DNA from: Verrucomicrobiaceae bacterium | GTDB lineage: Bacteria > Verrucomicrobiota > Verrucomicrobiia > Verrucomicrobiales > Verrucomicrobiaceae | NCBI GenBank assembly: GCA_019694165.1 | Contig: JAIBCL010000008.1 | Coordinates: forward strand, 1-64,000 | Reading direction: 5' to 3' | Length of the DNA stretch: 64,000 bases | Shown here: one piece after another, positions 1 through 64,000 of the stretch | How the letters are laid out: every line of letters begins with the position of its first letter | Numbering within the stretch: the first letter of the stretch is position 1 | Notes under the pieces: model-generated | Databases searched by the model: none | Seen by the model: the letters and a program-made list of their open reading frames with translations, nothing else | Told to the model about the DNA's origin: nothing | Translations under genes and position numbers: made by a program

Positions 1-163
1 CAAGCGCCTCGACCTCGTATTGCGGCAACAGCTTGCTCAACTCCTCCGCGGAAGGAGGCACCCATTTGAAGCCGCCACCCTGCGTGCGCTGATAACCCGT
101 CGGCGTCGGGCCGGGATTCGGCGGAGGCGGATCGGGTGCTGGCATGGCGGGTTCGTCGGGCAT
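1..163 (-). CDS. Ser/Thr protein kinase, N-terminal fragment (runs off the window)
   Basis: Reading leftward from an ATG at 161-163, the frame stays open to base 1 and gives 54 residues. After a Pro-rich start it contains FKWVPPSAEELSKLLPQYEV. The same layout (W-x-PP...L...LPQY followed by LGRGGMGAVY) begins the complete kinase at 39599-43282, so this is very probably the leader just before the glycine-rich loop of a second receptor-type kinase. No catalytic residue is inside the window. A second in-frame ATG at 143-145 is an alternative start, and neither has a clear ribosome binding site. It diverges from the phosphofructokinase gene across about 270 bp in which I see no other gene. Confidence 0.7.
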   Translation of the reverse strand, partial: MPDEPAMPAPDPPPPNPGPTPTGYQRTQGGGFKWVPPSAEELSKLLPQYEVEAL

Positions 164-432
164 CGGGAGGAACGGAAGGGCAATAAGAGGCAGGAGGCGC
201 GGTTTTATCGAACATGAACCTATGGAGGCAAGTGGAATCTCCGCCACAAGGCCGGCGGACCGACCTTGCCCCTGCCCCGTATGCCGCAGCGAGTGCGCAT
301 GTCGCCCGATGGCGCGAGGCAGGATGCCGGCGCGCGGAAACGGCGGCTCCCGCGGCCTGCGGCGGACGCGGCGTGACTTCGCACTCGACTTGGCGCGCAC
401 GCTGCTCATTGATCACGCTCCCCAACTGAAGA

Positions 433-1818
433 ATGAAACGAATCGGAATCCTCACCGCGGGCGGTGACACGCCCGCTCTCAATGCCACCATCCAAGGCGC
501 CGTGGTGCGCGCCAACCAGCTCAAGGTCGAAATTTACGGCCTCATCAAGGGCTTCAACAGCCTCTTCAATCCGCGTGTGCCGCACGTGCATCTCAATCCG
601 CTCTACCAGGACATCCCGGAGCTCGATCCCACCAAAGGCGGCACGCTGCTCGGCTCCTCGCGTGACTTTGTCGATCCCGACAAGAAGGAGGACCTCGACA
701 TGGTCGTGGGCCGCCTGGAGAAGCTCGGCATCGAGGGCCTCATCTGCGTCGGCGGTGACGGGACGCTCAATGGACTGCAGCCGCTGGCCGAGCGACTGCC
801 GACCGTGCTGGCGCCGAAGACGATCGACAACGACCTGGGTCTCAACTACCCGAGCGAGCCGGATGAGTTTGTGCGCAAACCGCGGGAGGACGGCAAGGGC
901 TTCAACTACGAGCGGCTGGAGTCCCGGGCGACCTTCGACCTGAACAACATCGTGAACTACGCCACGCCGGGCTACGCGACGGCGGTCTTCGTCTCCGCCT
1001 CAGGCGTGGAGCGGCTGCGCACCACGGCGGAGAGCCACCGGCGCATCTGCATCGTCGAGGTGATGGGCCGCCATGCCGGCTACATCGCGCTGGGCTCCGC
1101 GTATGGCAGGCCCGACATCATCCTCGTGCCCGAGCACCCGCTGAACATGGAGCATCTCGTGGAGCGGGTGAAACAAATCTACGACCTGCAGAAAAACGTC
1201 GTCATCGTCTGCGGCGAGGGCATCGTCGATGAAAACGGAGTCGAACTCGGCGATGAGGTGAAGACCTACGATCCCGCCGGGAACGTGCAGCTCTCCGGCG
1301 CGTCCGAAGCCCTGCGCGCCCGCCTCATCAAGGCCATCGGCGACAAGTACTTCCAGGACTACCGCCGCGGCGAGTCGGCACGCGAGGCCATCTTCACGCG
1401 CAAAGTGGGCCACACTCAGCGCGGCGGCCGCCCCATCTTGTTCGACCGTTTTTACGGCGCGCAGCTTGGCGCGAAGGCCGTGGAGATGCTCGTCGAGGGA
1501 CGCAACAACGCGGTCTCCATCCTGCAATACAACGCCAACGACGGCTTCCACGTCGAGGGTTACGACGCGAACCGCTTCCGTGACCGCTGGGGCCTCATCC
1601 ATGCGCGGCCGATGCATCCGTCGTTCTACGATCCGCATCTGATGAAGCCCTCACGCACCGGAATCGACTACCTGATGCCCATCTTCACGGACGCCATTGG
1701 CGAGGATGACATGGAGCACATGCGCCAGACGCTCTTTGCCGCCGGCAATCTCTCGCAGCCGTATCACTCCATCAATACGGACATCAACAAGCGCATCCGC
1801 TACCTGACGGAGGGCTGA
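433..1818 (+). CDS. 6-phosphofructokinase, PFK-A superfamily
   Basis: This 461-residue enzyme phosphorylates fructose 6-phosphate in glycolysis. The family landmarks are all present: GGDTPALN at 10-17, GGDGT at 107-111, PKTIDND at 128-134 and MGRHAG at 211-216. The Gly in GGDG (Gly104 of the E. coli enzyme) normally goes with ATP as phosphoryl donor, whereas the Lys in PKTIDND (Gly in E. coli) is typical of pyrophosphate enzymes. The Gly/Lys mixture is known from plant and trypanosomatid ATP enzymes, so ATP is the better guess but the donor is not certain. The protein is longer than the E. coli enzyme (about 320 residues). It stands alone and the next gene converges on it from the minus strand. 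Confidence 0.95.
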   Translation: MKRIGILTAGGDTPALNATIQGAVVRANQLKVEIYGLIKGFNSLFNPRVPHVHLNPLYQDIPELDPTKGGTLLGSSRDFVDPDKKEDLDMVVGRLEKLGIEGLICVGGDGTLNGLQPLAERLPTVLAPKTIDNDLGLNYPSEPDEFVRKPREDGKGFNYERLESRATFDLNNIVNYATPGYATAVFVSASGVERLRTTAESHRRICIVEVMGRHAGYIALGSAYGRPDIILVPEHPLNMEHLVERVKQIYDLQKNVVIVCGEGIVDENGVELGDEVKTYDPAGNVQLSGASEALRARLIKAIGDKYFQDYRRGESAREAIFTRKVGHTQRGGRPILFDRFYGAQLGAKAVEMLVEGRNNAVSILQYNANDGFHVEGYDANRFRDRWGLIHARPMHPSFYDPHLMKPSRTGIDYLMPIFTDAIGEDDMEHMRQTLFAAGNLSQPYHSINTDINKRIRYLTEG

Positions 1819-1842
1819 TCCGTCCCCGGCGGAAGGACCACA

Positions 1843-3267
1843 TCACTGCCCGGGCTTTGCCGGTGCCGGCGTGATCGCCAGCGGCGCCAGCATCTTTTTG
1901 AGCTGCGAGATCGTCCCCGCATGACGCTCGTCACCCGCGAGATTTGCGAACTCATGCGGATCGGCGTCGTGGTCGTAAAGCTCGACCCCGTCGCGGCCTC
2001 CGTTCCACTCGGTGTAACGCCAGCGCGGGGTGCGGATGCTGCGGCCCCAGAACTCGGCGTCCGTCCCCCGGCGCGCCTCGGTGACGACGGCTTCGTGCGC
2101 GATGGCGGCGGGATCGTTCAGCAGCGGCCGGAGGCTTTTGCCTTCGATCTGCGCGGGCGCGGGCACGCCCGTGAGATCGCAGAGCGTGGGAAAGAGATCC
2201 AGCAGCTCCACGAGGCCTGCGCTGTGCCGCCCGTTGCCGCCGGCACCCGGTGCGCGGATGATGAAGGGCACGCGGGCGCATTCCTCGAAGAGGCTTCGCT
2301 TGTGCCACAGGCCGTGCTCTCCGAGGTGCCAGCCGTGATCGCTCATGAAGATGACGATGGTGGACTCCGAGAGGCCGAGGCGCTGCACGGCATCCAGCAC
2401 ACGGCCGGCCTGCGCGTCCATGAAACTCACGGTGGCGAGGTAGGCGCGGATGGCCGCGCGCCGCTGGTCCGGCGTGGTGGTGATGGCGTAGCCCGGCACC
2501 GCGCCATTGCGCGCGGGTGGGGGGATGTCGTCCACATCGTCCGCCGGCTCGTCGGGAAGCTTGATCGCATCGAAGGGATACAGATCAAAGTACTTTGCCG
2601 GTGCGACGAGCGGCAGATGCGGGCGGTGGAAGCCGACAGCCAGGAAAAACGGCCTGGCAGCATCACGCCTCTCCAGCCACTCGACGGCGGTGCGGGCGAA
2701 GTTCCCGTCCACGAGATCGTCGTCGGAGCACTCGGTCTCCTGCCAGCCGATGCCTTTCTTTTTCCCGGTTTCCACCTTCACCGCGCTCGCCCGCGCCTTC
2801 GGATAGGGACGCTCGTCCTTGAATGGCGTGCCGAAGTCCCACGCCCGGGGATCGTCCATGCTCTCATCACCCGACGGCACGCCGAGATGGAAGATTTTTC
2901 CGCAGCGCGCGGTGGCATAGCCGTGCTCGCGGAACCAGCGCGGCAGGGTCATCACGCCGGGGATGTTCTGGTAGAGACTGTCTTCGTTGTTTGTCACCCT
3001 GGTGGTGCGCGGCCTCATGCCGGTGAGAAACGAGGAGCGCGAGGGATTGCAGTGCGGGAACTGGCAGTATGCGCGCTCAAAAAGAACGCCGTGCTTCGCC
3101 AGCCCGTCGATGTTCGGCGTCTTTGCGATCCCTTCGCCATAGCAGCCGAGGCGCGCGTTGAGATCGTCGGACACGATCAGCAGCACATTGGGCGGCGCGG
3201 CGGCGTGCAGCCACGCGGAGGATACGAAGGACGAAATGAGAAGACAAAAATTGACGCGGAGTTTCAT
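1843..3267 (-). CDS. Secreted sulfatase, Cys-type (iduronate-2-sulfatase-like)
   Basis: A 474-residue type I sulfatase that should hydrolyse sulfate esters, probably on a polysaccharide, outside the cytoplasm. An N-terminal signal peptide ends near HAAAPP (residue 25). The metal-binding SDD is at 33-35 and the formylglycine motif CNPSR is at 73-77, so C73 needs conversion by a formylglycine-generating enzyme that is not encoded here. The GKIFHLG segment and overall order resemble iduronate-2-sulfatase-like members, but the substrate cannot be read from sequence. The start codon overlaps the stop of the upstream hydrolase (ATGA at 3264-3267), indicating translational coupling and a shared mRNA. 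Confidence 0.93.
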   Translation of the reverse strand: MKLRVNFCLLISSFVSSAWLHAAAPPNVLLIVSDDLNARLGCYGEGIAKTPNIDGLAKHGVLFERAYCQFPHCNPSRSSFLTGMRPRTTRVTNNEDSLYQNIPGVMTLPRWFREHGYATARCGKIFHLGVPSGDESMDDPRAWDFGTPFKDERPYPKARASAVKVETGKKKGIGWQETECSDDDLVDGNFARTAVEWLERRDAARPFFLAVGFHRPHLPLVAPAKYFDLYPFDAIKLPDEPADDVDDIPPPARNGAVPGYAITTTPDQRRAAIRAYLATVSFMDAQAGRVLDAVQRLGLSESTIVIFMSDHGWHLGEHGLWHKRSLFEECARVPFIIRAPGAGGNGRHSAGLVELLDLFPTLCDLTGVPAPAQIEGKSLRPLLNDPAAIAHEAVVTEARRGTDAEFWGRSIRTPRWRYTEWNGGRDGVELYDHDADPHEFANLAGDERHAGTISQLKKMLAPLAITPAPAKPGQ

Positions 3268-4397
3268 GGTCGTGGGGCTTTGTTCTGCCAGTATTCGAGG
3301 AACTGCTGCATCACGGCGCTCTTCATGTCTTTCTCTCCGGCATAATCAGCGATGGACCTGCCGAAGTAGTGGCTGATCCAGCCTTCGACAATCCCGCCGC
3401 CGCCGCGCATGAACTCATCCAGCTCGGCCAGCGAGCAGTTCAGCGGGAATATCTCTTCCACCACCATCGGCTTGCCCACATCGTACACTTTCAACGCCGC
3501 CAGCGCCTCCTTCACCTTCCCCGCCTGCGGATAGAAATGTACGGAGACAAAATCAAGATGCCCGGCAGCCGCCGGCGCGTAAAAGACGGGCTTCGCATTC
3601 GGCCACACCATCGCCCACGGTATGACCCCCACGGTGATGAGATGCTCCGGATCCACCTCGCGGATCGCCTTCGTCATCCGCGCCACCCAAGCGGCGGCGA
3701 TGTCCCGCTGCGCGCGGCCGCCCGGCTTGTTGCTGATGCGCTGCACAAAGTACAAGCCGCCCAGTTCGCCCGTGAGCCACGGCGGCTCTCCAGGCTTCGC
3801 CTCGGTGACGACCGGCTCGTTCATGAGATCGTAGCAGAAAACGGCGGGGTGGCCCTTGCACGTCCGGGCCACCGCCCGCCAGAAGCGCGCCTGCACTTCC
3901 CAGCGCTGCTGCTCATCGAGTGCATCCAGCCAAACCGGCACCTTCGCCAGATGGTAGCAGCCGAGGCCGGTCACATCGAGGTAGAGGCCGGTCGCCTGCG
4001 CCAGGTCCAGCAGCTTGCGCAGACGCGCCAGCTCCTCGGGCCGCGTCCGGTCAGCGGCGGCCATGTAGGTGCCCAGTTGCAAATGCACGCGCACGACATT
4101 CGCCCCGAGCTTCTTCATCTCGCGGAAGTCCTCCTCGATGGCCGGCCATTTCTCTGCCCAATACTCTTCAAAAACCGTGTCGGACTCGCCCAGGTAATTG
4201 AATCCCCAAGGCACAAACCTGTCGCCCGATCGTTTCAGCACGAAGCTCGCGCCGTCCGCGCTGATTCCCACGGGCTCCAGCACTTGCGGCTGCAAATCCG
4301 CCGTCAGTCCCCGTGCCGCGAGCAGCAGCGACATCAGCACGCAGAAGGGAGAATACGAGGCGTGGAGATGCCTCCGGGCGATGTTCCATTTTCGCAT
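3264..4397 (-). CDS. Secreted GH5-like (cellulase-family) glycoside hydrolase
   Basis: A 377-residue TIM-barrel glycosidase. The open frame extends to 4580, but that part overlaps the next gene and is Arg-rich noise. ATG 4397 is chosen because a signal peptide follows at once (hydrophobic residues 17-30, cleavage near LTA-DL). The family catalytic pair is visible: acid/base E194 in LMNEPVV and the nucleophile at E314 or E315 in MVVEEIF. VRVHLQLGTY near 103-112 matches the conserved beta-strand Arg region. Substrate is unknown, with mannan or glucan most likely for the family. It overlaps the sulfatase downstream by four bases, so the two may attack the same sulfated glycan. Confidence 0.85.
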   Translation of the reverse strand: MRKWNIARRHLHASYSPFCVLMSLLLAARGLTADLQPQVLEPVGISADGASFVLKRSGDRFVPWGFNYLGESDTVFEEYWAEKWPAIEEDFREMKKLGANVVRVHLQLGTYMAAADRTRPEELARLRKLLDLAQATGLYLDVTGLGCYHLAKVPVWLDALDEQQRWEVQARFWRAVARTCKGHPAVFCYDLMNEPVVTEAKPGEPPWLTGELGGLYFVQRISNKPGGRAQRDIAAAWVARMTKAIREVDPEHLITVGVIPWAMVWPNAKPVFYAPAAAGHLDFVSVHFYPQAGKVKEALAALKVYDVGKPMVVEEIFPLNCSLAELDEFMRGGGGIVEGWISHYFGRSIADYAGEKDMKSAVMQQFLEYWQNKAPRP

Positions 4398-4479
4398 GAC
4401 ACATGAACGACCCGTCCGGCCTGACATATCGACATCGCAAACAACGCCGGTCCTGGCGACAGCGCGACGAACCGCCGGC

Positions 4480-5406
4480 TCATCTTGGCCTGCGCGGCGG
4501 CGCAGGAGGTGCGCCCGGATGCGTCCGTGGCGCAGCCGCCGGGTGCGGCGTCTCCGCGTGAATGGGCGGCGGTTCCGCACGAGGTGCTGGTCGCCCGGAA
4601 TGCTCCTGCGCTTCCTCGCGCCGCTGCCTCACCACCACATGCCGGAGGTTTGTGATCACGTCATCCGCGCGGCCCAGCGCGCGCCGCGCACGATCCCGCT
4701 CCGCCTCCGCGCTGCTCGCGTCGCTGCGTGCGCTGCTTGCATCGTTCGCGGCGCTCTCCAGCTCGCTCCGCGTGCTTGAAAGGCTGCGGTTCAACGCGTC
4801 ATTTCTCTGATTCAGCTCCCGGGCGCCGCGCTCGAGCTGGTCGTTCCGCCAGGCCGACTCCTCCGCGAATTCCCGCGCATCGCGCAGTTCTGTGTCCGTC
4901 GCCGCAAGCTGATTGCTCAATGCGGCCAGATTGCCCTCGAGCCGGGAGCGCTCCGCTTCGTGCGCAGACTTCTCGTCGTCGAGCCGCCGCTCCGCATCCG
5001 CCTGGCGCGCGGAGAGTTCCGCGATCTTCCGGCTCGCGGCGCCGGCAAGGCCCTCGTGGCGTTCCCTCCAGTCGGTGATCGCCAGCCGCAGCTCGCGCTC
5101 CTCGTCATCGGCCAGCGTCGCCGCATCCAGCAGTCGCTCCACCTGCGCCTCGCGCGCGACAAGGTTTGCCTTCACCTGCACGAGTTCATCCACGACGTCA
5201 CGCGCCAGCGCACGCGCCGCCGACGCCTCCCGCACGAGCCGCTCCCGCTGGGTTGTGGCCACGCACGCCTGATACACCGCCCCGCCGAACAACGGCACCA
5301 CCACGATGAGCAGACCCAGCAGCACGTTCTCAGCCCGCGTGCCGGGCGATGATTCACTTCTCTGCCGAGATTCGCATTTCAACCTTGGAGCCGGGAGGCT
5401 GGTCAT
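4480..5406 (-). CDS. Membrane-anchored coiled-coil protein of unknown function
   Basis: A 308-residue protein with no recognised family. A basic N-terminus is followed by one membrane helix at about 27-47 (NVLLGLLIVVVPLFGGAVY). Residues 55-265 are Glu/Arg/Ala-rich with heptad spacing, as expected for a long coiled coil. The last 40 residues are Pro/His-rich and unstructured. The architecture fits a structural or scaffold protein anchored in the inner membrane. It lies 82 bp upstream of the GH5-like gene in the same direction and may share its transcript, but nothing in it suggests a role in glycan use. Confidence 0.75.
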   Translation of the reverse strand: MTSLPAPRLKCESRQRSESSPGTRAENVLLGLLIVVVPLFGGAVYQACVATTQRERLVREASAARALARDVVDELVQVKANLVAREAQVERLLDAATLADDEERELRLAITDWRERHEGLAGAASRKIAELSARQADAERRLDDEKSAHEAERSRLEGNLAALSNQLAATDTELRDAREFAEESAWRNDQLERGARELNQRNDALNRSLSSTRSELESAANDASSARSDASSAEAERDRARRALGRADDVITNLRHVVVRQRREEAQEHSGRPAPRAEPPPIHAETPHPAAAPRTHPGAPPAPPRRPR

Positions 5407-5549
5407 GCGGCCTCAGACGCGACCATCAACCGCCGTATTCAAGCCGACCTCGCCAAGCACCAGGACCACTCTTGTCCCATCGGACGCCCTCGGACAAATG
5501 AGCACGGAGATCATTCGACGGACGAATGTCACTCCTCCACGAATCGCGC

Positions 5550-6911
5550 TTACGCCACGATGCCCTCGTGCACCTCGCCATACACATCGGTGAGGCGGAA
5601 GTTTCGTCCGGCGTAGCGATAGGTGAGTCGCGTGTGGTCGAGACCGAGCAGATGAAGAATGGTCGCGTGGAGATCGTGCGTCGGCATCGCATTCTCCACG
5701 GCGTCACCGCCGAGTTCATCGGTGGAGCCGTATCTCATGCCGCCTTTCACGCCGCCTCCGGCCATCCACATGGAGTAGCCGCGCGCCCAGTGGCCGCGAC
5801 CGCCGCCATTGTCTTCGTGCGAGGCGCGACCAAACTCGCCACCCCAGATGAGGAGCGTGTCTTTGAGCATGTCGCGCTGTTTCAGATCAGCGATGAGGCC
5901 GGCGATCGGTTTGTCGATGCTCTCCGCGCGCGCGGCAAAGGCTTCGCCGATCTTATTGTGGTGGTCCCAGCCGTTGCTCGTGAGCTGGATGAAGCGCACG
6001 CCTTTCTCCGCGAGCCGCCGCGCCATCAGGCACTGGCGGCCGAACTGCGAAGTCGCACCATCGTCGATGCCGTAGAGATCGAGGATGTGCTGCGGCTCGC
6101 CGTCGGTGTTGAAGACTTCAGGCACCGATGTCTGCATCTGAAAGGCCATCTCGTAGGACTGGATGACGCCTTCGAGTTCTGGATTCGCCGGATCGTGCTC
6201 GTCGATCAGCTTGCGATTGAGCCTCTGGATGAAGTCCACCTGCTTCCGCTGATCGGCCGCTGTGAGATGCTGATTGTAGAGATTCGGCACGCCACCACCG
6301 CCGCCGCTCAGTCGAGTGCCCTGAAACGTCGCTGGCAAAAACGCCGAGCCGTAATTCATCGCGCCGCCTTGATCGCTGATCGGATCGATCGTGACGAAAG
6401 CCGGCAGATCCTTCGCCTCCGATCCGAGCCCATACGCCACCCACGCACCGACCGAAGGCCGCACAAAGTTTTCACTGCCCGTGTGCAACGCCACCACGGC
6501 CTGCTGATGGCCGGGGTTCTTTGTCTGCACGCTGTTCAGCAGGCAGAGATCGTCCGCATGAGCCGACAGATTCGGAAACGCCTCCGAGATCATGATGCCG
6601 CTCTTGCCGCGCGGCTTGAAATCAAACTGCGGGGCGAGATAGCGACCACCCGCTTTCGCCGCCTTGGCCAGCTCCGGCTTGTAATCAAACGACTCCAGAT
6701 GGCTCGGTCCGCCATTCATGAACATGAAGATCACCCGCTTCGCTTTCGCCGGAAAATGCGACGGCTTCGGCGCGAGCGGATTGATGAACAGCGTCTTGTT
6801 TTTCTCCGCCGCCAAAGCCGAAAAAGCCAGCCAGCCGAATCCCGCGCCAGTGCGCTGGAGGATTTCGCGACGTGAGGTGAGGAAGTGGGTGTTGGAGCAG
6901 AAGTGTTTCAT
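5550..6911 (-). CDS. DUF1501 protein (sulfatase/alkaline-phosphatase-like fold), Tat-exported
   Basis: A 453-residue DUF1501 protein, a family abundant in planctomycetes and verrucomicrobia and related to the alkaline phosphatase/sulfatase fold, but lacking the C-x-P-S-R formylglycine motif. The start at 6911 is preferred over the longer frame to 6938 because SRREIL and a hydrophobic stretch follow within 25 residues, a twin-arginine signal. Family landmarks are FMNGGPSHLESFDYKP, GVRFIQL, WGGEFGR and the C-terminal HDLHATILHLLGLDH. These proteins are usually encoded next to a PSD1 protein. Here that partner is at 8030-10057, with one small gene and a 600-bp repeat-filled gap between them. Confidence 0.93.
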   Translation of the reverse strand: MKHFCSNTHFLTSRREILQRTGAGFGWLAFSALAAEKNKTLFINPLAPKPSHFPAKAKRVIFMFMNGGPSHLESFDYKPELAKAAKAGGRYLAPQFDFKPRGKSGIMISEAFPNLSAHADDLCLLNSVQTKNPGHQQAVVALHTGSENFVRPSVGAWVAYGLGSEAKDLPAFVTIDPISDQGGAMNYGSAFLPATFQGTRLSGGGGGVPNLYNQHLTAADQRKQVDFIQRLNRKLIDEHDPANPELEGVIQSYEMAFQMQTSVPEVFNTDGEPQHILDLYGIDDGATSQFGRQCLMARRLAEKGVRFIQLTSNGWDHHNKIGEAFAARAESIDKPIAGLIADLKQRDMLKDTLLIWGGEFGRASHEDNGGGRGHWARGYSMWMAGGGVKGGMRYGSTDELGGDAVENAMPTHDLHATILHLLGLDHTRLTYRYAGRNFRLTDVYGEVHEGIVA

Positions 6912-6913
6912 GA

Positions 6914-7429
6914 TTAGTCGTTCAATCGCTTGGTCCATTGGCCCGTTTCAGCGTTATATGCCCAGGCGAGAAACAGCTCCCTTGGATCATATACAACCAT
7001 GTCAAAATGATCGTCCATCCGCTCATAACGGAGGAGCCTGGGAATGGTGAGATGGCGATCGACTTCAGCCAATGAAGACGGAAGAGAACCGGTCGCCGCG
7101 AGGTAGCCGTCCACCCTCCTGGCAACTTCAATGCCAGATTTTTTTGCACGCCCAATCTCCCACTCGCAAAGTCGCTCTCCTAGACCACAACTGATGAATG
7201 CCGCTAACGCAATGCCGACGACCCAGCCGAGTGGCCTTAATGACAACCAGCCATTCGACCTGACGGTCAACATTGCATACAGCAGAGTCGCAACACCGAG
7301 CGGCATCCATATCCAAACTCCAACAGCGGTCACGACAAACCATTGAGCGACGCCACCGAGTCCAAAGTACGCCGCAACTAGCACGACGAGCGTTGCACAA
7401 CAGCAGGCGATCGCGGTTTTCCCTGTCAT
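6914..7429 (-). CDS. Small membrane protein of unknown function
   Basis: A 171-residue protein, not recognised. The first 85 residues form about three membrane helices (near 7-27, 30-55 and 65-84), followed by a soluble tail of about 85 residues containing LPSSLAEVD and ending GQWTKRLND. A GGGAG sequence about nine bases upstream of the ATG is a plausible ribosome binding site. It ends 3 bp before the start of the DUF1501 gene, so the two are probably translated from one mRNA. Its position between the DUF1501 gene and its usual PSD1 partner is unusual. It uses fewer GC-ending codons than its neighbours, which hints at separate acquisition, but this was not computed. Confidence 0.7.
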   Translation of the reverse strand: MTGKTAIACCCATLVVLVAAYFGLGGVAQWFVVTAVGVWIWMPLGVATLLYAMLTVRSNGWLSLRPLGWVVGIALAAFISCGLGERLCEWEIGRAKKSGIEVARRVDGYLAATGSLPSSLAEVDRHLTIPRLLRYERMDDHFDMVVYDPRELFLAWAYNAETGQWTKRLND

Positions 7430-7468
7430 ACCTCGAACTCCCGTGTCGATACGCCTAATCTCAGAAGC

Positions 7469-7742
7469 AAGCCGGAGGCTTGCCAGACATTAGCCGGTGG
7501 TGAAGCGAGGCTCTGCGAGCGAAAACCACCGGATGCAAACCGAAAAACCGAACCGTGGTGATTAGCGCTTCCCGGAGGGACGCAGGAAAGACGCGCACCG
7601 TCACAAAACATCGCAGACCACGAACGCTCCCTTCCGGCGTCCGTCCAGGACGCACCCTTGGAATCGGGTGCCGCTCCCGCATCGGCATCCGGTGGTTCCG
7701 CTTCGCTCCACCACCGGCTACCATCCGCCAAGCCTCCGGCTT
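7469..7742. repeat. 274-bp MITE-like element with long terminal inverted repeats
   Basis: The left end (7469-7536, beginning AAGCCGGAGGCTTG) and the right end (7685-7742) are inverted copies of each other over nearly 60 bp. The shared blocks are AAGCCGGAGGCTTG, AGCCGGTGGTGRAGCGA and ACCACCGGATGC. The 150-bp centre has no gene. Similar AGCCGGTGGT sequences are dispersed between genes in planctomycete and verrucomicrobial genomes as far as I recall. It occupies part of the 600-bp gene-free stretch 7430-8029, together with the element at 7780-7951. Confidence 0.8.
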
Positions 7743-7779
7743 GGAATTGCACGACTGATGTACGCGCACTCGAAAAAGT

Positions 7780-7951
7780 CCCCCTCACCCCAGCCCTCTC
7801 CCCAAGCGAGAGGGAGACGATGGCGCTGCCGCGCCAAACCAAGAAGCAGAGACACTTCTGACCCGTTGGACGCTCTTTGTATTCTTTCAAACAGCCGAGC
7901 GGCAGCTCGTCCTGCTCCCTCTCCCCTTGGGAGAGGGCTGGGGTGAGGGGG
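7780..7951. repeat. 172-bp inverted-repeat element (CCCTCACCCC type), copy 1
   Basis: The left end reads CCCCCTCACCCCAGCCCTCT and the right end is its reverse complement. Each end also contains its own small hairpin (CCCTCTCC...GGAGAGGG), giving a double-hairpin structure like paired REP elements. The left inner edge GAGGGAGACGA is shared with the copy at 10061-10234. A minus-strand open frame across this region only translates the repeat. No gene is seen in the rest of 7430-8029. Confidence 0.85.
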
Positions 7952-8029
7952 TGGTCCATCGTTCGCTCTGCCATGTCCAATCGCCGAGGATGTTCGATCA
8001 CTTCAATGGCAAAACATGTTCTCATAACC

Positions 8030-10057
8030 TCAAATCACATACCGAAACTCCGCGCTCGCCAGCAGCGCCTGGACCAGCGTTGACCACCGATACGCCGCCT
8101 TGTCTTTCTCATCCGCCGGCGTTTCGAGAGACTGCATCATTTCGATGGCGGACTTTGCCTCATCGGCGGCTGCATCACGGCTGAAGATGGCGCGATACAC
8201 GCAGCGCACGCGAAGTCCGTCATCGCGGATCGATGCGTCATCTAGGACGCGCCTGGCCAGCGCATTGGCTGCATCGACGACGAGGCGGTTGTTCATCATG
8301 AAAAGGCTCTGCGAGGGCACCGTGGTCACCTCGCGCTGGCCTTTGATCTGTGTGGGATTTGGAAAATCCCACGTCTCGTGCATCTCGGGCAACAGATCGC
8401 GGAGCACGGGCAGATAGACGGTGCGATACGGCGACGAAACGGTCAGCTTGCTGCCGGTGCGGCCCGTGTTGCCTTTGCCGCCGGTGCCGACAACCTGGAT
8501 GCCATCGGGCCGGTCGAAGGTCAGTTCGCCGCTCAATTGCAGCAGCGAATCGCGCATGACTTCGAGTTCCACGCGACGCGGACTCATGCGCCAGTGCAAT
8601 TCATTTCCCGGATCGATCTCGCTGCTCTGCGCATTCGCATCGGCACTGAGTCGATAGGCGCGGCTCATCATCATCGCGCGGATGAACTTCTTCACCGACC
8701 AGCCCGTCTCGACGAAGCGGATGGCGATGTGATCGAGCAGTTCCTCATTCGTCGGCTTCGTGCCGGTGATGCCGAAGTTATCGACGGTGCCGACAATGCC
8801 TTTACCGAAGAGATGCGCCCAGATGCGATTCGCCATCACACGCGAGGTCAGCGGGTGCGTCGGCTGGCAGATCCATTGTGCGAGCTGATAGCGGCCGCTG
8901 ATCTTGCCCTCGACCTTTGGCAGCGACGGCAAACTCGGGATCTTCAAGTCACCGCGATGCGGTGTCTTCCCTTCATCATATGGATCGCCGGCGATGCGGA
9001 TCGGACAGTTCTCGATCTTGCCTTCGCTCACGCCCATGGCGAGTCGCGCATCATAATTGTAGGTCGTGGCCTGCTTGCCGTTTTTCTGCGTCATTGACGG
9101 CTGCATCTGCATATCGTCCATCGCGTTCACTTCCCCGGGTTTGAGGAGTGTCGATGACTTTGAGGCGGACACGCTGGACTTGGTGGTCGGCAGTCGGAGC
9201 AGCCGGTCGGGATCTACATATAGATTCGCGCCGAGTTCCGCCTTGTGCGCCGTGCCCGACCACGTCTCGGTGCTGTAGAAGAGCCCGGCGAGTGCATAGT
9301 AATCGTGCTGCGTGACGGGATCCGTCTTGTGATCGTGACAGCGCGCACAGGCGATGGTCATGCCGAGGAAAGCACGCGTGGTGACGTCGATCTGATCGTC
9401 CACGCGATCCATCTTGAACTGCTCGTATTGCAGCGCCGTGAGATCGACGCAGCCGAGCGCGAGGAATCCGGTGCCGATGATGCTCTGCTTTTTCTCCTCG
9501 TCCGACTTCGCCGGCAAAAGATCGCCTGCGAGCTGCTCGGCGACAAAGCGCGTGTATGGCTTGTCGTTGTTCAACGAGTCGATGACCCAGTCACGATAGC
9601 GGAATGCCTGAATGAACGGCGCATTCCAGCTCCGGCCCACGCTGTCGGCATAGCGCACAACATCCAACCAGTGCCGAGCCCAGCGCTCGCCAAAGCGCGG
9701 CGATTGCAGCAGGCGATCAATCACTTTGGCGAAGGCCTGCTCGTCGGGTGCGGAATCATTTTCAAAAGCGGAGACTTCCTCGGGCGTCGGCAGCAGGCCG
9801 TGCAGGTCGATGGTGGCGCGACGGATCAAAGCCGCGCGAGGCGCATCGGTGTTGGGTTTGAGATTCTTCGCGGCGAGGCCGGCGAGAATGAAGCGGTCGA
9901 TGTCATCGCGCGACCACGAGTCGTTCGCGAGCTTCGGAAGCGCGGGACGGCGCAGCGGCTTGAAGGACCAGGGAAGGATGACTTTTTCGAGGACCGAGGC
10001 TGTGGCGAGTGTGCTTGCGAGAGCGATGAAGACAATCGCAAACTTTGCCCGCAACAA
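8030..10057 (-). CDS. PSCyt2/PSD1 (DUF1549 + DUF1553) protein
   Basis: A 675-residue exported protein of the PSD1 family. An N-terminal DUF1549 part (about 40-250) includes RWARHWLDVVRYAD and the haem-type motif CARCHDH. The C-terminal DUF1553 part (about 400-640) includes LTSRVMANRIWAHLFG and SQSLFMMNN. The extra N-terminal PSCyt1 haem domain of longer members is missing. I start it at TTG 10055-10057 because a signal peptide follows immediately and the length then matches the second copy (47099-49129, 676 residues). The frame continues up to ATG 10363, where it overlaps the previous stop as ATGA, but that extension is made of repeat sequence. Function of the family is unproven; it pairs with DUF1501. 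Confidence 0.88.
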   Translation of the reverse strand: MLRAKFAIVFIALASTLATASVLEKVILPWSFKPLRRPALPKLANDSWSRDDIDRFILAGLAAKNLKPNTDAPRAALIRRATIDLHGLLPTPEEVSAFENDSAPDEQAFAKVIDRLLQSPRFGERWARHWLDVVRYADSVGRSWNAPFIQAFRYRDWVIDSLNNDKPYTRFVAEQLAGDLLPAKSDEEKKQSIIGTGFLALGCVDLTALQYEQFKMDRVDDQIDVTTRAFLGMTIACARCHDHKTDPVTQHDYYALAGLFYSTETWSGTAHKAELGANLYVDPDRLLRLPTTKSSVSASKSSTLLKPGEVNAMDDMQMQPSMTQKNGKQATTYNYDARLAMGVSEGKIENCPIRIAGDPYDEGKTPHRGDLKIPSLPSLPKVEGKISGRYQLAQWICQPTHPLTSRVMANRIWAHLFGKGIVGTVDNFGITGTKPTNEELLDHIAIRFVETGWSVKKFIRAMMMSRAYRLSADANAQSSEIDPGNELHWRMSPRRVELEVMRDSLLQLSGELTFDRPDGIQVVGTGGKGNTGRTGSKLTVSSPYRTVYLPVLRDLLPEMHETWDFPNPTQIKGQREVTTVPSQSLFMMNNRLVVDAANALARRVLDDASIRDDGLRVRCVYRAIFSRDAAADEAKSAIEMMQSLETPADEKDKAAYRWSTLVQALLASAEFRYVI

Positions 10058-10060
10058 AGT

Positions 10061-10234
10061 CCCCCTCACCCCAACCCTCTCCCAATGGGAGAGGGAGACG
10101 AAGGCGCGCTGCGCCGATGCGAAAAGCACAATGAATGGCGTCCGAACATTCAAATGATCCGGCCTGCCAATCAGCTGACGGACGGCGCAAGCATCAACTC
10201 CCTCTCCCACGGGGAGAGGGCTGGGGTGAGGGGG
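10061..10234. repeat. 174-bp inverted-repeat element (CCCTCACCCC type), copy 2
   Basis: It has the same ends and double-hairpin plan as 7780-7951, with related inner edges (GAGGGAGACGA then GGCGC...GCTGCGCC) and a diverged middle. It stops 3-4 bp before the TTG taken as the start of the PSD1 gene. The purine-rich GTGAGGGGGAC at its end sits where a ribosome binding site would be, so the element may provide the translation signal for that gene. Confidence 0.85.
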
Positions 10235-10321
10235 AAGAGTTCCGTTTCGTCTTGAATCACCCACCCACCTCCTGCTTCGATCTCGATACGACATCGTGAC
10301 CCACATGAGCTTCGGGAGACT

Positions 10322-10340
10322 CCAGTCACAGAGTGCCTGG
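10322..10340. repeat. 19-bp palindrome CCAGTCACAGAGTGCCTGG
   Basis: Arms CCAG-t-CAC and GTG-c-CTGG surround AGA. It lies just downstream of the pectate-lyase-like stop codon, in the gene-free stretch 10058-10359. It could be a short REP-type palindrome or a hairpin at the 3' end of that message. There is no U-run to call it a terminator. Confidence 0.5.
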
Positions 10341-10359
10341 ACTACTTTTTGAAGTGTCT

Positions 10360-12021
10360 TCATTGAGAAAGAGGTGGACGATGTCCGACACCGATGGAGT
10401 TGCAGAGCTTAGCGACGTTTTTCGCAAACACCTCGCTGAAGATCACGCCGCTCGGCGGCACGCCCTTATTGTGCTTCATCTTCACGCCGTGCTGCACCCA
10501 CGCACCGCGCTCGTCCATTGAGGCGATGATCTCGCGCGCGGCTTTCGACAGCTCGGCAGGCGTTTCTTTGATCGGTCGTTCACCAGCAGGCTTCGGCATC
10601 GCGCTCAAGCGCCGATGCTCGGCTTCGATTTCGTCGAGGATCGGATCGATGATGAATCCGTAGTGATCCGCAGGCCGCGCATTGCTGTAGGTCATCTCGT
10701 CGCCGCCGCCTTTCTTGCGCTGGAAGTAGATCGGCTGGTTGGTCTTCAATTCATAAAAGCGCGCGAGCTTGCCGTCGGGCAGCAGCGACTTCCGCAGATA
10801 GGCCAGCGCCTTCGGGATCGGTGCTAGCCACGATTTGTCACCGGTGGCGCGGGCGAGCATCATCAGCGCCTCCATCACTGTCTCGGACTCGCGGCTGCTG
10901 ATCGCGCTCGGCTCGAAGGCGCGGCTCCAGACGGGATGCATGTCGCGGTCATACTGCTGCGCCCACGCGGGCTGCGGATCGGGCATTTGCGCGAGCAGGA
11001 AAAACCGTCCCGCCTTCTTCGCACACTCGAGGTATCGTGCGTCGCCATAGACTTCGTGCGCGCGAAGCATCGTGTGCATCGCATCGGCTACCAGATCGTC
11101 ATTGATCACGTAGCAGCCGGTGAAATCCTTTGGCCACTTGCGCGGCCAGTCGTCGGGATACGAGGCCTTTTTTACCGGGAAACCGTCGTTCGACGGCGAC
11201 TGATCGGGAAAGCGATCGTAGCTCGCCGACCATGCACCGTTCGGATACTGCGCTTGCGCGAGCGACTTCAGGCCAAAGAGCGCCGCATCGTGAATGCGCG
11301 GCTCGGCGAAGTTCAGCACCTTGTCGATGCGAACGAGAAAACGCAGCGCGGACTGGGTCGTGTCATCGTCGAGAATGGTGAGGTTTGCTTCAAACGTGCG
11401 CCGCTTCCACACGTCCCAGCCGACAGAGATGGCACGCTCATTTTCAGGAACCCGATCCGGCACTGGCTTCCAGTCGAGATCAAAGCGATGGAAGTCCTTC
11501 TTCTCAGACACAGTCTCAAAATGAGCGCCGTAATGCCAGCCGCCGGACTGAAGCTGCCTCTGCGCAAGTGCGAGCGCGGCTTCTTTCGCGTAGCCGAGGA
11601 TTTTGGCATCCTTCGTGGCCTCAAACACATCGAGCATTGCCTCGCCCACGAGCGGCGTGCCGGGCGGCTGCACCCAGATGGTGTGCTCGTCGGTAACGCC
11701 CTCGCCCTCGCGCTTCTGGAGGTCGCCGCTGAAGGCATAAACGTAGCCGCCGTGGATGCTGACGTGATCGTGGAAGAAGGCGGCGGCTTTCGTCAGCGCC
11801 CGCGTGACTTCATCACATGAGGGTTGCTGCGCGTGCGTAAGCTGGGCGGCATGGAGAAGCAGCAGTATGATGAGCGCGGTCGCGACTCGTTGGAGTCCCG
11901 CCTTCAGGCGGTTCGGACGCTCTTGGTTTCCGATTCGCGAGTCGCGCGGGCTAAGGGAGCCGGGCGACTGCGCGGCGTGACCGGCTGAAGCCGGGACTCC
12001 AACGACAGCGGCTCCGCTCAT
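10360..12021 (-). CDS. Secreted pectate-lyase-like alpha/alpha-toroid protein
   Basis: About 553 residues from ATG 12021 (the frame is open to 12081). After the signal-like segment ALIILLLLHAAQLTHA come helical-repeat motifs typical of proteins annotated as pectate lyase in these phyla: HGGYVYAFSGDL, TIWVQPPGTPLVGEA, QLQSGGWHYG and YPNGAWSASYDRFP. I assign the fold with more confidence than the activity; the substrate may be another uronic acid polymer. The 5' end is odd: a 115-bp inverted-repeat element (11889-12003) is read in frame between the ATG and the hydrophobic segment, adding about 40 residues. No convincing ribosome binding site precedes either ATG, so the start is uncertain. Confidence 0.75.
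   Translation of the reverse strand: MSGAAVVGVPASAGHAAQSPGSLSPRDSRIGNQERPNRLKAGLQRVATALIILLLLHAAQLTHAQQPSCDEVTRALTKAAAFFHDHVSIHGGYVYAFSGDLQKREGEGVTDEHTIWVQPPGTPLVGEAMLDVFEATKDAKILGYAKEAALALAQRQLQSGGWHYGAHFETVSEKKDFHRFDLDWKPVPDRVPENERAISVGWDVWKRRTFEANLTILDDDTTQSALRFLVRIDKVLNFAEPRIHDAALFGLKSLAQAQYPNGAWSASYDRFPDQSPSNDGFPVKKASYPDDWPRKWPKDFTGCYVINDDLVADAMHTMLRAHEVYGDARYLECAKKAGRFFLLAQMPDPQPAWAQQYDRDMHPVWSRAFEPSAISSRESETVMEALMMLARATGDKSWLAPIPKALAYLRKSLLPDGKLARFYELKTNQPIYFQRKKGGGDEMTYSNARPADHYGFIIDPILDEIEAEHRRLSAMPKPAGERPIKETPAELSKAAREIIASMDERGAWVQHGVKMKHNKGVPPSGVIFSEVFAKNVAKLCNSIGVGHRPPLSQ
11889..12003. repeat. 115-bp element with GTTGGAGTCC ends, inside the 5' end of a gene
   Basis: It begins GTTGGAGTCCCG and ends CGGGACTCCAAC, with CTTCAGGC/GGCTGAAG inside each arm. 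The same end type (GTTGGAGTCCAGGCTT...) bounds the 117-bp element at 53381-53497, which also lies between a start codon and a hydrophobic export segment. Confidence 0.82.
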
Positions 12022-12117
12022 GCCACACGCAGATGCGATCCCAACTTGCCGTGACGGACTGGATTGGAACCTCGCGCACATGGGCCGGGCAGGTTTGGGA
12101 TGCGACGACGGCGGGTA

Positions 12118-13716
12118 CTACTTCGTCTCGAGCTTCACATCCTTCAGCCCGACATCCTTGAGCGCATCGAGCACAGCCCTCACCTTGCCGATCTCGGTCT
12201 TGGAATCAGCGCGGAGGATCACACTTTGATCGGGATTCTCGTCGGCGATCTGCTTCATGCGGCCGCGCACCATCTTGATGTCGATGACCTCGCCCTTGCT
12301 GTTCACGACGCTGCCTTCAGCGTTCACTTGGATGATCATCTGGGCGGACTCGATGGACTTGGTGGACGGGCGCTCGCCACGCTCGCCCTCGCGCATCTTG
12401 CCGCCGCCTTCGGCTTCGGCGGACTTGCGGACTTCACCTTCGCCATCGCGTGCTCCGCGTTTTGCACCTTCGCCCTTGCCTTCGCGCGCTCCAGTCTTTT
12501 TCATCTCACCATCGCGCGGGCCTTTGCGTTCGCCTTCGCCGTCGCGTGCGCCGGTTTTTTTCGTTTCGCCATCGCGCGCGCCTTCTTTGCGAGCACCATC
12601 GCCATCGCGGGCGCCATCGCGTTTGCGCGCGCCGTCGCCATCGCCTTCGCGGGCGGCTTTGCGGACTTCTTCTTTGGCACCATCGCCTTCGGCGGATTTC
12701 TTTTTCTCGCCGTTGGCGCGAGCGGTGGTGAAGGCAACAGTGGCGATGCCGAGGCCGACGGCAACGGAAACGAACTGGACGAGGAGGGAACGGGACGCGG
12801 GTCTCATGATGAGTTTCATGCGGTACTTGAGTTCGGATGGGCTGGCGGAAAACGAAGGAAGCAGCGCGGGCACGGGCGAGGCATAAAGCTCCGCGGTCTT
12901 GAGCAGGGCCTCGCCATAGCTGCGCCGTGCACCTTGATGCATGTGATGCAGCGCGGCTTCGTCGCAGGCAAGTTCCCGGTCCGCGCAGAACCGGCGGAAG
13001 AGCAGCCAGGCGAACGGATTGAACCAGTGCACCGCGCACGCGACGAGGCCGAGCCACGTCCACGCGCAGTCGGCGCGCTTCAGGTGCTGAAGCTCGTGAA
13101 GGAAAATGCCGCGCAGCTCCGCTGTCGTGTGGCGCCCGGTGACGTCGGCAGGCAGCAGGAGCAGCGGACGGAAGAAGCCGTGGACGGCGACGGACGGCAG
13201 TCCCTCGATGAGCGCGAGGCGCGGCGCGCGGCGCAGGCCCGCGGCGCGGGCGCAGTCATCAAGGAGAGAAACGAGCGCGGAGTCAGCAGGGAGAGCGGTG
13301 CGTGTGAGGCGCCGGATTTGAAAAGCGGAGGCACCGAGCCAGGTGAGCACCCCGGCTGCGCCGAGCGCCCAAGCGAAGGGGAGGGCGGCCTTTGCCGAAA
13401 GTGACGCGCCTGCCGGCACGCAGTCAGACGAGTCCGACACACCAGACCGGTCGGACGAAGCAGCAGCCGGAACCTCTGAAACCAATGAAACTTCCGCCTG
13501 CGGAACAAACGCCGCGCGCCATGAAACCGGCACCACCTCGGGCAGAAGCATGCGCACCAGCAAAAGCGCGGCCAGCAACGCACACCAGCGGGCCGGGATC
13601 AGCCGCAGATGCGAGATGCACAATACGACAAGCGCCGGCAGCAGCACGGCGAGCGAAGTTTCGAGCGACCAGACCGACAGGCGGCTGATCCATTCGTGGA
13701 CGATTGGCGCGTTCAT
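12118..13716 (-). CDS. M56 (BlaR1-type) membrane metallopeptidase fused to an ExbD/TolR-like domain
   Basis: A 532-residue protein. Residues 1-330 form an M56 domain: membrane helices near 17-38, 44-60, 113-133, 220-240 and 312-330, zinc-ligand motif HELQH at 207-211, and the downstream RELACDE at 247-253. Such proteins sense a stress and cleave a BlaI-type repressor. Residues 333-450 are a charged repeat (variants of GARDGEGERK). Residues 458-532 (IIQVNAEGSVV...VILRADSKTEIGKV...) look like the periplasmic domain of ExbD/TolR. The penicillin-binding sensor domain of classical BlaR1 is absent. It overlaps the repressor gene by four bases (ATGA, 13713-13716), so the pair is co-expressed. Confidence 0.88.
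   Translation of the reverse strand: MNAPIVHEWISRLSVWSLETSLAVLLPALVVLCISHLRLIPARWCALLAALLLVRMLLPEVVPVSWRAAFVPQAEVSLVSEVPAAASSDRSGVSDSSDCVPAGASLSAKAALPFAWALGAAGVLTWLGASAFQIRRLTRTALPADSALVSLLDDCARAAGLRRAPRLALIEGLPSVAVHGFFRPLLLLPADVTGRHTTAELRGIFLHELQHLKRADCAWTWLGLVACAVHWFNPFAWLLFRRFCADRELACDEAALHHMHQGARRSYGEALLKTAELYASPVPALLPSFSASPSELKYRMKLIMRPASRSLLVQFVSVAVGLGIATVAFTTARANGEKKKSAEGDGAKEEVRKAAREGDGDGARKRDGARDGDGARKEGARDGETKKTGARDGEGERKGPRDGEMKKTGAREGKGEGAKRGARDGEGEVRKSAEAEGGGKMREGERGERPSTKSIESAQMIIQVNAEGSVVNSKGEVIDIKMVRGRMKQIADENPDQSVILRADSKTEIGKVRAVLDALKDVGLKDVKLETK
12367..12720. repeat. Degenerate tandem repeat encoding the GARDGE linker
   Basis: This stretch of the M56 gene codes for residues 333-450, made of repeated blocks such as GARDGEGERKG, GARDGETKKTG and GPRDGEMKKTG. 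At DNA level GCCATCGCG and TTCGCC-type units recur, which favours slippage and length change. The product is a highly charged linker just after the last membrane helix, joining it to the ExbD-like domain. Confidence 0.8.
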
Positions 13717-14120
13717 TTTGGTCCTCCAGGTTTCTGATCGAGCATTTGACGAAGTTCGGCGATGTCTTTTTTGCTGAGCTTTTGTCGGTCGAGAAATGTG
13801 GCGAGCAGCGGAGCGACACGTCCGCCGAAGACACGATCGACGAGCGACTTGCTCACGGCGTGGGCACAGTGCGCTTCATCGACCAGCGGCCGGTAGCGGT
13901 ATTCCCTGCCCTGACGTTCGAAACCGAGCGCACCTTTCTTCACCAGGCGCGTGATGAGCGTCATGATTGTCGGCGGCTTCCAGTGCTGCGTCTTTCCAAG
14001 CGCGGCGATGACCTCGGCCGAGTTCGTCTCACCTCGCGCCCAGAACTCGCGCATCACGATCCATTCGGCATCGGAGATGGCGGGCGTCTGCGGCGGCTGA
14101 ATGCGAGTCTTGGGGGGCAT
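13713..14120 (-). CDS. BlaI/MecI/CopY-family transcriptional repressor
   Basis: A 135-residue winged-helix repressor. The DNA-binding domain covers about 16-85, with SDAEWIVMREFW, SAEVIAAL and the recognition region PPTIMTLITRLVKKGAL followed by the wing FERQGREYRYRPL. The C-terminal part (90-130) is the usual dimerisation and cleavage segment. It is encoded directly before the M56 protease expected to inactivate it. Two TACA-NN-TGTA-like boxes in its own promoter (see 14143-14187) point to autoregulation. No beta-lactamase lies nearby, so the signal is probably something other than a beta-lactam. Confidence 0.95.
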   Translation of the reverse strand: MPPKTRIQPPQTPAISDAEWIVMREFWARGETNSAEVIAALGKTQHWKPPTIMTLITRLVKKGALGFERQGREYRYRPLVDEAHCAHAVSKSLVDRVFGGRVAPLLATFLDRQKLSKKDIAELRQMLDQKPGGPK

Positions 14121-14142
14121 GCGAGAGCGGAGGATCGGGATT

Positions 14143-14187
14143 TACGTATGTAAATCAGTCATTAATTACACTTGTAGTTCGAGTCAA
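14143..14187 (-). promoter_or_regulatory. Promoter of the BlaI-M56 pair with two BlaI-like operators
   Basis: On the minus strand a TTGACT -35 (14182-14187) and a TAATGA -10 (14159-14164) are 17 bp apart. The box TACACTTGTA (14167-14176), a perfect TACA-NN-TGTA palindrome, fills the spacer. A second box, TACGTATGTA on the plus strand (14143-14152), lies just downstream of the -10 and is embedded in the longer dyad ATTTACGTATGTAAAT (14140-14155). The box centres are 24 bp apart. TACA/TGTA dyads are the known BlaI/MecI site, so repressor bound here would block its own promoter. Confidence 0.7.
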
Positions 14188-14302
14188 GATTCTTCTTGCC
14201 GGATTCTCGCCGCCGATGCATTCCCGCCGCGGCTTCCTTTGTGAAGGTCCGCATGGAGATGGAGCGGACATTCCTCCTGGAGCGGCGTGCGGGCAGCAGA
14301 GC

Positions 14303-15232
14303 TTACCGTCGCAGGAGCGGTGCAAGGAGATTCTCCTCGGCGATGATGCCGACGGGCTTGCCGGTCGCCCCATCATTGACGATCGCCAGGGTGCGACCGC
14401 GCTGACGCAGGCGCTGCAAGGCGGCCAGAGCGGACGTAGTCGCAGCGGTCTCGACGGCCGCGCGCATGTGCTGGCGCACGAGACGGTCGGGAGGCAGGCG
14501 TGCTGGCAAAGCGAGCAGTTCGAGAATTCCGGCGAATCCGCCATCGGGACCCATCACAGGGATGGCGACGAGGCCGCCCTCGGCGGCGAGCTTCAGTGCG
14601 TCGTTCACGGCGATGTCGGGCGGGACGGCGGCGGTCTTCGTCAGCGGAACCATCAGGTCGCCCGTTTTCCATCGCTTGTAATCGAGCACGCGCGCAATGA
14701 GCGCCGCGCCGGCCGGTGTGAGCAAGCCTTGTTTAGCGAGGCTGGCGGTCAGGTTCTTCAGGTCATCGCGCGCGGAGGATTCGCTTTGTGCGCCGGAGTC
14801 GGCCGGCTGTTTGCCGCGGATGACTTTGAATGGAACGCGAAGCATGCCGGCGATGAGAACCAGCGGATGAAGGTAGCGCAGAAGGCGGAACGGGTAGCGG
14901 CGGAAGATGGTCTTCGGGACGACTTCGAGTCCGATGAGGAAAACGGGCAGCGCGATGAGGAGGCCCACGGCATAGCCCCATGTACCGAGCGCCTGAATCA
15001 GCTTCCAATTGATGATGCTGAAAGCGGCGAGGTTTGCCATGTGGTTCACCACCGTGGCTGCGCCGAGGAGTGCATCGCGATCCTCGATGAGCGGGAGCAG
15101 CCGCGCAGCGCGCGAGTCGCCCTCGTCCGCGGCGTGGCGGACGCGCACGCGGCTGATGGACATGATGGCGCTCTCGATGCCTGAGAAGAGAAACGAGAGC
15201 ACAAGTGCAAGGATGAGCGCAAGCCAGATCAC
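14303..15232 (-). CDS. CNNM/CorC-type (HlyC/CorC) membrane protein, shorter partner
   Basis: About 309 residues, starting at GTG 15230-15232. The long frame upstream is a shadow of the next gene. The GTG has a GGAGGA six bases before it, overlaps the previous stop as GTGA, and is followed by the membrane segment VIWLALILALVLSFLFSG. The N-terminal half is a CNNM-type membrane domain with GIESAIMSISRVRVRHAADEG and LEVVPKTIF. The C-terminal half carries CBS-like segments (LMVPLTKTAAVPP..., TLAIVNDGATGKPVGIIAEENLL). The family acts in magnesium or other divalent cation transport; the ion here is unknown. It appears to form a two-subunit unit with the neighbouring paralog. Confidence 0.87.
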   Translation of the reverse strand: MIWLALILALVLSFLFSGIESAIMSISRVRVRHAADEGDSRAARLLPLIEDRDALLGAATVVNHMANLAAFSIINWKLIQALGTWGYAVGLLIALPVFLIGLEVVPKTIFRRYPFRLLRYLHPLVLIAGMLRVPFKVIRGKQPADSGAQSESSARDDLKNLTASLAKQGLLTPAGAALIARVLDYKRWKTGDLMVPLTKTAAVPPDIAVNDALKLAAEGGLVAIPVMGPDGGFAGILELLALPARLPPDRLVRQHMRAAVETAATTSALAALQRLRQRGRTLAIVNDGATGKPVGIIAEENLLAPLLRR

Positions 15233-16500
15233 GGGACGTCCTCCTCCGCCGGTTCGGGTTCCTTTTTCTCCGGCAGCCGCATCTCGACCTGCTGCACGCG
15301 CGTGCGGGACACGCGACGCACTTTGAGATCGATGCCGTTCACATTCACGCGCTCGCCGGGTTTCGGCAGATGGCCAAGCTGGGTGAAAACAAATCCGCCG
15401 ATGGTGTCGATGCCTTCCGCCTCGAGCGTTACGCTGAGTTCGTCTGCGATGTGGTCGAGCCGCGTGGTGCCGTCCATCAAATAACGCCCGCCGCCGAGGT
15501 CGCGTATCTCGACGCCCTCGCCCTGCCACGGCGCGGCGTCGTAGAGAAGCCAGTCCACGATTTCATCCTGGCTGACCATGCCTTCGAGTCCGCCATACTC
15601 ATCGACGACGAGCACGCAGCGCGCGCTGCCGCCGAGGTGTTTTTCGAGCGCCTCCATCGCGGGGAGAGTTTCAGGCACAAAGACGGGCGGACGCGCGCGG
15701 CTGAGAATGGCCGGCCGGCCGGCGAGCTTCCATGCGTGCGTGTCGATCACGCCGTGGACGGCGTCCGGCGTGTCGCCATGCACGACGACGAATCGTGACT
15801 CGGCGTGCTCGAGAACATCCGCGCCTTTTTCCTCGATGTCCGCGATGGCCAGCAGAGGCAGATTCACGCGCGGCACCATGCAGTCGCGCACGGTGAGCGC
15901 GGCCACGTCGAGAATCTCGCGGATGATCGCCGCCTCCGCCTCGTCGAGCGCGCCCTGCTCCTCGCGCATTTCGATCAGCGTCTCGAGTTCCTCCTGCGTG
16001 ATGGGCTGGCGCATCTTGATTTTTTTCGGCACGATGGAGCGCACGATCATCTCGCTTACGCGCTCGACCACGGCGATCAGCGGATCGAGGATGACACGCA
16101 CCGGCTTCAGCAGGCGCGTGCTGCCGATGAGGATCTCCGCAGGCGAACGCAGGGCAAAGAACTTTGGCGCGATGTCGCCGATGAACAGGCTCGCCACGAA
16201 AAGCGCCGCCGCGCTCAACCACGGATTCAAACCGGCGGCGAAAAGCGGGCCGGTCACGAGGAACAAGCCGAGCGCCGCCAGCGCGAGATTGAGAGCGGCA
16301 GACAGCAGCAACGCACGATGCAGGTGCGGGAAGGGATTTGAAGTGATGCTCTGGATCTGCCGCCGCACGCGCTCGCTCTGCGCCGCGAGCGCACCCGCGC
16401 CGATTTCGCGCGTGGTAAGAATCGCCGCCTCTGTGGCGGAGATGGCCGCCAGCAGGAGAAGCAGGCTCAGGTAGATCAACCCGGAGACGAGAAGTGTCAT
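15229..16500 (-). CDS. CNNM/CBS/CorC-HlyC domain membrane protein
   Basis: A 423-residue protein with the complete family layout. A CNNM membrane domain (about 1-175) includes ISATEAAILTTREIGAGALA and GDIAPKFFALRSP. A CBS pair follows (about 200-320: VRDCMVPRVNLPLL, CVLVVDEYGGLEGMVSQDEIVDWLL), then a C-terminal CorC_HlyC domain (about 335-415: MDGTTRLDHIADEL, IGGFVFTQLGHLPKPGERV). Members were once called haemolysins but are now linked to Mg2+/Co2+ homeostasis. It overlaps its shorter partner by four bases, so the two are translationally coupled. Confidence 0.93.
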   Translation of the reverse strand: MTLLVSGLIYLSLLLLLAAISATEAAILTTREIGAGALAAQSERVRRQIQSITSNPFPHLHRALLLSAALNLALAALGLFLVTGPLFAAGLNPWLSAAALFVASLFIGDIAPKFFALRSPAEILIGSTRLLKPVRVILDPLIAVVERVSEMIVRSIVPKKIKMRQPITQEELETLIEMREEQGALDEAEAAIIREILDVAALTVRDCMVPRVNLPLLAIADIEEKGADVLEHAESRFVVVHGDTPDAVHGVIDTHAWKLAGRPAILSRARPPVFVPETLPAMEALEKHLGGSARCVLVVDEYGGLEGMVSQDEIVDWLLYDAAPWQGEGVEIRDLGGGRYLMDGTTRLDHIADELSVTLEAEGIDTIGGFVFTQLGHLPKPGERVNVNGIDLKVRRVSRTRVQQVEMRLPEKKEPEPAEEDVP

Positions 16501-16608
16501 GTGAGTGGTGCCTTTCCGGAGACGCTGCAGAGCAGGATCGGGGCCGGGCCGGCTGTGGAGAGCTTCAAAAGCCCCGGCAAAGGGTCAAGCGTGGTTTCGG
16601 CGGAGTCC

Positions 16609-16670
16609 CTTTTGTCCTTTGGGTCCTTTCAGTCCCTTCGAAGGGACCCAAGGGACCGAAGGGACAAAAG
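16609..16670. repeat. 62-bp near-perfect inverted repeat built from TCCCTT units
   Basis: The arms CTTTTGTCC...GTCCCTT and their complement meet at TTCGAA, with a perfect core GTCCCTTCGAAGGGAC (16632-16647). Each arm is itself a string of TTTGTCC/GGGTCC/AGTCCC units. It lies in the 245-bp gap between two divergent genes, so it is not a transcription terminator for either. It may be a cruciform-forming REP element. Confidence 0.75.
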
Positions 16671-16745
16671 AGCCGCCGCTGCGCTCACGCGCCACTCTCA
16701 CCTTGACCGGACGCCCCCGCTGTTCAAAGACAGTGCCAAAACGCC

Positions 16746-17192
16746 TTGAACACCATCTTCGAAATCCTCGGAAAATTCGACCACGAGAGCGACTGCCAGA
16801 AGCTCCTCTACGCTCCGCTCGCAAAACCGCTGAAATACCGCGAGACGCAGTGCTATCGCGCCGAATACGAAGGCGACAACGCGGCTGCCCTCGACTTTGT
16901 GAAGCGCGTGCTGCTCGATCCCATCAGCCAGGAAATGCGCGATGACGGCGCGCCGGCATTTCCAAAAGCTGCGTTCATCCTCGAGTACGGCATGAAGGGC
17001 GGCGCGCTCGATCTGGAAAAGGAGACGATCCTCGGCTACTACCGCGCCCTCGAATCGCCCGGATTCGACTTGAAGAAGCTCACGCTGCGCAAGCGCATCT
17101 ATGTCTTCGGCGACGACGCCGATCCCGCCCCCTTCATCCGCGACGTGTGCAATCCGGCGATTCACACATGGGAGGTGCTGACGTCGACGTGA
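16746..17192 (+). CDS. Small soluble protein of unknown function (TTG start)
   Basis: About 148 residues, beginning at TTG because no ATG is available. It has no signal peptide or membrane helix. A mixed alpha/beta composition with FDHESDCQKLLYAPLAKPLKYRETQCYRAEY and KRIYVFGDDADPAPFIRDV looks like a real folded cytoplasmic protein, and no comparable reading exists on the other strand with similar codon character. I do not recognise a family. It diverges from the CNNM pair and ends 82 bp before the large glycoside hydrolase, separated from it by a long inverted repeat. Confidence 0.6.
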   Translation: MNTIFEILGKFDHESDCQKLLYAPLAKPLKYRETQCYRAEYEGDNAAALDFVKRVLLDPISQEMRDDGAPAFPKAAFILEYGMKGGALDLEKETILGYYRALESPGFDLKKLTLRKRIYVFGDDADPAPFIRDVCNPAIHTWEVLTST

Positions 17193-17193
17193 T

Positions 17194-17276
17194 ATGATGC
17201 GGCGAAAAGTCGTTTCGACTTTGGTCGGAACCTGGTGAACTTCGTTTCGACCGAAGTCGAAACCACTTTGCATCAT
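17194..17276. repeat. Long imperfect inverted repeat filling the gap up to the next start codon
   Basis: Inner arms GTTTCGACTTTGGTCGGAAC (17212-17231) and GTTTCGACCGAAGTCGAAAC (17244-17262) are complementary. Outer arms ATGATGC (17194-17200) and GCATCAT (17270-17276) extend the stem. The right outer arm runs into the ATG (17275-17277) of the glycoside hydrolase gene, so in mRNA the ribosome binding region would be paired. It could end the upstream message, hide the downstream start, or simply be a REP element. Confidence 0.7.
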
Positions 17277-20067
17277 GCGCCCCGCCCTCATTCTCGTCCT
17301 GCCTCTTTTCGTCCACGCAGCTGATCCCGGTCCACCGACGGCGGACAATCCGAACTGGTTCCCCTTCCCCATCAGCGTGATGGAGTCGTCGAAGACGGCC
17401 ATTGACCTGTCGTTTCTCAATGACAAGCCGGCGGGTGCGAGCGGCTTTCTCAAGGCCGAGGGCGAGCACATCGTCGATGCCAAAGGGCGGCCGGTGCGCT
17501 TGTTCGGCACGAACTTCTGCGGCGGCGCTTGTTTTCCCGAGGCGGCGGATGCGGAGAAGGTCGCCGCGCATCTGTCGAAGAACGGGATCAACGTGGTGCG
17601 CCTGCATCACATGGACAACGACTGGAACGAGTCGCTGATCGAGGACAACGCGACAACGGGGCTGAACGCGGCAAATCTGGGCAAGCTCGACAAGCTCGTG
17701 GCCGAGTTCATCAAGAACGGCATCTACATCAACTTGAACCTCCACGTCAGCCGCACCTATCCCGGCACGCCGAAGGATGCGCCGCATTACAGCAAGGGCC
17801 TCGACCATTTTCATCCGCCTTTCATCGAAGCCTTCAAGAGCTACACGCGGCAGATTCTCGAACATGTGAACCCGCACACGGGCCGCGCCTACAAGGACGA
17901 GCCTGGCGTCGCGGTGATCGAGATGAACAACGAGAACTCGCTCGTGCTGAATCCGTGGTGGATGAGCAAGTTGGAGGAGCCTTTCGCCGGCGAGCTGCGC
18001 GCACTTTTCATCAAGTACCTGCGGGGGAAGTATCCGACGATCGAGAAGCTCCGCGAAGTGTGGGGACTCAACGATGGCAGCACAGGCCCGGATTTGATCA
18101 AGAACGGCTGTTTTGCCGATGGCACGAAGAGCTGGTTCTTGGAATCAAACTTCGGCGCGAAGAGCCAGGCTGTCGGGAAAAGTGGAACAGACTTCCAGTC
18201 TGTTCCGGGCGAAGAAAGCGCATCCTCGTCGCCAAAATCCAACCACGGTCCTCTGACATCCGAACGCCAGCCATCACGCTCGCAAAACGCTCCGGGTGCG
18301 TCAGACAGTCAGAGGTCATCGAGCGCTTCGACTGACAGGTTGCAAGCCTGTCCCACTTTCTTGCGCTGGACGAGCACGCAGAGCGGAAAGGAAGGCTACT
18401 CGCTGCAATTCAGCCAGTCCGGCCTCGCGCTCGAAGAATCCAAGGCATACCGGCTCAGCTTCCGCGCACGGTCGGAGAAAAAGGCCGCGCTCGACGTGCA
18501 TGCCCAGAACTCCGCGCCGCCGTGGGCACAGCTCGGCATGCAGGAGAAAATGCAACTGACGCCCGAGTGGCAGTCGTTCGCGTTCGAGTTCTCGCCGCAT
18601 TCCGTTTTGCCTGATGGTAAGAATCGGATCGTCTTCAGCCTGCTGAATGCGGTGACGAGCGTGGACATCACCGAGGTGAAGCTCGTGTCCATCTCCACCG
18701 GCCTTTTGAAACCCGGGCACACGTTCGAGGCCGGCAACATCCCAATCCCCTCGCGCAATGCGAAGCTCGAGGTGCGGCGCGATTTCTTCGACTTCCTCAT
18801 GCAGCTCGAAATCGATCACGCTCTGGCGATGAAGAAGTTCATCCGCGAGGAAATCGGCGCGAAGCAGATGATCACACACACCGCGCTGCTCTTCGGCGGC
18901 ATCGTCGGCGCGCGACGCGAGTTCATCGTGAGCGACATCGTCGATACGCACGGCTACTGGCATCATCCGTCCTTCCCGCACAAGCCGTGGGACATGAACG
19001 ACTGGACGATCAACAACGTCTCGCAGGTCGCCAGCGACGAGGGCGGCACTCTCGCCGAGATGGCGATGCAGCGTCCCTTCGGCAAGCCCTACAGCGTCAG
19101 CGAATACGACACGCCCGCCCCCAACGACTTCGCCGCCGAGACCTTCCCGCTCTTTGCCGCGATGGCCTGCCTGCAGGACTGGAGCGCCATCTACCACTTC
19201 AACTTCAAGCACAGCGCCAAGTACGACAGCGACAAGATCACCAGCTTCTTCGATCTGCCCGGACATCCGGCCAAGCAAGCCTTCATGCCGCTGGCAGCGC
19301 TGGTGTTTCGACGGGAATTGATGAAACCCGCCGGAGCCACCTACACCTTGCCGCTCACGCAAGAGTCGATCCTTCAAACGGCCGCAGCAAAGGCCGGCGA
19401 CGTTTGGGGTGCATGGCGGGACGTTTGGGAAAAATCCATGCAAGGACGCGCGACGGCCTGGATGACGCGCACGGGATTTGATTTCAACGCGAATGCCATG
19501 CAGCCCCAGGCAACGTTGAAACTGTTGCCGCAAAACAAGATGCGCGCGCTGATTCCTGCGCCCGTCGCTCAGAGCGCCAGCTCTCCCGAACCATTCGATG
19601 GCGCGCCAATTGAAAATGTTCCATCATTCGATGGTGGCGTGTTTCTTGGTATCAATACCCCTGTGCAAGCAGCAGCGGTGGTTCGTTTGCAGGGTGGCGT
19701 CGAGTTCGACTATGATGGAGTCGGTGCCTCGGTCAGCGCTGATGCGCCGCAAATCTTGATGATGGCCGCATTGGACGGCAAGACTCTCAATATGACCAAG
19801 AAACTCTGGCTCTGTGCCCTCAGCCGCGCGGAGAATCAGGGCATGGCCTGGGACAAAGACCGCCGCACCGTGAGCAGCAAGTGGGGCACCGGCCCCGCGC
19901 TGGTGCTCGGAGTGAAGGCGAAGATAAAACTGCCCGGCGATGCGACATGGAAAGTCGAAGCCCTCGACCCGACCGGAACGCCGAAAGCCGTGATCGCGGA
20001 GAAGACAAATGAGTTTCGCATCGATCCGTCGCAGAAAACCGTGTGGTGGCTGATGACACGGGAGTGA
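17275..20067 (+). CDS. Large secreted glycoside hydrolase with inserted carbohydrate-binding domain
   Basis: A 930-residue protein with a short signal peptide (MRPALILVLPLFVHAADP). A TIM-barrel hydrolase is split in two. The first part contains VVRLHHMDNDW and the acid/base region EMNNENSL (E220). The second has THGYWHHPSFPHKPW and the probable nucleophile E610 in SVSEYDTPAPNDF. Between them (about 275-475) sits a jelly-roll-like binding module: NGCFADGTKSWFLE..., SYSLQ-type strands and FRARSEKKAALDV. A repeat element occupies residues 301-363 of this module in frame. The last 200 residues form beta-rich domains. The general cellulase-superfamily assignment is solid; GH family and substrate are open. 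Confidence 0.85.
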   Translation: MRPALILVLPLFVHAADPGPPTADNPNWFPFPISVMESSKTAIDLSFLNDKPAGASGFLKAEGEHIVDAKGRPVRLFGTNFCGGACFPEAADAEKVAAHLSKNGINVVRLHHMDNDWNESLIEDNATTGLNAANLGKLDKLVAEFIKNGIYINLNLHVSRTYPGTPKDAPHYSKGLDHFHPPFIEAFKSYTRQILEHVNPHTGRAYKDEPGVAVIEMNNENSLVLNPWWMSKLEEPFAGELRALFIKYLRGKYPTIEKLREVWGLNDGSTGPDLIKNGCFADGTKSWFLESNFGAKSQAVGKSGTDFQSVPGEESASSSPKSNHGPLTSERQPSRSQNAPGASDSQRSSSASTDRLQACPTFLRWTSTQSGKEGYSLQFSQSGLALEESKAYRLSFRARSEKKAALDVHAQNSAPPWAQLGMQEKMQLTPEWQSFAFEFSPHSVLPDGKNRIVFSLLNAVTSVDITEVKLVSISTGLLKPGHTFEAGNIPIPSRNAKLEVRRDFFDFLMQLEIDHALAMKKFIREEIGAKQMITHTALLFGGIVGARREFIVSDIVDTHGYWHHPSFPHKPWDMNDWTINNVSQVASDEGGTLAEMAMQRPFGKPYSVSEYDTPAPNDFAAETFPLFAAMACLQDWSAIYHFNFKHSAKYDSDKITSFFDLPGHPAKQAFMPLAALVFRRELMKPAGATYTLPLTQESILQTAAAKAGDVWGAWRDVWEKSMQGRATAWMTRTGFDFNANAMQPQATLKLLPQNKMRALIPAPVAQSASSPEPFDGAPIENVPSFDGGVFLGINTPVQAAAVVRLQGGVEFDYDGVGASVSADAPQILMMAALDGKTLNMTKKLWLCALSRAENQGMAWDKDRRTVSSKWGTGPALVLGVKAKIKLPGDATWKVEALDPTGTPKAVIAEKTNEFRIDPSQKTVWWLMTRE
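18176..18362. repeat. 187-bp repeat element read in frame inside the glycoside hydrolase
   Basis: The left end GAAAAGTGGAACAGACTTCC continues into the palindrome GGAACAGACTTCCAGTCTGTTCC. The right end is the inverted relative GACAGGTTGCAAGCCTGTCCCACTTTC. It encodes Ser/Pro/Gln-rich sequence starting GTDFQSVPG and ending TDRLQACPT. These peptide signatures recur as repeat translations in planctomycete and verrucomicrobial genomes. The flanking strands of the binding module (SQAVGK and TFLRWTSTQSG) make sense without it. Confidence 0.8.
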
Positions 20068-20078
20068 GCGGATGCAGG

Positions 20079-20103
20079 ACGACCGGGGGGGGCGGCCGGT
20101 CGT
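20079..20103 (+). terminator. Possible hairpin after the glycoside hydrolase gene
   Basis: Perfect 8-bp arms ACGACCGG and CCGGTCGT enclose a G-rich loop, 11 bp after the stop codon. There is no U-run, so intrinsic termination is only a possibility. Confidence 0.35.
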
Positions 20104-20128
20104 GCCACTGCTCGCGCCGCCCACAATC

Positions 20129-20156
20129 TTGACTCTCGTCCCTCGTATCTTAATCT
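20129..20156 (+). promoter_or_regulatory. Sigma70-like promoter of the toxin-antitoxin pair
   Basis: TTGACT (20129-20134) and TAATCT (20151-20156) are separated by 16 bp. The antitoxin ATG begins at 20163, only six bases past the -10 box, so transcription would start at or next to the start codon. That predicts a leaderless message, consistent with the absence of a ribosome binding site. Confidence 0.45.
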
Positions 20157-20162
20157 TCGCCC

Positions 20163-20399
20163 ATGATCGCGGAGAGACTTCCACAACTGCTCACCTTCAC
20201 CAAGGAGGAGAAACGGCAGCTTGTCGCCGAGCTTCAGGAGGAACTGGACGACGATGATGATCCTACGATGCAGGAACCGTTGAAGTCGGAGATTTTGGCT
20301 GAGCTCGAGCGCCGTTATCAGCACTATCTCGCGCATCCCGAGACTGCGATGACCGTGGAGGAATCGAGGAGAAGGATGCGCGCTTCGCGAGGCAAATGA
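20163..20399 (+). CDS. Antitoxin-like addiction module component
   Basis: A 78-residue helical, acidic protein (FTKEEKRQLVAELQEELDDDDD...) ending in a basic tail (EESRRRMRASRGK). This matches the short addiction-module-component family found before ParE/RelE toxins. LTFTKEEKRQLVAELQE is the characteristic N-terminal helix. Its stop overlaps the start of the toxin gene (ATGA, 20396-20399), the usual arrangement for coupled antitoxin-toxin translation. It would bind and neutralise the toxin and repress the promoter. Since the toxin frame is broken, it may now be a solitary antitoxin. Confidence 0.8.
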   Translation: MIAERLPQLLTFTKEEKRQLVAELQEELDDDDDPTMQEPLKSEILAELERRYQHYLAHPETAMTVEESRRRMRASRGK

Positions 20400-20697
20400 G
20401 CGAGGTTGTAGTCCTGTCAGGCGCAGATGCCGACTTGATCGACTTCTACGGTCGATTCGAGGACTTGGCAGGGGATTGGGCGATGCATTTGATCAAACCT
20501 ACCTGGAGGCCACACAGCTCTTGGAACGGCATCCTGAAATCGGGAAGCGGTTCGGCGGCGCATTCCGGAGGCTTGTGCTGCGCAAATGGAACGTGGGTGT
20601 TTTCTACACGGTGTCAGGCCGGCGGGTGTTCATCCACGCCATTGCGGACCTCCGCCAAGACCCGGCTGCCATCATGCGACGGCTGGGCTTGCGCTGA
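20396..20697 (+). pseudogene. ParE/RelE-family toxin broken by a frameshift
   Basis: The first frame gives MSEVVVLSGADADLIDFYGRFEDLA. The continuation, GDAFDQTYLEATQLLERHPE...FRRLVLRKWNVGVFYTVSGRRVFIHAIADLRQDP, is in the -1 frame. Joined near 20466-20478 the two parts make a complete ParE-like toxin of about 100 residues, with the family's FRRLVLR, IFY-type and DLRQDP motifs. The change equals loss of one base and lies in or near the G-rich tract GGCAGGGGATTGGGC. It may be a true inactivation, a sequencing error, or a slippage site. The toxin would inhibit gyrase or cleave mRNA depending on subfamily. Confidence 0.75.
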
Positions 20698-20727
20698 CTC
20701 GATTTCGCGCTAGCTGACAGGCTCACC

Positions 20728-23121
20728 ATGGCCCACACGACCCGCGCTGTTTTCCGCACCATTCCGATTCGCGAACTGATCGCCGACGATCTGCTCGACA
20801 TCTCGAAGAGCATGAAGCTCTCGCTCTCACGGGCGGACATGCTGGCGGTGCAGAAGATTTATCAGGACGAAGGTCGCGATCCGACGGACGTGGAGCTGGA
20901 AGTCATCGCTCAGACGTGGAGCGAGCATTGCAAGCACCGCATCTTCAACGCGAAGATTTATCACACGGTCGATGGCAAGCAGGAGGTGATCGACAGCCTC
21001 TTCAAGACGTATATCCGCAGCGTCACGCAGGAGATCATGAAGCAGAAGCCGGACTTCGTGCTCAGCGCGTTCGTCGATAACGCCGGCTTCGTGAAGCTCG
21101 ATGCCGACAAGGCCGTGTGCCTCAAAGTCGAGACGCACAATCACCCGAGCGCCATCGAGCCGTATGCCGGCGCAAACACGGGCCTCGGCGGCGTGATTCG
21201 GGACATTCTCGGCGCGGGCAAGGGCGCGAAGCCGGTGGCGTCGCTTGATGTGTTTTGCTTCGGCCCGCCGGATACGAAGCAGGAGGATTTGAAGGCGAAG
21301 GACGTCATCCATCCGCTCGGTGTGATGCGTGGCGTCGTGCGCGGCGTGCGCGATTACGGCAACCGCATGGGCATCCCGACGGTGAACGGCGCGATCCAGT
21401 TCGACGACACGTTCATCTACAATCCGCTCGTGTTCTGCGGCACGGCGGGCGTGATCCCGATCAAGGACATCGAGAAGGAGGTGAAGCCCGGTCACTTGCT
21501 CATCGCGGCCGGTGGTCGCACGGGCAAGGACGGCCTCAAAGGCGCGACGTTCAGCTCGGCATCGCTCACGACGGACTCGCACGAAGAAGACCAAACGGCG
21601 GTGCAGATCGGCAATCCCATCGAGGAGAAAAAGGTGGCCGACTTCGTCCTCGCCGCGCGTGAGGCTGGGTTGATTGAGTTTGTGACCGATTGCGGCGCGG
21701 GTGGTTTCTCCAGCGCGGCTGGCGAGATGCTCAGCGAGGTGGGCGGTGAAGTGTGGCTGGAGAATTGCCCGCTGAAGGTGCCGGATCTTGAAAGCTGGCA
21801 GGTGTTCATTTCTGAATCACAGGAGCGCATGGTGATGGCGATCGAGGAGAAGAATCTCCCCGCACTGCAAAAGCTGGCCGACATGTGGCAGACGGAGATT
21901 TTCACGCTGGCGAAAGCCGACGGATCGAAGCGCCTCAAGGTGCTGCATCACGGCGAAACGGTCTGCGATCTGCCGGTGGAAAAACTGCACGGCGCGCCGC
22001 GTCGCGAGATGCGCGGCAAATGGAATCAACCGCCTGCGACGACGCCTGCGGTCGGTGTGCGTCCCGAGTCGTGGACGCAGGCACTGAAGGCGCTGCTGTC
22101 CGACTTCGCCATCGTCTCGCGCGAGCCGATCATCCGCGAATACGACCACGAAGTGCAGGGCAACACGATCCTCAAGCCGCTCGCTGGCGCTTCCGGCGAT
22201 GCGCCGCAGGATGGTTCGGTCATCCGCGTGGATGGCAGTGATCAACTCGTCGCGCTCGCCTGCGCGCTGCTGCCCGAGTGGGGCAAGACCGATCCTCATG
22301 CCATGGGTCGCGCGTGCGTCGATGAATGCGTGCGCCAGCTCGTCGGCATGGGTGCGAATCCCGAGCGCATCGCGATTCTCGACAACTTCTGCGTCGGCAA
22401 TCCTGACAGCGAACGCGAACTCGGCGCGCTCGTCGAATGCACGAAGGGCATGGCGGAAACCGCACTTGCCTACGGCACTCCGTTCGTCTCGGGCAAGGAC
22501 AGCTTTTACAACTACTTCGTCACCGACGAAGGCCCTGTGTCGATTCCGACCACGCTGCTCGTCAGCGGCTTCGGCATTGTCGAGGACGCCAAACATGTCG
22601 TCGGCTCATCGCTTCGTCGCGTCGGCAGCAAGATCTGCGTCCTCGGCAAAACAACGCCCGGCCTTCGCGGCAGCGTCTTTGCACGACACGCGAAAGGCAC
22701 CGGCCTCAATGGCGCGCCGACATGGAGCGACTCTGACAACTGGGCGATGTATCAGAAGTATCACGCGCTCGTGAAGCAAGGCGCGGTGCTCGCCTGCCAC
22801 GACATTTCCGAAGGCGGACTCGCCGTCGCGCTCGCCGAGATGGCCTTCTCCGGCAAGGCGGGCCTCAAAATCGAACTCGAAAACCTTCCGGCCAAAGATT
22901 GCACCCTGGCCGAGATCATGTTCGGCGAGACGCCGGGCCGGCTCCTTCTCGAAATCGATCCCGAAAACATGGAAGCCGCCCGCGAGGCCGGCTGCATCGT
23001 TATCGGCGAGACGACCGGCGAGAAGTGGCTCCACATCACGCTTCGCAACAGCACACTCATTGACTCGAACGTCGCCGACCTCAAGCCATTGTGGCAGGGC
23101 GGACTGACGCCCTACTACTGA
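20728..23121 (+). CDS. purL: Phosphoribosylformylglycinamidine synthase subunit PurL
   Basis: A 797-residue small-type PurL, the catalytic subunit that converts FGAR to FGAM with ATP and ammonia delivered by PurQ in purine synthesis. The signature WSEHCKHR is at 64-71 and the ATP/metal motif ETHNHPS at 135-141, followed by GANTGLGGVIRD. The second half repeats the AIR-synthase-type fold (GKDSFYNYF, CHDISEGGLAVALAEM, ETPGRLLLE). It is slightly longer than the common 740-residue form. Its stop overlaps the end of a convergent gene by seven bases. purQ is about 10.5 kb further on in the same direction and no purS was seen. Confidence 0.97.
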   Translation: MAHTTRAVFRTIPIRELIADDLLDISKSMKLSLSRADMLAVQKIYQDEGRDPTDVELEVIAQTWSEHCKHRIFNAKIYHTVDGKQEVIDSLFKTYIRSVTQEIMKQKPDFVLSAFVDNAGFVKLDADKAVCLKVETHNHPSAIEPYAGANTGLGGVIRDILGAGKGAKPVASLDVFCFGPPDTKQEDLKAKDVIHPLGVMRGVVRGVRDYGNRMGIPTVNGAIQFDDTFIYNPLVFCGTAGVIPIKDIEKEVKPGHLLIAAGGRTGKDGLKGATFSSASLTTDSHEEDQTAVQIGNPIEEKKVADFVLAAREAGLIEFVTDCGAGGFSSAAGEMLSEVGGEVWLENCPLKVPDLESWQVFISESQERMVMAIEEKNLPALQKLADMWQTEIFTLAKADGSKRLKVLHHGETVCDLPVEKLHGAPRREMRGKWNQPPATTPAVGVRPESWTQALKALLSDFAIVSREPIIREYDHEVQGNTILKPLAGASGDAPQDGSVIRVDGSDQLVALACALLPEWGKTDPHAMGRACVDECVRQLVGMGANPERIAILDNFCVGNPDSERELGALVECTKGMAETALAYGTPFVSGKDSFYNYFVTDEGPVSIPTTLLVSGFGIVEDAKHVVGSSLRRVGSKICVLGKTTPGLRGSVFARHAKGTGLNGAPTWSDSDNWAMYQKYHALVKQGAVLACHDISEGGLAVALAEMAFSGKAGLKIELENLPAKDCTLAEIMFGETPGRLLLEIDPENMEAAREAGCIVIGETTGEKWLHITLRNSTLIDSNVADLKPLWQGGLTPYY

Positions 23122-25049
23122 TGCGAAGGCGTCAGAGCTGCCGCAGCTTCGGCGGCTTTGATCGAGGCGAGCAGATTCTCGTCCGGAGTGCACAGCGTTG
23201 AAGCGATGCGGAAATGCTCAAGCGCGCGGCCGGGTTGGTTGGTGCTCAGGTAGATGCGCCCCAGCATGATGTGAGGCATGGGATTGTCGGGCGCGGTTTC
23301 GACCGCCTGCTTCAAGACTGGCAGCGCGCGCCCTACGTCGCCGACGCCGGCATAGGCGATTCCGAGCGTGTAGGTCACGGGCGGGGAATCGGCGGCGGCG
23401 CGATCCCCGTCGATGAGCCGGTGCATGGTGTCGAGCGCCTCGCGGGGCTGGTTGAGTCGAAGCAGGGAGTTGGAGAGATTGAACATGCTTGTGTGATCGT
23501 CCGGCTTGATGCGCAGCGCCTCTCGGTAGCAGCCGACGGCCTCCTGGTCTCGACCCGCATCGGCGAGGTGAGCGCCGAGGCTGCCCCACGCGCGATGGTT
23601 GTGCGGGCTCTTGCGCACGGAATCGCTCCACAAGCTCTCGCCGGAGCGCCAGACGGAATTGCGCGCGCATGTGATGCATGCGTGCGCGGTCACGCAAAGG
23701 AAGGCGGCGGCGGGTGCCAGCCGCCGGGCAGCGCGCGGCCCGTGCGTGCGGACGGCATCGAGCGCGCAGGCCATCACGACGAAGATGCCGATCGACGGGA
23801 GGTAGGACCGATGGTCTGCCATGAGGTCCGGAAGCGGCACGAGGCCGGACGAAACGGAGACGGTGATGAAGAACCAGAGCGTGAAGGCAAAGGCGGACGC
23901 CGCGCGCAAGTCATCCCGCCAGCGCCGCCACGCCCACCACGAGGTGACGAGGACGCCGGTGAGTTCCGCAAGGGCCAGCAGCACCGGCGGCTCCGCGAGG
24001 GAATGGTGGAGAGACCACGCCGGATCCGCATTGAGACCTGCGGGCCAAAGCACGCGGTGCAGATAAGCCGCCACGACGGTGATCTGTGTGACGAGGTAGT
24101 ACCAGTGAGGCACCGCGTCGTCCCCGGCATTCACGATGTTCACCGCGCTGGCGAGCACGGAGTCCGCCGGATGCTGCGCCATCGCGGCGAGGACGACCAT
24201 CAGCGGCACCACCGGCAGGAAGATCAGCAGCGGCCAGGCACGACCGATGGCGGCCCGCGGCCGCACACCGCCCGTCAGGGCATCGAGCACAACTGCGACG
24301 AGCGGCGCGGTGAAGACGCACTCCTTCGTCATCATGCCGGCGGCGACGGCGGCCATGGCGCCCAGCCGCCGCATCCACCTTGCACGGCGATCACAAGACT
24401 CGAGCGAGGCAAAGTAGAGACCAAGCGCGAGCAGGAAGAACAGCGTGCTGAGCGACGTGAAGCGCTGGATGATGTAAGTGACCGATTCCGTGGCCAGCGG
24501 ATGAGCGGCGAAGAGAAGCGACGCCGCGGCTGGAACAAAAACGATGGTCCCCGCCGGCAATTGGCGGGCATGAGCACCGCGCGCGAGGAGCTTCCGCAGC
24601 AGCAGCCAGACGAGCGCCGAGTTCAGCGCGTGGATGATGATGTTTGCCACGCGGTACCAGCGCGGGTTGAGTCCGTCGAAGATGTAGTTCAGGCGGAAGG
24701 TGGCGTAGGCCACCGGGCGCAGGATGAAGTTCGTGGCCAAGTCGGGATCGACACCGAGACGCGCCGGGAGGGCGACGAAGTCCGCCAGATGCGCCAGCCG
24801 CGCGAACGTGCCGGCTTCCTTCAGAAACGGATTGCCTTCGATGTAAAGGTGATCGTCGAAGAGCATCGGGAAGTCCGCCGTCCATGCGTACAAAGCGGTG
24901 CAGAGCAAGACGATGAGCGCGGGCACGATGAGCCGGCTCATGCCGCGCCCTTCGGGCGCGGGGTTCGCGCCCGAAGGCGGAGGTGCCGTTGCGACGGCGC
25001 GCCTTGCCGGGTGTCGTGGATCTTGTCTGATTCGTGAGGGTGCCGCCAT
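23115..25049 (-). CDS. TMTC-like membrane protein with C-terminal TPRs, paralog A
   Basis: A 644-residue protein with a cytoplasmic tail, about ten or more membrane helices up to residue 460, then four TPR units (WGSLGAHLADAGRDQEAV...ALEHF). The first external loop has FDDHLYIEGNP, the acidic pair expected of GT-C glycosyltransferases. HPLATESVTYIIQRFTSLSTLF, TKECVFTAP and LMADHRSYLPSIG are shared with three paralogs next door. Eukaryotic TMTC proteins of this plan O-mannosylate secreted proteins, so protein glycosylation from a lipid-linked sugar is a reasonable inference. It is the most diverged and last gene of the series, and overlaps the end of purL by seven bases. A later ATG (24941) is a possible start. 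Confidence 0.85.
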   Translation of the reverse strand: MAAPSRIRQDPRHPARRAVATAPPPSGANPAPEGRGMSRLIVPALIVLLCTALYAWTADFPMLFDDHLYIEGNPFLKEAGTFARLAHLADFVALPARLGVDPDLATNFILRPVAYATFRLNYIFDGLNPRWYRVANIIIHALNSALVWLLLRKLLARGAHARQLPAGTIVFVPAAASLLFAAHPLATESVTYIIQRFTSLSTLFFLLALGLYFASLESCDRRARWMRRLGAMAAVAAGMMTKECVFTAPLVAVVLDALTGGVRPRAAIGRAWPLLIFLPVVPLMVVLAAMAQHPADSVLASAVNIVNAGDDAVPHWYYLVTQITVVAAYLHRVLWPAGLNADPAWSLHHSLAEPPVLLALAELTGVLVTSWWAWRRWRDDLRAASAFAFTLWFFITVSVSSGLVPLPDLMADHRSYLPSIGIFVVMACALDAVRTHGPRAARRLAPAAAFLCVTAHACITCARNSVWRSGESLWSDSVRKSPHNHRAWGSLGAHLADAGRDQEAVGCYREALRIKPDDHTSMFNLSNSLLRLNQPREALDTMHRLIDGDRAAADSPPVTYTLGIAYAGVGDVGRALPVLKQAVETAPDNPMPHIMLGRIYLSTNQPGRALEHFRIASTLCTPDENLLASIKAAEAAAALTPSHQ

Positions 25050-25101
25050 TCAGCGTGGTCGAGGAGTCTGCGTCGTGCAGAGTGCGCATCAGCGCCTGTG
25101 G

Positions 25102-25138
25102 TGGCAATGACACACGCCGCGTCGTGCCGGGCGCCACA
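25102..25138 (-). promoter_or_regulatory. Shared leader element upstream of paralog A (degenerate)
   Basis: On the minus strand this matches the leader of the other three paralogs at TGTGGCGCC-GGC-CGAC and TTGCCA. The central dyad has decayed to GACACACGCCGCG on the plus strand (25109-25121). It is 53 bp from the start codon. Confidence 0.5.
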
Positions 25139-25174
25139 ATTGCCGCGCTCCTCGTGCGTGCGCTTGTGCGCGTG

Positions 25175-27151
25175 CTACCGGATCTGGAAGGGTCCGCCGG
25201 ATGGTACGGAGGCTGGGCCGTTGCCGGCCAGCGCATTTTCCGCCAGCTCGATGCACTCGAGCAGCAGCTTGTCGGGAACCTTCAATCTTGCGGCGGTGCG
25301 ATAATGCTCGAGCGCCAGCGCAGGCCGGTTGGTACGCAGATACACGGCCCCGAGCGCTTGATGGCAGTTCGCATCTTCGGGCATCACGGCCAGGATGTCC
25401 TTGTAGATGGCGATGGCCTCGTCGTAGCGGCCCACTCCGGCGAGGCCAAGCGCGACGGTGAAGACGACGTGCGGCTGCCGGGCAGCCCGCTCATCCAGCC
25501 GGATGAGCTTGAGGCTGGCATCCAGCGACTCCTGAGGCCGTCCGAGGCGCAGCAGCGAGTTCGAGAGATTGAACATGCCGTGCTGGAAGCGCGGCTCCAT
25601 GGCGATGGCTTTTTGGAAATACCTCACCGCCTCTTCCTCGCGGCCCGCGTTGGAAAGCGCGGCGCCGAGATTGCCCCACACGCGATATTTTTGCGGACTC
25701 TTCTCCGCCGTATCGGTCCACAGGCTCACGGACGTGCGCCAGACTTCATTGCGCGCGCACGTTGCCCAGGAGAGCGCCGCCACGCAGGCGAGGGCTGCGG
25801 CGGGCACGGCGGGACGGACGATGCGGGCAAAGCGGCCGGAAGAGGTGCGCAGCATGTCGAGCAGCGCGGCGACCGCCACGAAGACACCGACGGATGGCAG
25901 ATAGGTGCGGTGGTCCGCCATCAGATCCGGCAGCGGCACGATGCCTGAGGACGCCGAGATGGTGATGAAAAACCAGAGCGTGAACACCGCGGCGATCCTC
26001 GCGCGCACATCCGCGCGACGCGCGATGCCGAGCCAGACCGCGCCCACGACGACGGCCGCGAGCGCGGCCAGCGCACGCAGCACCGCCGGCTCCAGCAGCG
26101 AGCGATGGAGCGGCCAGTCGGGATCGAGGTTCAGCCCCGCAGGCCAGAAGATGCGCCCCAGGTAGGCGGCCACGACGGTGATCTGCGAGACGAGGTAGTG
26201 CCAGTGCTCCAGCGGATTCTCGCGCGAGTTCACGATGTTGATCGCGGCATCGAGGCTGAATGTCCCCGCGTGCATGGCCATGGAGATGATCACGACCATG
26301 GCCGGAATGACCGGCAGGCACAGCAGCAGAGGCCGTGCACGCCGGACCGCGGACAGGGGCGGCGTGGCGTTCACCCCCCAGTCGAGGAGCACCGCCACCA
26401 CCGGCGCGGTGAAGGTGCATTCCTTCGTGAACATGCCCGCCAGCAGCGATGCGACGGCCGCCGCCTTCAGCACGGCCGCCCGCCGGCGCGATGCCGCGCG
26501 CAGCGCTGCGAAGAATACGCATAGCGTAAGCAGGAAGAAGAACGCGCTCAGCGACGTGAACCGTTGCACGATGTACGTGACGGACTCGGTGGCCAGCGGA
26601 TGCGCGGCGAAGAGCAGCGCAGCCACGGTGGGAATGAATGCACGCGATCCATGTGGCGGAGCGGGGCTGCCGCCGCCGGTCCACAGCAGGAGGCGCAGGA
26701 GCGCGAAGACTAGCACGGAATTCAGCGCATGGATCACGATGTTCACCGCCCGGTACCAGCGCGGATTGAAGCCATCGAAAGCGTAGTTCAGCCACAGCGT
26801 GGCGTAGGCCGCCGGGCGCATCATGAAGTTCACCGCCAGGTCGGGATCCGCGCCCGCCCGGGCCGGAAAGCAGGCGAACTCCGTAAGGTGCAGCGGGTAG
26901 CTGAAGCTGCGTGCATCCTTGAAGATCGGATTGTTCTTCATGTACATCTCGTCGTCGAAGACCATCGGGAAATCGGCGGTCCATGCGTAGAGTCCCGCGC
27001 AGAGCAGGGTGATCACCAACACCGCCGGCGCGGGCACCAGCCGGCCGGCGTGATGCGGCGCAGCCTCCGGCGGCTCGTCCGCGGGCGCACGCGGGGTCTT
27101 CCGGCGTCCGCTCGTCCGCGTCTGGCTGGTGGTGTTTGAGCTGGCTGGCAT
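25175..27151 (-). CDS. TMTC-like membrane protein with C-terminal TPRs, paralog B
   Basis: 658 residues with the same plan as its neighbours: a basic, Pro-rich cytoplasmic tail to about residue 40, first membrane helix ending LYAWTADFPM, GT-C acidic pair in FDDEMYMKNNP, then HPLATESVTYIVQRFTSLS, TKECTFTAP and LMADHRTYLPSVG, then four TPRs (WGNLGAALSNAGREEEAV..., FTVALGLAGVGRYDEAI..., ALGAVYLRTNRPALAL). Closest by eye to paralog C, including the first 15 bases of coding sequence. No ribosome binding site is evident at the ATG, but the sequence from the leader to the ATG is conserved with C, which supports this start. Predicted role is membrane glycosyl transfer guided by the TPR part. Confidence 0.87.
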   Translation of the reverse strand: MPASSNTTSQTRTSGRRKTPRAPADEPPEAAPHHAGRLVPAPAVLVITLLCAGLYAWTADFPMVFDDEMYMKNNPIFKDARSFSYPLHLTEFACFPARAGADPDLAVNFMMRPAAYATLWLNYAFDGFNPRWYRAVNIVIHALNSVLVFALLRLLLWTGGGSPAPPHGSRAFIPTVAALLFAAHPLATESVTYIVQRFTSLSAFFFLLTLCVFFAALRAASRRRAAVLKAAAVASLLAGMFTKECTFTAPVVAVLLDWGVNATPPLSAVRRARPLLLCLPVIPAMVVIISMAMHAGTFSLDAAINIVNSRENPLEHWHYLVSQITVVAAYLGRIFWPAGLNLDPDWPLHRSLLEPAVLRALAALAAVVVGAVWLGIARRADVRARIAAVFTLWFFITISASSGIVPLPDLMADHRTYLPSVGVFVAVAALLDMLRTSSGRFARIVRPAVPAAALACVAALSWATCARNEVWRTSVSLWTDTAEKSPQKYRVWGNLGAALSNAGREEEAVRYFQKAIAMEPRFQHGMFNLSNSLLRLGRPQESLDASLKLIRLDERAARQPHVVFTVALGLAGVGRYDEAIAIYKDILAVMPEDANCHQALGAVYLRTNRPALALEHYRTAARLKVPDKLLLECIELAENALAGNGPASVPSGGPFQIR

Positions 27152-27190
27152 CAGTGGCTGGGCTGCGAACCTGCGCCGCCACGCGTCTGG

Positions 27191-27228
27191 CTGACAAAAG
27201 ACATGTCGTGTAGTGCCCGGCGCTACAC
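27191..27228 (-). promoter_or_regulatory. Shared leader element upstream of paralog B
   Basis: Minus strand reads GTGTAGCGCCGGGC then ACTACACGACATGTCTTTTG, nearly identical to the leader of paralog C. It lies 40 bp before the ATG. The dyad here is GACATGTCGTGTA on the plus strand (27200-27212), with one imperfect half. Likely a promoter or regulator-binding region. Confidence 0.62.
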
Positions 27229-27261
27229 GCCTGGTTTGTCATGGGTGACACGCCGCGATTC

Positions 27262-27362
27262 CCGCCCCCTGTGGAAACAGCGCGCCCGCAGAGGCGAATC
27301 GCGGGATGACGCTGGCGACGGACTCCGTGACCAGCGGCGTATGCACGGCGAAGATCGGCGCG
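27262..27362 (-). pseudogene. Relic fragment of a further TMTC-like paralog
   Basis: The minus-strand translation IFAVHTPLVTESVASVIPRF and the following SAGALF align with FAAHPLATESVTYIIQRFTSLSTLF of the four intact copies, and the DNA matches the corresponding part of paralog B at roughly 70 percent by eye (for example GACGGACTCCGTGACCAGCGG). Nothing else of the gene is detectable. It sits between the end of paralog C and the leader of paralog B, and looks like the remains of a duplication or deletion. Confidence 0.65.
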
Positions 27363-27426
27363 CGAAGCAGCGAACGTCTTCTTTCGCAGATCCAGGCGCC
27401 GAGGATGTGCGCGTTGCGGCATCGAG

Positions 27427-29400
27427 CTATCGCAGCCGGATCAGCGGCACGGATGCCGGGAAACTGGCGGCACCACCGAGCATCTCCTCGGCCATCTTGA
27501 TGGAAGCGAGCAGAGACTCGTCGGGCGCCGCGCTGCGTGCGGCGGCTGCGCGGAAGTGCTCGAGCGCGAGGGCGGGGCGGTTGGTGTTCAGATAGACCGA
27601 CCCCAGCGCCTGATGGCACCGCACATCGTCCGGCCGCACGGCGAGTATCTCCTTGAAGACGGCCGCCGCGTCATCGTAGCGGCCCACTCCCGCCAGACCG
27701 AGACCCACGGTAAACACCACGGTGGGATGCCGGGCCGCACGCTCATCCATGCGCACCAGCCGGACGCTCGCTTCGAGCGACTCCTGCGGCCGGCCAAGCC
27801 TGAGCAGCGAATTCGACAGGTTGAAAATCCCGGCTTGAAACCGGGGCTCGATCTTGAGGGCCTGCTCGTAGCACTTCACGGCTTCCACTTCGTTGCCGTG
27901 GTTCGAGTGCGCGGCGCCGAGATTGCCCCAGACTCGGTACTTGCGCGGGCTCTTTTCCGTCGTGTCAGTCCACAGGGACTCGGCTGTGCGCCAGGTTTCA
28001 TTCCGCACGCATGTGCTTGAGGCAAGCGCCACCACGCAGGCGGCCGCCACGACGGACACGGCTCCGCGCGAGAGACCCGGGAGCGGTCCGGCGTGACGGA
28101 CACGGTCCATGATGACTGCGACGAGCACGAAAATTCCGATGGATGGAAGGTACGCGCGGTGATCCGCCATCAGGTCGGGCAGAGGCACCACGCCCGATGA
28201 CATCGAGACGGTGACGAAGAACCAGATAACACCCGTGAGGGCGAGCCGCACACGCACATCGTCACGCCGCGCGCGCCACCACCCGCCGACGCCGCCGAGC
28301 AGCAGAGCGAAGACGGCGAGGGAGCGCAGCACCGGCGCCTCCAAGAGCGAGCGATGCAGCGGCCAGTCGGGATCGAGATTCAGGCCCGCGGGCCAGATGA
28401 TACGTCCGAGATAGGCGGCCACCACCGTCGTCTGGGTGACCGCGTAGTGCCAGTGCTCGAACGGCTCCACCTTGCCGTTCACCAGATGAACGGCGTCGTG
28501 CAGAGCGATGTGTCCGCCGTGCTGGGCGGCGGCGATGAGGATCACCAGCAGCGGAATGAGCGGCATGAAGGCGAGCAGCGGCAGCGCGCGCCACAAGGCC
28601 GTGCGCAGCGGCGCGCGGTTCACCAGCCAGTCGATGCACACGGCCATCACCGGCGCGGTGAAGACGCACTCCTTTGACAGCATCCCGAGAAGCAGCGCAG
28701 CCACCGAGGCCGCACGCAGGGCGCTGCGCGCCACGCGCGCCGCAGCCTGGAGGGATGCGAAATACAGGCACAGCGTGAGCAGGTAGAAAAGCGTGCTCTG
28801 CGAGGTGAAGCGCTGCACGATGTAGGTGACCGATTCCGTGGCGATCGGATGAGCGGCGAACAAGAGCGCCGTCACGACCGGAATGAAGGCCGCCGCGCCG
28901 GGCCGCGCGGCGGCTCCGGCTTCACGACGCCGCAGCAGCAGATGCAGCAGCGCGTACACGAGCACCGCGCCGCCGGCGTGGATGACGATGTTCACGGCGC
29001 GATACCAGCGGGGTTTGAAGCCGTCGAAGAGCCAGTTCAGATGCAGCGTGCCGTACGTCGCCGGGCGCATCATGAAATTCGTGGCGAGATCGAGATCGAG
29101 GCTGAGTTTTGCCGGCCGGTTCGCAAACTCCGTGAAGCGCAGCGGGTAGCTGAAGCTGCGCGAGTCTTTGAAGAGCGGGTTGTTGATCAGGTACGGCTCG
29201 TCATCGAAGACCATCGGAAAGTCCACGGTCCACGCATAAAGTCCCGCGCAGAGCAGGAAGATGAGCAGCGCGACCGCCGCATGAACCAGCCGGCGCGCAC
29301 CATGCGGCGCAGCCGCCGACTCACCCGGCCCCGGCGCACGTCGATCCGCGCGGCCCCCGGCCGACATCTTCTGGCTGGCATTGTGTGAACAGGCTGGCAT
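27427..29400 (-). CDS. TMTC-like membrane protein with C-terminal TPRs, paralog C
   Basis: 657 residues. After a tail with RADRRAPGPG comes the first helix and LYAWTVDFPM, the loop FDDEPYLINNP, HPIATESVTYIVQRFTSQSTLF, SKECVFTAP, and LMADHRAYLPSIG, followed by four TPRs ending ALGSVYLNTNRPALALEHF. The strong matches to paralog B run through the upstream region as well, so B and C probably come from the most recent duplication. The predicted topology puts the acidic pair outside the cytoplasm and the TPRs after the last helix. Acceptor proteins and donor sugar are unknown. Confidence 0.87.
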   Translation of the reverse strand: MPACSHNASQKMSAGGRADRRAPGPGESAAAPHGARRLVHAAVALLIFLLCAGLYAWTVDFPMVFDDEPYLINNPLFKDSRSFSYPLRFTEFANRPAKLSLDLDLATNFMMRPATYGTLHLNWLFDGFKPRWYRAVNIVIHAGGAVLVYALLHLLLRRREAGAAARPGAAAFIPVVTALLFAAHPIATESVTYIVQRFTSQSTLFYLLTLCLYFASLQAAARVARSALRAASVAALLLGMLSKECVFTAPVMAVCIDWLVNRAPLRTALWRALPLLAFMPLIPLLVILIAAAQHGGHIALHDAVHLVNGKVEPFEHWHYAVTQTTVVAAYLGRIIWPAGLNLDPDWPLHRSLLEAPVLRSLAVFALLLGGVGGWWRARRDDVRVRLALTGVIWFFVTVSMSSGVVPLPDLMADHRAYLPSIGIFVLVAVIMDRVRHAGPLPGLSRGAVSVVAAACVVALASSTCVRNETWRTAESLWTDTTEKSPRKYRVWGNLGAAHSNHGNEVEAVKCYEQALKIEPRFQAGIFNLSNSLLRLGRPQESLEASVRLVRMDERAARHPTVVFTVGLGLAGVGRYDDAAAVFKEILAVRPDDVRCHQALGSVYLNTNRPALALEHFRAAAARSAAPDESLLASIKMAEEMLGGAASFPASVPLIRLR

Positions 29401-29440
29401 CCGTGGATGAGCGGCGATCCTGCGCCATCACCCGCCTGCC

Positions 29441-29477
29441 TGGCAAAAGACATGGCCTGTCGCGCCCGGCGCCACAC
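29441..29477 (-). promoter_or_regulatory. Shared leader element upstream of paralog C
   Basis: Minus strand GTGTGGCGCCGGGCGCGACA then GGCCATGTCTTTTGCCA, 41 bp before the ATG. It contains a perfect 13-bp dyad, GACATGGCCTGTC on the plus strand (29449-29461; GACA-N5-TGTC read from the minus strand). It is the best-preserved example with that of paralog D. Confidence 0.65.
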
Positions 29478-29524
29478 TGCGGACGCCTGCCGCGATTTCC
29501 GCACCTGGCCGTGCTCTCCCGCGG

Positions 29525-31519
29525 TCACTGCGGCAAATTCAGACGCATGAGCGGCGCGGCGGCCGGGGTGGAAATGGCGAGCGCTCTCTCCGCCATCCTG
29601 ATGCTCTCGTGCAGACGCGCATCCTGCGGCCGGCGCAGGGCCACGCGGCGCAGGTGCTCCAGGGCGCGGGCCGGGCGTCCGTTGTCGAGCAGGATCACGC
29701 CGAGGGCCAGATTGCTCCCTTCGTGTTCCGGGTTGTGCTGAAGGATGGTGTCGAAGGCCGATATCGCATCATTGATCTTCCCCGTGCCGGCGAGGCCGAG
29801 GGCGACGATGAACAACACGTCGGAGTTTCTCCCCCTCGGCATGGCGAAGAGCTTGAGGCTGTGATCCAGGGACTCTTTGGGGCGACCGAGTTTCAGCAGC
29901 GTGCCGGAGAGGTTCAGCAGAGCGGTGCGGAAGTCCGGCTTTATCTCCAGCGCCTTTTCAAAACACGCCCTGGCTTCCTCCTGGCGGCCTGCTTCGGCGA
30001 AGGCCGCGCCCAGGTTCCCCCATGCGCGATGGTTTCCGGGACTCCTCGAGACGGTGTGCTCCCACACGCTCTGATTCGATCTCCACACCTCGTTCCGCAC
30101 GCAGGTGGCGGCGCACAGGGCGACGACGGCGACTGCGGCGCCACCACAGGCCAGAGTGCGCACCAGACGCGGCCGCCACTCGAGCGTCCGCAGCATGTCG
30201 AGCAGCGCGGCGACGGCGACGAACACGCCGGCCGAGGGCAGATGGGCGCGGTGGTCGGCCATCATGTCAGGCAGGGGCACCATCCCCGACGAGACGCACA
30301 CGGTGATGAAAAACCAAAGGGTGAAAACAAAGACAAGCCGCGCACGAACATCGTCGCGACGACGACGCCAGAACCATGCGGCGGAAGCAACGACGGCGGC
30401 GAGAAAGGCGAGGGCTTTCAGCACGGAGACATCGGCCAGCGAGCGAAAATGCGGCCAGGACGGATCGAGATGAAGGCCCGCGGGCCAGAAGATGCTCCGC
30501 AAATACGCGGCCACGACGGTGATCTGGGTGACGATGTAGTGCCAGTGGGAGATTGGCTGATCGAGGGAGTTCACCACATTCACCACGCCCTGGATCGAGA
30601 AGTGGCCGTCGTTTTGTGCCGTCGCCACGAGGATGACGAGCACGGGAACGACCGGCAGGCACGCCAGGAGCGGCAGCGCCCGCCATGCCGCGGTGCGGAG
30701 ACGCGCGCCCAGAACGATGTGATCGATCAACACGGCCATGAACGGCGCGGTGAAGGTGCACTCCTTCGTCTGCATCCCCAGCAGCACGGCGAGGACCGAT
30801 CCCGTCCGCCACGCGATGACTCCGCGCGGTGAAGCCGTCCGCAGTGATGCGAAATGCAGCCCAAGCGCGAGCAGATAGAAGAGCGCGGCCAGCGAAGTGA
30901 AACGCTGGATGATGTAGGTGACCGATTCGGTGGCAAGCGGATGCACCGCGAAGAGCAGTGCCGCGACGAGCGGGATGAAAAGACGGGATCCCGGCGGCTG
31001 CGCGCATGAGCCGCCGCGCACCCTGCCGAGCAGCACGCGCAGCAGCGCGTACAGCACAAAGCACGAGGCGGCGTGGATGAAGATGTTCACCACGCGATAC
31101 CACCGTGGATTGAATCCGTCGAAGATGTAGTTGAGGCGAAACGTGGCGTAAGCCACCGGACGCATGATGAAGTTCGTGGCCAGATCAGGGTCCGTCCCCA
31201 TCTTCCCCGGCCGGGTGGCGAACTCGGAGAAACGCGATGGATAGTCGAAGCTCGCCGCATCCCGAAACACCGGATTGTTCACGAGATAATAGTCGTCGTC
31301 GAAAACCAGCGGGAAGTCCGCCGTCCATGCGTACAGCGCGGCGCAGAGCACGCCGAGCACCAGCGCGACGGATGCGTGCGTGCGCCAGCGGCCCGCCGGG
31401 ACGACCATGTCCGGCAGCGGTGCCGCAGGGGTGCGGGATGCCCTGCCGGCCGGCTTGCGTGCCTTGGTGATGCGATTCTCATGGCGGACTCGTGTGGAAA
31501 ATTGGAAGGGGCTGGACAT
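29525..31519 (-). CDS. TMTC-like membrane protein with C-terminal TPRs, paralog D
   Basis: 664 residues from ATG 31519. The frame is open to 31570, but the start at 31519 is preferred because the leader shared by all four copies lies at 31565-31600 and would otherwise be inside the gene. Landmarks are LVFDDDYYLVNNP, HPLATESVTYIIQRFTSLAALF, TKECTFTAP, MMADHRAHLPSAG and four TPRs (WGNLGAAFAEAGRQEEARACF...). It is the first of the four in transcription order, 105 bp after the response regulator gene, and so the copy most directly tied to the two-component system. Confidence 0.87.
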   Translation of the reverse strand: MSSPFQFSTRVRHENRITKARKPAGRASRTPAAPLPDMVVPAGRWRTHASVALVLGVLCAALYAWTADFPLVFDDDYYLVNNPVFRDAASFDYPSRFSEFATRPGKMGTDPDLATNFIMRPVAYATFRLNYIFDGFNPRWYRVVNIFIHAASCFVLYALLRVLLGRVRGGSCAQPPGSRLFIPLVAALLFAVHPLATESVTYIIQRFTSLAALFYLLALGLHFASLRTASPRGVIAWRTGSVLAVLLGMQTKECTFTAPFMAVLIDHIVLGARLRTAAWRALPLLACLPVVPVLVILVATAQNDGHFSIQGVVNVVNSLDQPISHWHYIVTQITVVAAYLRSIFWPAGLHLDPSWPHFRSLADVSVLKALAFLAAVVASAAWFWRRRRDDVRARLVFVFTLWFFITVCVSSGMVPLPDMMADHRAHLPSAGVFVAVAALLDMLRTLEWRPRLVRTLACGGAAVAVVALCAATCVRNEVWRSNQSVWEHTVSRSPGNHRAWGNLGAAFAEAGRQEEARACFEKALEIKPDFRTALLNLSGTLLKLGRPKESLDHSLKLFAMPRGRNSDVLFIVALGLAGTGKINDAISAFDTILQHNPEHEGSNLALGVILLDNGRPARALEHLRRVALRRPQDARLHESIRMAERALAISTPAAAPLMRLNLPQ

Positions 31520-31564
31520 GCGGCGTCGATCGACGCTCGCAATCTGGCTCCGCAGCCTTTGTGG

Positions 31565-31600
31565 CTGCAAAAGACATGCCCTGTCACGTTCATCGCCACA
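31565..31600 (-). promoter_or_regulatory. Shared leader element upstream of paralog D
   Basis: Minus strand TGTGGCGATGAACGTGACAG then GGCATGTCTTTTGCAG, 46 bp before the chosen ATG. It carries the perfect dyad GACATGCCCTGTC on the plus strand (31573-31585). The left half diverges from the other copies, while the dyad and TCTTTTG are conserved. Confidence 0.6.
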
Positions 31601-31624
31601 TGCGGACCGTGCGCCGCTGGCTCG

Positions 31625-32302
31625 TCATGCGCCGTGCTCCCGCACCCACTGGCCGGCACGCAGGTAAAGCTCCGCGGCGCTCTTCAATTGCAGCTTGTCC
31701 TTGATGCGCGCGCGATAGGTCTCGACGGTGGACTCGCCGAGATTCAGCGACAGGGCTATCTCCCGCGTGCTCTTTCCGCGGCCGAGCATCTGGAAGACCT
31801 CCAGCTCGCGGTCGGCGAGCGTTTCGATGCCGGCGACTTCCACGGGCGCGCGCTTGCGCGCGAGGCGCTCGAGCAGCCGCGCGGTCACCTGACGGCTGGC
31901 ATAAACGTCGCCGTTCATCACGCAGCGGATGGCCTTGAGCACTTCCGTCGATGCCTCGTTCTTGGTGATGTAGCCCTTCGCGCCCGCGCGCAGGGCACGC
32001 TCGGCGTAGAGTTCTTCATCGTGCATCGAGAGCACCAGCACGTCCACGGACAGGCCGTGCGCCTTGATGTCCTTCACCAGCTCGATTCCGCTCGATCCCC
32101 GCAGCGTGATGTCCACGATGGCGATGTCCGGCGAGGTCTCCCGGATGAGCCGCATGGCATCACGGATGTTGTCCGCCTCACCGCAGATGGAGAGGCCGAG
32201 ATCACGGCCGATGAGCTGGGCCAGATGCTCGCGAAACATCGGGTGATCCTCGACGAGGAGCACCTTGCAGGTTTTCTCGAATTTGCTGTCAGGCCGGATC
32301 AT
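31625..32302 (-). CDS. NarL/FixJ-family response regulator
   Basis: A 225-residue regulator. The receiver domain covers about 12-128, with the acidic pair in VEDHPMFREH, the phosphoacceptor D64 in IAIVDITLRG and the conserved Lys in GAKGYITK. The C-terminal LuxR-type helix-turn-helix (about 160-218) contains LADRELEVFQMLGRGKSTREIA and LGESTVETYRARIK. The start ATG 32302 lies inside the end of the sensor kinase gene (14-bp overlap), so both are made together. The frame upstream of this ATG is a shadow of the kinase gene. It probably binds the dyads in the leaders of the four genes that follow. Confidence 0.94.
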   Translation of the reverse strand: MIRPDSKFEKTCKVLLVEDHPMFREHLAQLIGRDLGLSICGEADNIRDAMRLIRETSPDIAIVDITLRGSSGIELVKDIKAHGLSVDVLVLSMHDEELYAERALRAGAKGYITKNEASTEVLKAIRCVMNGDVYASRQVTARLLERLARKRAPVEVAGIETLADRELEVFQMLGRGKSTREIALSLNLGESTVETYRARIKDKLQLKSAAELYLRAGQWVREHGA

Positions 32303-33398
32303 GTGCTTCGGAGGACGAGGATTGAATGGGGAGGGTGCAGACCACGCTGGTACCGCCGCCAGGCCGCACCATGAGATCGAGACGCGCACCCAGCACCTGC
32401 GCGCGGTAGCGCATCGTGCGCAGGCCCATGCCCTCGCCGCCGTGCGCGGCCCGCGTCGCGTAAAGGCCCGCGCCGTCATCGCCGATGCGCAATTGCAGAG
32501 CACCGGCATCCTGGCACAGGGTGATCGAGATGTTGCGCGCCCGGCCATGGCGCACCGCGTTTGCCACCGCCTCCTGGGCGATGCGGTAGAGGTGCATGGA
32601 TGCCCCGGGGCTCTCGAGATGCACATCCGCCTCCTCGTGAAACTCGATGGCCGCTCCGGTCAGGCGGCCGGTCATGCGTGCCAGCTCTCCCAGGGCCGCG
32701 GACAGTCCTCCGCGGTCCACATGCACGGGGAAAATCCCGCGCGCCAGATCACGCGCCTCCATCATCGCCTGCCGGATGGATTCCTCGATCATCTCCGCAT
32801 CACGCGCCTCCCCCATCGAGCGTGCCCTGAGATCCTCCGCCAGCGCGTGGGCCGCGCAGCCGATGGCTGCCAGATTCTGGCAGAGGCCGTCGTGCAGGTC
32901 CTGCCCGATGCGCTGCTGCTCGTACTCGCTCACGCTCACGATGTCGCGCTCGAGCTGGCGGCGCTCCTCCAGCATCCGGATGCGCGCGGCGTCCTCGTCC
33001 TGCCTGGTCCGCACCGCGGAGACCGCGAAGACAACGACGCAAAAGTAGAACAGCCGGTTTACCAGCGCCCACGCGTAGCCGAGCTGCGTCTCGTAGGGGT
33101 GCGACGATTCATTCGCCACCCACCACGATGCGCCGCACACCAGTGCGACGGCCACTCCCCCTCGCGGCCCGCACCACCACACGGCCAGGGTGATGGGCAG
33201 CGCATAGAAGATGAAGAGGCTCACCTCCCAGCCCGTGATGAAATCCAGCCAGCCCATCAGCACCGCGAACAACATCGGCACGACGCACGAAATCCAGCCC
33301 GGCTGCCGGCGCATGAACACCGTGGCCGATGACCATGCCTCCCAGAATCTCTTCTCGGACACAGGTGGATACATCGCGGTGAGTGTGCTCGCTTTCAT
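32289..33398 (-). CDS. Membrane sensor histidine kinase, HisKA_3 (NarX/DegS) type
   Basis: A 369-residue kinase. Four membrane helices lie in 38-130 with only short loops, so it probably senses a signal in or near the membrane. A coiled linker (about 132-160) leads to the HisKA_3 dimerisation domain, with the phosphorylated H169 in QQRIGQDLHDGLCQNLA. The ATPase domain has N-box HLYRIAQEAVANAVRHG and G1 box IGDDGAGL. No ligand domain is recognised. It is the first gene of the minus-strand block that ends with paralog A, and overlaps its cognate regulator. Confidence 0.93.
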   Translation of the reverse strand: MKASTLTAMYPPVSEKRFWEAWSSATVFMRRQPGWISCVVPMLFAVLMGWLDFITGWEVSLFIFYALPITLAVWWCGPRGGVAVALVCGASWWVANESSHPYETQLGYAWALVNRLFYFCVVVFAVSAVRTRQDEDAARIRMLEERRQLERDIVSVSEYEQQRIGQDLHDGLCQNLAAIGCAAHALAEDLRARSMGEARDAEMIEESIRQAMMEARDLARGIFPVHVDRGGLSAALGELARMTGRLTGAAIEFHEEADVHLESPGASMHLYRIAQEAVANAVRHGRARNISITLCQDAGALQLRIGDDGAGLYATRAAHGGEGMGLRTMRYRAQVLGARLDLMVRPGGGTSVVCTLPIQSSSSEAHDPA

Positions 33399-33595
33399 GG
33401 CATGCCTCCGTCTTCCGGCATCATGGATTCATTGTATCCACGATCCCGTCCCTGCTCACCTGCTATTGTTGTGGCGTCAGCCGCTACACGAGCGCCCGGC
33501 CCCTGCACGACTGACGCGCGGCCTTCCGCTCACTTTGCCCGGCTGCGCGGTTGCGCGGCCCGGAGGCATCGCCATTCTGCGCGCACTCATCCGTC

Positions 33596-34309
33596 ATGCC
33601 CCACGCCCTGCTGATCAAATTCCCCGGCACCAACTGCGATGCCGAAACCGCCCGCGTCCTCGAAGCCGCGGGATTCACCGCCGAGGTCCTGCCCGTCGCG
33701 CTGCTGGAGCCGGCCTCGCTCGAGCGCGCGAAGATGATCGTCTTCTCCGGCGGCTTCAGCTACGGCGACTACGTCATGAGCGGCCGCATCGCGCAGCTCA
33801 TCACGAAGAGCAGACTGGGCGAGCGGTTGAAAAAGTTTGTCAAAGACGGCGGCTATGTGCTCGGCATCTGCAATGGCTTCCAAATTCTGACGCAGCTCGA
33901 ATTGCTCCCGCGCGGCAGCCTCATTCACAACAATACCGGCCGCTTCATCTGCCGCTGGGCGCCGCTGAAAAAGAACGACGGTGCCAAAACAAGCCCCTAC
34001 CTCCGCGCGCTGCCCGACAACTTTGAACTGCCCGTCGCCCACGCGGAAGGCCGCTTTGTCGGCGAGTCCGGCGACGCCGAGACATACGTGAAGGACGGCC
34101 ACGCCGCCCTGCTCTATGGCCGTGATGTGAACGGCTCCACCGCGAACATCGCCGGCATGCAGGACGATACCGGCCGCGTCTTCGGCCTCATGCCACACCC
34201 CGAGCGCTTTCTATTCAAGAGCCACCACTACGATCCCGACTGGAGCACCGCCGAGCACGGCTGGGGCTACTACTTCTTCAAAGGCGTGGCGGAGGCGATG
34301 GCGGCGTAA
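33596..34309 (+). CDS. purQ: Phosphoribosylformylglycinamidine synthase subunit PurQ
   Basis: A 237-residue class I glutamine amidotransferase that hydrolyses glutamine and passes ammonia to PurL. Catalytic C92 is in LGICNGFQ, and the His-Glu part of the triad is in GLMPHPERF. The N-terminal IKFPGTNCDAET is typical of PurQ. The start at 33596 (MPHALLIKFPG) is chosen over the upstream ATG at 33551 because the family begins right before this strand. It is separated from purL by the block at 23115-33398 and converges with the PEP-hydrolase-like gene downstream. The following 276 bp hold no gene I can see. Confidence 0.96.
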   Translation: MPHALLIKFPGTNCDAETARVLEAAGFTAEVLPVALLEPASLERAKMIVFSGGFSYGDYVMSGRIAQLITKSRLGERLKKFVKDGGYVLGICNGFQILTQLELLPRGSLIHNNTGRFICRWAPLKKNDGAKTSPYLRALPDNFELPVAHAEGRFVGESGDAETYVKDGHAALLYGRDVNGSTANIAGMQDDTGRVFGLMPHPERFLFKSHHYDPDWSTAEHGWGYYFFKGVAEAMAA

Positions 34310-34585
34310 CCAACTTCGCCGAACTCCTCATTCCTGCGGCAAACGCCGGGCGCACGAGCAGCCCGCCCTTCCCTGTGCTGTCTCCACGGCTCGCCTCCGG
34401 TGCGGACACGACGACAGCAGAGCAGTACGGCAAAGTTCCCTCATCGCGAGGCCGTGGGGATCTACGACCAGGACGAGGCTTGAGCACGTACTGCGATGCA
34501 GTCGCGCGGTGTTGTCCACACCTCCCGGTATTGTGGAAGGGAGAGCGGCCGACGGGACGGCAATGCACCCGGTCCTTGGTCGTGG

Positions 34586-35452
34586 CTACTTGCGGCTCCA
34601 GGGGATGTTCTTGAACTCGCGCGTGAGGCTGGTGAGGGACTCCTCCACGCCCATGCGCTCAAGGCTGCTGGCGCCGACGAAGCCGTCGGCACTGGTCTTG
34701 CCAAGTATCAACTCCACATCCTTCGGCGTGTTGATCGGCCCGCCATGCGTGAGGGTGAAGACTTCCTTGTTCACGGACTTCGCGGCATCGATGATCTCCT
34801 GCGTGCGCTTCACGGTGAAGTCCCAATCGACCACCGCGTTCACCACGCCGATGCTGCCGCCGACGGTGGTGCCGACGTGCGCGATGACGGCATCCGCGCC
34901 CTGCTTCGTCATCTCCACGGCCTCCTCGGGCGTGGCGACATAGACGATGCTGAACAAGTCCATGCGGCGGGCGAGGCCCACCATCTCGAACTCCTTCTGC
35001 ACGCTCATGCCAGTCTCCTCCAGCACCTGGCGGAAGTGGCCGTCCACGATGGTGTGCGTGGGAAAATTGTTCACGCCCGAGAAGCCCATGTCCTTCACCT
35101 TCCCGAGCCAGTGCCACATGCGGCGCCGCGGATCAGTGGCGTGGACACCACAGACGACGGGTATCTCCTTCACCACGGGCAGCACTTCGTATTCACCGAT
35201 CTCCATGGCGACCGCGTTGGCGTCGCCATACGCCATGAGGCCGCAGGTGGAGCCGTGGCCGCTCATGCGGAAGCGCCCCGAGTTGTAAATGATGATCAAG
35301 TCCGCGCCGCCGCGCTCGATGAACTTCGCGCTGATGCCCGTGCCGGCGCCCGCGGCGATGATGGGCTGGCCTTTGGCGAGCGTGGCTTTGAGCCGGTCAA
35401 CGACTTCTTGACGTGTGTAGGGGTTTCCGATTCCGGTCCAGGGATTGGGCAT
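34586..35452 (-). CDS. Phosphoenolpyruvate hydrolase family TIM-barrel protein
   Basis: A 288-residue cytoplasmic protein of the PEP-hydrolase/Tm-1-like C-terminal family, related to the PEP mutase/isocitrate lyase superfamily. Motifs include IIAAGAGTGISAKF, GGADLIIIYNSGRFRM, VCGVHATDP and the C-terminal GPINTPKDVELIL...DGFVGASSLERM. The full length is present, without a signal peptide. The biochemical role of bacterial members is poorly defined, and hydrolysis of PEP or a related C-C lyase reaction is inferred from the family name only. It lies 200 bp downstream of the amidohydrolase-aminotransferase fusion in the same direction. Confidence 0.88.
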   Translation of the reverse strand: MPNPWTGIGNPYTRQEVVDRLKATLAKGQPIIAAGAGTGISAKFIERGGADLIIIYNSGRFRMSGHGSTCGLMAYGDANAVAMEIGEYEVLPVVKEIPVVCGVHATDPRRRMWHWLGKVKDMGFSGVNNFPTHTIVDGHFRQVLEETGMSVQKEFEMVGLARRMDLFSIVYVATPEEAVEMTKQGADAVIAHVGTTVGGSIGVVNAVVDWDFTVKRTQEIIDAAKSVNKEVFTLTHGGPINTPKDVELILGKTSADGFVGASSLERMGVEESLTSLTREFKNIPWSRK

Positions 35453-35652
35453 GGTGTGGGTGAGGTTGAAGGTTGCTGACGGTCATTGGCTGTCGCTGGC
35501 GGCGGATCGGCGGCCACGCGGATGCGTGCCGCCAAAGCGAACGTCAACCGCCAACAACAATCGCAAACAACCGCCATCCGCATCCTTTGCACGCTGCCGC
35601 CGCCATCCAAGTGCTATCCGAAACGCACACGTCCGGCACATGGGACGTCTGG

Positions 35653-37998
35653 TCACGCGAGCCGGGCGAAACCGGCCGCGACCACGTCCGGTCCGGCGGC
35701 TGTCTGAAGGCTGCCCGCCTGCTGAAGCCGGGAGATTTCCCCAAGCACCTCGTCGAGCGCCTGCATCATGAGGTCGATCATTTCCGCCGTGTGCGGCCAC
35801 ATGACGTAGAGCTGGCTGCTGAACAGGAAACCGCGCTGCAACATGCCGCGAATCATCAGAGCCTTGGCCGCGGAGCTGTCGGCACCGAGGCCGAAAGCGA
35901 TGGATGGCGCGCAAGGCTGGCCGCCAATGGTGAGCTGAAGCGGGGCGTGACGCGCGGCGAGATCGCGCAGACCCTGCTGCAGCACGCCGCCGAGCTGCCA
36001 GACGTGCGCCTGCACGCCCTCGCTCTGCATTTTGGAAATGCACGCCAGCGCCGCGGCGGGACCGAGACCGTCCGTCCAGTAGCTGCTGGAGATGAAGCTT
36101 TCGTTCGCGGGTTCCATCGCCGCGTCCGCGCCGACGATGGCGGCGCAGGGGATGCCATTGCTCATCGCCTTCGCATAGACGGCGATGTCGGGCTGCACGC
36201 CGAGCGACGGGCAGGCGCCGGGGAAGCCGTAGCGCCAGCCGCTCGTGACTTCATCGACGACGAAGATCGCGCCGGCGGCCCGGCAGGCTGCCGCTGCTTT
36301 CTGGAGAAATCCATCGCGCGGCCGCTCGCTGCGCATCGGCTCCATGACGACAGCGGCGAGATTGCCGCCCAGCTTCGCGAGCGCCGCTTCAAAGGAAGCA
36401 GTGTCATTGTATCGAAACGGCGCCGCCGTGCCTGCCAGCTCGCGCGGCACACCGAGCGGACGCAAACCGGGGAGCAGATGGCCGTCGAGCGCGGCGTCGT
36501 CGGCGAGATTCGAGGCGAGGTACCAGTCGCTCCATCCATGATAGCCGCAGAAGGCGATGCCGCTGCGCCCCGTGGCCGCACGCGCGATGCGCACCGCGAG
36601 GCCGAGCGCCTCGCCGCCACCACGTGCGTAGCGCACCTTGCCAGCCCACGGATGCAGGCCCAGCAGCATGTCGGCGAGCGCCACCTCATCGGGCGTGGCG
36701 AGCGTGGAGTAGCTGCCGAGATTCAGCCGGCGGTGCACGGCCGCATTCACATCGGGATCGCCGTGGCCGAGCAGGATGGCGCCGACGCCGCCGGTGAAAT
36801 CCGTGAGCCGCCGGTCATCGAGGTCCCACACATCCGCGCCCTTGCAGCGTGAAAAGTACGAAGGCCACGTCTGCGGGTCGAAGAGATGCGCACGCTTCGA
36901 AAGCAGTCCGGTTCCGCAAGAGATCTTCCTCCGGGCCTCACGCCAGAGTTCCGGCCCGCTCACATGCGGCGGCGCGCTCTCCGGTTTCAAATGCGGGCGC
37001 AGCAGACGCAATGCATTGTCATGGAAAATGTCCCGCAGGTCGGACGGCGTCACGCCGGTGTCCTCACAAGCCTCGCGAAGAGCCAGCAGAGACTCGATGC
37101 CCACCAGCGTGTAATGACCGAACACGGTGAGCTTCTCCGCCGACGCATCATCCGCGTACACCCAGGTGAATCCGTCTCCCTGCGTGAAGCAGGCGCCGCG
37201 CAGCTCGCTCACCATGTAGTCGCTGCCCCACAGCACGCGCCGCGGGCCGAGAATCTCCAGCGCCGCGCGGAAGGCACCGGCCTGGGTGACGGCGGAGGTG
37301 TCCACCACCACGTTGTCGAGATCGGCCACCGCTCGCAGCCCCTCGCGCGCGTGGCGGTAGTTGAAGGACCGTGCGACGTGCGCCAGCACGAGGCGGCAGC
37401 GGGGATGCGCGCGGCAGAGACGGCGGATGGCCTCGACATTGCGAGGGTCGGTGATGCCGTCCGCACGCATGATGTGCAGCACCATCACGCCGTCGTGGTC
37501 ATGACACACCTCCCACATCCACTCCGGCGCGAAGGACTCGATCCCGGCCTCGCGCGTGTCCGGCACATCGGCATAGAGCCGGTAAGGCTTGATGCCTGCG
37601 AACACTCCCCCTCCGAGCATGCTGCGCACGCGGACCGGATCATCACCGGGCGCGGCAAGCACCAGCGCGCGGGAGTTTCCCTCCTTGGCCAGCGGGCCGA
37701 CCTGCTCCTCCAGCCAGGCGTTCTCCCCTGCCCTGTCGTTGCCCGCGCTGGGATAACCGAAGAAAAGTCCCTCCACCCTCCGTCCCGGCAGCCACCGGGC
37801 CATCGCCTCCCGGAAATCGCGCATGCCGTAGCCGCGACCTTCATCGAGAAACACCGGCCGCACGCCCGGCGCGAAGTGCCGTGTGTGAAACAGATGCGTG
37901 TGCACGTCGAACACCCGCTCAGGCACAAAACCGTCCACGGCACGGGCGATGAGTTTCCGGTCGGTGTCTGTGAGAGTGCTGACAAGATGGAGCGGCAT
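35653..37998 (-). CDS. Fusion of an amidohydrolase domain and a class III PLP aminotransferase
   Basis: A 781-residue two-domain protein. Residues 25-335 are an amidohydrolase-superfamily barrel with the metal motif DVHTHLF (31-37), VLAHVARSF (His ligand near 207) and WGSDY (D260). Residues 350-750 are a class III aminotransferase resembling glutamate-1-semialdehyde aminomutase: GVGAILLGHGDPDVN, YHGWSDWY (486-493), DEVTSGWR (582-589, cofactor Asp D582) and the Schiff-base K610 in YAKAMSNG. The reading frame is unbroken across the joint. This suggests two steps on one small molecule, such as hydrolysis or isomerisation followed by amino transfer. Neighbours (PEP-hydrolase family, sugar isomerase-like) support small-molecule metabolism. 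Substrate unknown. Confidence 0.88.
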   Translation of the reverse strand: MPLHLVSTLTDTDRKLIARAVDGFVPERVFDVHTHLFHTRHFAPGVRPVFLDEGRGYGMRDFREAMARWLPGRRVEGLFFGYPSAGNDRAGENAWLEEQVGPLAKEGNSRALVLAAPGDDPVRVRSMLGGGVFAGIKPYRLYADVPDTREAGIESFAPEWMWEVCHDHDGVMVLHIMRADGITDPRNVEAIRRLCRAHPRCRLVLAHVARSFNYRHAREGLRAVADLDNVVVDTSAVTQAGAFRAALEILGPRRVLWGSDYMVSELRGACFTQGDGFTWVYADDASAEKLTVFGHYTLVGIESLLALREACEDTGVTPSDLRDIFHDNALRLLRPHLKPESAPPHVSGPELWREARRKISCGTGLLSKRAHLFDPQTWPSYFSRCKGADVWDLDDRRLTDFTGGVGAILLGHGDPDVNAAVHRRLNLGSYSTLATPDEVALADMLLGLHPWAGKVRYARGGGEALGLAVRIARAATGRSGIAFCGYHGWSDWYLASNLADDAALDGHLLPGLRPLGVPRELAGTAAPFRYNDTASFEAALAKLGGNLAAVVMEPMRSERPRDGFLQKAAAACRAAGAIFVVDEVTSGWRYGFPGACPSLGVQPDIAVYAKAMSNGIPCAAIVGADAAMEPANESFISSSYWTDGLGPAAALACISKMQSEGVQAHVWQLGGVLQQGLRDLAARHAPLQLTIGGQPCAPSIAFGLGADSSAAKALMIRGMLQRGFLFSSQLYVMWPHTAEMIDLMMQALDEVLGEISRLQQAGSLQTAAGPDVVAAGFARLA

Positions 37999-38198
37999 GG
38001 CGGTGAGGTTTCCGAGTCGTGCGACCGGCGGATTGCAGGACGAGACCGATTCCTACGCTCGAACCGGCACGGCTCAACCGCTCAAATGCACGCGCAACCG
38101 ATGTCTGACGGCAACCAGAGTCCTCAGCCCCTGCTTGGAGGGAAAGTGGAAGACTTTCGTTTCGCATTCGTCATTCTGATTTCATCATTCCCACACAC

Positions 38199-39083
38199 AT
38201 GCCCAAGCTCTCCGCCTTCCCGAAAGCCTTCATGCAGGCCCTCTGCAAAGAAGGAACCATGACCGTCTCCGAATGGATCAAGCTCGCCTCCACGCTCGAT
38301 GTGCAGGGCCTCGAATGGTATGCGGGCTTTCTCGAGATGGCCGATGAGAAAAACTGGCCGCGCTTTCGCCGAGAGGTCGAGGACACCGGCAAGGTCATCC
38401 CGATGATGTGTTGCTCTCCCGACTTCACGCATCCCGACGCCGCTTTCCGCGAAAAGGAGATCGCCAAGCAGAAGCGCTGGATCGACATGACGCACACGCT
38501 CGGCGGCAGCTACTGCCGCGTGCTCAGCGGCCAACGCAGGCCCGAGCTGAGCATCGAAGAGGGCGTGAAACTCGCCGCCGACTCCATCCACGCCTGCCTG
38601 CCCTATGCGCAGGAGCGCGGCATCACCCTCATTCTCGAAAACCACTACAAGGACGACTTCTGGGAGTATCCCGAGTTCGCGCAGAAGATGGATGTCTTCT
38701 GCAAGCTCGTCGATGCCGTGAACCACCCGAACTTCGGCGTGAACTACGACCCCTCGAACACCTACCTAGCCGGTGAGGACCCCATCGAGCTGCTGAAGCG
38801 CGTCTCGCACCGCGTCGTCACCATGCACGCGAGTGATCGCTATCTGATCGAGGGCACCATCGAAGACCTGCGCAAAGAAGAAGGCGGCGCGCTCGGCTAT
38901 GCGAAGCGCCTCCGCCACGGCGAGATCGGCAAAGGCATGAACGACTACGACGCGATCTTCACCGAGCTGAAGAGCAAAGGCTTCAACGGCTGGATCAGCA
39001 TCGAAGACGGCGTCGATGGCATGGAGCAACTGCATCGAAGCGTGGATTTCCTGAAGCGGAAGATCGCGCAGCACTGGGGGTGA
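38199..39083 (+). CDS. Sugar phosphate isomerase/epimerase-like TIM barrel (AP endonuclease 2 fold)
   Basis: A 294-residue cytoplasmic protein of the xylose-isomerase-like family. Metal-ligand segments are visible: LILENHYKDDFWEYPE (Glu), VNYDPSNTY (Asp), VVTMHASDRY (His) and GWISIEDGVDG (Glu). The order and spacing are those of 2-keto-myo-inositol dehydratase/hydroxypyruvate isomerase relatives. It starts at MPKLSAFPKAF and is transcribed away from the fusion gene, with 200 bp between them. Members usually act on ketoses or inositols. A hairpin follows 15 bp after the stop. Confidence 0.88.
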   Translation: MPKLSAFPKAFMQALCKEGTMTVSEWIKLASTLDVQGLEWYAGFLEMADEKNWPRFRREVEDTGKVIPMMCCSPDFTHPDAAFREKEIAKQKRWIDMTHTLGGSYCRVLSGQRRPELSIEEGVKLAADSIHACLPYAQERGITLILENHYKDDFWEYPEFAQKMDVFCKLVDAVNHPNFGVNYDPSNTYLAGEDPIELLKRVSHRVVTMHASDRYLIEGTIEDLRKEEGGALGYAKRLRHGEIGKGMNDYDAIFTELKSKGFNGWISIEDGVDGMEQLHRSVDFLKRKIAQHWG

Positions 39084-39097
39084 GCATTGCTGGGTAC

Positions 39098-39154
39098 GTT
39101 TTTCACGCTTCAGCGTGCCAGAGAGGCGGCTGAACCCGCTGAAGCGTGAACAAC
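39098..39154. repeat. Inverted repeat GTTSTTCACGCTTCAGCG, possible 3' hairpin
   Basis: GTTTTTCACGCTTCAGCG and CGCTGAAGCGTGAACAAC are complementary with two mismatches around a 20-bp loop. Located right after the isomerase-like gene, it may protect or end that message. The type also resembles dispersed REP sequences. Confidence 0.65.
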
Positions 39155-39195
39155 AAACACAACTCGCACGCCGAAGTGCGTGGACTCTGCATGTT

Positions 39196-39560
39196 GGAAC
39201 GCCGAAGTCGCGGCAGCGTCCTGGAGTGCTCCAGCCCTCTGGAGCTTTCCGCAGGCCAGTCACCACTCGAAAGCGGCAGAGGGCTGCCGCAGTCCAGGAC
39301 GCTGGCGCGCGTTTGCCTGCGCATGAGGCACTCGAACACGCGGAGGGGCTTCGACTGCATGAACAACGGTTGAGTCGGTGGGAACGCCGAAGTCGCGGCA
39401 GCGTCCTGGAGTGATCCAGCCCTCTGGAGCTTTCCGCAGGCCAGTCACCACTCGAAAGCGGCGGAGGGCCGCCGCAGTCCAGGACGCTGCCGCGCGTTTG
39501 CCTGGCCGTCAGGCACTCGCGCATGTAGAGGGGCGTCGAGGGCATGAACACGGTCAAGTC
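39196..39560. repeat. Tandem duplication of a ~185-bp element
   Basis: Copy 1 (39196-39380) and copy 2 (39381-about 39560) begin GGAACGCCGAAGTCGCGGCA and agree closely for over 100 bp, then diverge partly around GGCACTCG. Each copy contains inverted arms, AGCGTCCTGGA and TCCAGGACGCT (39215-39225 and 39293-39303 in copy 1), so each is itself a hairpin-bounded unit. Short open frames in both directions only translate the repeat. This and the hairpin before it fill the 515-bp gene-free stretch 39084-39598. Confidence 0.82.
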
Positions 39561-39598
39561 ACCTTCTCGGCATCTCCCTCAGATTGAGCGTCTGTCTT

Positions 39599-42500
39599 CT
39601 ACTTCCGAATCTTGACCTTAGTCTTGGGAAGTGCCCGCTGAATTCTTTCGACTAGCTCATCTGGGACATCCTTCGCGTAGCCTATCTCGAGTTCAGTGAG
39701 CTGACCTTTCAGCGCCGACAGATGCTGCACCCAGGCATCACCGTTCGCCAGCAGGAAACCGCCATGCGTGTTGAGTGAGACCAACGATTTCATCCCCGCT
39801 AAAGCAGAGAGGTTGGCTGGATCAAACTTTTCTCCGCTGATGTTGAGGAAGCTCAATTTTGTCAGGCGGGTCAGATGTCGCAGCCCTTCCCCGATAATCT
39901 TGGAATTGCCCAGCGACAATTTCTGCAGGTGCACCGCACCCGACAGCCCGCTCAACGCCTCATCGGAGATTGAAGAGTTGCCGAAAGCAAGGTCCACCAG
40001 ACTTTTGCGTGCGGCACAGGCTGCAAGGTGAGCGGTGGTGACACATTCAGATTGGGACTGATTGAAGATGTGCCAGTTCTTCAACGGCGGCATCAGACCG
40101 AACTCATCAGGGGTGTAGTTCTGTATGCCGTAGAGTTCGACGAGATTTGGGAGGTCAGGGAATTTGGCGAGATTCGCGCCGACCATGTTGGGGCACTTCA
40201 AGATTAGCTTGTTCAAGGTTTTGAGCTTCCGCAAATGGGGGAACCCGGTGCCGTTGATGTTTGGGCAGTTGGCCGACTGAATCTCGGTCACCTCTTCCAG
40301 TTCGCCAAACTTCGCGAGGTCATCATCCGTGATCGGCCAGTCTCCACTGTTCTGAGCCGCTTGTATCTTGAACACGTTCAGCCGGCCCTTTGGTATCGGC
40401 GCTCCAGGCTCTAGAACGACAACTCCTTTGATCGTTCGAATGTGGACCGTAGTCTTCACGGTATTGAGCAGCCAGTCGATGATTTCGTGCTGAGAATACT
40501 TTGGCGATGCCATCGTGCTGCCTGGACTCGATGCGCTGCTCTTGGTCCCATCTGCCGATGTGCGATCTGATTGATCAGGGGTTTCTCCGCTTGAAAGTCT
40601 GTCCCGATACTCGCGCACCACCTTCGCGTGGTCGATGCGGTTCTGCTGGGTGAGGGTGCTCTCGAGTTGTTTCAGGCGGATCGTCAGCGGGTCGGTGAGG
40701 GCTTTGAGGTTCGCAGCGCGGGTGGCTTCGTGTTTGGCGAAGGTGTCGCGGTAGATTTTGCGCAGGGCTTTGAGATTGGCGGGCGTGGTGTCGTCGTCCA
40801 GAGCGGGGATGGGCATGGTAGAACGAGCGTCTCGCTCGTTGGAGGCCGGGGATAACGAGCGGGACGCTCGTTCTACAATGAGCTTCTTCTCCGCCTCCAG
40901 CGCCAGCACGCCGTCGAGATGCCCGGACTTCTTCTCCTTCTCGATCTCGCGATCAATGCCGCCGAGGTAGCTGGTGTTCAGCGCGGCCACGTCTTTCTCG
41001 AAGGGCGCGGTGACGCGCTCGCCTTGCAGCTTAACGAACTGCTCGTGCAGCGTTTTCAATTCCGGGATGGCGGCGATGGCATCGGCCGCCTTCGCCTGCT
41101 CGGCCTTCTGCTGCTCTTGCTTGGCGGCGAGGGCGAAGTCTGGCGATCCTGGTGGTCGCAGCTCCGCTTTATGGAGGCGCAAACTCGTCAACTGGTTAAC
41201 TGCCACGCCGAGGTGACCTGGGTCGTTGAGCTTATACGGCGCGTCGTCGTCCGTGAGTCGTCTGAGATCACCCTTCCAGGCGGCAACCTCCTTGCCGTCC
41301 ATTAGCACTCGAACGGAATTCCGCCTTATCTCTACCAATGAGCGATAGCGTTGGCCAACGACCAGACGTGGATGCTGACCGCGGGCTTCAGTTCGGCTAG
41401 AATCTCCTGGTCCCTTGCCGTCAAAGCTGTAGCCAAGTGCTGGGGGACCCAACATCCTCCAAATGAACCAATGACCCGGAATCGCGATCACCTGCGCGAC
41501 GTCTTCTCCTTTGATGGTGGTGAACTCAATTTCAAAGTCGTATTCCTCGGGAGCAAGGGGGCTGAATTCAAGGCGCCCTGCTTTGTGTGTGTCGCTGGCG
41601 ATAAACTCGCGCCCGCCATCACTCGTTTGACTCCAGTTGCCCCACCTTTGCTCATGCTGTGCGACTACAAACGACAGGAGATTGACCTGCGTAGCAAGGG
41701 GGGGGACGGCGGCGCTTGCTCCTGCAAGCGCCGCGTTGGGTGAGGCGGATGCGCTTCCAGCATTCGACATCGCGGGGCCGTTCGCGGCGGCTGATGGAGC
41801 AGCCGCCCTGCCTGGGGTGGAGGGTGTGGCAGAGGCGGTGCCGGATGCCTTCGGCTCGGGGGACGTTGGGGGGATCTTCGATGGTGTGCTCGTGGGCAAT
41901 GTCTGGGCGGACTGAGGTCCGGGATTGCCCGGTCTGGCGTCGGGCTTGGCGGGCGGCGGAGTAGTTCCGGGTTTGATCCCGTCAGCGCTGGCCCGGGCCG
42001 ACGACGCCGAGGGAGACAGTGCGGGCTTCGAGGCGGTGGGTGGTGGGGCGCTTGCTCCTGCAAGCGCCGCGTTGGGTGAGGTCGATGACGCAGAACCACT
42101 CGCTGCGGCTGGAGGACCAGCCGCCCTACCTGCTTCCTTCTTCCCTCCCATCATCACGAACGCGCCGATGGCGATGGCGGCGACGGCTCCAATGCCGATG
42201 AGGAGAGGCGTTTTGCTCTTCGCCGTAGGCGCACTCGCCAGAGTGCGGGGCTGGGGTGCCGGCGATGCGGCAGGAACGGCGTTCTGGCGAACGCTCCTGC
42301 CGCCCTGCGGCGGAGCGGGCTGACGGGAGGGGGGTGCAGCCGTCCCGGCTGCGTTTGGGGGCATGCCGGAGGCCTGCGCCACACGCTGCCGCGGCATCTG
42401 CGCGCTGGAATACCGCTGCAGGTCCGGCGCGGGCACGGCGGGCATGAGCAGGGAGTCGAGATGCGCGCGCAGCTCCGCCGCGCTGCCGTGGCGTGCCTCG

Positions 42501-43282
42501 CGGTCCACCTGCATGGCTTTGATCACGATCTGATCAAAGCGCGGATCAATGCCGGGAACGCGAATCGAGGGCGCCATCCACGCACCGCGCGGAATCTCGC
42601 CCGTGAGCATCTGGTAGAGCATGACACCGACGGCGTAGAGGTCGGCGCGGCCATCGACATTCATGCCCGCCATCAGCGCCTCGGGGGCGACAAAGTCGGG
42701 CGTGCCCACAGCCATGTTGCTTTTGGTAAAGCCGGTGGTGTCTGCCGCTGCCTTGGCGAGGCCGAAGTCGGCCACCTTCACGCGGCCCTGTGTGTCCACC
42801 ATGATGTTTGCGGGCTTGATGTCGCGGTGGACGATCCCATTCCCATGCGCATAGGCCAGCGCATCACACACATGCGCGGCGATGGCATGGGCGTGCGCGG
42901 GCGGCAGGCGTCCGCTGGCGGTGATCATCTGATGCACATCCGTGCCCTGCACATACTGCATCACGAAATAGAGCAGACCGCCGGGTGTCTCACCCGCATC
43001 ATAGACCGCTACGATGCCCGGATGCTCCAGCTTCGCCATCGCCTTGGCCTCGCTCTTGAAGCGCTCGGCGAAGTGCATGTCGCCGTCTTCAATCGCCGGC
43101 GGCAGTATCTTGATGGCGACCTCGCGGTCGAGCGACTTCTGCCGTGCATGATACACCGCGCCCATGCCGCCACGACCGAGCAGGCCGAGCACGTCATACT
43201 GGGGCAACTCCGAAGACAAGGTGGCCGGATCGGGCGGCTGCCAATGTTTGCTGGGTGTGCTCGGCGGGATAGAGGAGGACAT
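39599..43282 (-). CDS. Receptor-type Ser/Thr kinase with LamG-like and leucine-rich-repeat ectodomain
   Basis: A 1227-residue membrane kinase. The kinase domain covers about 30-280: LGRGGMGAVY (35-44), K58 in VAIKIL, HRDIKPAN (152-159) and DFG (172-174). A Pro-rich linker leads to a single membrane helix at 359-380. Outside are a low-complexity region (384-530), a concanavalin/LamG-like domain (about 530-720: YDFEIEFTTIKGEDV, VRVLMDGKEVAAW), a coiled segment (about 740-900), and leucine-rich repeats to the end (LKTLNKLILKCPNM, VHLQKLSLGNSKI). This suggests sensing of a surface or extracellular ligand and phosphorylation of unknown cytoplasmic targets. Three repeat elements are read in frame in the ectodomain. 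Confidence 0.92.
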   Translation of the reverse strand: MSSSIPPSTPSKHWQPPDPATLSSELPQYDVLGLLGRGGMGAVYHARQKSLDREVAIKILPPAIEDGDMHFAERFKSEAKAMAKLEHPGIVAVYDAGETPGGLLYFVMQYVQGTDVHQMITASGRLPPAHAHAIAAHVCDALAYAHGNGIVHRDIKPANIMVDTQGRVKVADFGLAKAAADTTGFTKSNMAVGTPDFVAPEALMAGMNVDGRADLYAVGVMLYQMLTGEIPRGAWMAPSIRVPGIDPRFDQIVIKAMQVDREARHGSAAELRAHLDSLLMPAVPAPDLQRYSSAQMPRQRVAQASGMPPNAAGTAAPPSRQPAPPQGGRSVRQNAVPAASPAPQPRTLASAPTAKSKTPLLIGIGAVAAIAIGAFVMMGGKKEAGRAAGPPAAASGSASSTSPNAALAGASAPPPTASKPALSPSASSARASADGIKPGTTPPPAKPDARPGNPGPQSAQTLPTSTPSKIPPTSPEPKASGTASATPSTPGRAAAPSAAANGPAMSNAGSASASPNAALAGASAAVPPLATQVNLLSFVVAQHEQRWGNWSQTSDGGREFIASDTHKAGRLEFSPLAPEEYDFEIEFTTIKGEDVAQVIAIPGHWFIWRMLGPPALGYSFDGKGPGDSSRTEARGQHPRLVVGQRYRSLVEIRRNSVRVLMDGKEVAAWKGDLRRLTDDDAPYKLNDPGHLGVAVNQLTSLRLHKAELRPPGSPDFALAAKQEQQKAEQAKAADAIAAIPELKTLHEQFVKLQGERVTAPFEKDVAALNTSYLGGIDREIEKEKKSGHLDGVLALEAEKKLIVERASRSLSPASNERDARSTMPIPALDDDTTPANLKALRKIYRDTFAKHEATRAANLKALTDPLTIRLKQLESTLTQQNRIDHAKVVREYRDRLSSGETPDQSDRTSADGTKSSASSPGSTMASPKYSQHEIIDWLLNTVKTTVHIRTIKGVVVLEPGAPIPKGRLNVFKIQAAQNSGDWPITDDDLAKFGELEEVTEIQSANCPNINGTGFPHLRKLKTLNKLILKCPNMVGANLAKFPDLPNLVELYGIQNYTPDEFGLMPPLKNWHIFNQSQSECVTTAHLAACAARKSLVDLAFGNSSISDEALSGLSGAVHLQKLSLGNSKIIGEGLRHLTRLTKLSFLNISGEKFDPANLSALAGMKSLVSLNTHGGFLLANGDAWVQHLSALKGQLTELEIGYAKDVPDELVERIQRALPKTKVKIRK
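40819..40877. repeat. 59-bp inverted-repeat element in frame inside the kinase ectodomain
   Basis: Ends GTAGAACGAGCGTCTCGCTC and GAGCGGGACGCTCGTTCTAC are inverted copies (22 of 23 bases with the flanking TT/AA). The element is translated as VERASRSL...NERDARST in the middle of a coiled region (EAEKKLI before it and ALDDDTTPANL after it). Confidence 0.85.
41713..41812. repeat. In-frame repeat element in the kinase linker, copy 1
   Basis: About 100 bp running from GGCGCTTGCTCCTGCAAGCG to GGAGCAGCCGCCCTGCC. On the coding strand it gives GRAAAPSAAANGPAMS and SPNAALAGASA. The GGCGCTTGC...GCAAGCGCC hairpin and the GGCTG...CAGCC hairpin mark its two ends. Confidence 0.75.
42048..42131. repeat. In-frame repeat element in the kinase linker, copy 2
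   Basis: 84 bp beginning GGCGCTTGCTCCTGCAAGCG and ending GGAGGACCAGCCGCCCTACC, a second copy of the element at 41713-41812 with a shorter centre. It encodes GRAAGPPAAASGSAS and SPNAALAGASA immediately after the membrane helix. Confidence 0.75.
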
Positions 43283-43477
43283 GCGGGCAGGATTCTGATG
43301 AAAAGGCGGGGGAATGACAAGGGGGCATTTCTTTCAGCAAGAGCAATCACCGGTGCCCTTGCGATGAGAACTGCGACGAAAACGTGAAAGGCGTGCGAGA
43401 TTGATCAATGGTGCCTGACGCATTCCGCCCACTCTTTGTCGTGGAGTTGCGCGGGCTGGAGCCGTTATGATCGGCTC

Positions 43478-45094
43478 ATGAAGCTCTTTTCGTGCCTCGC
43501 CCTCGCTTTTGCCACCACCGCGCTCGCCGATGACAGCGCCAAACTCGTCGAGCTGCTCGCCAAGGACGGCGCCGTGACCATTCCGGCAGGCGACTACCAT
43601 CTGGATGGCTCGAAGACGGTCCCGCTGCGCTCGAACACGACCGTGATGGCCCATGGTGCGCGCTTCATTCTACCCGAGAAACTGCCGGACCAAGCCCGCG
43701 TGGTGCTTTTTGCCGGAGAAAACATCGCGCACTTCGCGTGGCATGGCGGCGAGTTCATCGGGCATGTGTTTGATCCGGCAAAGAAGGACAACACCTGGGA
43801 ACCCAACGCGAACACCAAGGGCATCGAAATCACCACGACGGTCGCAGGCGGCACGCATGACATCTTGTTTCGCGACGTGAAGTCGAACGGCATGGCAGCG
43901 GCCGTCATCGGCGTTCACGGGCTCTATGACAAGAAAGACGAAGCCAACGTCAAGGCCTACGCCGAGCGCGTGGCTGTCGAAAGCTGCACCTTGCTGCGCA
44001 GCGGGAAGTTCATGTGGGACTACGGCTGCCTGTGGCAGATCGTGACCTTCCCGGAGCACTACGAGCCTTGGGAGGCCGAGCGGGCCCTGAAATACTTCCG
44101 CACCGACTTGATGCGCGAAGTGACGTTCGATGGCGACCGCGTGCGGCTCGACAACACGAAGCGCCCGATCCTCCTCAGCGCCACCAACGAGCCAACACAC
44201 GCCCTCACCTTCCTCGGAGCCGATTTGCCGAAAAACATCATCAAAGGCCGCCAATACTTCGTCGTCGAATCCGCTCCCGATTTCATCAGGATCGCCGAAG
44301 ATCCCGGCGGAGCTGCGATACGCTTCGACACGGTCGCGAAAGGCCAGCTCGCGTTCAATCTGAGCGGCACCTACCTCGGCGCGTACGCCCCGACAGGCAG
44401 CGGACCCGGCAAAGGAGCCTTCGACATCGTCGGCGCACGCGATGTGCGCGTCACCGGCTGCCAGATCAGCGCCATTGGCGATACGATGCACATTCAGCGC
44501 TGTCGGAACATCATCTTCGCGAACAACCACATCCTCGGCAGCCGCATGGGTGCGTTCTTTTTGGCCGAGTTCTGCCAGAACGCCACCATCACTGGCAATC
44601 TCGTCGATGGCACCAATGGCAGCCGCGTCATCAGCGTCGAAAAGAGCTGCACGGATGTCACCATGACCGGCAACACCTTCCGCGGCGGCGGACGCGGCGC
44701 CTGGATCAACCAGCCCGTGAACTTCATCATGACCGGCAACATCTTCATTAACAACACCACCAAAAACGACCCCGATCCGCACCTCGGCCGCATCGCCTTC
44801 CAGACCGCGAAGCCCGGCCAGTTCCCCGAGCTTTACTTCACGCTCTACGATCCCGGCGCCACCTACGGCCCCATCATCGTGAAGGACAATATCTTCCAAC
44901 TTGGCGACCACTGCCCCGAGGAAGCCGTCACCTTCGCCCCGAACGGCCACGACCTCGTCTTCACCGGCAACACCTTCCAAAACAAGCCCGCCACCATCGT
45001 CATCGATCCCACCTGCGTCCGCAGCACCATCGAGCACAATCTCGGCGCAAAGACCGTGAAGAAGTCCGTCGATTTCAATCACGGGCGGCGTTAG
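43478..45094 (+). CDS. Secreted right-handed beta-helix protein
   Basis: 538 residues from ATG 43478. Fourteen extra codons upstream were rejected because the signal peptide MKLFSCLALAFATTALA begins here. The body consists of repeated short strands: DGAVTIPAGDYHLDG, NTTVMAHGARF, DVRVTGCQISAIGDTMHIQRC, NATITGNLVDG, DVTMTGNTFRG, NFIMTGNIFINN, PIIVKDNIFQL, LVFTGNTFQN. These are parallel beta-helix coils of the pectate-lyase-like superfamily. Members bind or cleave polysaccharides outside the cell; no catalytic triad could be assigned. The next gene follows after 10 bp in the same direction. Confidence 0.87.
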   Translation: MKLFSCLALAFATTALADDSAKLVELLAKDGAVTIPAGDYHLDGSKTVPLRSNTTVMAHGARFILPEKLPDQARVVLFAGENIAHFAWHGGEFIGHVFDPAKKDNTWEPNANTKGIEITTTVAGGTHDILFRDVKSNGMAAAVIGVHGLYDKKDEANVKAYAERVAVESCTLLRSGKFMWDYGCLWQIVTFPEHYEPWEAERALKYFRTDLMREVTFDGDRVRLDNTKRPILLSATNEPTHALTFLGADLPKNIIKGRQYFVVESAPDFIRIAEDPGGAAIRFDTVAKGQLAFNLSGTYLGAYAPTGSGPGKGAFDIVGARDVRVTGCQISAIGDTMHIQRCRNIIFANNHILGSRMGAFFLAEFCQNATITGNLVDGTNGSRVISVEKSCTDVTMTGNTFRGGGRGAWINQPVNFIMTGNIFINNTTKNDPDPHLGRIAFQTAKPGQFPELYFTLYDPGATYGPIIVKDNIFQLGDHCPEEAVTFAPNGHDLVFTGNTFQNKPATIVIDPTCVRSTIEHNLGAKTVKKSVDFNHGRR

Positions 45095-45104
45095 TTCCAC
45101 CACC

Positions 45105-45683
45105 ATGTTCCTCCGCCTCTCAACACTTCTCGCCATCGCTTTCCTGACCTCCGCAGCGCACGCGGAGCAGTTCGTGCTCTTTGATGTGACGTTCACCTTC
45201 ACACAGGAAGACGCGCTGAACTCAAAGCCGAGCCAGTCCCACTACTACCTGAAAGACGACCGCCTGAATCCGCAGCGTCCGAAGGATTGGACCGCACCGG
45301 TCGATTACCGCAACGGCACGGTGCATCTGCGCCTCGAAGTGCTCGAAAAGCCGGCGGGCGGCCAGCCCGCGTCGTGGAGCGTGTGCTACATCCCCTACAA
45401 GGGGCAGAACCACGGTTATGGCTGCATCGGGACGGGGCCGTATTCGAAGGCAGGCTTGATCGAAAAGGACCTCGATATGACGAAATTCTGGCAGAACGAC
45501 GACATTGTCTGGAGCCAGGGCATCAAGGAGATGCACCTGGTGCTCAAGGACGACAAAAACCTCCACGCCCACAAGCGCCCCGATCCGGAGAAGTTCTTCC
45601 CGACGAAGGTGCGCATGACGCTGACCCAGGTGTCGAAGGGAGCGAAGTATGATGAGAAGCTGGTGCCGGAACTGAACAAGTAA
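45105..45683 (+). CDS. Small secreted protein of unknown function
   Basis: 192 residues with a clear signal peptide (MFLRLSTLLAIAFLTSAAHA). The mature part is beta-rich, with two Cys residues (SVCYIPYKG and YGCIGTGPYSKAG) that could form a disulfide. It ends KYDEKLVPELNK. I recognise no domain. It is probably co-transcribed with the beta-helix gene 10 bp upstream and may act on the same substrate. Confidence 0.8.
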   Translation: MFLRLSTLLAIAFLTSAAHAEQFVLFDVTFTFTQEDALNSKPSQSHYYLKDDRLNPQRPKDWTAPVDYRNGTVHLRLEVLEKPAGGQPASWSVCYIPYKGQNHGYGCIGTGPYSKAGLIEKDLDMTKFWQNDDIVWSQGIKEMHLVLKDDKNLHAHKRPDPEKFFPTKVRMTLTQVSKGAKYDEKLVPELNK

Positions 45684-45707
45684 AGCAACCTCGCTCCGAG
45701 CACAGCT

Positions 45708-47098
45708 TCACGCGATCACTCCGCGCACCACCTTGCCGTACACATCGGTGAGCCGGAAATCGCGGCCGGCGTAGCGATACGTGAGACGTTCGTGATCGAG
45801 ACCGAGCAGGTGCAGCATCGTGGCATGAAGGTCGTGGAGATGGACTTTGTTCTCGACGGCAGTAGTGCCGGTTTCATCCGTGCTGCCGTAGGGGATGCCG
45901 CCTTTCGTGCCGCCGCCGGCGAGCCACATGGTGAAGCCGACGTTGTTGTGATCGCGACCGTTGTTCTTGTTCAGCAGCGGTGGGCGGCCAAATTCGCCGC
46001 CCCAGACGACGAGCGTGTCTTCGAGCAGACCGCGTTGCTTGAGATCGTGCAAGAGAGCACCGACGGGCTGATCGGACTCGAGAGCGTGCTGCGGATGATT
46101 TTTGAAGATGTCGGTGTGGTCGTCCCAGAAGTCCTGATTCACCTGCACGAAGCGCACACCCGCCTCGCAGAAGCGACGCGCCATCAGGCACGCGCGCCCG
46201 ATATGATCCGTGGGCTTGCCATCGCCGATGCCATACATCTCGAGCGTCTTCGGTGATTCGTTATTGAAGCTCATCACCTCGGGCATCTCTCGCTGCATGT
46301 TGAAGGCGAGTTCAGCGCTATTGATGAGTCCTTCGACGAGCGCGTTGCTGCCATCGCGGGTGAGTCGCTCGTGATTAAGCTGCAGGAGCAAATCGAGCTG
46401 GCGGCGTTGCGTGACGACATCGTGCTTCGCGTTCTTCATGAACGGAAGTTGAATATCCTTCAACGATGCCATCGGCACGCTGTCGCTGCCGGTGCCACCG
46501 TGGCCGATGGGTGTGCCGTTGCATGCGGCAGGCAGGAAGGCGCTGCTGTAATTGAGCCCGCCGCCGCCTTGGAAGCCGGGATTGATGCTGACGAAGCCGG
46601 GCAGGTTTTGATTCTCCGTGCCCAGACCATAGGTCACCCATGAGCCGACGCTCGGTCGCGTGAACGCGAAGCTGCCGGTGTTCATCTGGAGGATGGCCTG
46701 TGGATGCGCGTTGTGATCCGTGTGCATCGAGTTGATCACGCACAAGTCGTCCGCGTGCTGCGCGATGTGCGGCAGCAGATCGGAGATCATCATGCCGCTC
46801 TGTCCGCGCGGGCGAAACTGCCACGGGCTCTGATAAAACATCGTGGTGCTGCCTTCCTTCACCGGCTTCTGATGCTGCTTCGACAGCGCTGGCTTGTAGT
46901 CGAACGTGTCCACCTGCGAGGGCCCGCCGCACATGAAGAGGAAGATCACGCGCTTCGCCTTCGCCGGGAAATGCGTGCCGCGCGGCGCGAGCGGATTCAC
47001 GGCGTTGCTCGCGAACAAGCTCTGAAACGCAAGCCAGCCAAAGCCCGTGCCGGAGGCTCGGAGGAGTTCGCGGCGGGTGTTGATGGGGAAGTTCATGC

Positions 47099-47102
<4 letters not shown>
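45708..47102 (-). CDS. DUF1501 protein (sulfatase/alkaline-phosphatase-like fold), Tat-exported
   Basis: 464 residues with the twin-arginine start NTRRELLRASGTGFGWLAF. Family landmarks are FLFMCGGPSQVDTFDYKP, GVRFVQVNQDFWDDH, WGGEFGRPPL and HDLHATMLHLLGLDH. It lacks the formylglycine motif of true sulfatases. The start overlaps the stop of the PSD1 gene (ATGA, 47099-47102), the classical PSD1-DUF1501 couple. It resembles the DUF1501 protein at 5550-6911 more than the one at 54909-56360, judging by the shared N-terminus and C-terminal RLTDVYG. It is the last gene of a six-gene minus-strand run. Confidence 0.94.
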
Positions 47103-49129
<2,027 letters not shown>

Positions 49130-49211
49130 AAGCAGCCGCAAACCTACGGGTGCAAGACGGCAAAGTTGCATTTCTGGGCTGGACGACCCGGACAACCCGC
49201 AAATTGACCGC

Positions 49212-51527
49212 TTATCCCCGCACGCGGAACTTCTGCACGCGCTGGTTCGATGAATCGACGACGTACAAGAAGCCCTTCGAGTCGAAGACCATCTGGTGAG
49301 GCAGGCGGAGCTGGCCGGGTTTGTCGCCCGCTTCCGTGAGGCCTCCCAGCAGCTTGCCGGTCTCGTCAAAGCACTGCACGCGGTCGTTGGACGAACTCAC
49401 CCACACATGCCCATGTGCATCGACGACCACCGCGATGGGGCCGGCCAGCGCGTTGCGGTCCGCCTTCTCGCGTCCACCGAAGCCGCCGGGCGCGGTAGTG
49501 TTCGCACCCCAGTGCAGCACGGGTCTGCCCTCCATCGAGAGCTTCTGAATCCGGCCGTTCTTCGCTTCCGTGGTCCACAGTGCGCCGTCGCGATCCAGCG
49601 CAATGAAATGCGGTCCGCCGAAGCGGCTGCCCTTCTCGTCCGCGCCGCCGAACTGGCCGGGCTCGTTTCCATGCGTGCCGAACTTTCCGAGGAACTTCCC
49701 GTCCAAACTGAACCGCTGCACGCGGTTGTTGCACTGGTCGGCGACGAGCAAGGTATTGTCTGGCGCGATGAGCAAGCCGCCCGGTTCGTTGAACTCGCCA
49801 TCGCCCGCGCCTTCCTGGCCGATGCGGCGCACAAGTTTGCCCGAGGCATCATGCACGTCGATGCGGTGCTGAGTGATCGACGAAACGAAGATCAATCCCT
49901 CACGGCTCACCGCGATACCCGAGGCATGCTTTAGCACCGGGAACGAGGCGAGCGGCTTGCCGTCCGAGTCAAACTTCTGCACACGCCCGCCGTGGAATTC
50001 AGGCACGAAGAGTTCGTCCTTGTCATTGATGGCGATGCCGATGGGTGACTGGAACTTCCCCGGCTCCTCGCCCCTGCCTCCGAATTCCAGCACAAACTCC
50101 AGCCACACTTGCTGCCCTGCCCCAGATCCCGCGTGCAGCTTGAAGGCCGACAGGCTGCGATGCTCGAACGGCAGCGGCGTTTGCGCGGGCATCGCATCAC
50201 GCACGGCCTTGAGCTTCGCCTTCGCCGCAGTCGATGCCTCGTCGAACTTCACAATGGGCATCATCTCGAACGGGTCCTTGTCGATGTCGAACAGCTCATC
50301 GCGATTCTTCAATTTGTAGCGTTCATCGCGCACTACACGCTCCGAACCATACTCGTTGAAGATCCAGGAGCGCGGTGCCTTGCCTTCGCTCTTCAAAAAC
50401 GCGGCGAAGCTTTGTCCATCGAGCGTCACATCCTTTGGCCGCGAGGCACCCGTGAGATCGCAGATGGTCGGCAGGATGTCGGTGAAGTCGGCGAGCGCAC
50501 CGGTGCGTCCGCCTTTGATCTTTGCCGGGCAATTCACCATCAGCGGCACATTGCCACCAGCTTCGTTGATTTGGTAAAGCCCACCTTGCATCACGCGTCC
50601 GTTTGCGCGCGCGGACAATGCTTTCTCTGTGCCGTTGTCGGACGCGACGAAGACGATGGTGTTGTCGCGCAGGCCGAGCTTGTCGAGTTCAGCGAAGAAC
50701 TGGCCCACCAGCTTGTCCGCGTAGCGCAGCATGTCGGCGAACTTCGCGTGCTCGTCTGCGGGTGGTGCGTTGTGATTGTCCGGCGTGAGCACCACGGGCT
50801 CCGCTGCATTCTGACCGTGCGTGAGCAACATCGGGTAATAGAGGAAGAACGGCTCGCTGCGATGCCTGCCCAGGAACTCGAACGCAAACTGCTGCATCAA
50901 ATCAGGCCCGAACTTGCCTTCATCTCGCTCGCGCCTGCCGCTGCGGATCAGCACCGGGTCCCAGTAGCGGCTCTCGATCTTCCGCGTCGCTTCGGTGAGG
51001 AAGGCTGCATCGCGCCGCGCGATCGCGTCTTGGAATTGTTTGTTGAATGCCGCATCCACCTTGTCGCGATCGATGCTGCCAGGCCACACGAGTTGCTCCT
51101 GGAAGCCATGCTGCGTGAGCGCGTCCGGTTCGTCGTAGAGATTGTTCACCTGCCACTTGCCCGCGATGCCCGTGGCATAGCCCGCATCGCGCAACACACG
51201 CGCGATGGTCACCTCGCGCTTCGGATCGAACCCGCCGCCGCTGTAGAGGGCGGCGTCGTGATGCAGATACCAGCCCGTGCGATGCGGATAGCGCCCGGTA
51301 AGCAATTCCACGCGACTCGGCCCGCACACCGTCGTCGTGTAGCAGTTCGCAAACCGCACGCCCTCCTTCGCGATGCGATCCATGTTCGGCGTGCAGTTCT
51401 CCTCGCTGCCATAGCTGCCGAACCACTCGCGCCCGACGTTGTCGAGCAGGATGAAGACAACGTTCGGACGTTCAGCTGCGTGGCTGATGAGCGAGAACGC
51501 GAGGACTAGGAACAGGGCGAGTCTCAT
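49212..51527 (-). CDS. Secreted sulfatase fused to an NHL beta-propeller
   Basis: 771 residues with signal peptide MRLALFLVLAFSLISHA. Residues 20-470 are a Cys-type sulfatase: DN at 29-30, CGPSR at 68-72 with the formylglycine C68, GKWQVNN, and SDNGTEKALS. Residues 490-771 hold five to six NHL repeats (GKFQSPIGIAINDKDELFV..., GEFNEPGGLLIAPDNTLLVADQCNNRVQRF..., LRLPHQMVFDSKGFLYVVDSSNQRVQKF), which should form a propeller. The propeller may bind the glycan or a partner. Sulfatases rarely carry this domain. The metal pair is DN rather than the usual DD, which could affect activity. Confidence 0.9.
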   Translation of the reverse strand: MRLALFLVLAFSLISHAAERPNVVFILLDNVGREWFGSYGSEENCTPNMDRIAKEGVRFANCYTTTVCGPSRVELLTGRYPHRTGWYLHHDAALYSGGGFDPKREVTIARVLRDAGYATGIAGKWQVNNLYDEPDALTQHGFQEQLVWPGSIDRDKVDAAFNKQFQDAIARRDAAFLTEATRKIESRYWDPVLIRSGRRERDEGKFGPDLMQQFAFEFLGRHRSEPFFLYYPMLLTHGQNAAEPVVLTPDNHNAPPADEHAKFADMLRYADKLVGQFFAELDKLGLRDNTIVFVASDNGTEKALSARANGRVMQGGLYQINEAGGNVPLMVNCPAKIKGGRTGALADFTDILPTICDLTGASRPKDVTLDGQSFAAFLKSEGKAPRSWIFNEYGSERVVRDERYKLKNRDELFDIDKDPFEMMPIVKFDEASTAAKAKLKAVRDAMPAQTPLPFEHRSLSAFKLHAGSGAGQQVWLEFVLEFGGRGEEPGKFQSPIGIAINDKDELFVPEFHGGRVQKFDSDGKPLASFPVLKHASGIAVSREGLIFVSSITQHRIDVHDASGKLVRRIGQEGAGDGEFNEPGGLLIAPDNTLLVADQCNNRVQRFSLDGKFLGKFGTHGNEPGQFGGADEKGSRFGGPHFIALDRDGALWTTEAKNGRIQKLSMEGRPVLHWGANTTAPGGFGGREKADRNALAGPIAVVVDAHGHVWVSSSNDRVQCFDETGKLLGGLTEAGDKPGQLRLPHQMVFDSKGFLYVVDSSNQRVQKFRVRG

Positions 51528-51587
51528 GCGGGTGGAACGATCTCGCGCACTCCATTCCTGCGTGTTTCCTGGCGAGTCGATGTCTGG

Positions 51588-52712
51588 TCACGCCATGCGA
51601 AATGCCTTCCCCAGTTTGATCACCCGCTCGGCTTTCGGATACCATCCCTTCGGAGCGTGTATCTTCGTGTGCAGGTAGCACTGCACGCGGACTTCATCGC
51701 TTCCTTCGGTGAAGGTGAGCAGCCGGCTCATCGGACGTGAGCGCGCGGAGCCGTGCCAGCGGGTGAGCGCGCAGCAGTTGATGAAATTGACATCCCACTT
51801 GCGCTCGATGTGCGTGCGGCCGTGGAAGTTGTCGTCGGGGTTCGTGTGCGTGTGACCTCCGAACCAAAGGTCAATCGTGCCCGGATGCGCGGCGAGGTAG
51901 TTCTCAAAGGCCATCGCCTTGGGCTTGTCGTCGAGAAAGTAGAGATACGATGCGCCTTCGACCGCCGTGCCCGCATCCTTTTGCACGCCATGGTAGCGGC
52001 TCTTGAATGAACCGTCGGGCAACTTCTCCACGCCTTCCCAATCGCCTGAGCCAACGGTGGTCTCGCGCAGCATGTGATGGTGCGCACTGATGACGATCAA
52101 GTCGCGATTCGCCTCCACGCGCTCACGCCACCAGTCGAATGTTTGCTTCGTCACCGCGCCTGCGGGATAGCCGCCGAGCTTTCCTCGTCCCATGGGCAGG
52201 GGCAGATCATTGCGGTCGCTCATCATGAGAAACATGGCATTGCCGATGCGGAACTCATAGCGCTCCCACGAGCCGGTGACGGGATGCTTTCGACGCTGTG
52301 GATCGAGTCCGGAGTGCGCAGTGTTCTCGCCCAGCGGATCGACCCACTTGCGAAACCACGCCATCTGCGGCTCGCCCGCGCGGCTGGCATCGTGATTGCC
52401 CGCGATGTCATAGAAGTCCTCGCGACGATGCTTCTTGAGCACGCCGAACTGCCGCACGAGTTCCGCACCCTCATCATCTTGAGGCGGCCCCTGATTCCCA
52501 GAAAAGTCACCGACATTGATCGCGATGTCCCAGTCGAAGTCACGCTCGGAGTCACGAATCGCATCCGCCAGCGACTCCCGCTTGTGCTCGATGTCCGTCC
52601 CCACATGCGGATCGCCAATGGCCCAAAGTCGAAACGTCCTGCCCACAGGCGCTGCTTTCGCTGCACCGGCGATGGCGGCGGCAGACGTGGTGATGAAGCG
52701 GCGGCGTTTCAT
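51588..52712 (-). CDS. Tat-exported calcineurin-like metallophosphoesterase
   Basis: 374 residues from ATG 52712. The upstream frame overlaps the cytochrome gene and was rejected. The twin-arginine-type start MKRRRFITTSAAAIAGA is followed by the full metal-site set: DPH (D34, H36), GD (68-69), GNHD (105-108), HHH in VISAHHHML, and GGHTH. The enzyme probably removes phosphate from an extracytoplasmic ester; the substrate is unknown. It begins 4 bp after the cytochrome stop codon and is 60 bp before the sulfatase-NHL gene, so it belongs to the same transcript. Confidence 0.9.
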   Translation of the reverse strand: MKRRRFITTSAAAIAGAAKAAPVGRTFRLWAIGDPHVGTDIEHKRESLADAIRDSERDFDWDIAINVGDFSGNQGPPQDDEGAELVRQFGVLKKHRREDFYDIAGNHDASRAGEPQMAWFRKWVDPLGENTAHSGLDPQRRKHPVTGSWERYEFRIGNAMFLMMSDRNDLPLPMGRGKLGGYPAGAVTKQTFDWWRERVEANRDLIVISAHHHMLRETTVGSGDWEGVEKLPDGSFKSRYHGVQKDAGTAVEGASYLYFLDDKPKAMAFENYLAAHPGTIDLWFGGHTHTNPDDNFHGRTHIERKWDVNFINCCALTRWHGSARSRPMSRLLTFTEGSDEVRVQCYLHTKIHAPKGWYPKAERVIKLGKAFRMA

Positions 52713-52716
52713 GGCT

Positions 52717-53544
52717 TCAGGGTTTCGTGGGTCCAATGATCGCCTTCTCGCCTTCCCATCGCAGCGTGAGATTGCCGCAGAGCACGAGGTAATCGAGGGC
52801 TTCACTCAAGATGCCATTCTTGAAGGTGATCGAGAGCTTGGGCTCGTTCTTCGGAGCGGTGTAGGCGATCTCGATGCGGGCTTGCTTCGCGATGTCGGCG
52901 AAGAGCTGAGCTGCGGGCTGATCGCGGACATCGAGGGTGACGCGGATGTCCTTGGACGACTTGGCTTTGGCGGGAGCGGCGGCAGCGAAGGTGCGCTTTG
53001 GCAGCACGGCGGGAAGTTCGTGTGGCGCACCGGCTTGGATCCAGCGGCGCACGACGTCTTTCTCCTCACCGGTGAGCGGTGGAGTCTTCGGATGATCGTC
53101 GGGCGGCATCTCGCCTTCATTGACGAGGCGGAAGAGTTCCGACTTCTGCGGCTTGCCGCGAATGACGTAGTCCTCGTTGTCGGCCATGCGCTTGAGGTCG
53201 AGCACGTAGCCAAATTTGCCTTCGGGCTTCTTGAGCTGACTGCCGTGGCATTCGTTGCACTTGTGTTCGAAGATGACGTGGACGTTGCCTGCGAGATCGA
53301 GCGCCTTCTCTTTCGAGACGGGTTGTTGTGCAACGACAGAGGCTGTCGCCCCGATCAACAACAGCGCAATGAATGCCCACGTTGGAGTCCAGGCTTTAGC
53401 CGACCCACTCCGATGCGCGCAGCGCGAGGAGTGGAAGTCTCGGTTCGAACGCTCGGGCGTTCTTGCCTCGGGGGCGGCTGAAGCCTGGACTCCAACTTCA
53501 CGCCCCAATGCGTGGGGTAGATGCGAGGGCATGATGCGCTTCAT
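52717..53544 (-). CDS. c-type cytochrome (PSCyt1-like) with C-terminal STN-like domain
   Basis: 275 residues. The haem motif CNECHG is at 96-101, with the distal Met probably in EGEMPPDD. This is a PSCyt1-like domain (about 80-175), exported by the hydrophobic segment WAFIALLLIGATASVVA. Residues 195-275 (IRVTLDVRDQPAAQLFADIAKQA...) resemble the short STN-type domain of secretins and receptors. ATG 53544 overlaps the stop of the oxidoreductase gene (ATGA). Between ATG and export segment a 117-bp repeat element is read in frame, adding 39 residues. No usable start exists after it, so this extension is probably made. It may take electrons from the molybdenum enzyme. Confidence 0.85.
   Translation of the reverse strand: MKRIMPSHLPHALGREVGVQASAAPEARTPERSNRDFHSSRCAHRSGSAKAWTPTWAFIALLLIGATASVVAQQPVSKEKALDLAGNVHVIFEHKCNECHGSQLKKPEGKFGYVLDLKRMADNEDYVIRGKPQKSELFRLVNEGEMPPDDHPKTPPLTGEEKDVVRRWIQAGAPHELPAVLPKRTFAAAAPAKAKSSKDIRVTLDVRDQPAAQLFADIAKQARIEIAYTAPKNEPKLSITFKNGILSEALDYLVLCGNLTLRWEGEKAIIGPTKP
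53381..53497. repeat. 117-bp element with GTTGGAGTCC ends, in frame at the start of the cytochrome gene
   Basis: It begins GTTGGAGTCCAGGCTTTAGC and ends GGCTGAAGCCTGGACTCCAAC. The length is exactly 39 codons. The end type is the same as at 11889-12003. It encodes basic, Ser/Arg-rich sequence (residues about 17-55). Confidence 0.85.
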
Positions 53545-54782
53545 GCGACGACCTCAAACCTCCTCACTTGGATGCCGTTCTTTCCCGCCTTCTGCAAAGG
53601 TCTCGGCTCGGGTTGAGCAAAGCCATTCATGTCCACGCTGCGCGCGCGGACTTCGTAGCGGCCGGGCTTGAGGTCTTTGATCATCGCGTGATACGAGCAC
53701 ATGCCGTAACGCGGTGGCCAGGTGAGAGGTTGGCCGCGTTGCGGATCAAAGGCGAGCACTTGCTTCGGATCGATGCCTTTGGGCAGCACGTTCTTCCAGT
53801 CGGGCTCGGCTTCGAGTTCGCAGGGCTGCCATGGCGCGTTCAGCAATTCATCGGCATCATCCGCGAGCGGCTTCGGTTCGCCTTCGATGCGACGAAGCCA
53901 ATACTCCACGCGCTGCACGCCGCTGAGTCCGCTAATGACCTGACCGGTGACAAAGACCGGATTGCCTGCGGCGATCTTTTGTCCGTCGAGGCTCTTGTCC
54001 ACATACGCCGCCGTTTTCAGAAACGAGTCGGGATCGTTGTTGCCGCTCGAATACGTGTCGTTGTTGCGCGCGTCGTTGGTGACAAAGATGTGCTGCAGCC
54101 ACTTGATGGATTTGTAGCCATGCGACCACGGCACGATCATGCGCACCGGCCCGCCGCGCTCCAGCGATAGCGGCTCGCCATTCACGCGATACGCGAGGAA
54201 CACCGGCAAATCGCCGGGCGCGGTCTCGAAACACTGCGTGTAGCTCACGGACGATTTGAAGACCTGCTTCGGGTCGTGGTTGTGATAGCCCCAGAAGTAG
54301 ATGCGACGCACGTTGTTCATCTTGCCGCACAGCTTCAGCACCTCGCGCAAGGGCACGCCCGTCCACACGCCTTGACCGAGTGGTGCGTCGATGTTCAGGC
54401 ACTGCATCGCCTTGAGGAAGTGAACCTCGTGCTTCTTGCCGAGTTTCATCAGCGTCGCCAAATCCAGCGCAGTGCCGTCGGCGATGGTGAGAGACTTTGC
54501 GATCGTCGCTGGCACCTTCGTGTGCGGCTCTTCGATGAACGCGTCCGCCGTGATCTCGCAGCGCCAGGTGTCGGGTGTGAGGCGTGCGTTGATCAAGGCG
54601 TCGCCTGCCAGCGTGTGCGGCTTCGGCGTGCCGCGCGAGACATCGTAGAAGTTGTGATCCGGCGTGAGAATCGGATGCAGCTTGGGCATCGCCTCTGTCG
54701 CAGCTTCAGCGCGTGATGGCGTCAAGCTCGGCAGCAAAACGCTGCTCGCGGCTGTGGTAAGGAAGTGTCGGCGAGTGGGCAT
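53541..54782 (-). CDS. Tat-exported molybdopterin oxidoreductase, sulfite oxidase/MsrP superfamily
   Basis: 413 residues. Twin-arginine signal TRRHFLTTAASSVLLPS. The molybdopterin domain (about 40-270) has HNFYDVSRGTP, the probable Mo-ligand C128 in KAMQCLN, GVWTGVPL and GGPVRMIVPWSHGYKSIKWL, which align with MsrP (YedY) and sulfite oxidases. A C-terminal Ig-like dimerisation domain (about 285-410: ISGLSGVQRVEYWL, MNGFAQPEP) is present as in sulfite oxidase and absent in MsrP. So it is more likely an oxidase or dehydrogenase for sulfite or a related compound. The cytochrome gene overlaps it by four bases and is a plausible electron acceptor. Confidence 0.88.
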   Translation of the reverse strand: MPTRRHFLTTAASSVLLPSLTPSRAEAATEAMPKLHPILTPDHNFYDVSRGTPKPHTLAGDALINARLTPDTWRCEITADAFIEEPHTKVPATIAKSLTIADGTALDLATLMKLGKKHEVHFLKAMQCLNIDAPLGQGVWTGVPLREVLKLCGKMNNVRRIYFWGYHNHDPKQVFKSSVSYTQCFETAPGDLPVFLAYRVNGEPLSLERGGPVRMIVPWSHGYKSIKWLQHIFVTNDARNNDTYSSGNNDPDSFLKTAAYVDKSLDGQKIAAGNPVFVTGQVISGLSGVQRVEYWLRRIEGEPKPLADDADELLNAPWQPCELEAEPDWKNVLPKGIDPKQVLAFDPQRGQPLTWPPRYGMCSYHAMIKDLKPGRYEVRARSVDMNGFAQPEPRPLQKAGKNGIQVRRFEVVA

Positions 54783-54908
54783 GCTGGCGAGAGAATGGCT
54801 GGCTCCACAACGCCGTGATCAAAGGCGGTTGTTCATCTGCCGAGGCAGACGGGGCATTTTTGCCGTCTGCCGCTGTTCCAACGAGCCTCGTACTTCAATT
54901 GCCCACGA

Positions 54909-56360
<1,452 letters not shown>

Positions 56361-56482
56361 GTCGGCGGTGGTGATTCAAACGTCACAAGGCGGCGGAAGC
56401 TCGCTTCCGGCCAGGTTTTTCTGGCGCCGCATCGCTTGATGACGATGCCTGCCCTCGGGGTTAGTATCCGCGCTTGTCACCC

Positions 56483-58729
56483 ATGAAGCATCCTGTCTCT
56501 GTCATTCTCGCGATTGGGCTTTTGCTCGCTCCGGCGGCACGGGCGCAGCGTTTCCTTCCGACTCCCTCGGAGCCATGGAAACTCTCCGGCACTCACTGGC
56601 GTGATGATGGCGGCAAGGATCGGGCGCTGTCGGCAACGGTCAGTGTCGCGGAACTCGGCAAAGGTCCGTGGGGCGCGGCGGTCGAGGTTCGTGTCACGAC
56701 GTCCGACAAGTCGCGAAAAGTCCAGCCTATGCAGTGGATCATCACGCCCCGAGGAGCGATCTACGACGTGTACTTTGGCGAAGCGAATGCGGATTTGAAG
56801 CAGTGGATCAATGGCAGCGCGAAGCCGGAGCTGACGCTGCGTGATTTGCGCCTGCCCGCTTCGGAGCCGGAAGGCGGCGCGTTTGTCGGGCCTGATGCAC
56901 CCCTGCGCGAAGACGCGAATCAGGAGCCCGCGCTGACCGCGCGGGAGAGCTACACATGGTCGTCGGGTCCGGTCGAGACGGCCATCCGGCAGAATCCGGC
57001 ACGCGACACCGCCATCTACAGCTACCTGCACAATGGCAACTCGAACTTCTCCTCCATCGTGTGGATGCGTGGCACCGGCATCGTGCGGCTCACGATGGGC
57101 GGCGGCGCGCGTCGGGATGGGTATCAGTTGAACCGCGTTTTCATGCCGGCATCGAAACCGCCGGCGAATCCGGACATCGCGCAGCTTTTCGCGCTCCTTC
57201 CGCGCGAGGCGATGCCTTCAATGACTGCACTGGGGCCTGTCGCTGATCCCGCCGCGAGGAAGCGGCTCCTCGGCGGCGAATCCCTCAAAGGCATCCGGGA
57301 TGTGAAAGTGGATCGCGCAAAGGGCTGGATGTCGATCGGCTCGGACACCGACGGTGAGGGCGAGGTGCTCGAAGCAGCGATGTGGAAGCGCAAGGATGGC
57401 TCGCGGCTCATCGCGCTGCACCTGAATCAATGGACGGCGGGACCCTCGGCCACGCTGGATGTCCGCTTGTTCGAGTTCGCGAACGGCGAATTCCGTTTCG
57501 CGACATTCAGCGACTGGCGGCTGCCGCAGCCGGCTGGGTTTTTCCGTGAGGCCGGGCCGGAGAAGAATGCCGGCCCCTTCACCGCCGGCGACTGGTCGCT
57601 GCCGCAGTCAGGAACGACGATCAGCATCCGCCCGCCGCTCGAAGATGACGCGGACATGCTGGGTGAGGCCACGAAATGCACCGACGATCATGCCTTCGAG
57701 CTGCTATGGGATGGCAAGGGGTTCCAGACCGCGACGATCCCGCGCGTGATCCCGCCGCCAGCCATCGAACCGGCGGACTACGCATTTCAGATGACCAGCA
57801 GCGAACAAGACGGAGCGCCGCCAGCGGCCTTGTTTCTGAAGCGCACGGGTGCTCACTTTGCCGGCGAACTGCGGGAAAGCGGCAGGAAGCCCGCGATGAT
57901 CGCTGGCGACTACGAGCCTGCCGACGGACGATTGCATCTCACGATCCAGGGCACGGAAAAGCGGACGACGCGTGACGCATCGCTCACGCAACGCGAAGGC
58001 ACGCAGGGCTGGAACGGTGTCGAACTGAGGACCGATCTCGGCCGAGGCGTTGCATTTGTGTTTCAAGCCGTGCCGCTCGCCACCGGGGTGAGGCAGACGC
58101 CGCGGTTTGGTTTTGTCCCGGACACCAAAACACCGAAGGGCACGGAGTCTTTTGTCCATTATCCGGTGTTCGATGCACCGTCTTCGAGCGCCAAGGACTG
58201 GCGCGCGATCAATGAGCGGTGTGCAGGGATCGCTGCGGAGGAGAAGGCGGCTTTCCTGAAGGCCGCTCAGACCGCAAATGCCGACGCCCTCAGAAACGAT
58301 CCGCCCAGCCTCACGCTCACCCCACAAATCGACAGCGTGCGCGACCGATCGGTGAGCATCCGCTTCATCTCCGTGAGCGCGGCCGGCACGGCGGTGAATT
58401 CGACGCGCCCTTGCGTGAATTACGACCTCGCACTTCACAAGTTCTTGAAACTCGACGACCTCCTTGCCGACGGCTGGCCGGACAAGCTGGCCGCGCTCGT
58501 AAACGCCGGGCTGGTCAGGCAGGACCTCGCCGCCGAAGGGCAGAAGCCCGTGTCCGCCGAGCACGCGCGTGAGCTGAGCTGGACGCTCGGCGCGCACAAT
58601 GAACTTCTCATCCACATCGCCGAACGAGAACTGTCACCGGGCGGCACGGACGCGGAGATCACGCTGACCTTCCCGGTCTTGAGCGATGCAAGCCTGATCC
58701 GTCCCGGCGGTGTGCTCTCCAGCGACTGA
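56483..58729 (+). CDS. Large secreted protein of unknown function
   Basis: 748 residues from ATG 56483 with signal peptide MKHPVSVILAIGLLLAPAARA. The protein is beta-rich with no clear N-terminal family: WKLSGTHWRDDGG, SATVSVAELGKGPWGAAVEV and WMRGTGIVRLTMGGGARR. The last 110 residues (NSTRPCVNYDLALHKFLKLDDLLADGW..., LLIHIAERELSPGGTDAEITLTF) resemble the DUF3298/RsiV-type domain, a weak match. Its stop codon shares the sequence TGATCA with the stop of the convergent gene, so the two ends abut exactly. Role unknown. Confidence 0.78.
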   Translation: MKHPVSVILAIGLLLAPAARAQRFLPTPSEPWKLSGTHWRDDGGKDRALSATVSVAELGKGPWGAAVEVRVTTSDKSRKVQPMQWIITPRGAIYDVYFGEANADLKQWINGSAKPELTLRDLRLPASEPEGGAFVGPDAPLREDANQEPALTARESYTWSSGPVETAIRQNPARDTAIYSYLHNGNSNFSSIVWMRGTGIVRLTMGGGARRDGYQLNRVFMPASKPPANPDIAQLFALLPREAMPSMTALGPVADPAARKRLLGGESLKGIRDVKVDRAKGWMSIGSDTDGEGEVLEAAMWKRKDGSRLIALHLNQWTAGPSATLDVRLFEFANGEFRFATFSDWRLPQPAGFFREAGPEKNAGPFTAGDWSLPQSGTTISIRPPLEDDADMLGEATKCTDDHAFELLWDGKGFQTATIPRVIPPPAIEPADYAFQMTSSEQDGAPPAALFLKRTGAHFAGELRESGRKPAMIAGDYEPADGRLHLTIQGTEKRTTRDASLTQREGTQGWNGVELRTDLGRGVAFVFQAVPLATGVRQTPRFGFVPDTKTPKGTESFVHYPVFDAPSSSAKDWRAINERCAGIAAEEKAAFLKAAQTANADALRNDPPSLTLTPQIDSVRDRSVSIRFISVSAAGTAVNSTRPCVNYDLALHKFLKLDDLLADGWPDKLAALVNAGLVRQDLAAEGQKPVSAEHARELSWTLGAHNELLIHIAERELSPGGTDAEITLTFPVLSDASLIRPGGVLSSD

Positions 58730-59809
58730 TCAGCGCTTCCTGCCGCGCACCAGATCCCAGGCGTTCGCAACACCGGCGGCGACGGCATTGATGATCTGCA
58801 TCGGGATGCCCACGACAAACAGCAGGCCGAGCACGAGCCACGCCTTGATGCCGGTGATCGCGTTGGGTTTGCGCTGACGAGCCAAAGCGGTGGCTCCGGC
58901 GTCTTGGAACTCCGGCAGCCGGAGGCGGACCTTAGACTGCGAGAATGCCGCGCAAAGCGACGGCAGCCAGTCGCGTACAGACTCGGGAAGAGGTGAGTTC
59001 AGCGGGACAGTTGCCTCGATCTCGTGCTTCTGCTCGGCGCCGAACATCGCGGCGTGATTCGTCCAGCGGCGGAAAGTCGCGTTCGTATTGTCGATCTCGA
59101 GGCTCCAGTTGCGCGTGGTGCACGAGTACTCCTCGTCCGGTACATTCTCGCGCAACACGACATCGCCCGCGAATCGAAGCGACGCCGAACGCTTTCCGAA
59201 CAGAATGTCACGAGCCGCGGCGATGCTGGCAAAGTTCCGGTCTGTCGATGCGCCCCTTGAGCGCTCGATGGCCGCGAGCGCTTCCGACGCGATCTCGCGC
59301 GCCGTTTTGCCGGCCAGCGCCGCCGCGCCGAGGATGAAGCCGAGCATCACCAACGGCAGAGCAACGTAAGCGATGAAGATGATCCGGCTCGATTGCGGAA
59401 GCCAGCCGGCATCCGCGCCAGATGGAGGCTGGAGGACGCTCTCGGAGGGCTGGTTGGGATCGTAGCGGACCTGGATCACCGCACCGACGGGATGTTGTTG
59501 CAGCAAAGCCGCCGTCTCATCGTTCGGGATCATCGCGAAACGGATGCGCGTACCGTGGTACTTGATGCCCCCGACAGTGTAGCGATACCCGATCTCCGGC
59601 GTCTGCACGGTGCGTGTGTGCTGCTTGATGGTCACGTACCGTGTGCCGCGCTGCGACTTGATGATCGTGCCCGCAGCCGCAGGCCACGCGCGGCTGGCGA
59701 GTGCGATGCGCTGCTCCGCGAAAGCCCCGCGAAACAAAAGCCATCCGCCAAAGGTCCACACGGCCAGCAGGCCGAGCACGATGAGAGTCGAAGCGAGCCG
59801 GGTGTTCAT
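58730..59809 (-). CDS. DUF3592-containing membrane protein
   Basis: 359 residues. Membrane helix at about 10-28, then an external beta domain of DUF3592 type (WPAAAGTIIKSQRGTRY..., PEIGYRYTVGGIKYHGTRI, VRYDPNQPSESVL), a second helix near 143-165, a cytoplasmic region (about 170-315), and two C-terminal hydrophobic segments (about 322-350). The function of the domain is unknown. It follows the zinc-ribbon membrane protein by 6 bp, and three genes (61113 to 58730) form a compact unit. Confidence 0.82.
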   Translation of the reverse strand: MNTRLASTLIVLGLLAVWTFGGWLLFRGAFAEQRIALASRAWPAAAGTIIKSQRGTRYVTIKQHTRTVQTPEIGYRYTVGGIKYHGTRIRFAMIPNDETAALLQQHPVGAVIQVRYDPNQPSESVLQPPSGADAGWLPQSSRIIFIAYVALPLVMLGFILGAAALAGKTAREIASEALAAIERSRGASTDRNFASIAAARDILFGKRSASLRFAGDVVLRENVPDEEYSCTTRNWSLEIDNTNATFRRWTNHAAMFGAEQKHEIEATVPLNSPLPESVRDWLPSLCAAFSQSKVRLRLPEFQDAGATALARQRKPNAITGIKAWLVLGLLFVVGIPMQIINAVAAGVANAWDLVRGRKR

Positions 59810-59815
59810 GTGCCG

Positions 59816-60592
59816 TCAGCCGTTCAGCAACGCCTTCGCTTTTTCCTCCGTGATGCGGCTCAGCGTCTGCTCGTCTTCACTGCCATAAACGAGATACTCG
59901 TAGCTCGTCTCATGAAGGAACCACGCGCCGCATTCGGCGCACTGCTGGAGCGACTGCGTGGGCCGCACATTGGGATCGATGACCTTGATCGTCTTCAACT
60001 TGTCGGAGGCGGCAGGCAAAAACGTGTTGTTCGCCTCGTCGCCACCCTTTTGGAAACCCCGGTGGTAGTCACCCAACTCGCCGCAGGTGCCGCATTTCGG
60101 CCCGGTGGCTGCCGCAGGTGGCGCAGCGGCAGGAGTCGAGGAGGCCGCTGCGGGCGGCGGCGGAGCAGAGGCTTCCAGCGTCTTCTTTTTCCCCATCACG
60201 AACTGCCACGCCTCAATGCCGTTCTGCAACACGGCCAGCAGGATGCGCACTGACCCGTTCTTGAAGACGATGTCCACATGATTCACCGGACCGGTGTGCT
60301 GGCCGGCAATGATCATCTTCACTTCGTTGATCCGCCTGAGGTCGGACCAGAGGAAGCGCTTCCCGTCATTCCGCGTCACACCTTCATCGTCCACCTGCCT
60401 CGCGGAGATGAGATACTCACGCAGCACGATGGCAAGCCAGGGACCGACGAAAATCACGGGAGCGAACTTCACCAACAGGCCGCCGTGCCTCATCAACATC
60501 ATGATCACGATGCAGAAGAATATCTGCATGCCGCCGACGAATCCCTGGCGCAGGAAAAATGAGCGTTGAAAGCGGAGCTGGATGGTTTTCAT
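59816..60592 (-). CDS. Membrane protein with C-terminal zinc-ribbon-like Cys pairs
   Basis: 258 residues from ATG 60592. Upstream frame is a shadow of the next gene. Two membrane helices at about 17-60 are followed by a domain like a short PH or YdbT-type fold (ISARQVDDEGVTRNDGKRFLWSDLRRINEV). An Ala/Pro linker leads to a tail with KCGTCGELG and QQCAECGAWF, two CxxC pairs about 55 residues apart that could bind zinc. Not a family I can name. It overlaps the upstream gene by four bases (ATGA, 60589-60592). Confidence 0.72.
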   Translation of the reverse strand: MKTIQLRFQRSFFLRQGFVGGMQIFFCIVIMMLMRHGGLLVKFAPVIFVGPWLAIVLREYLISARQVDDEGVTRNDGKRFLWSDLRRINEVKMIIAGQHTGPVNHVDIVFKNGSVRILLAVLQNGIEAWQFVMGKKKTLEASAPPPPAAASSTPAAAPPAAATGPKCGTCGELGDYHRGFQKGGDEANNTFLPAASDKLKTIKVIDPNVRPTQSLQQCAECGAWFLHETSYEYLVYGSEDEQTLSRITEEKAKALLNG

Positions 60593-61113
60593 GGCGCATC
60601 GATCGCATTGAGGGTCTCGCGGACGAAGCCGGTGATCAATTCGGCTTCGGCTCGCAGGCGACGTCGCGAAAACATCGCGACCATTCCACCGGCAAGAATC
60701 ACGACGAAAGGTGCCGCGAGACCGGGCACGACTCCCCAATGCGTGCCGCGGCGGCGCAAAGTGAGAAGAACGGCTCCGAGACATGTCACGCTGCTGATGA
60801 AGCCGGCGAGCGCCCACCAGACACCGACGAACGTGCGCCCCGCGCCGCTCATCGCCACCGCGCCCTCGATCATGGCTCCGCCGCCGTGTGCCGTGATCGT
60901 GGCCTCAAGCCGCGGCTGGAAAAGCGAACTGTAAGGAAGGCGACGCCGCAGACGAAGCGCGTCATCTTTGACGAGGCCGATGAAATCGTGCGTGCCGTGA
61001 AGCGACGGACTCATCGAGATTTCCGACGGCTCGATGTCGATGGAACCATTCAGCCTCGCGACGCATTCCGTCGGAGAAAGCGGAGAGACGAGCCGAAGAT
61101 GATGCGCGTTCAT
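60589..61113 (-). CDS. Membrane protein of unknown function
   Basis: 174 residues from ATG 61113. The N-terminal 95 residues are soluble and beta-rich (RLVSPLSPTECVARLNGSID..., LEATITAHGGGAMIEGAVAMSG), followed by two membrane helices (about 100-118 and 126-148) and a basic stretch SRRRLRAEAELI. The plan resembles small verrucomicrobial membrane proteins with a polyketide-cyclase-like beta domain, but I cannot assign it. First gene of the three-gene minus-strand unit; the 254 bp before it contain no gene. Confidence 0.7.
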   Translation of the reverse strand: MNAHHLRLVSPLSPTECVARLNGSIDIEPSEISMSPSLHGTHDFIGLVKDDALRLRRRLPYSSLFQPRLEATITAHGGGAMIEGAVAMSGAGRTFVGVWWALAGFISSVTCLGAVLLTLRRRGTHWGVVPGLAAPFVVILAGGMVAMFSRRRLRAEAELITGFVRETLNAIDAP

Positions 61114-61367
61114 GGTGTCCAGACGGCGGATTGCCGCGGGCAATGATTGGCTCAGGGGGGCACGAATGGCAAGCATCGCGTCGGCGGGCATCTCCCGGAC
61201 TCTGCGACATCCGCTCGATGCCGGCCGCCGCCGCCTCGAAGCAGCACGTCTTCATGTTCCGTGCAGACGGACGGGCAAATCGCAACGGGTCCAACACGAC
61301 CAATCAAAGAAGACCTGCCATCTGCTCTCCCAGGTTGAGCACATTCCACAGTTCCGCGGTGCGCTGT

Positions 61368-61832
61368 TCACCGGCGGCGTTTCGAGCTGACGGCAAGCGC
61401 ATCTGACAAAGCAGCGACGAAGGGACGCGCCGCATCGTGATGACCGAGCTTTTCGTCGAGAGCCTCAAGCCGGTGAATCAAGTCCGCCACATGGCGGCGC
61501 GGAGACGGCCCGCCCGCTTCGGCACAGAAGTGCGTGCGGCAGCCAAAGGGGCGGTGCTCGTAGATCGTGCACCGCCCGTCCGCTCCCAGCAGCGGGCATG
61601 CGCCGTCGGGATGCGGCTTCACGCTCACGCGGCCGGAGGCGCGCACGCCTTTCGCGGCGAAGAGCGCCTCCGCGCGGGTGACGAGTGGCGTCATGCCTGT
61701 GCGGCGGAAGTGGCAGCAGCCGGTGCGCAGCGTGCAATCGCGCGCTAGCGGACGCTTCTCAAGCTCCGCATACACCGCACGCAATTCGCGCTCGGCTTCG
61801 GCATGTATGACTGTCGGCGGATGCACGCCCAT
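61368..61832 (-). CDS. YkgJ-family cysteine-cluster protein (Fe-S or zinc binding)
   Basis: 154 residues from ATG 61832. The longer frame to 62054 has repeat-like Arg/Pro-rich sequence and was rejected. The family cysteines are CTLRTGCCHF, CPLLGADGRCTIYEHRPFGC and THFCAEAGG, arranged as in YkgJ/Flagellin N-methylase-like proteins that bind a metal cluster. Such proteins are small, cytoplasmic and of uncertain function. The gene stands alone, with about 370 bp to the divergent gene at 62200 in which I see no other coding signal. Confidence 0.8.
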   Translation of the reverse strand: MGVHPPTVIHAEAERELRAVYAELEKRPLARDCTLRTGCCHFRRTGMTPLVTRAEALFAAKGVRASGRVSVKPHPDGACPLLGADGRCTIYEHRPFGCRTHFCAEAGGPSPRRHVADLIHRLEALDEKLGHHDAARPFVAALSDALAVSSKRRR

Positions 61833-62199
61833 CTTGCGCGGAGTGAACTGTCGGCGCGCTGATTTGTCGAGGAGGGACTGCTTTCCTGGCGGGCATTTCC
61901 GCCCCGGCGGCGTCCGCGCGCGAGGGCGGCTGCCGGGATGGCCGCGGCCGATGCCCCCCCTTGCACCCTGCTGAAAATGGGCCGTGGAAGCAGATTCGGA
62001 GCGCGAGCGCTCTCGCACCTTGCTGCCGGTATCCATGCGGAACTTTGTGACCATCGCATACCACCAGGCCGCGCCCGAGAAGCAAGAAGGGCGGTGGTGA
62101 CGCCGCCATCCCTCTCATGCGCACTTGGTCCGCCGAGAATTGTCTCGCCGTTTTGCCCGTGCGCCGGTAGCATCGCCGAAATTCAACCCTGCACCGCCG

Positions 62200-63369
62200 A
62201 TGAAAACGCAAACCGTCCTCCGCGCATCCGCCGCCATCGCCACCCTCGCCGTCATCACGGCGGGCGTCAGTCGCATCTCCAGTCAACAAGCGCAGGCCGC
62301 GCCATCGCCCGGTCACGCGAGCCATTTGAAGAACGCGCAGACCGGCGGCTTGAAGCTCGCGTCGGTTTCTTCGCTCAGCTTCGGGCCGGCGGGACTGCTG
62401 CTCGTGGCCGAGCCTGGCAGCGGCAGCGTGGTGGGCATCGAGACCGGCGACACCGGGCCGATGAAGAAGCCGAAGCCGATCGCTGACATTGGCACAGTGG
62501 TCGCAGCGGGACTCGGCACGACTGCGGAGAACATCACCATCAAGGACATGGCGGTGAATCCGGAGAGCGGCCGTGTTTATCTCGCCGTCATGCGCAAGCC
62601 GGACAATGCGGCGGCCGTCATCACCATCGGCGCCGATGGAAAAGCCGGCGCACTCGACACCGCGAAGTTCGCATGGGCGCGCGTGACGCTGCCTGGAGGC
62701 ACGACGACGAAGGTGACGAACGTGACCGACGTTGCCTGCGCTTCTGATCGCGTGATCGCCGCCGGCTCGTGCAACGAAGAGTTTGCCAGCAAGATTTTCT
62801 CGATCCCGATGCCGCTGGAGCACGGCGGCACGGCCAGCGTGTTCAGCGCGGAGACGTACCATGTCTCGCACAAGAAGTGGGAGACACGCGCGCCGATCTC
62901 GAGCTTTGTGTGCGAGGCCGAAGATGGAAAGACAAACGTCGTGGGTGCATTCGCCTGCACACCCATCGCCAAGTTTCCCGTGGGCGACTTGCAAAGCGGC
63001 GCGCAGGTCAAGGGCGTGAGCATGGTGGAACTGGGATCCGGCAACCGGCCCATCGACATGTTCATGTATTCCAAAGGCGGCAAGCGCTGGCTCGTGACGC
63101 AGACGCAGCGCTTTCACCAGCCGCTCTTCGGTCCGAGCAACTTGTGGGGCGCGCGCGTGGACATGGCGCTGCTGAATCCATCATCGCCGGACAAGACGAA
63201 CGAGAAAGCCGTGCACCGCGACGTGAAGCAGGCGAAGGACCCGCAGGGCATCGAAGTCGTCGATGTCCTCTTCGGCGCTGTGCAGGCGGACAAGCTGAGC
63301 GATGAAGAAGCCGTCGTGATCAGAGACAACGGCGGCAAGCTGGCGATGGAACTGGTCGCGCTGCCGTAA
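62200..63369 (+). CDS. Secreted protein of unknown function, beta-propeller-like
   Basis: 389 residues from ATG 62200. The signal peptide MKTQTVLRASAAIATLAVITAG ends near AQA-AP. Repeated segments such as LASVSSLSFGPAGLLLVAEP, DMAVNPESGRVYLAVMRK, VTDVACASDRVIAAG and MFMYSKGGKRWLVTQTQRF look like blades of a propeller. Two Cys are near VCEAEDGK and FACTP. It ends DNGGKLAMELVALP. No enzymatic motif is visible. It is followed by 177 bp to the next gene on the same strand. Confidence 0.78.
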   Translation: MKTQTVLRASAAIATLAVITAGVSRISSQQAQAAPSPGHASHLKNAQTGGLKLASVSSLSFGPAGLLLVAEPGSGSVVGIETGDTGPMKKPKPIADIGTVVAAGLGTTAENITIKDMAVNPESGRVYLAVMRKPDNAAAVITIGADGKAGALDTAKFAWARVTLPGGTTTKVTNVTDVACASDRVIAAGSCNEEFASKIFSIPMPLEHGGTASVFSAETYHVSHKKWETRAPISSFVCEAEDGKTNVVGAFACTPIAKFPVGDLQSGAQVKGVSMVELGSGNRPIDMFMYSKGGKRWLVTQTQRFHQPLFGPSNLWGARVDMALLNPSSPDKTNEKAVHRDVKQAKDPQGIEVVDVLFGAVQADKLSDEEAVVIRDNGGKLAMELVALP

Positions 63370-63546
63370 GCCCCTGTTGCAAAACGGTGCCCTGTGCAAA
63401 CGAGCAACCTGAACATGCGATCCCGCCCTCGATCCCCGCGCCGAACCTCCGGCGCGAGATTCACTCCGGCAGCCAAGACAGACTCGCATCATCCCGGACT
63501 TCGGATACGCAACATGCCCGTCTGCAAAAGGGGCCTAAGTTCACCA

Positions 63547-64000
63547 TGCCACGTCCGGCCAGACGAACCTCCCTCATCCTCATTCTCGCCCTGCTGGCGC
63601 TCGTGATCGCGTTCGCTGCGTGGCGCGCCACTCATAGAGCCAGCCCGGAGCCACGCTTCACGCTCTTCGTCCATCCCGCAGATGAATCCCACGATCCGGC
63701 GAAGGTCGTCGCCGCCGTCTTCACACGCACGAGCGAGCACTTGGACTGGTCGGCACTCCTGCCCAAGGACCTGAGCGGCGCGGAGAAGATACTGTGGATC
63801 GAGCAGATTGGCGGCGGTGGATCTGCGCGGTTGTTCGGTGGCTACTCCGTGCGGGGCGGCGAATTGTACTTCACGCCCTCCGCGCCGCTCCTGCCAGGCG
63901 CCACATATCACGTCGCCTTTGCGCCGCCAGACGCTGAAAAGGGAGATGTGCAGTCACCGGCCAACGTCGGTTTCGCCGCCACATCAGGTCACGGCAGGCT
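63547..64000 (+). CDS. Membrane-anchored or secreted protein, N-terminal fragment (runs off the window)
   Basis: The frame from ATG 63547 is open to the end of the window (151 residues). MPRPARRTSLILILALLALVIAFAAW is a signal anchor or signal peptide. The rest is beta-rich (FTLFVHPADESHD..., RLFGGYSVRGGELYFTPSAPLLPGATYHVAF), as in fibronectin-III- or Big-like domains of exported proteins. The sequence before the ATG gives only a weak AGGGGCC. Function cannot be assigned. Confidence 0.7.

Follow-up and report, generated by a model that had tools for sequence, protein, structure and literature searches.

Probable regulated sigma-70-like promoters with putative half-sites for a NarL-type regulator upstream of four tandem glycosyltransferase genes in a Verrucomicrobiaceae bacterium

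Four tandem genes for putative membrane glycosyltransferases, located in a 64,000-nucleotide stretch of a Verrucomicrobiaceae genome (contig JAIBCL010000008.1, positions 1 to 64,000; hereafter the window), are each preceded by a conserved element. The best overall explanation of these elements, and a likely one, is that they are regulated sigma-70-like promoters with half-sites for a NarL-type response regulator placed directly upstream. According to the proposed mechanism, the histidine kinase encoded upstream would phosphorylate the regulator, a dimer of which would bind an inverted repeat in each leader, possibly with a further protomer on a third half-site beside the -35. The bound regulator would then recruit RNA polymerase, separately for each of the four GT-C/TPR genes. 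Since the same box precedes an FdtB-like aminotransferase gene in related genera, the regulator would coordinate the making and the attaching of a lipid-linked amino sugar.

The four genes, designated A to D, lie on the minus strand and belong to one GT-C/TPR family, with 50-63% identity to paralog C. Paralog A (23115-25049) is a GT-C glycosyltransferase with C-terminal TPRs by homology to C, paralog B (25175-27151) is 63% identical to C, paralog C (27427-29400) has a structural model of mean pLDDT 89, and paralog D occupies 29525-31519, its start codon being likely the ATG at 31519 rather than a TTG at 31570. Immediately before the first paralog is the gene for a NarL/LuxR-type response regulator with a receiver and a GerE helix-turn-helix domain (31625-32311, minus strand), the proposed half-site binder. 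This gene adjoins a sensor histidine kinase gene with HisKA_3 and HATPase_c domains (32289-33398, minus strand), whose product is the partner of the regulator.

The preliminary description located four related leaders of about 37 bp on the minus strand of the window. All four are present at those positions, and each proves to be longer, about 60 bp, reaching on to a -10-like hexamer. The GACA-N5-TGTC dyad on which that description centred is indeed intact at C (29449-29461) and D (31573-31585), B keeps half of it and A has a degenerate version; however, the better-conserved inverted repeat is TGTGGCG-N5-CRYNACA. The dyad consists of half-sites 2 and 3 of the element joined together, of which only ACA/TGT is conserved, and it was rejected as the primary operator, the outer G-C pair occurring in only 15 of 30 sites. 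Taken alone, the 13-bp dyad has four exact matches in the window, where chance would give 1.04, and 4 of 100 shuffles reach four, a mild enrichment that carries little weight. The sequence CATGTCTTTTG alone has three matches in the window, a number reached by none of 100 shuffles, and the combined element is far above chance expectation. When the 7.8-Mb genome was searched with a model built from the same four leaders that it recovers, only those four were found (E 1e-9 to 2e-7; next best 0.34). A matrix without any site from this genome also ranks exactly these four at the top of the window, with scores of 51.7, 44.6, 43.2 and 6.1, the weakest being that of A, and the next at -0.95. The concern that the motif might be common in the genome apart from these genes is thus answered, as the four leaders are its sole sites in 7.8 Mb.

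The anatomy of the element was derived by phylogenetic footprinting, in which weighted information content over the Verrucomicrobiaceae sites resolves five blocks. Half-site 1, TGTGGCG, occupies footprint positions 1-7 with its centre at about -63. Half-site 2, CRYNACA, lies at positions 13-19 in the opposite orientation (centre about -51), and its reverse complement, TGTNRYG, matches half-site 1, the resulting inverted repeat being centred near -57. Half-site 3, TGTC, at positions 25-28 near -39, runs into the -35, and the centres of the half-sites are spaced by 12 bp. The -35, TTGCC, begins at position 31, with TTG at 31-33 in 43 of 45 sites, and is separated by an 18-bp spacer from the -10, CARAAT, at positions 55-60. 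Both A56 and T60 are present in 38 of 45 sites, as compared to 0-6 of 45 at 21 other offsets. The layout of a sigma-70-type promoter, with TTG in the -35, a spacer of 16-18 bp and a -10 with A at its second and T at its sixth position, is therefore found family-wide. If T60 is taken as -7, position 67 becomes the predicted +1, and start codons fall 0-26 nt downstream of it in nearly all genes; as the motif was placed without regard to start codons, their clustering provides an independent check. About a third of the start codons are within 3 nt of the predicted +1, and such orthologs probably have leaderless mRNAs. Predicted leaderless orthologs occur in genomes G010, G017, G011, G045, G047, G066, G071 and G074.

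An inverted repeat may also form a hairpin, and the element could in principle be an RNA leader, namely a riboswitch, an attenuator or a terminator; indeed, a 10-pair stem in copy B was scored as terminator-like on the opposite strand. Nevertheless, the arms pair at 80.5% against 80.1% with reshuffled partners (212 of 500 shuffles), a search of Rfam gives no match to the element, and transcription is predicted to start only beyond the element, with no T-run directly after the stem on the coding strand. An RNA function is thus extremely improbable, and the element is most likely to act as DNA. No covariation between the arms of the repeat was found across the sites, and the proposed dimer symmetry therefore rests on the conservation of the half-sites.

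In the window, the promoter of paralog C is composed of half-site 1 (TGTGGCG, 29470-29476), half-site 2 (CGCGACA, 29458-29464), half-site 3 (TGTC, 29449-29452), a -35-like TTGCCA (29441-29446) and a -10-like CAGGAT (29417-29422), all on the minus strand, as are the sites of the other copies; the predicted +1 is at about 29410 and the ATG at 29400. The promoter/operator of B (27168-27227) contains TGTAGCG (27221-27227), CACTACA (27209-27215) and TGTC (27200-27203), followed by a -35, TTGTCA (27192-27197), and a -10, CAGGTT (27168-27173), with a predicted +1 at about 27161 and the ATG at 27151. That of D lies at 31541-31600, with TGTGGCG (31594-31600), CGTGACA (31582-31588), TGTC (31573-31576), a -35 of TTGCAG (31565-31570), a -10 of CAGATT (31541-31546) and a predicted +1 at about 31534. 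The site of A (25079-25138; ATG 25049) is degenerate. It includes TGTGGCG (25132-25138), CACGACG (25120-25126), a -35 of TTGCCA (25102-25107) and a -10 of CACTCT (25079-25084), and its predicted +1 is at about 25072. In this copy ACA has changed to ACG, one nucleotide is inserted before the -35 and the spacer measures 17 instead of 18 bp; with a wide model it scores 17.1 bits, with an E of 0.04 in the genome. The earlier suggestion that the copies are independently tuned is plausible only for A, which has a clearly weaker site and would fit weaker or altered control, as B, C and D are all high-scoring.

The four -10 hexamers match the consensus at two or three of six positions, short of near-consensus sigma-70 hexamers. 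They keep the key A and T, the positions shared by 38 of 45 sites, and are otherwise weak. A simple sigma-70 consensus scan of the window picked up none of the four promoters. Weak -10s of this kind would fit activator-dependent promoters.

Since copy D, which reads GGGCATGTCTTTTGCA, resembles a -24/-12 promoter, the possibility that the element is a sigma-54 promoter was tested. The family consensus AGGCATG-N4-TTGCC is similar to TGGCACG-N4-TTGCW, and the match is good in copy D and some relatives. However, the GG(-24)/GC(-12) pair at N10 occurs in only 12 of 45 sites, TGTC is strongly conserved where the N4 of a sigma-54 promoter would vary, a -10 with correctly placed A and T follows, and the linked regulator has no AAA+ domain. 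The rpoN gene is present in all 20 of 20 genomes tested, which agrees with a sigma-54 promoter and makes its absence unusable as a test. A sigma-54 promoter is on these grounds very unlikely, and the sigma-70-like reading is retained.

The conservation of the element across the Verrucomicrobiaceae strongly supports the view, already advanced in the preliminary description, that each leader is a promoter or operator. Of the 68 genomes of the family, 35 have transferase orthologs, and the ungapped element lies upstream of 45 orthologous transferase genes from several genera, that is, most orthologs in the family. In a leave-one-genus-out analysis, in which each genus was scored with a matrix trained on the other genera, 47 of the 52 upstream regions outscored 99 or more of 100 shuffles that preserved dinucleotides; the same register was recovered separately by the inverted-repeat half in 46 of 52 and by the promoter half in 37 of 52. 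Transferase copies distant from regulator genes keep the box in a more or less degenerate form. A non-functional residue of tandem duplication, copied together with the upstream DNA, might be considered, given that the four genes are tandem paralogs and that the leaders of B and C are alignable for 86 bp, the start codon included. Yet C and D share the box only, with flanks that cannot be aligned; the box is kept among genera whose transferase proteins are 31-55% identical, whereas the adjoining positions carry almost no information; and it also precedes the non-homologous FdtB-like genes. The probability of a mere residue is close to negligible. Related transferases also occur in other Verrucomicrobia; there the gene mostly stands close behind a GT2 gene, the gap being small or absent, and a search for a different box gave no inverted repeat common to them.

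The NarL-type regulator suggested at the outset as the binder is supported as a candidate by synteny, by co-occurrence in 68 genomes, by the absence of sites without an ortholog and by its recognition helix. Conserved inverted half-sites near the -35 (TGTGGCG-N5-CRYNACA and TGTC) are accompanied by a cognate REC-GerE regulator and a HisKA_3 kinase encoded with the targets, as in response-regulator-controlled promoters. All 35 of the 35 transferase genomes have a regulator ortholog (61-84% identity), four of the 68 genomes have only the regulator, so that the transferase was not found in 4 of 39 genomes with the regulator, and 29 have neither (Fisher P 3e-15, a value that ignores phylogeny). 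Among 80 relatives from all bacteria, those transferases outside the family that have a regulator of 30-49% identity nearby, or none, lack the site; where a regulator is present, most of them begin at or shortly after the end of a GT2 gene.

A different regulator might act on the same promoters and half-sites, the two-component genes adjoining them for other reasons. In this regard, transferase copies away from regulator genes still carry the site (contigs G011:C58, G011:C4 and those of G071), and the genomes encode other NarL-type regulators, none exceeding 48% identity (40-48%), a sharp gap below the 61-84% of the close orthologs. Conversely, the presence of the site follows the orthologous regulator, which is encoded immediately upstream of the transferase in most loci, and the recognition helix TVETYRARI is near invariant among orthologs, conserved along with the site. 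Another binder is accordingly unlikely, and the association of the linked regulator with the box is strong. From these comparisons of genomes it is likely that the NarL-type regulator binds the half-sites, and it seems reasonably probable that it activates rather than represses. No box was found upstream of the regulator's own gene in this genome, and autoregulation therefore gives no added link. One genome, G011, carries three close regulator orthologs (contigs C32, C46 and C52) together with four transferases.

The predicted targets are TMTC/ArnT-like GT-C membrane glycosyltransferases with TPRs. The model of paralog C matches OST (Z 19.9), Pmt4 (19.0) and ArnT (17.8) over residues of about 30-490, that is, the GT-C membrane fold of the GT-C/PMT clan, and TPRs follow this part. 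The GT-C match came from a second aligner; Foldseek with the full model gave only TPR matches among its top-ranked ones. An acidic pair near the N terminus, D66 D67, is at least 90% conserved in 29 sequences. TMTCs have been placed in the ArnT-like GT-C/PMT clan and have the same layout of a GT-C part followed by TPRs (PMC7801869). As in ArnC/ArnT and TMTC systems, related loci carry an ArnC-like GT2, FdtA and an FdtB-like transaminase. Unlike those systems, four tandem copies are found here, each with its own predicted regulated promoter; the paralogs have no DUF1736 match, and the sugar genes of this genome lie elsewhere.

Genomes of the Prosthecobacter type point to a possible wider regulon. 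In these, the kinase, regulator and transferase genes are preceded by those for a DegT-family transaminase, a methyltransferase, an ArnC-like GT2 and FdtA, which together form the enzyme set that a lipid-linked 3-amino-deoxyhexose would be expected to require. Of 21 loci, 16 have the box before the FdtB-like transaminase, and the TPR transferase is preceded by it in 14 of 14; among 108 other genes of these loci it stands before only 2. The transaminase gene of G047 and G071, though placed on another contig, still has the box upstream. These data suggest a small regulon for lipid-linked amino-sugar glycosylation in Prosthecobacter-type genomes, the sugar pathway itself being somewhat probable. 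In the present genome other contigs carry the sugar genes and the FdtB-like transaminase has no clear box, so that the predicted regulon here comprises the four transferases only. In the present genome and the others checked from genera g1, g10 and g6, the FdtB-like gene is relocated and shows no clear site. It may be tentatively proposed, at slightly less than even chance, that a dedicated two-component system of the Verrucomicrobiaceae uses one composite box of three half-sites at 12-bp steps to control directly, and in concert, an expanding array of TMTC-like transferases and the production of a 3-amino-deoxyhexose that is linked to undecaprenyl phosphate and possibly methylated. If true, this would be an inducible bacterial counterpart of TMTC glycosylation with its own regulon.

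Ahead of the FdtB-like gene, four loci (L179:4303, L180:8578, L190:6604 and L192:5481) have a box whose third half-site is complete or almost so; this box reads TGTGGCG-N5-CGCCACA, directly followed by TGTGGCG and then by GTTATTTGC. In relatives, a further site recurs some 3.5 kb upstream, within the coding sequence of the methyltransferase; a conserved RRY...HVR peptide largely accounts for it, and it was not counted as a promoter. Such lookalikes occur a few hundred bases ahead of the GT2 gene at L179:5940, L180:6946, L183:8234, L184:8676, L185:9832, L186:989, L114:6442 and others. A similar site is close to the GT2 start in L182 (7246), L221 (467) and L222 (2926); genomes G047, G045 and G074 have such a site near the GT2 gene. 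The lookalikes reflect either protein conservation or an internal promoter for GT2, FdtA, kinase and regulator.

Known promoters of the NarL/FixJ family, whose regulators have the LuxR-type helix-turn-helix, include the 7-2-7 sites of NarL, the ComA boxes and class II promoters of the LuxR-box type. There, too, inverted half-sites lie shortly upstream of the -35 of a housekeeping promoter or abut it, and a HisKA_3 kinase and a GerE-domain regulator are encoded alongside. The element described here differs from NarL sites in its half-site, TGTGGCG and not TACYYMT, and in having two inverted half-sites 12 bp apart, centre to centre, with a third near -39. It does not belong to the NarL/NarP regulon proper, as TACYYMT heptamers in a 7-2-7 arrangement are replaced by a TGTGGCG consensus with a 5-bp gap. 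Unlike NarL/FixJ-type promoters, this box was found in the present analysis only in one family of Verrucomicrobia. A literature search of incomplete coverage found no description of the box or the regulon. In mechanism the proposed system, a two-component regulon built on class-II-like promoters, is conventional; its box, its regulon and the targeted gene family seem not to have been described before. For a gene family of a little-studied phylum, a promoter and an operator are thereby defined and a candidate regulator is named, and the small predicted regulon ties a sensor to surface or protein glycosylation. Moreover, since each paralog keeps its own box, the four copies form a natural series, three strong and one weak, for the diverging control of duplicated genes. 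Between B and C, the minus strand of the window (27275-27370) also holds the remnant of a fifth paralog, LLRAPIFAVHTPLVTESVASVIPRFASAGALF, with 59% identity to D over 32 residues (E 1e-6 in a 341-base search).

Follow-up and report, generated by a model that had tools for sequence, protein, structure and literature searches.

The REP doublet at the front of a cytochrome c gene

Can a mobile hairpin repeat become part of an exported protein without destroying it? The question is raised by a cytochrome c gene in a Verrucomicrobiaceae bacterium (contig JAIBCL010000008.1, positions 1 to 64,000; this whole stretch of 64,000 nucleotides is referred to as the window, and its genome as G000). In this gene a 116-bp inverted repeat lies in frame between the start codon at 53544, which overlaps the upstream gene as ATGA, and the hydrophobic export segment. 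The reading that we consider probable, and for which we argue below, is a tolerated in-frame insertion of REPIN type in a cytochrome that is translated with a 55-residue extension and still exported. The relevant features are:

52717-53544, minus strand: PSCyt1 cytochrome c gene of 275 aa, host of the insertion (Pfam PF07635, 25.3 bits, cut-off 22).
53541-54782, minus strand: Oxidored_molyb gene upstream of the cytochrome gene; its TGA overlaps the cytochrome ATG in the ATGA at 53544-53541.
53381-53496, minus strand: REP doublet (REPIN-type), 116 bp; outer arms at 53381-53406 and 53471-53496, 92% complementary, with 64 nt between them.
53329-53373, minus strand: hydrophobic export segment FIALLLIGATASVVA, followed by QQ, aligned with the ordinary leaders of orthologs.
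About 53368-53532, minus strand: the whole stretch missing from orthologs, 165 nt or 55 codons, delimited by ortholog comparison; its exact ends cannot be placed.

The palindrome runs GTTGGAGTCCAGGC...GCCTGGACTCCAAC, and codons 17 to 55 of the cytochrome gene (53496-53380) read through it. The original prediction had located the element correctly, between the start and the export signal, but had placed its end at 53497, one base too far. The repeat is not a product of chance, since the decamer of its arms occurs four times in the window against 0.21 expected (none of 100 shuffles reached four) and the predicted RNA fold of the element has an energy of -68.9 kcal/mol with z = -7.8 (none of 200 shuffles was as good).

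Orthologs date the extra stretch to the window gene

The original prediction proposed a comparison with orthologs as a check. Our ortholog search covered 57 genomes, including the window's own, and gave three clear orthologs, while scanning named genomes yielded four records, of which three coincide with these. The four independent orthologs are G010/JAEUHN010000032.1, G017/CAUJJC010000302.1, G030/CANGYJ010000004.1 and JAGKWZ010000221.1. All four start at a conserved ATGA and lack the element, which bears out the claim that the overlap fixes the ATG at 53544. Their leaders up to the AQQ point comprise only 18-19 residues (MKRIVLLLVASIVATNAQQ, MKHLFLLLIAMTVAASAQQ, MKRLALLLVAAISAPAQQ and MKRLALLLIAAISAHAQQ), whereas the window protein needs 74 residues to reach the same point, and thus 55 codons have been added. 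Because the orthologs keep both the start and a short leader free of any insert, the change is an insertion in the window gene.

The predicted size of 39 codons or 117 bp agrees with the codons that the element occupies, but the doublet itself is 116 bp and the additional stretch is longer. It is made up of a hairpin-bearing flank of 36 nt (53497-53532), the doublet, and approximately 12 nt on the other side. Approximately 48 of the 165 inserted bases thus lie outside the doublet and have no explanation, although part of the 36-nt flank is found once more, at C59:3257-3277 (20 of 21 bases). The N-terminal extension includes VGVQASAAPEAR... and was predicted to be repeat-encoded and basic; the 39 residues that the element encodes are just mildly basic (6 K/R, 3 D/E). 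The cytochrome very probably carries the 55 residues as an accidental front end.

The repeat belongs to a REP family

To define the family we searched the window's genome for the arms allowing at most three mismatches, which gave 35 matches at 24 loci, while the reversed control pattern gave none. One more locus came from a DNA search, and these 25 loci form our working set, weaker BLAST matches being left out. The arms are GTTGGAGTCC-hairpins with compensatory changes in the stem. In the 113 arms taken from the 25 own loci and from 42 loci of relatives, positions 13 and 20 of the stem form a G-C pair 83 times and a C-G pair 25 times, and are paired in 109 arms, a covariation that identifies the arms as REP hairpins. 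Arms with at most one mismatch are present in 12 of 56 relatives.

As in REPINs, two inverted REPs form one hairpin that is repeated in the genome, and each REP is palindromic and bears a conserved tag at its 5' end, which is seen from the covariation in the stem and the column counts of 113 arms. The extragenic location of REPINs is not shared: 13 of the 25 loci look noncoding, 11 are in coding frames and one is length-neutral. We use REPIN as a name for the structure, with no claim of membership in any described REPIN family. Since GGAG stands at the GTAG position, the element is not filed in the GTAG REP superfamily, and our literature searches found no paper on this GGAG family. Of twelve in-frame 5' arms read by hand, nine use the VGV frame and three the WSP frame; LES is not used.

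The genome of a relative, G024, contains a RAYT-like gene with the same kind of REP arms on both sides; it scores 75.4 bits with NCBIfam REP_Tyr_transpos, just below the cut-off of 80, and has no Pfam match. There are 16 matches with at least 47% identity to it, and 13 loci of this close group were inspected. REP-like arms (at most five mismatches to the window's arm) are close by in 12 of them, with GTAG at the tag position in seven and GGAG in five by hand reading, and the 13th locus is near a contig end. Among 17 loci of distant homologs (L175-L191) none has paired arms adjoining the gene. The window's genome, a 96%-complete assembly, has no member of the close group; its nearest match to the G024 gene is 34% identical and is not flanked by these REPs, and no REPs lie within 1.5 kb of its Y1_Tnp genes (L009-L024) at up to four mismatches. 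The lack of a mobiliser in this assembly counts against our account, in which transposition of the doublet by a RAYT is an inference.

Copies in other genes

The 25 loci were sorted by ORF reading, codon statistics and homologs into six homolog-supported in-frame insertions, five that are in frame without a homolog check, one length-neutral case and thirteen that look noncoding. Besides the cytochrome gene, the window has one more carrier, and the copies lacking a homolog check are given here by contig position:

10360-12081, minus strand: Pec_lyase-like gene, 573 aa, carrier of the second copy (PF09492, 45.5 bits).
11889-12003, minus strand: the window's other REP doublet, placed in this gene after the start codon and before the hydrophobic segment, as in the cytochrome gene.
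C56:119102, C56:143294, C61:90227, C6:260024 and C47:49676: in-frame copies lacking a homolog check.

There is no ATG, GTG or TTG between the 11889-12003 copy and the hydrophobic core that follows it, and orthologs of the pectate-lyase-like gene have a short leader, e.g. MKANRRTRSVTSLFTWL... in G001. The copy in mannose-6-phosphate isomerase is located inside the catalytic domain; same-genus G001 reads VQVHPPAHLATELKGEPKTEMW here, without roughly 50 extra residues, and no second gene in the window's genome matches at E 1e-20. Likewise Mfd, with a single match in its genome, carries a copy after FAAKL that is absent in G001, G023 and G033. For the copy in a class I methyltransferase, PDB homologs continue without some 70 residues. 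In the squalene-hopene-cyclase-like (SHC-like) gene the linker with the copy is shorter in G005 and G012, but the linker of G006 is itself long, and this insertion site is thus variable.

Only six clusters of the window's genome, among them the later removed C32:158336, came out of an automated flank test as in frame on either side. The test misses N-terminal copies, which lack coding sequence on their 5' side, and for these we relied on hand reading and homologs. Among the 42 loci of relatives, only two are fully in frame inside genes, sulfatase-like in G030 and PVC-type dehydrogenase-like in G028 (both names come from hand reading rather than a family search), while in a third the flanks are in frame and the element itself contains a stop.

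Two copies deserve separate mention. The isomerase insert (L140 1586-2674, G000:C32) looks nested, in that partial outer arm copies, GTTGGAGTCGAT and GAACTCCAAC, flank an inner doublet. The locus G000:C32:158336-158468 (L098 1837-1969) has inverted REP arms (21/21 and 20/21) inside a DUF7133/cytochrome/ThuA gene, and was dropped as an in-gene insertion when ortholog comparison showed no change in length. The orthologs in G010 and G017 align without gaps, with the arms on native codons and a native spacer. Chance is an unlikely origin of these arms, which would have to have been written over coding sequence at constant length.

Probable translation, function and export of the extended cytochrome

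Both features of PSCyt1 membership are present in the cytochrome, PF07635 above its cut-off and an intact CxxCH motif, read CNECH. Its structure model is confident only from about residue 194, and is uninformative for the N-terminal extension (mean pLDDT 45.6, residues 1-193 below 50). In the model the C-terminal domain resembles secretin N0/STN (fold search matches to PilQ N0 and DotD-like domains), which fits an envelope protein. The gene at 52717-53544 would pair a PSCyt1 domain with a secretin N0/STN-like C-terminal domain.

Both the hydrophobic core and the region of the cleavage site (..A-Q-Q) match up with the ordinary leaders of the orthologs. The core FIALLLIGATA has a Kyte-Doolittle mean of 2.50, lower than the 2.75-3.25 of the orthologs, and there are two net positive charges among the 15 residues preceding it. 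The simplest reading is a Sec leader with a long n-region, and the cytochrome would continue to be exported despite the insert. The original prediction that the extension may change export or make the protein membrane-anchored is not supported by the leader, nor is it needed to account for it.

A different role for the element is that the hairpin has been retained as a regulator of translation or mRNA stability of exported proteins, its coding capacity being a side effect. This is compatible with a tolerated insertion, and it could draw on the strong fold in a coding mRNA and on the three of 25 loci where, by hand reading, an element lies between start and hydrophobic segment (the cytochrome gene, 11889-12003 and C47:49676). 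Other copies, however, are mid-gene in cytoplasmic enzymes, and no insertion is seen conserved between species, and we regard such a role as unlikely. The bolder version, that recurrent insertion between start and core gives envelope proteins a hairpin-coded n-region that alters export timing or translation, appears to us more doubtful still; if true, a selfish repeat would act as a portable regulator of secretion.

It could also be argued that the insertion has disabled the gene and that we are looking at a young pseudogene, as the n-region has been split from the core and a very stable hairpin near the start could lower translation. This we find improbable. The frame is open, the CNECH motif is intact, and the dN/dS of the mature cytochrome is 0.065 between G000 and its nearest ortholog G010 and 0.086 for G000-G017, against 0.107 for G010-G017. 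Nor are nonsynonymous differences from G017 in excess relative to G010 (20.5 against 21.0), although a recent loss of function would not yet register in these values. Such strong purifying selection suggests that the cytochrome is probably translated and functional, with a long n-region in its signal peptide.

Still less probable is that the element amounts to a hairpin in the 5' untranslated region, with the real start at a downstream TTG or non-standard codon and an upstream frame that is open by chance. In favour of this, most frames of the arms are free of stops and intergenic copies too are crossed by ORFs, PMC3733652 warns of frequent misannotation of N-terminal REPs, and in the window gene 8030-10363 translation could plausibly begin at a TTG behind a different repeat. 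Codon by codon, however, neither the element nor the stretch from it to the hydrophobic core contains an in-frame ATG, GTG or TTG. The sole later TTGs, codons 62-63, fall within the core and would leave little beyond LIGATASVVA as a leader, so that the earlier claim that no alternative start follows the element holds, and the ATGA is conserved in all four orthologs. With a fixed start, an element in frame, no credible later start and purifying selection, the best reading is that the extension is translated, although with 55 codons rather than 39. An artefact of the draft assembly can practically be dismissed: repeats can be misassembled and there are 66 contigs, but every in-gene copy that we inspected has flanks and a spacer unlike those of the others and keeps the frame, where misassembly would usually break frames.

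For the tolerated insertion, the course of events would be as follows. A non-autonomous REP doublet, presumably mobilised in trans by a REP-associated tyrosine transposase, would have entered the cytochrome gene directly behind its fourth codon or so, together with some flanking DNA. The gene stayed open because the added length is divisible by three and several frames of the arms are free of stops. With the old hydrophobic core and cleavage region persisting, Sec routing would most likely continue, and the extension would serve as a long n-region and be cut off together with the leader. The insertion would then be a selfish event that the gene tolerates; with this one included, homologs support at least six in-frame insertions of this REP family in the genome.

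Relation to known repeats

This kind of event is known, in that the literature describes in-frame REP doublets in another verrucomicrobium and similar palindromes in Rickettsia. REPINs, RAYTs, tag recognition, Rickettsia palindromic elements (RPEs) and leader fusions are treated in PMC3116915, PMC2817692, PMC8266576, PMC10969869, PMC2759123 and PMC2229807. The closest parallel is PMC3733652, which reports REPs inside ORFs, those with GTAG mostly in Opitutus terrae (Verrucomicrobia) and those with CGTC mostly in R. conorii, with many in repair genes. As here, single and dimeric REPs lie within ORFs of a verrucomicrobium, DNA-repair genes included, and in O. terrae and other species intragenic REPs are commoner at N-termini than at C-termini. 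The O. terrae dimers differ in their tag (GTAG, here GGAG) and in their inserts, typically 20-30 residues against 55 here. The paper also warns of a start problem in N-terminal cases; here the start is pinned by the ATGA overlap and by orthologs.

REPINs (PMC3116915) are likewise dispersed and consist of two inverted REPs that fold into a single hairpin, and related REPs adjoin RAYT genes in relatives of our genome. Those of Pseudomonas are described as extragenic, whereas about 11 of 25 loci here are in reading frames, and a cognate RAYT was not found in the window's own genome. Rickettsia palindromic elements (reviewed in PMC10969869 and PMC2229807) are palindromes of 100-150 bp that have inserted in frame into conserved genes of unrelated kinds, which seem to tolerate them; the host is unrelated, and we liken them by behaviour alone. 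In enterobacteria, a small mobile RU repeat adds to the N-terminus of the putative exported protein YPO1552 (PMC2759123), but it forms part of the signal sequence, while the doublet here precedes an intact old core.

Selfish DNA ending up inside proteins is a known route that has received little study, in this phylum as well. The cytochrome offers a clean and checkable case, a mobile hairpin repeat read into a protein that probably works, and the copies in Mfd and in the catalytic domain of the sole matching mannose-6-phosphate isomerase make the tolerance of proteins to such inserts directly testable.

Other repeats in the window

Another palindromic family, CCCTCACCCC...GGGTGAGGGG, is found at 7780-7951 and 10060-10235, upstream of the leader of gene 8030-10363, and translates as PHPSPLPVGEG / SLSHWERVGVRG. 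This gene was rejected as a further case of a repeat before a signal, since a plausible TTG start after its repeat makes the repeat probably extragenic. Positions 23412-31600 hold four tandem gene-size units of about 2.1-2.25 kb, with 61-78% identity to the reference copies in most of their repeat families, and at 39188-39550 there are two direct copies of 173 nt, 90% identical, with nested inverted repeats.
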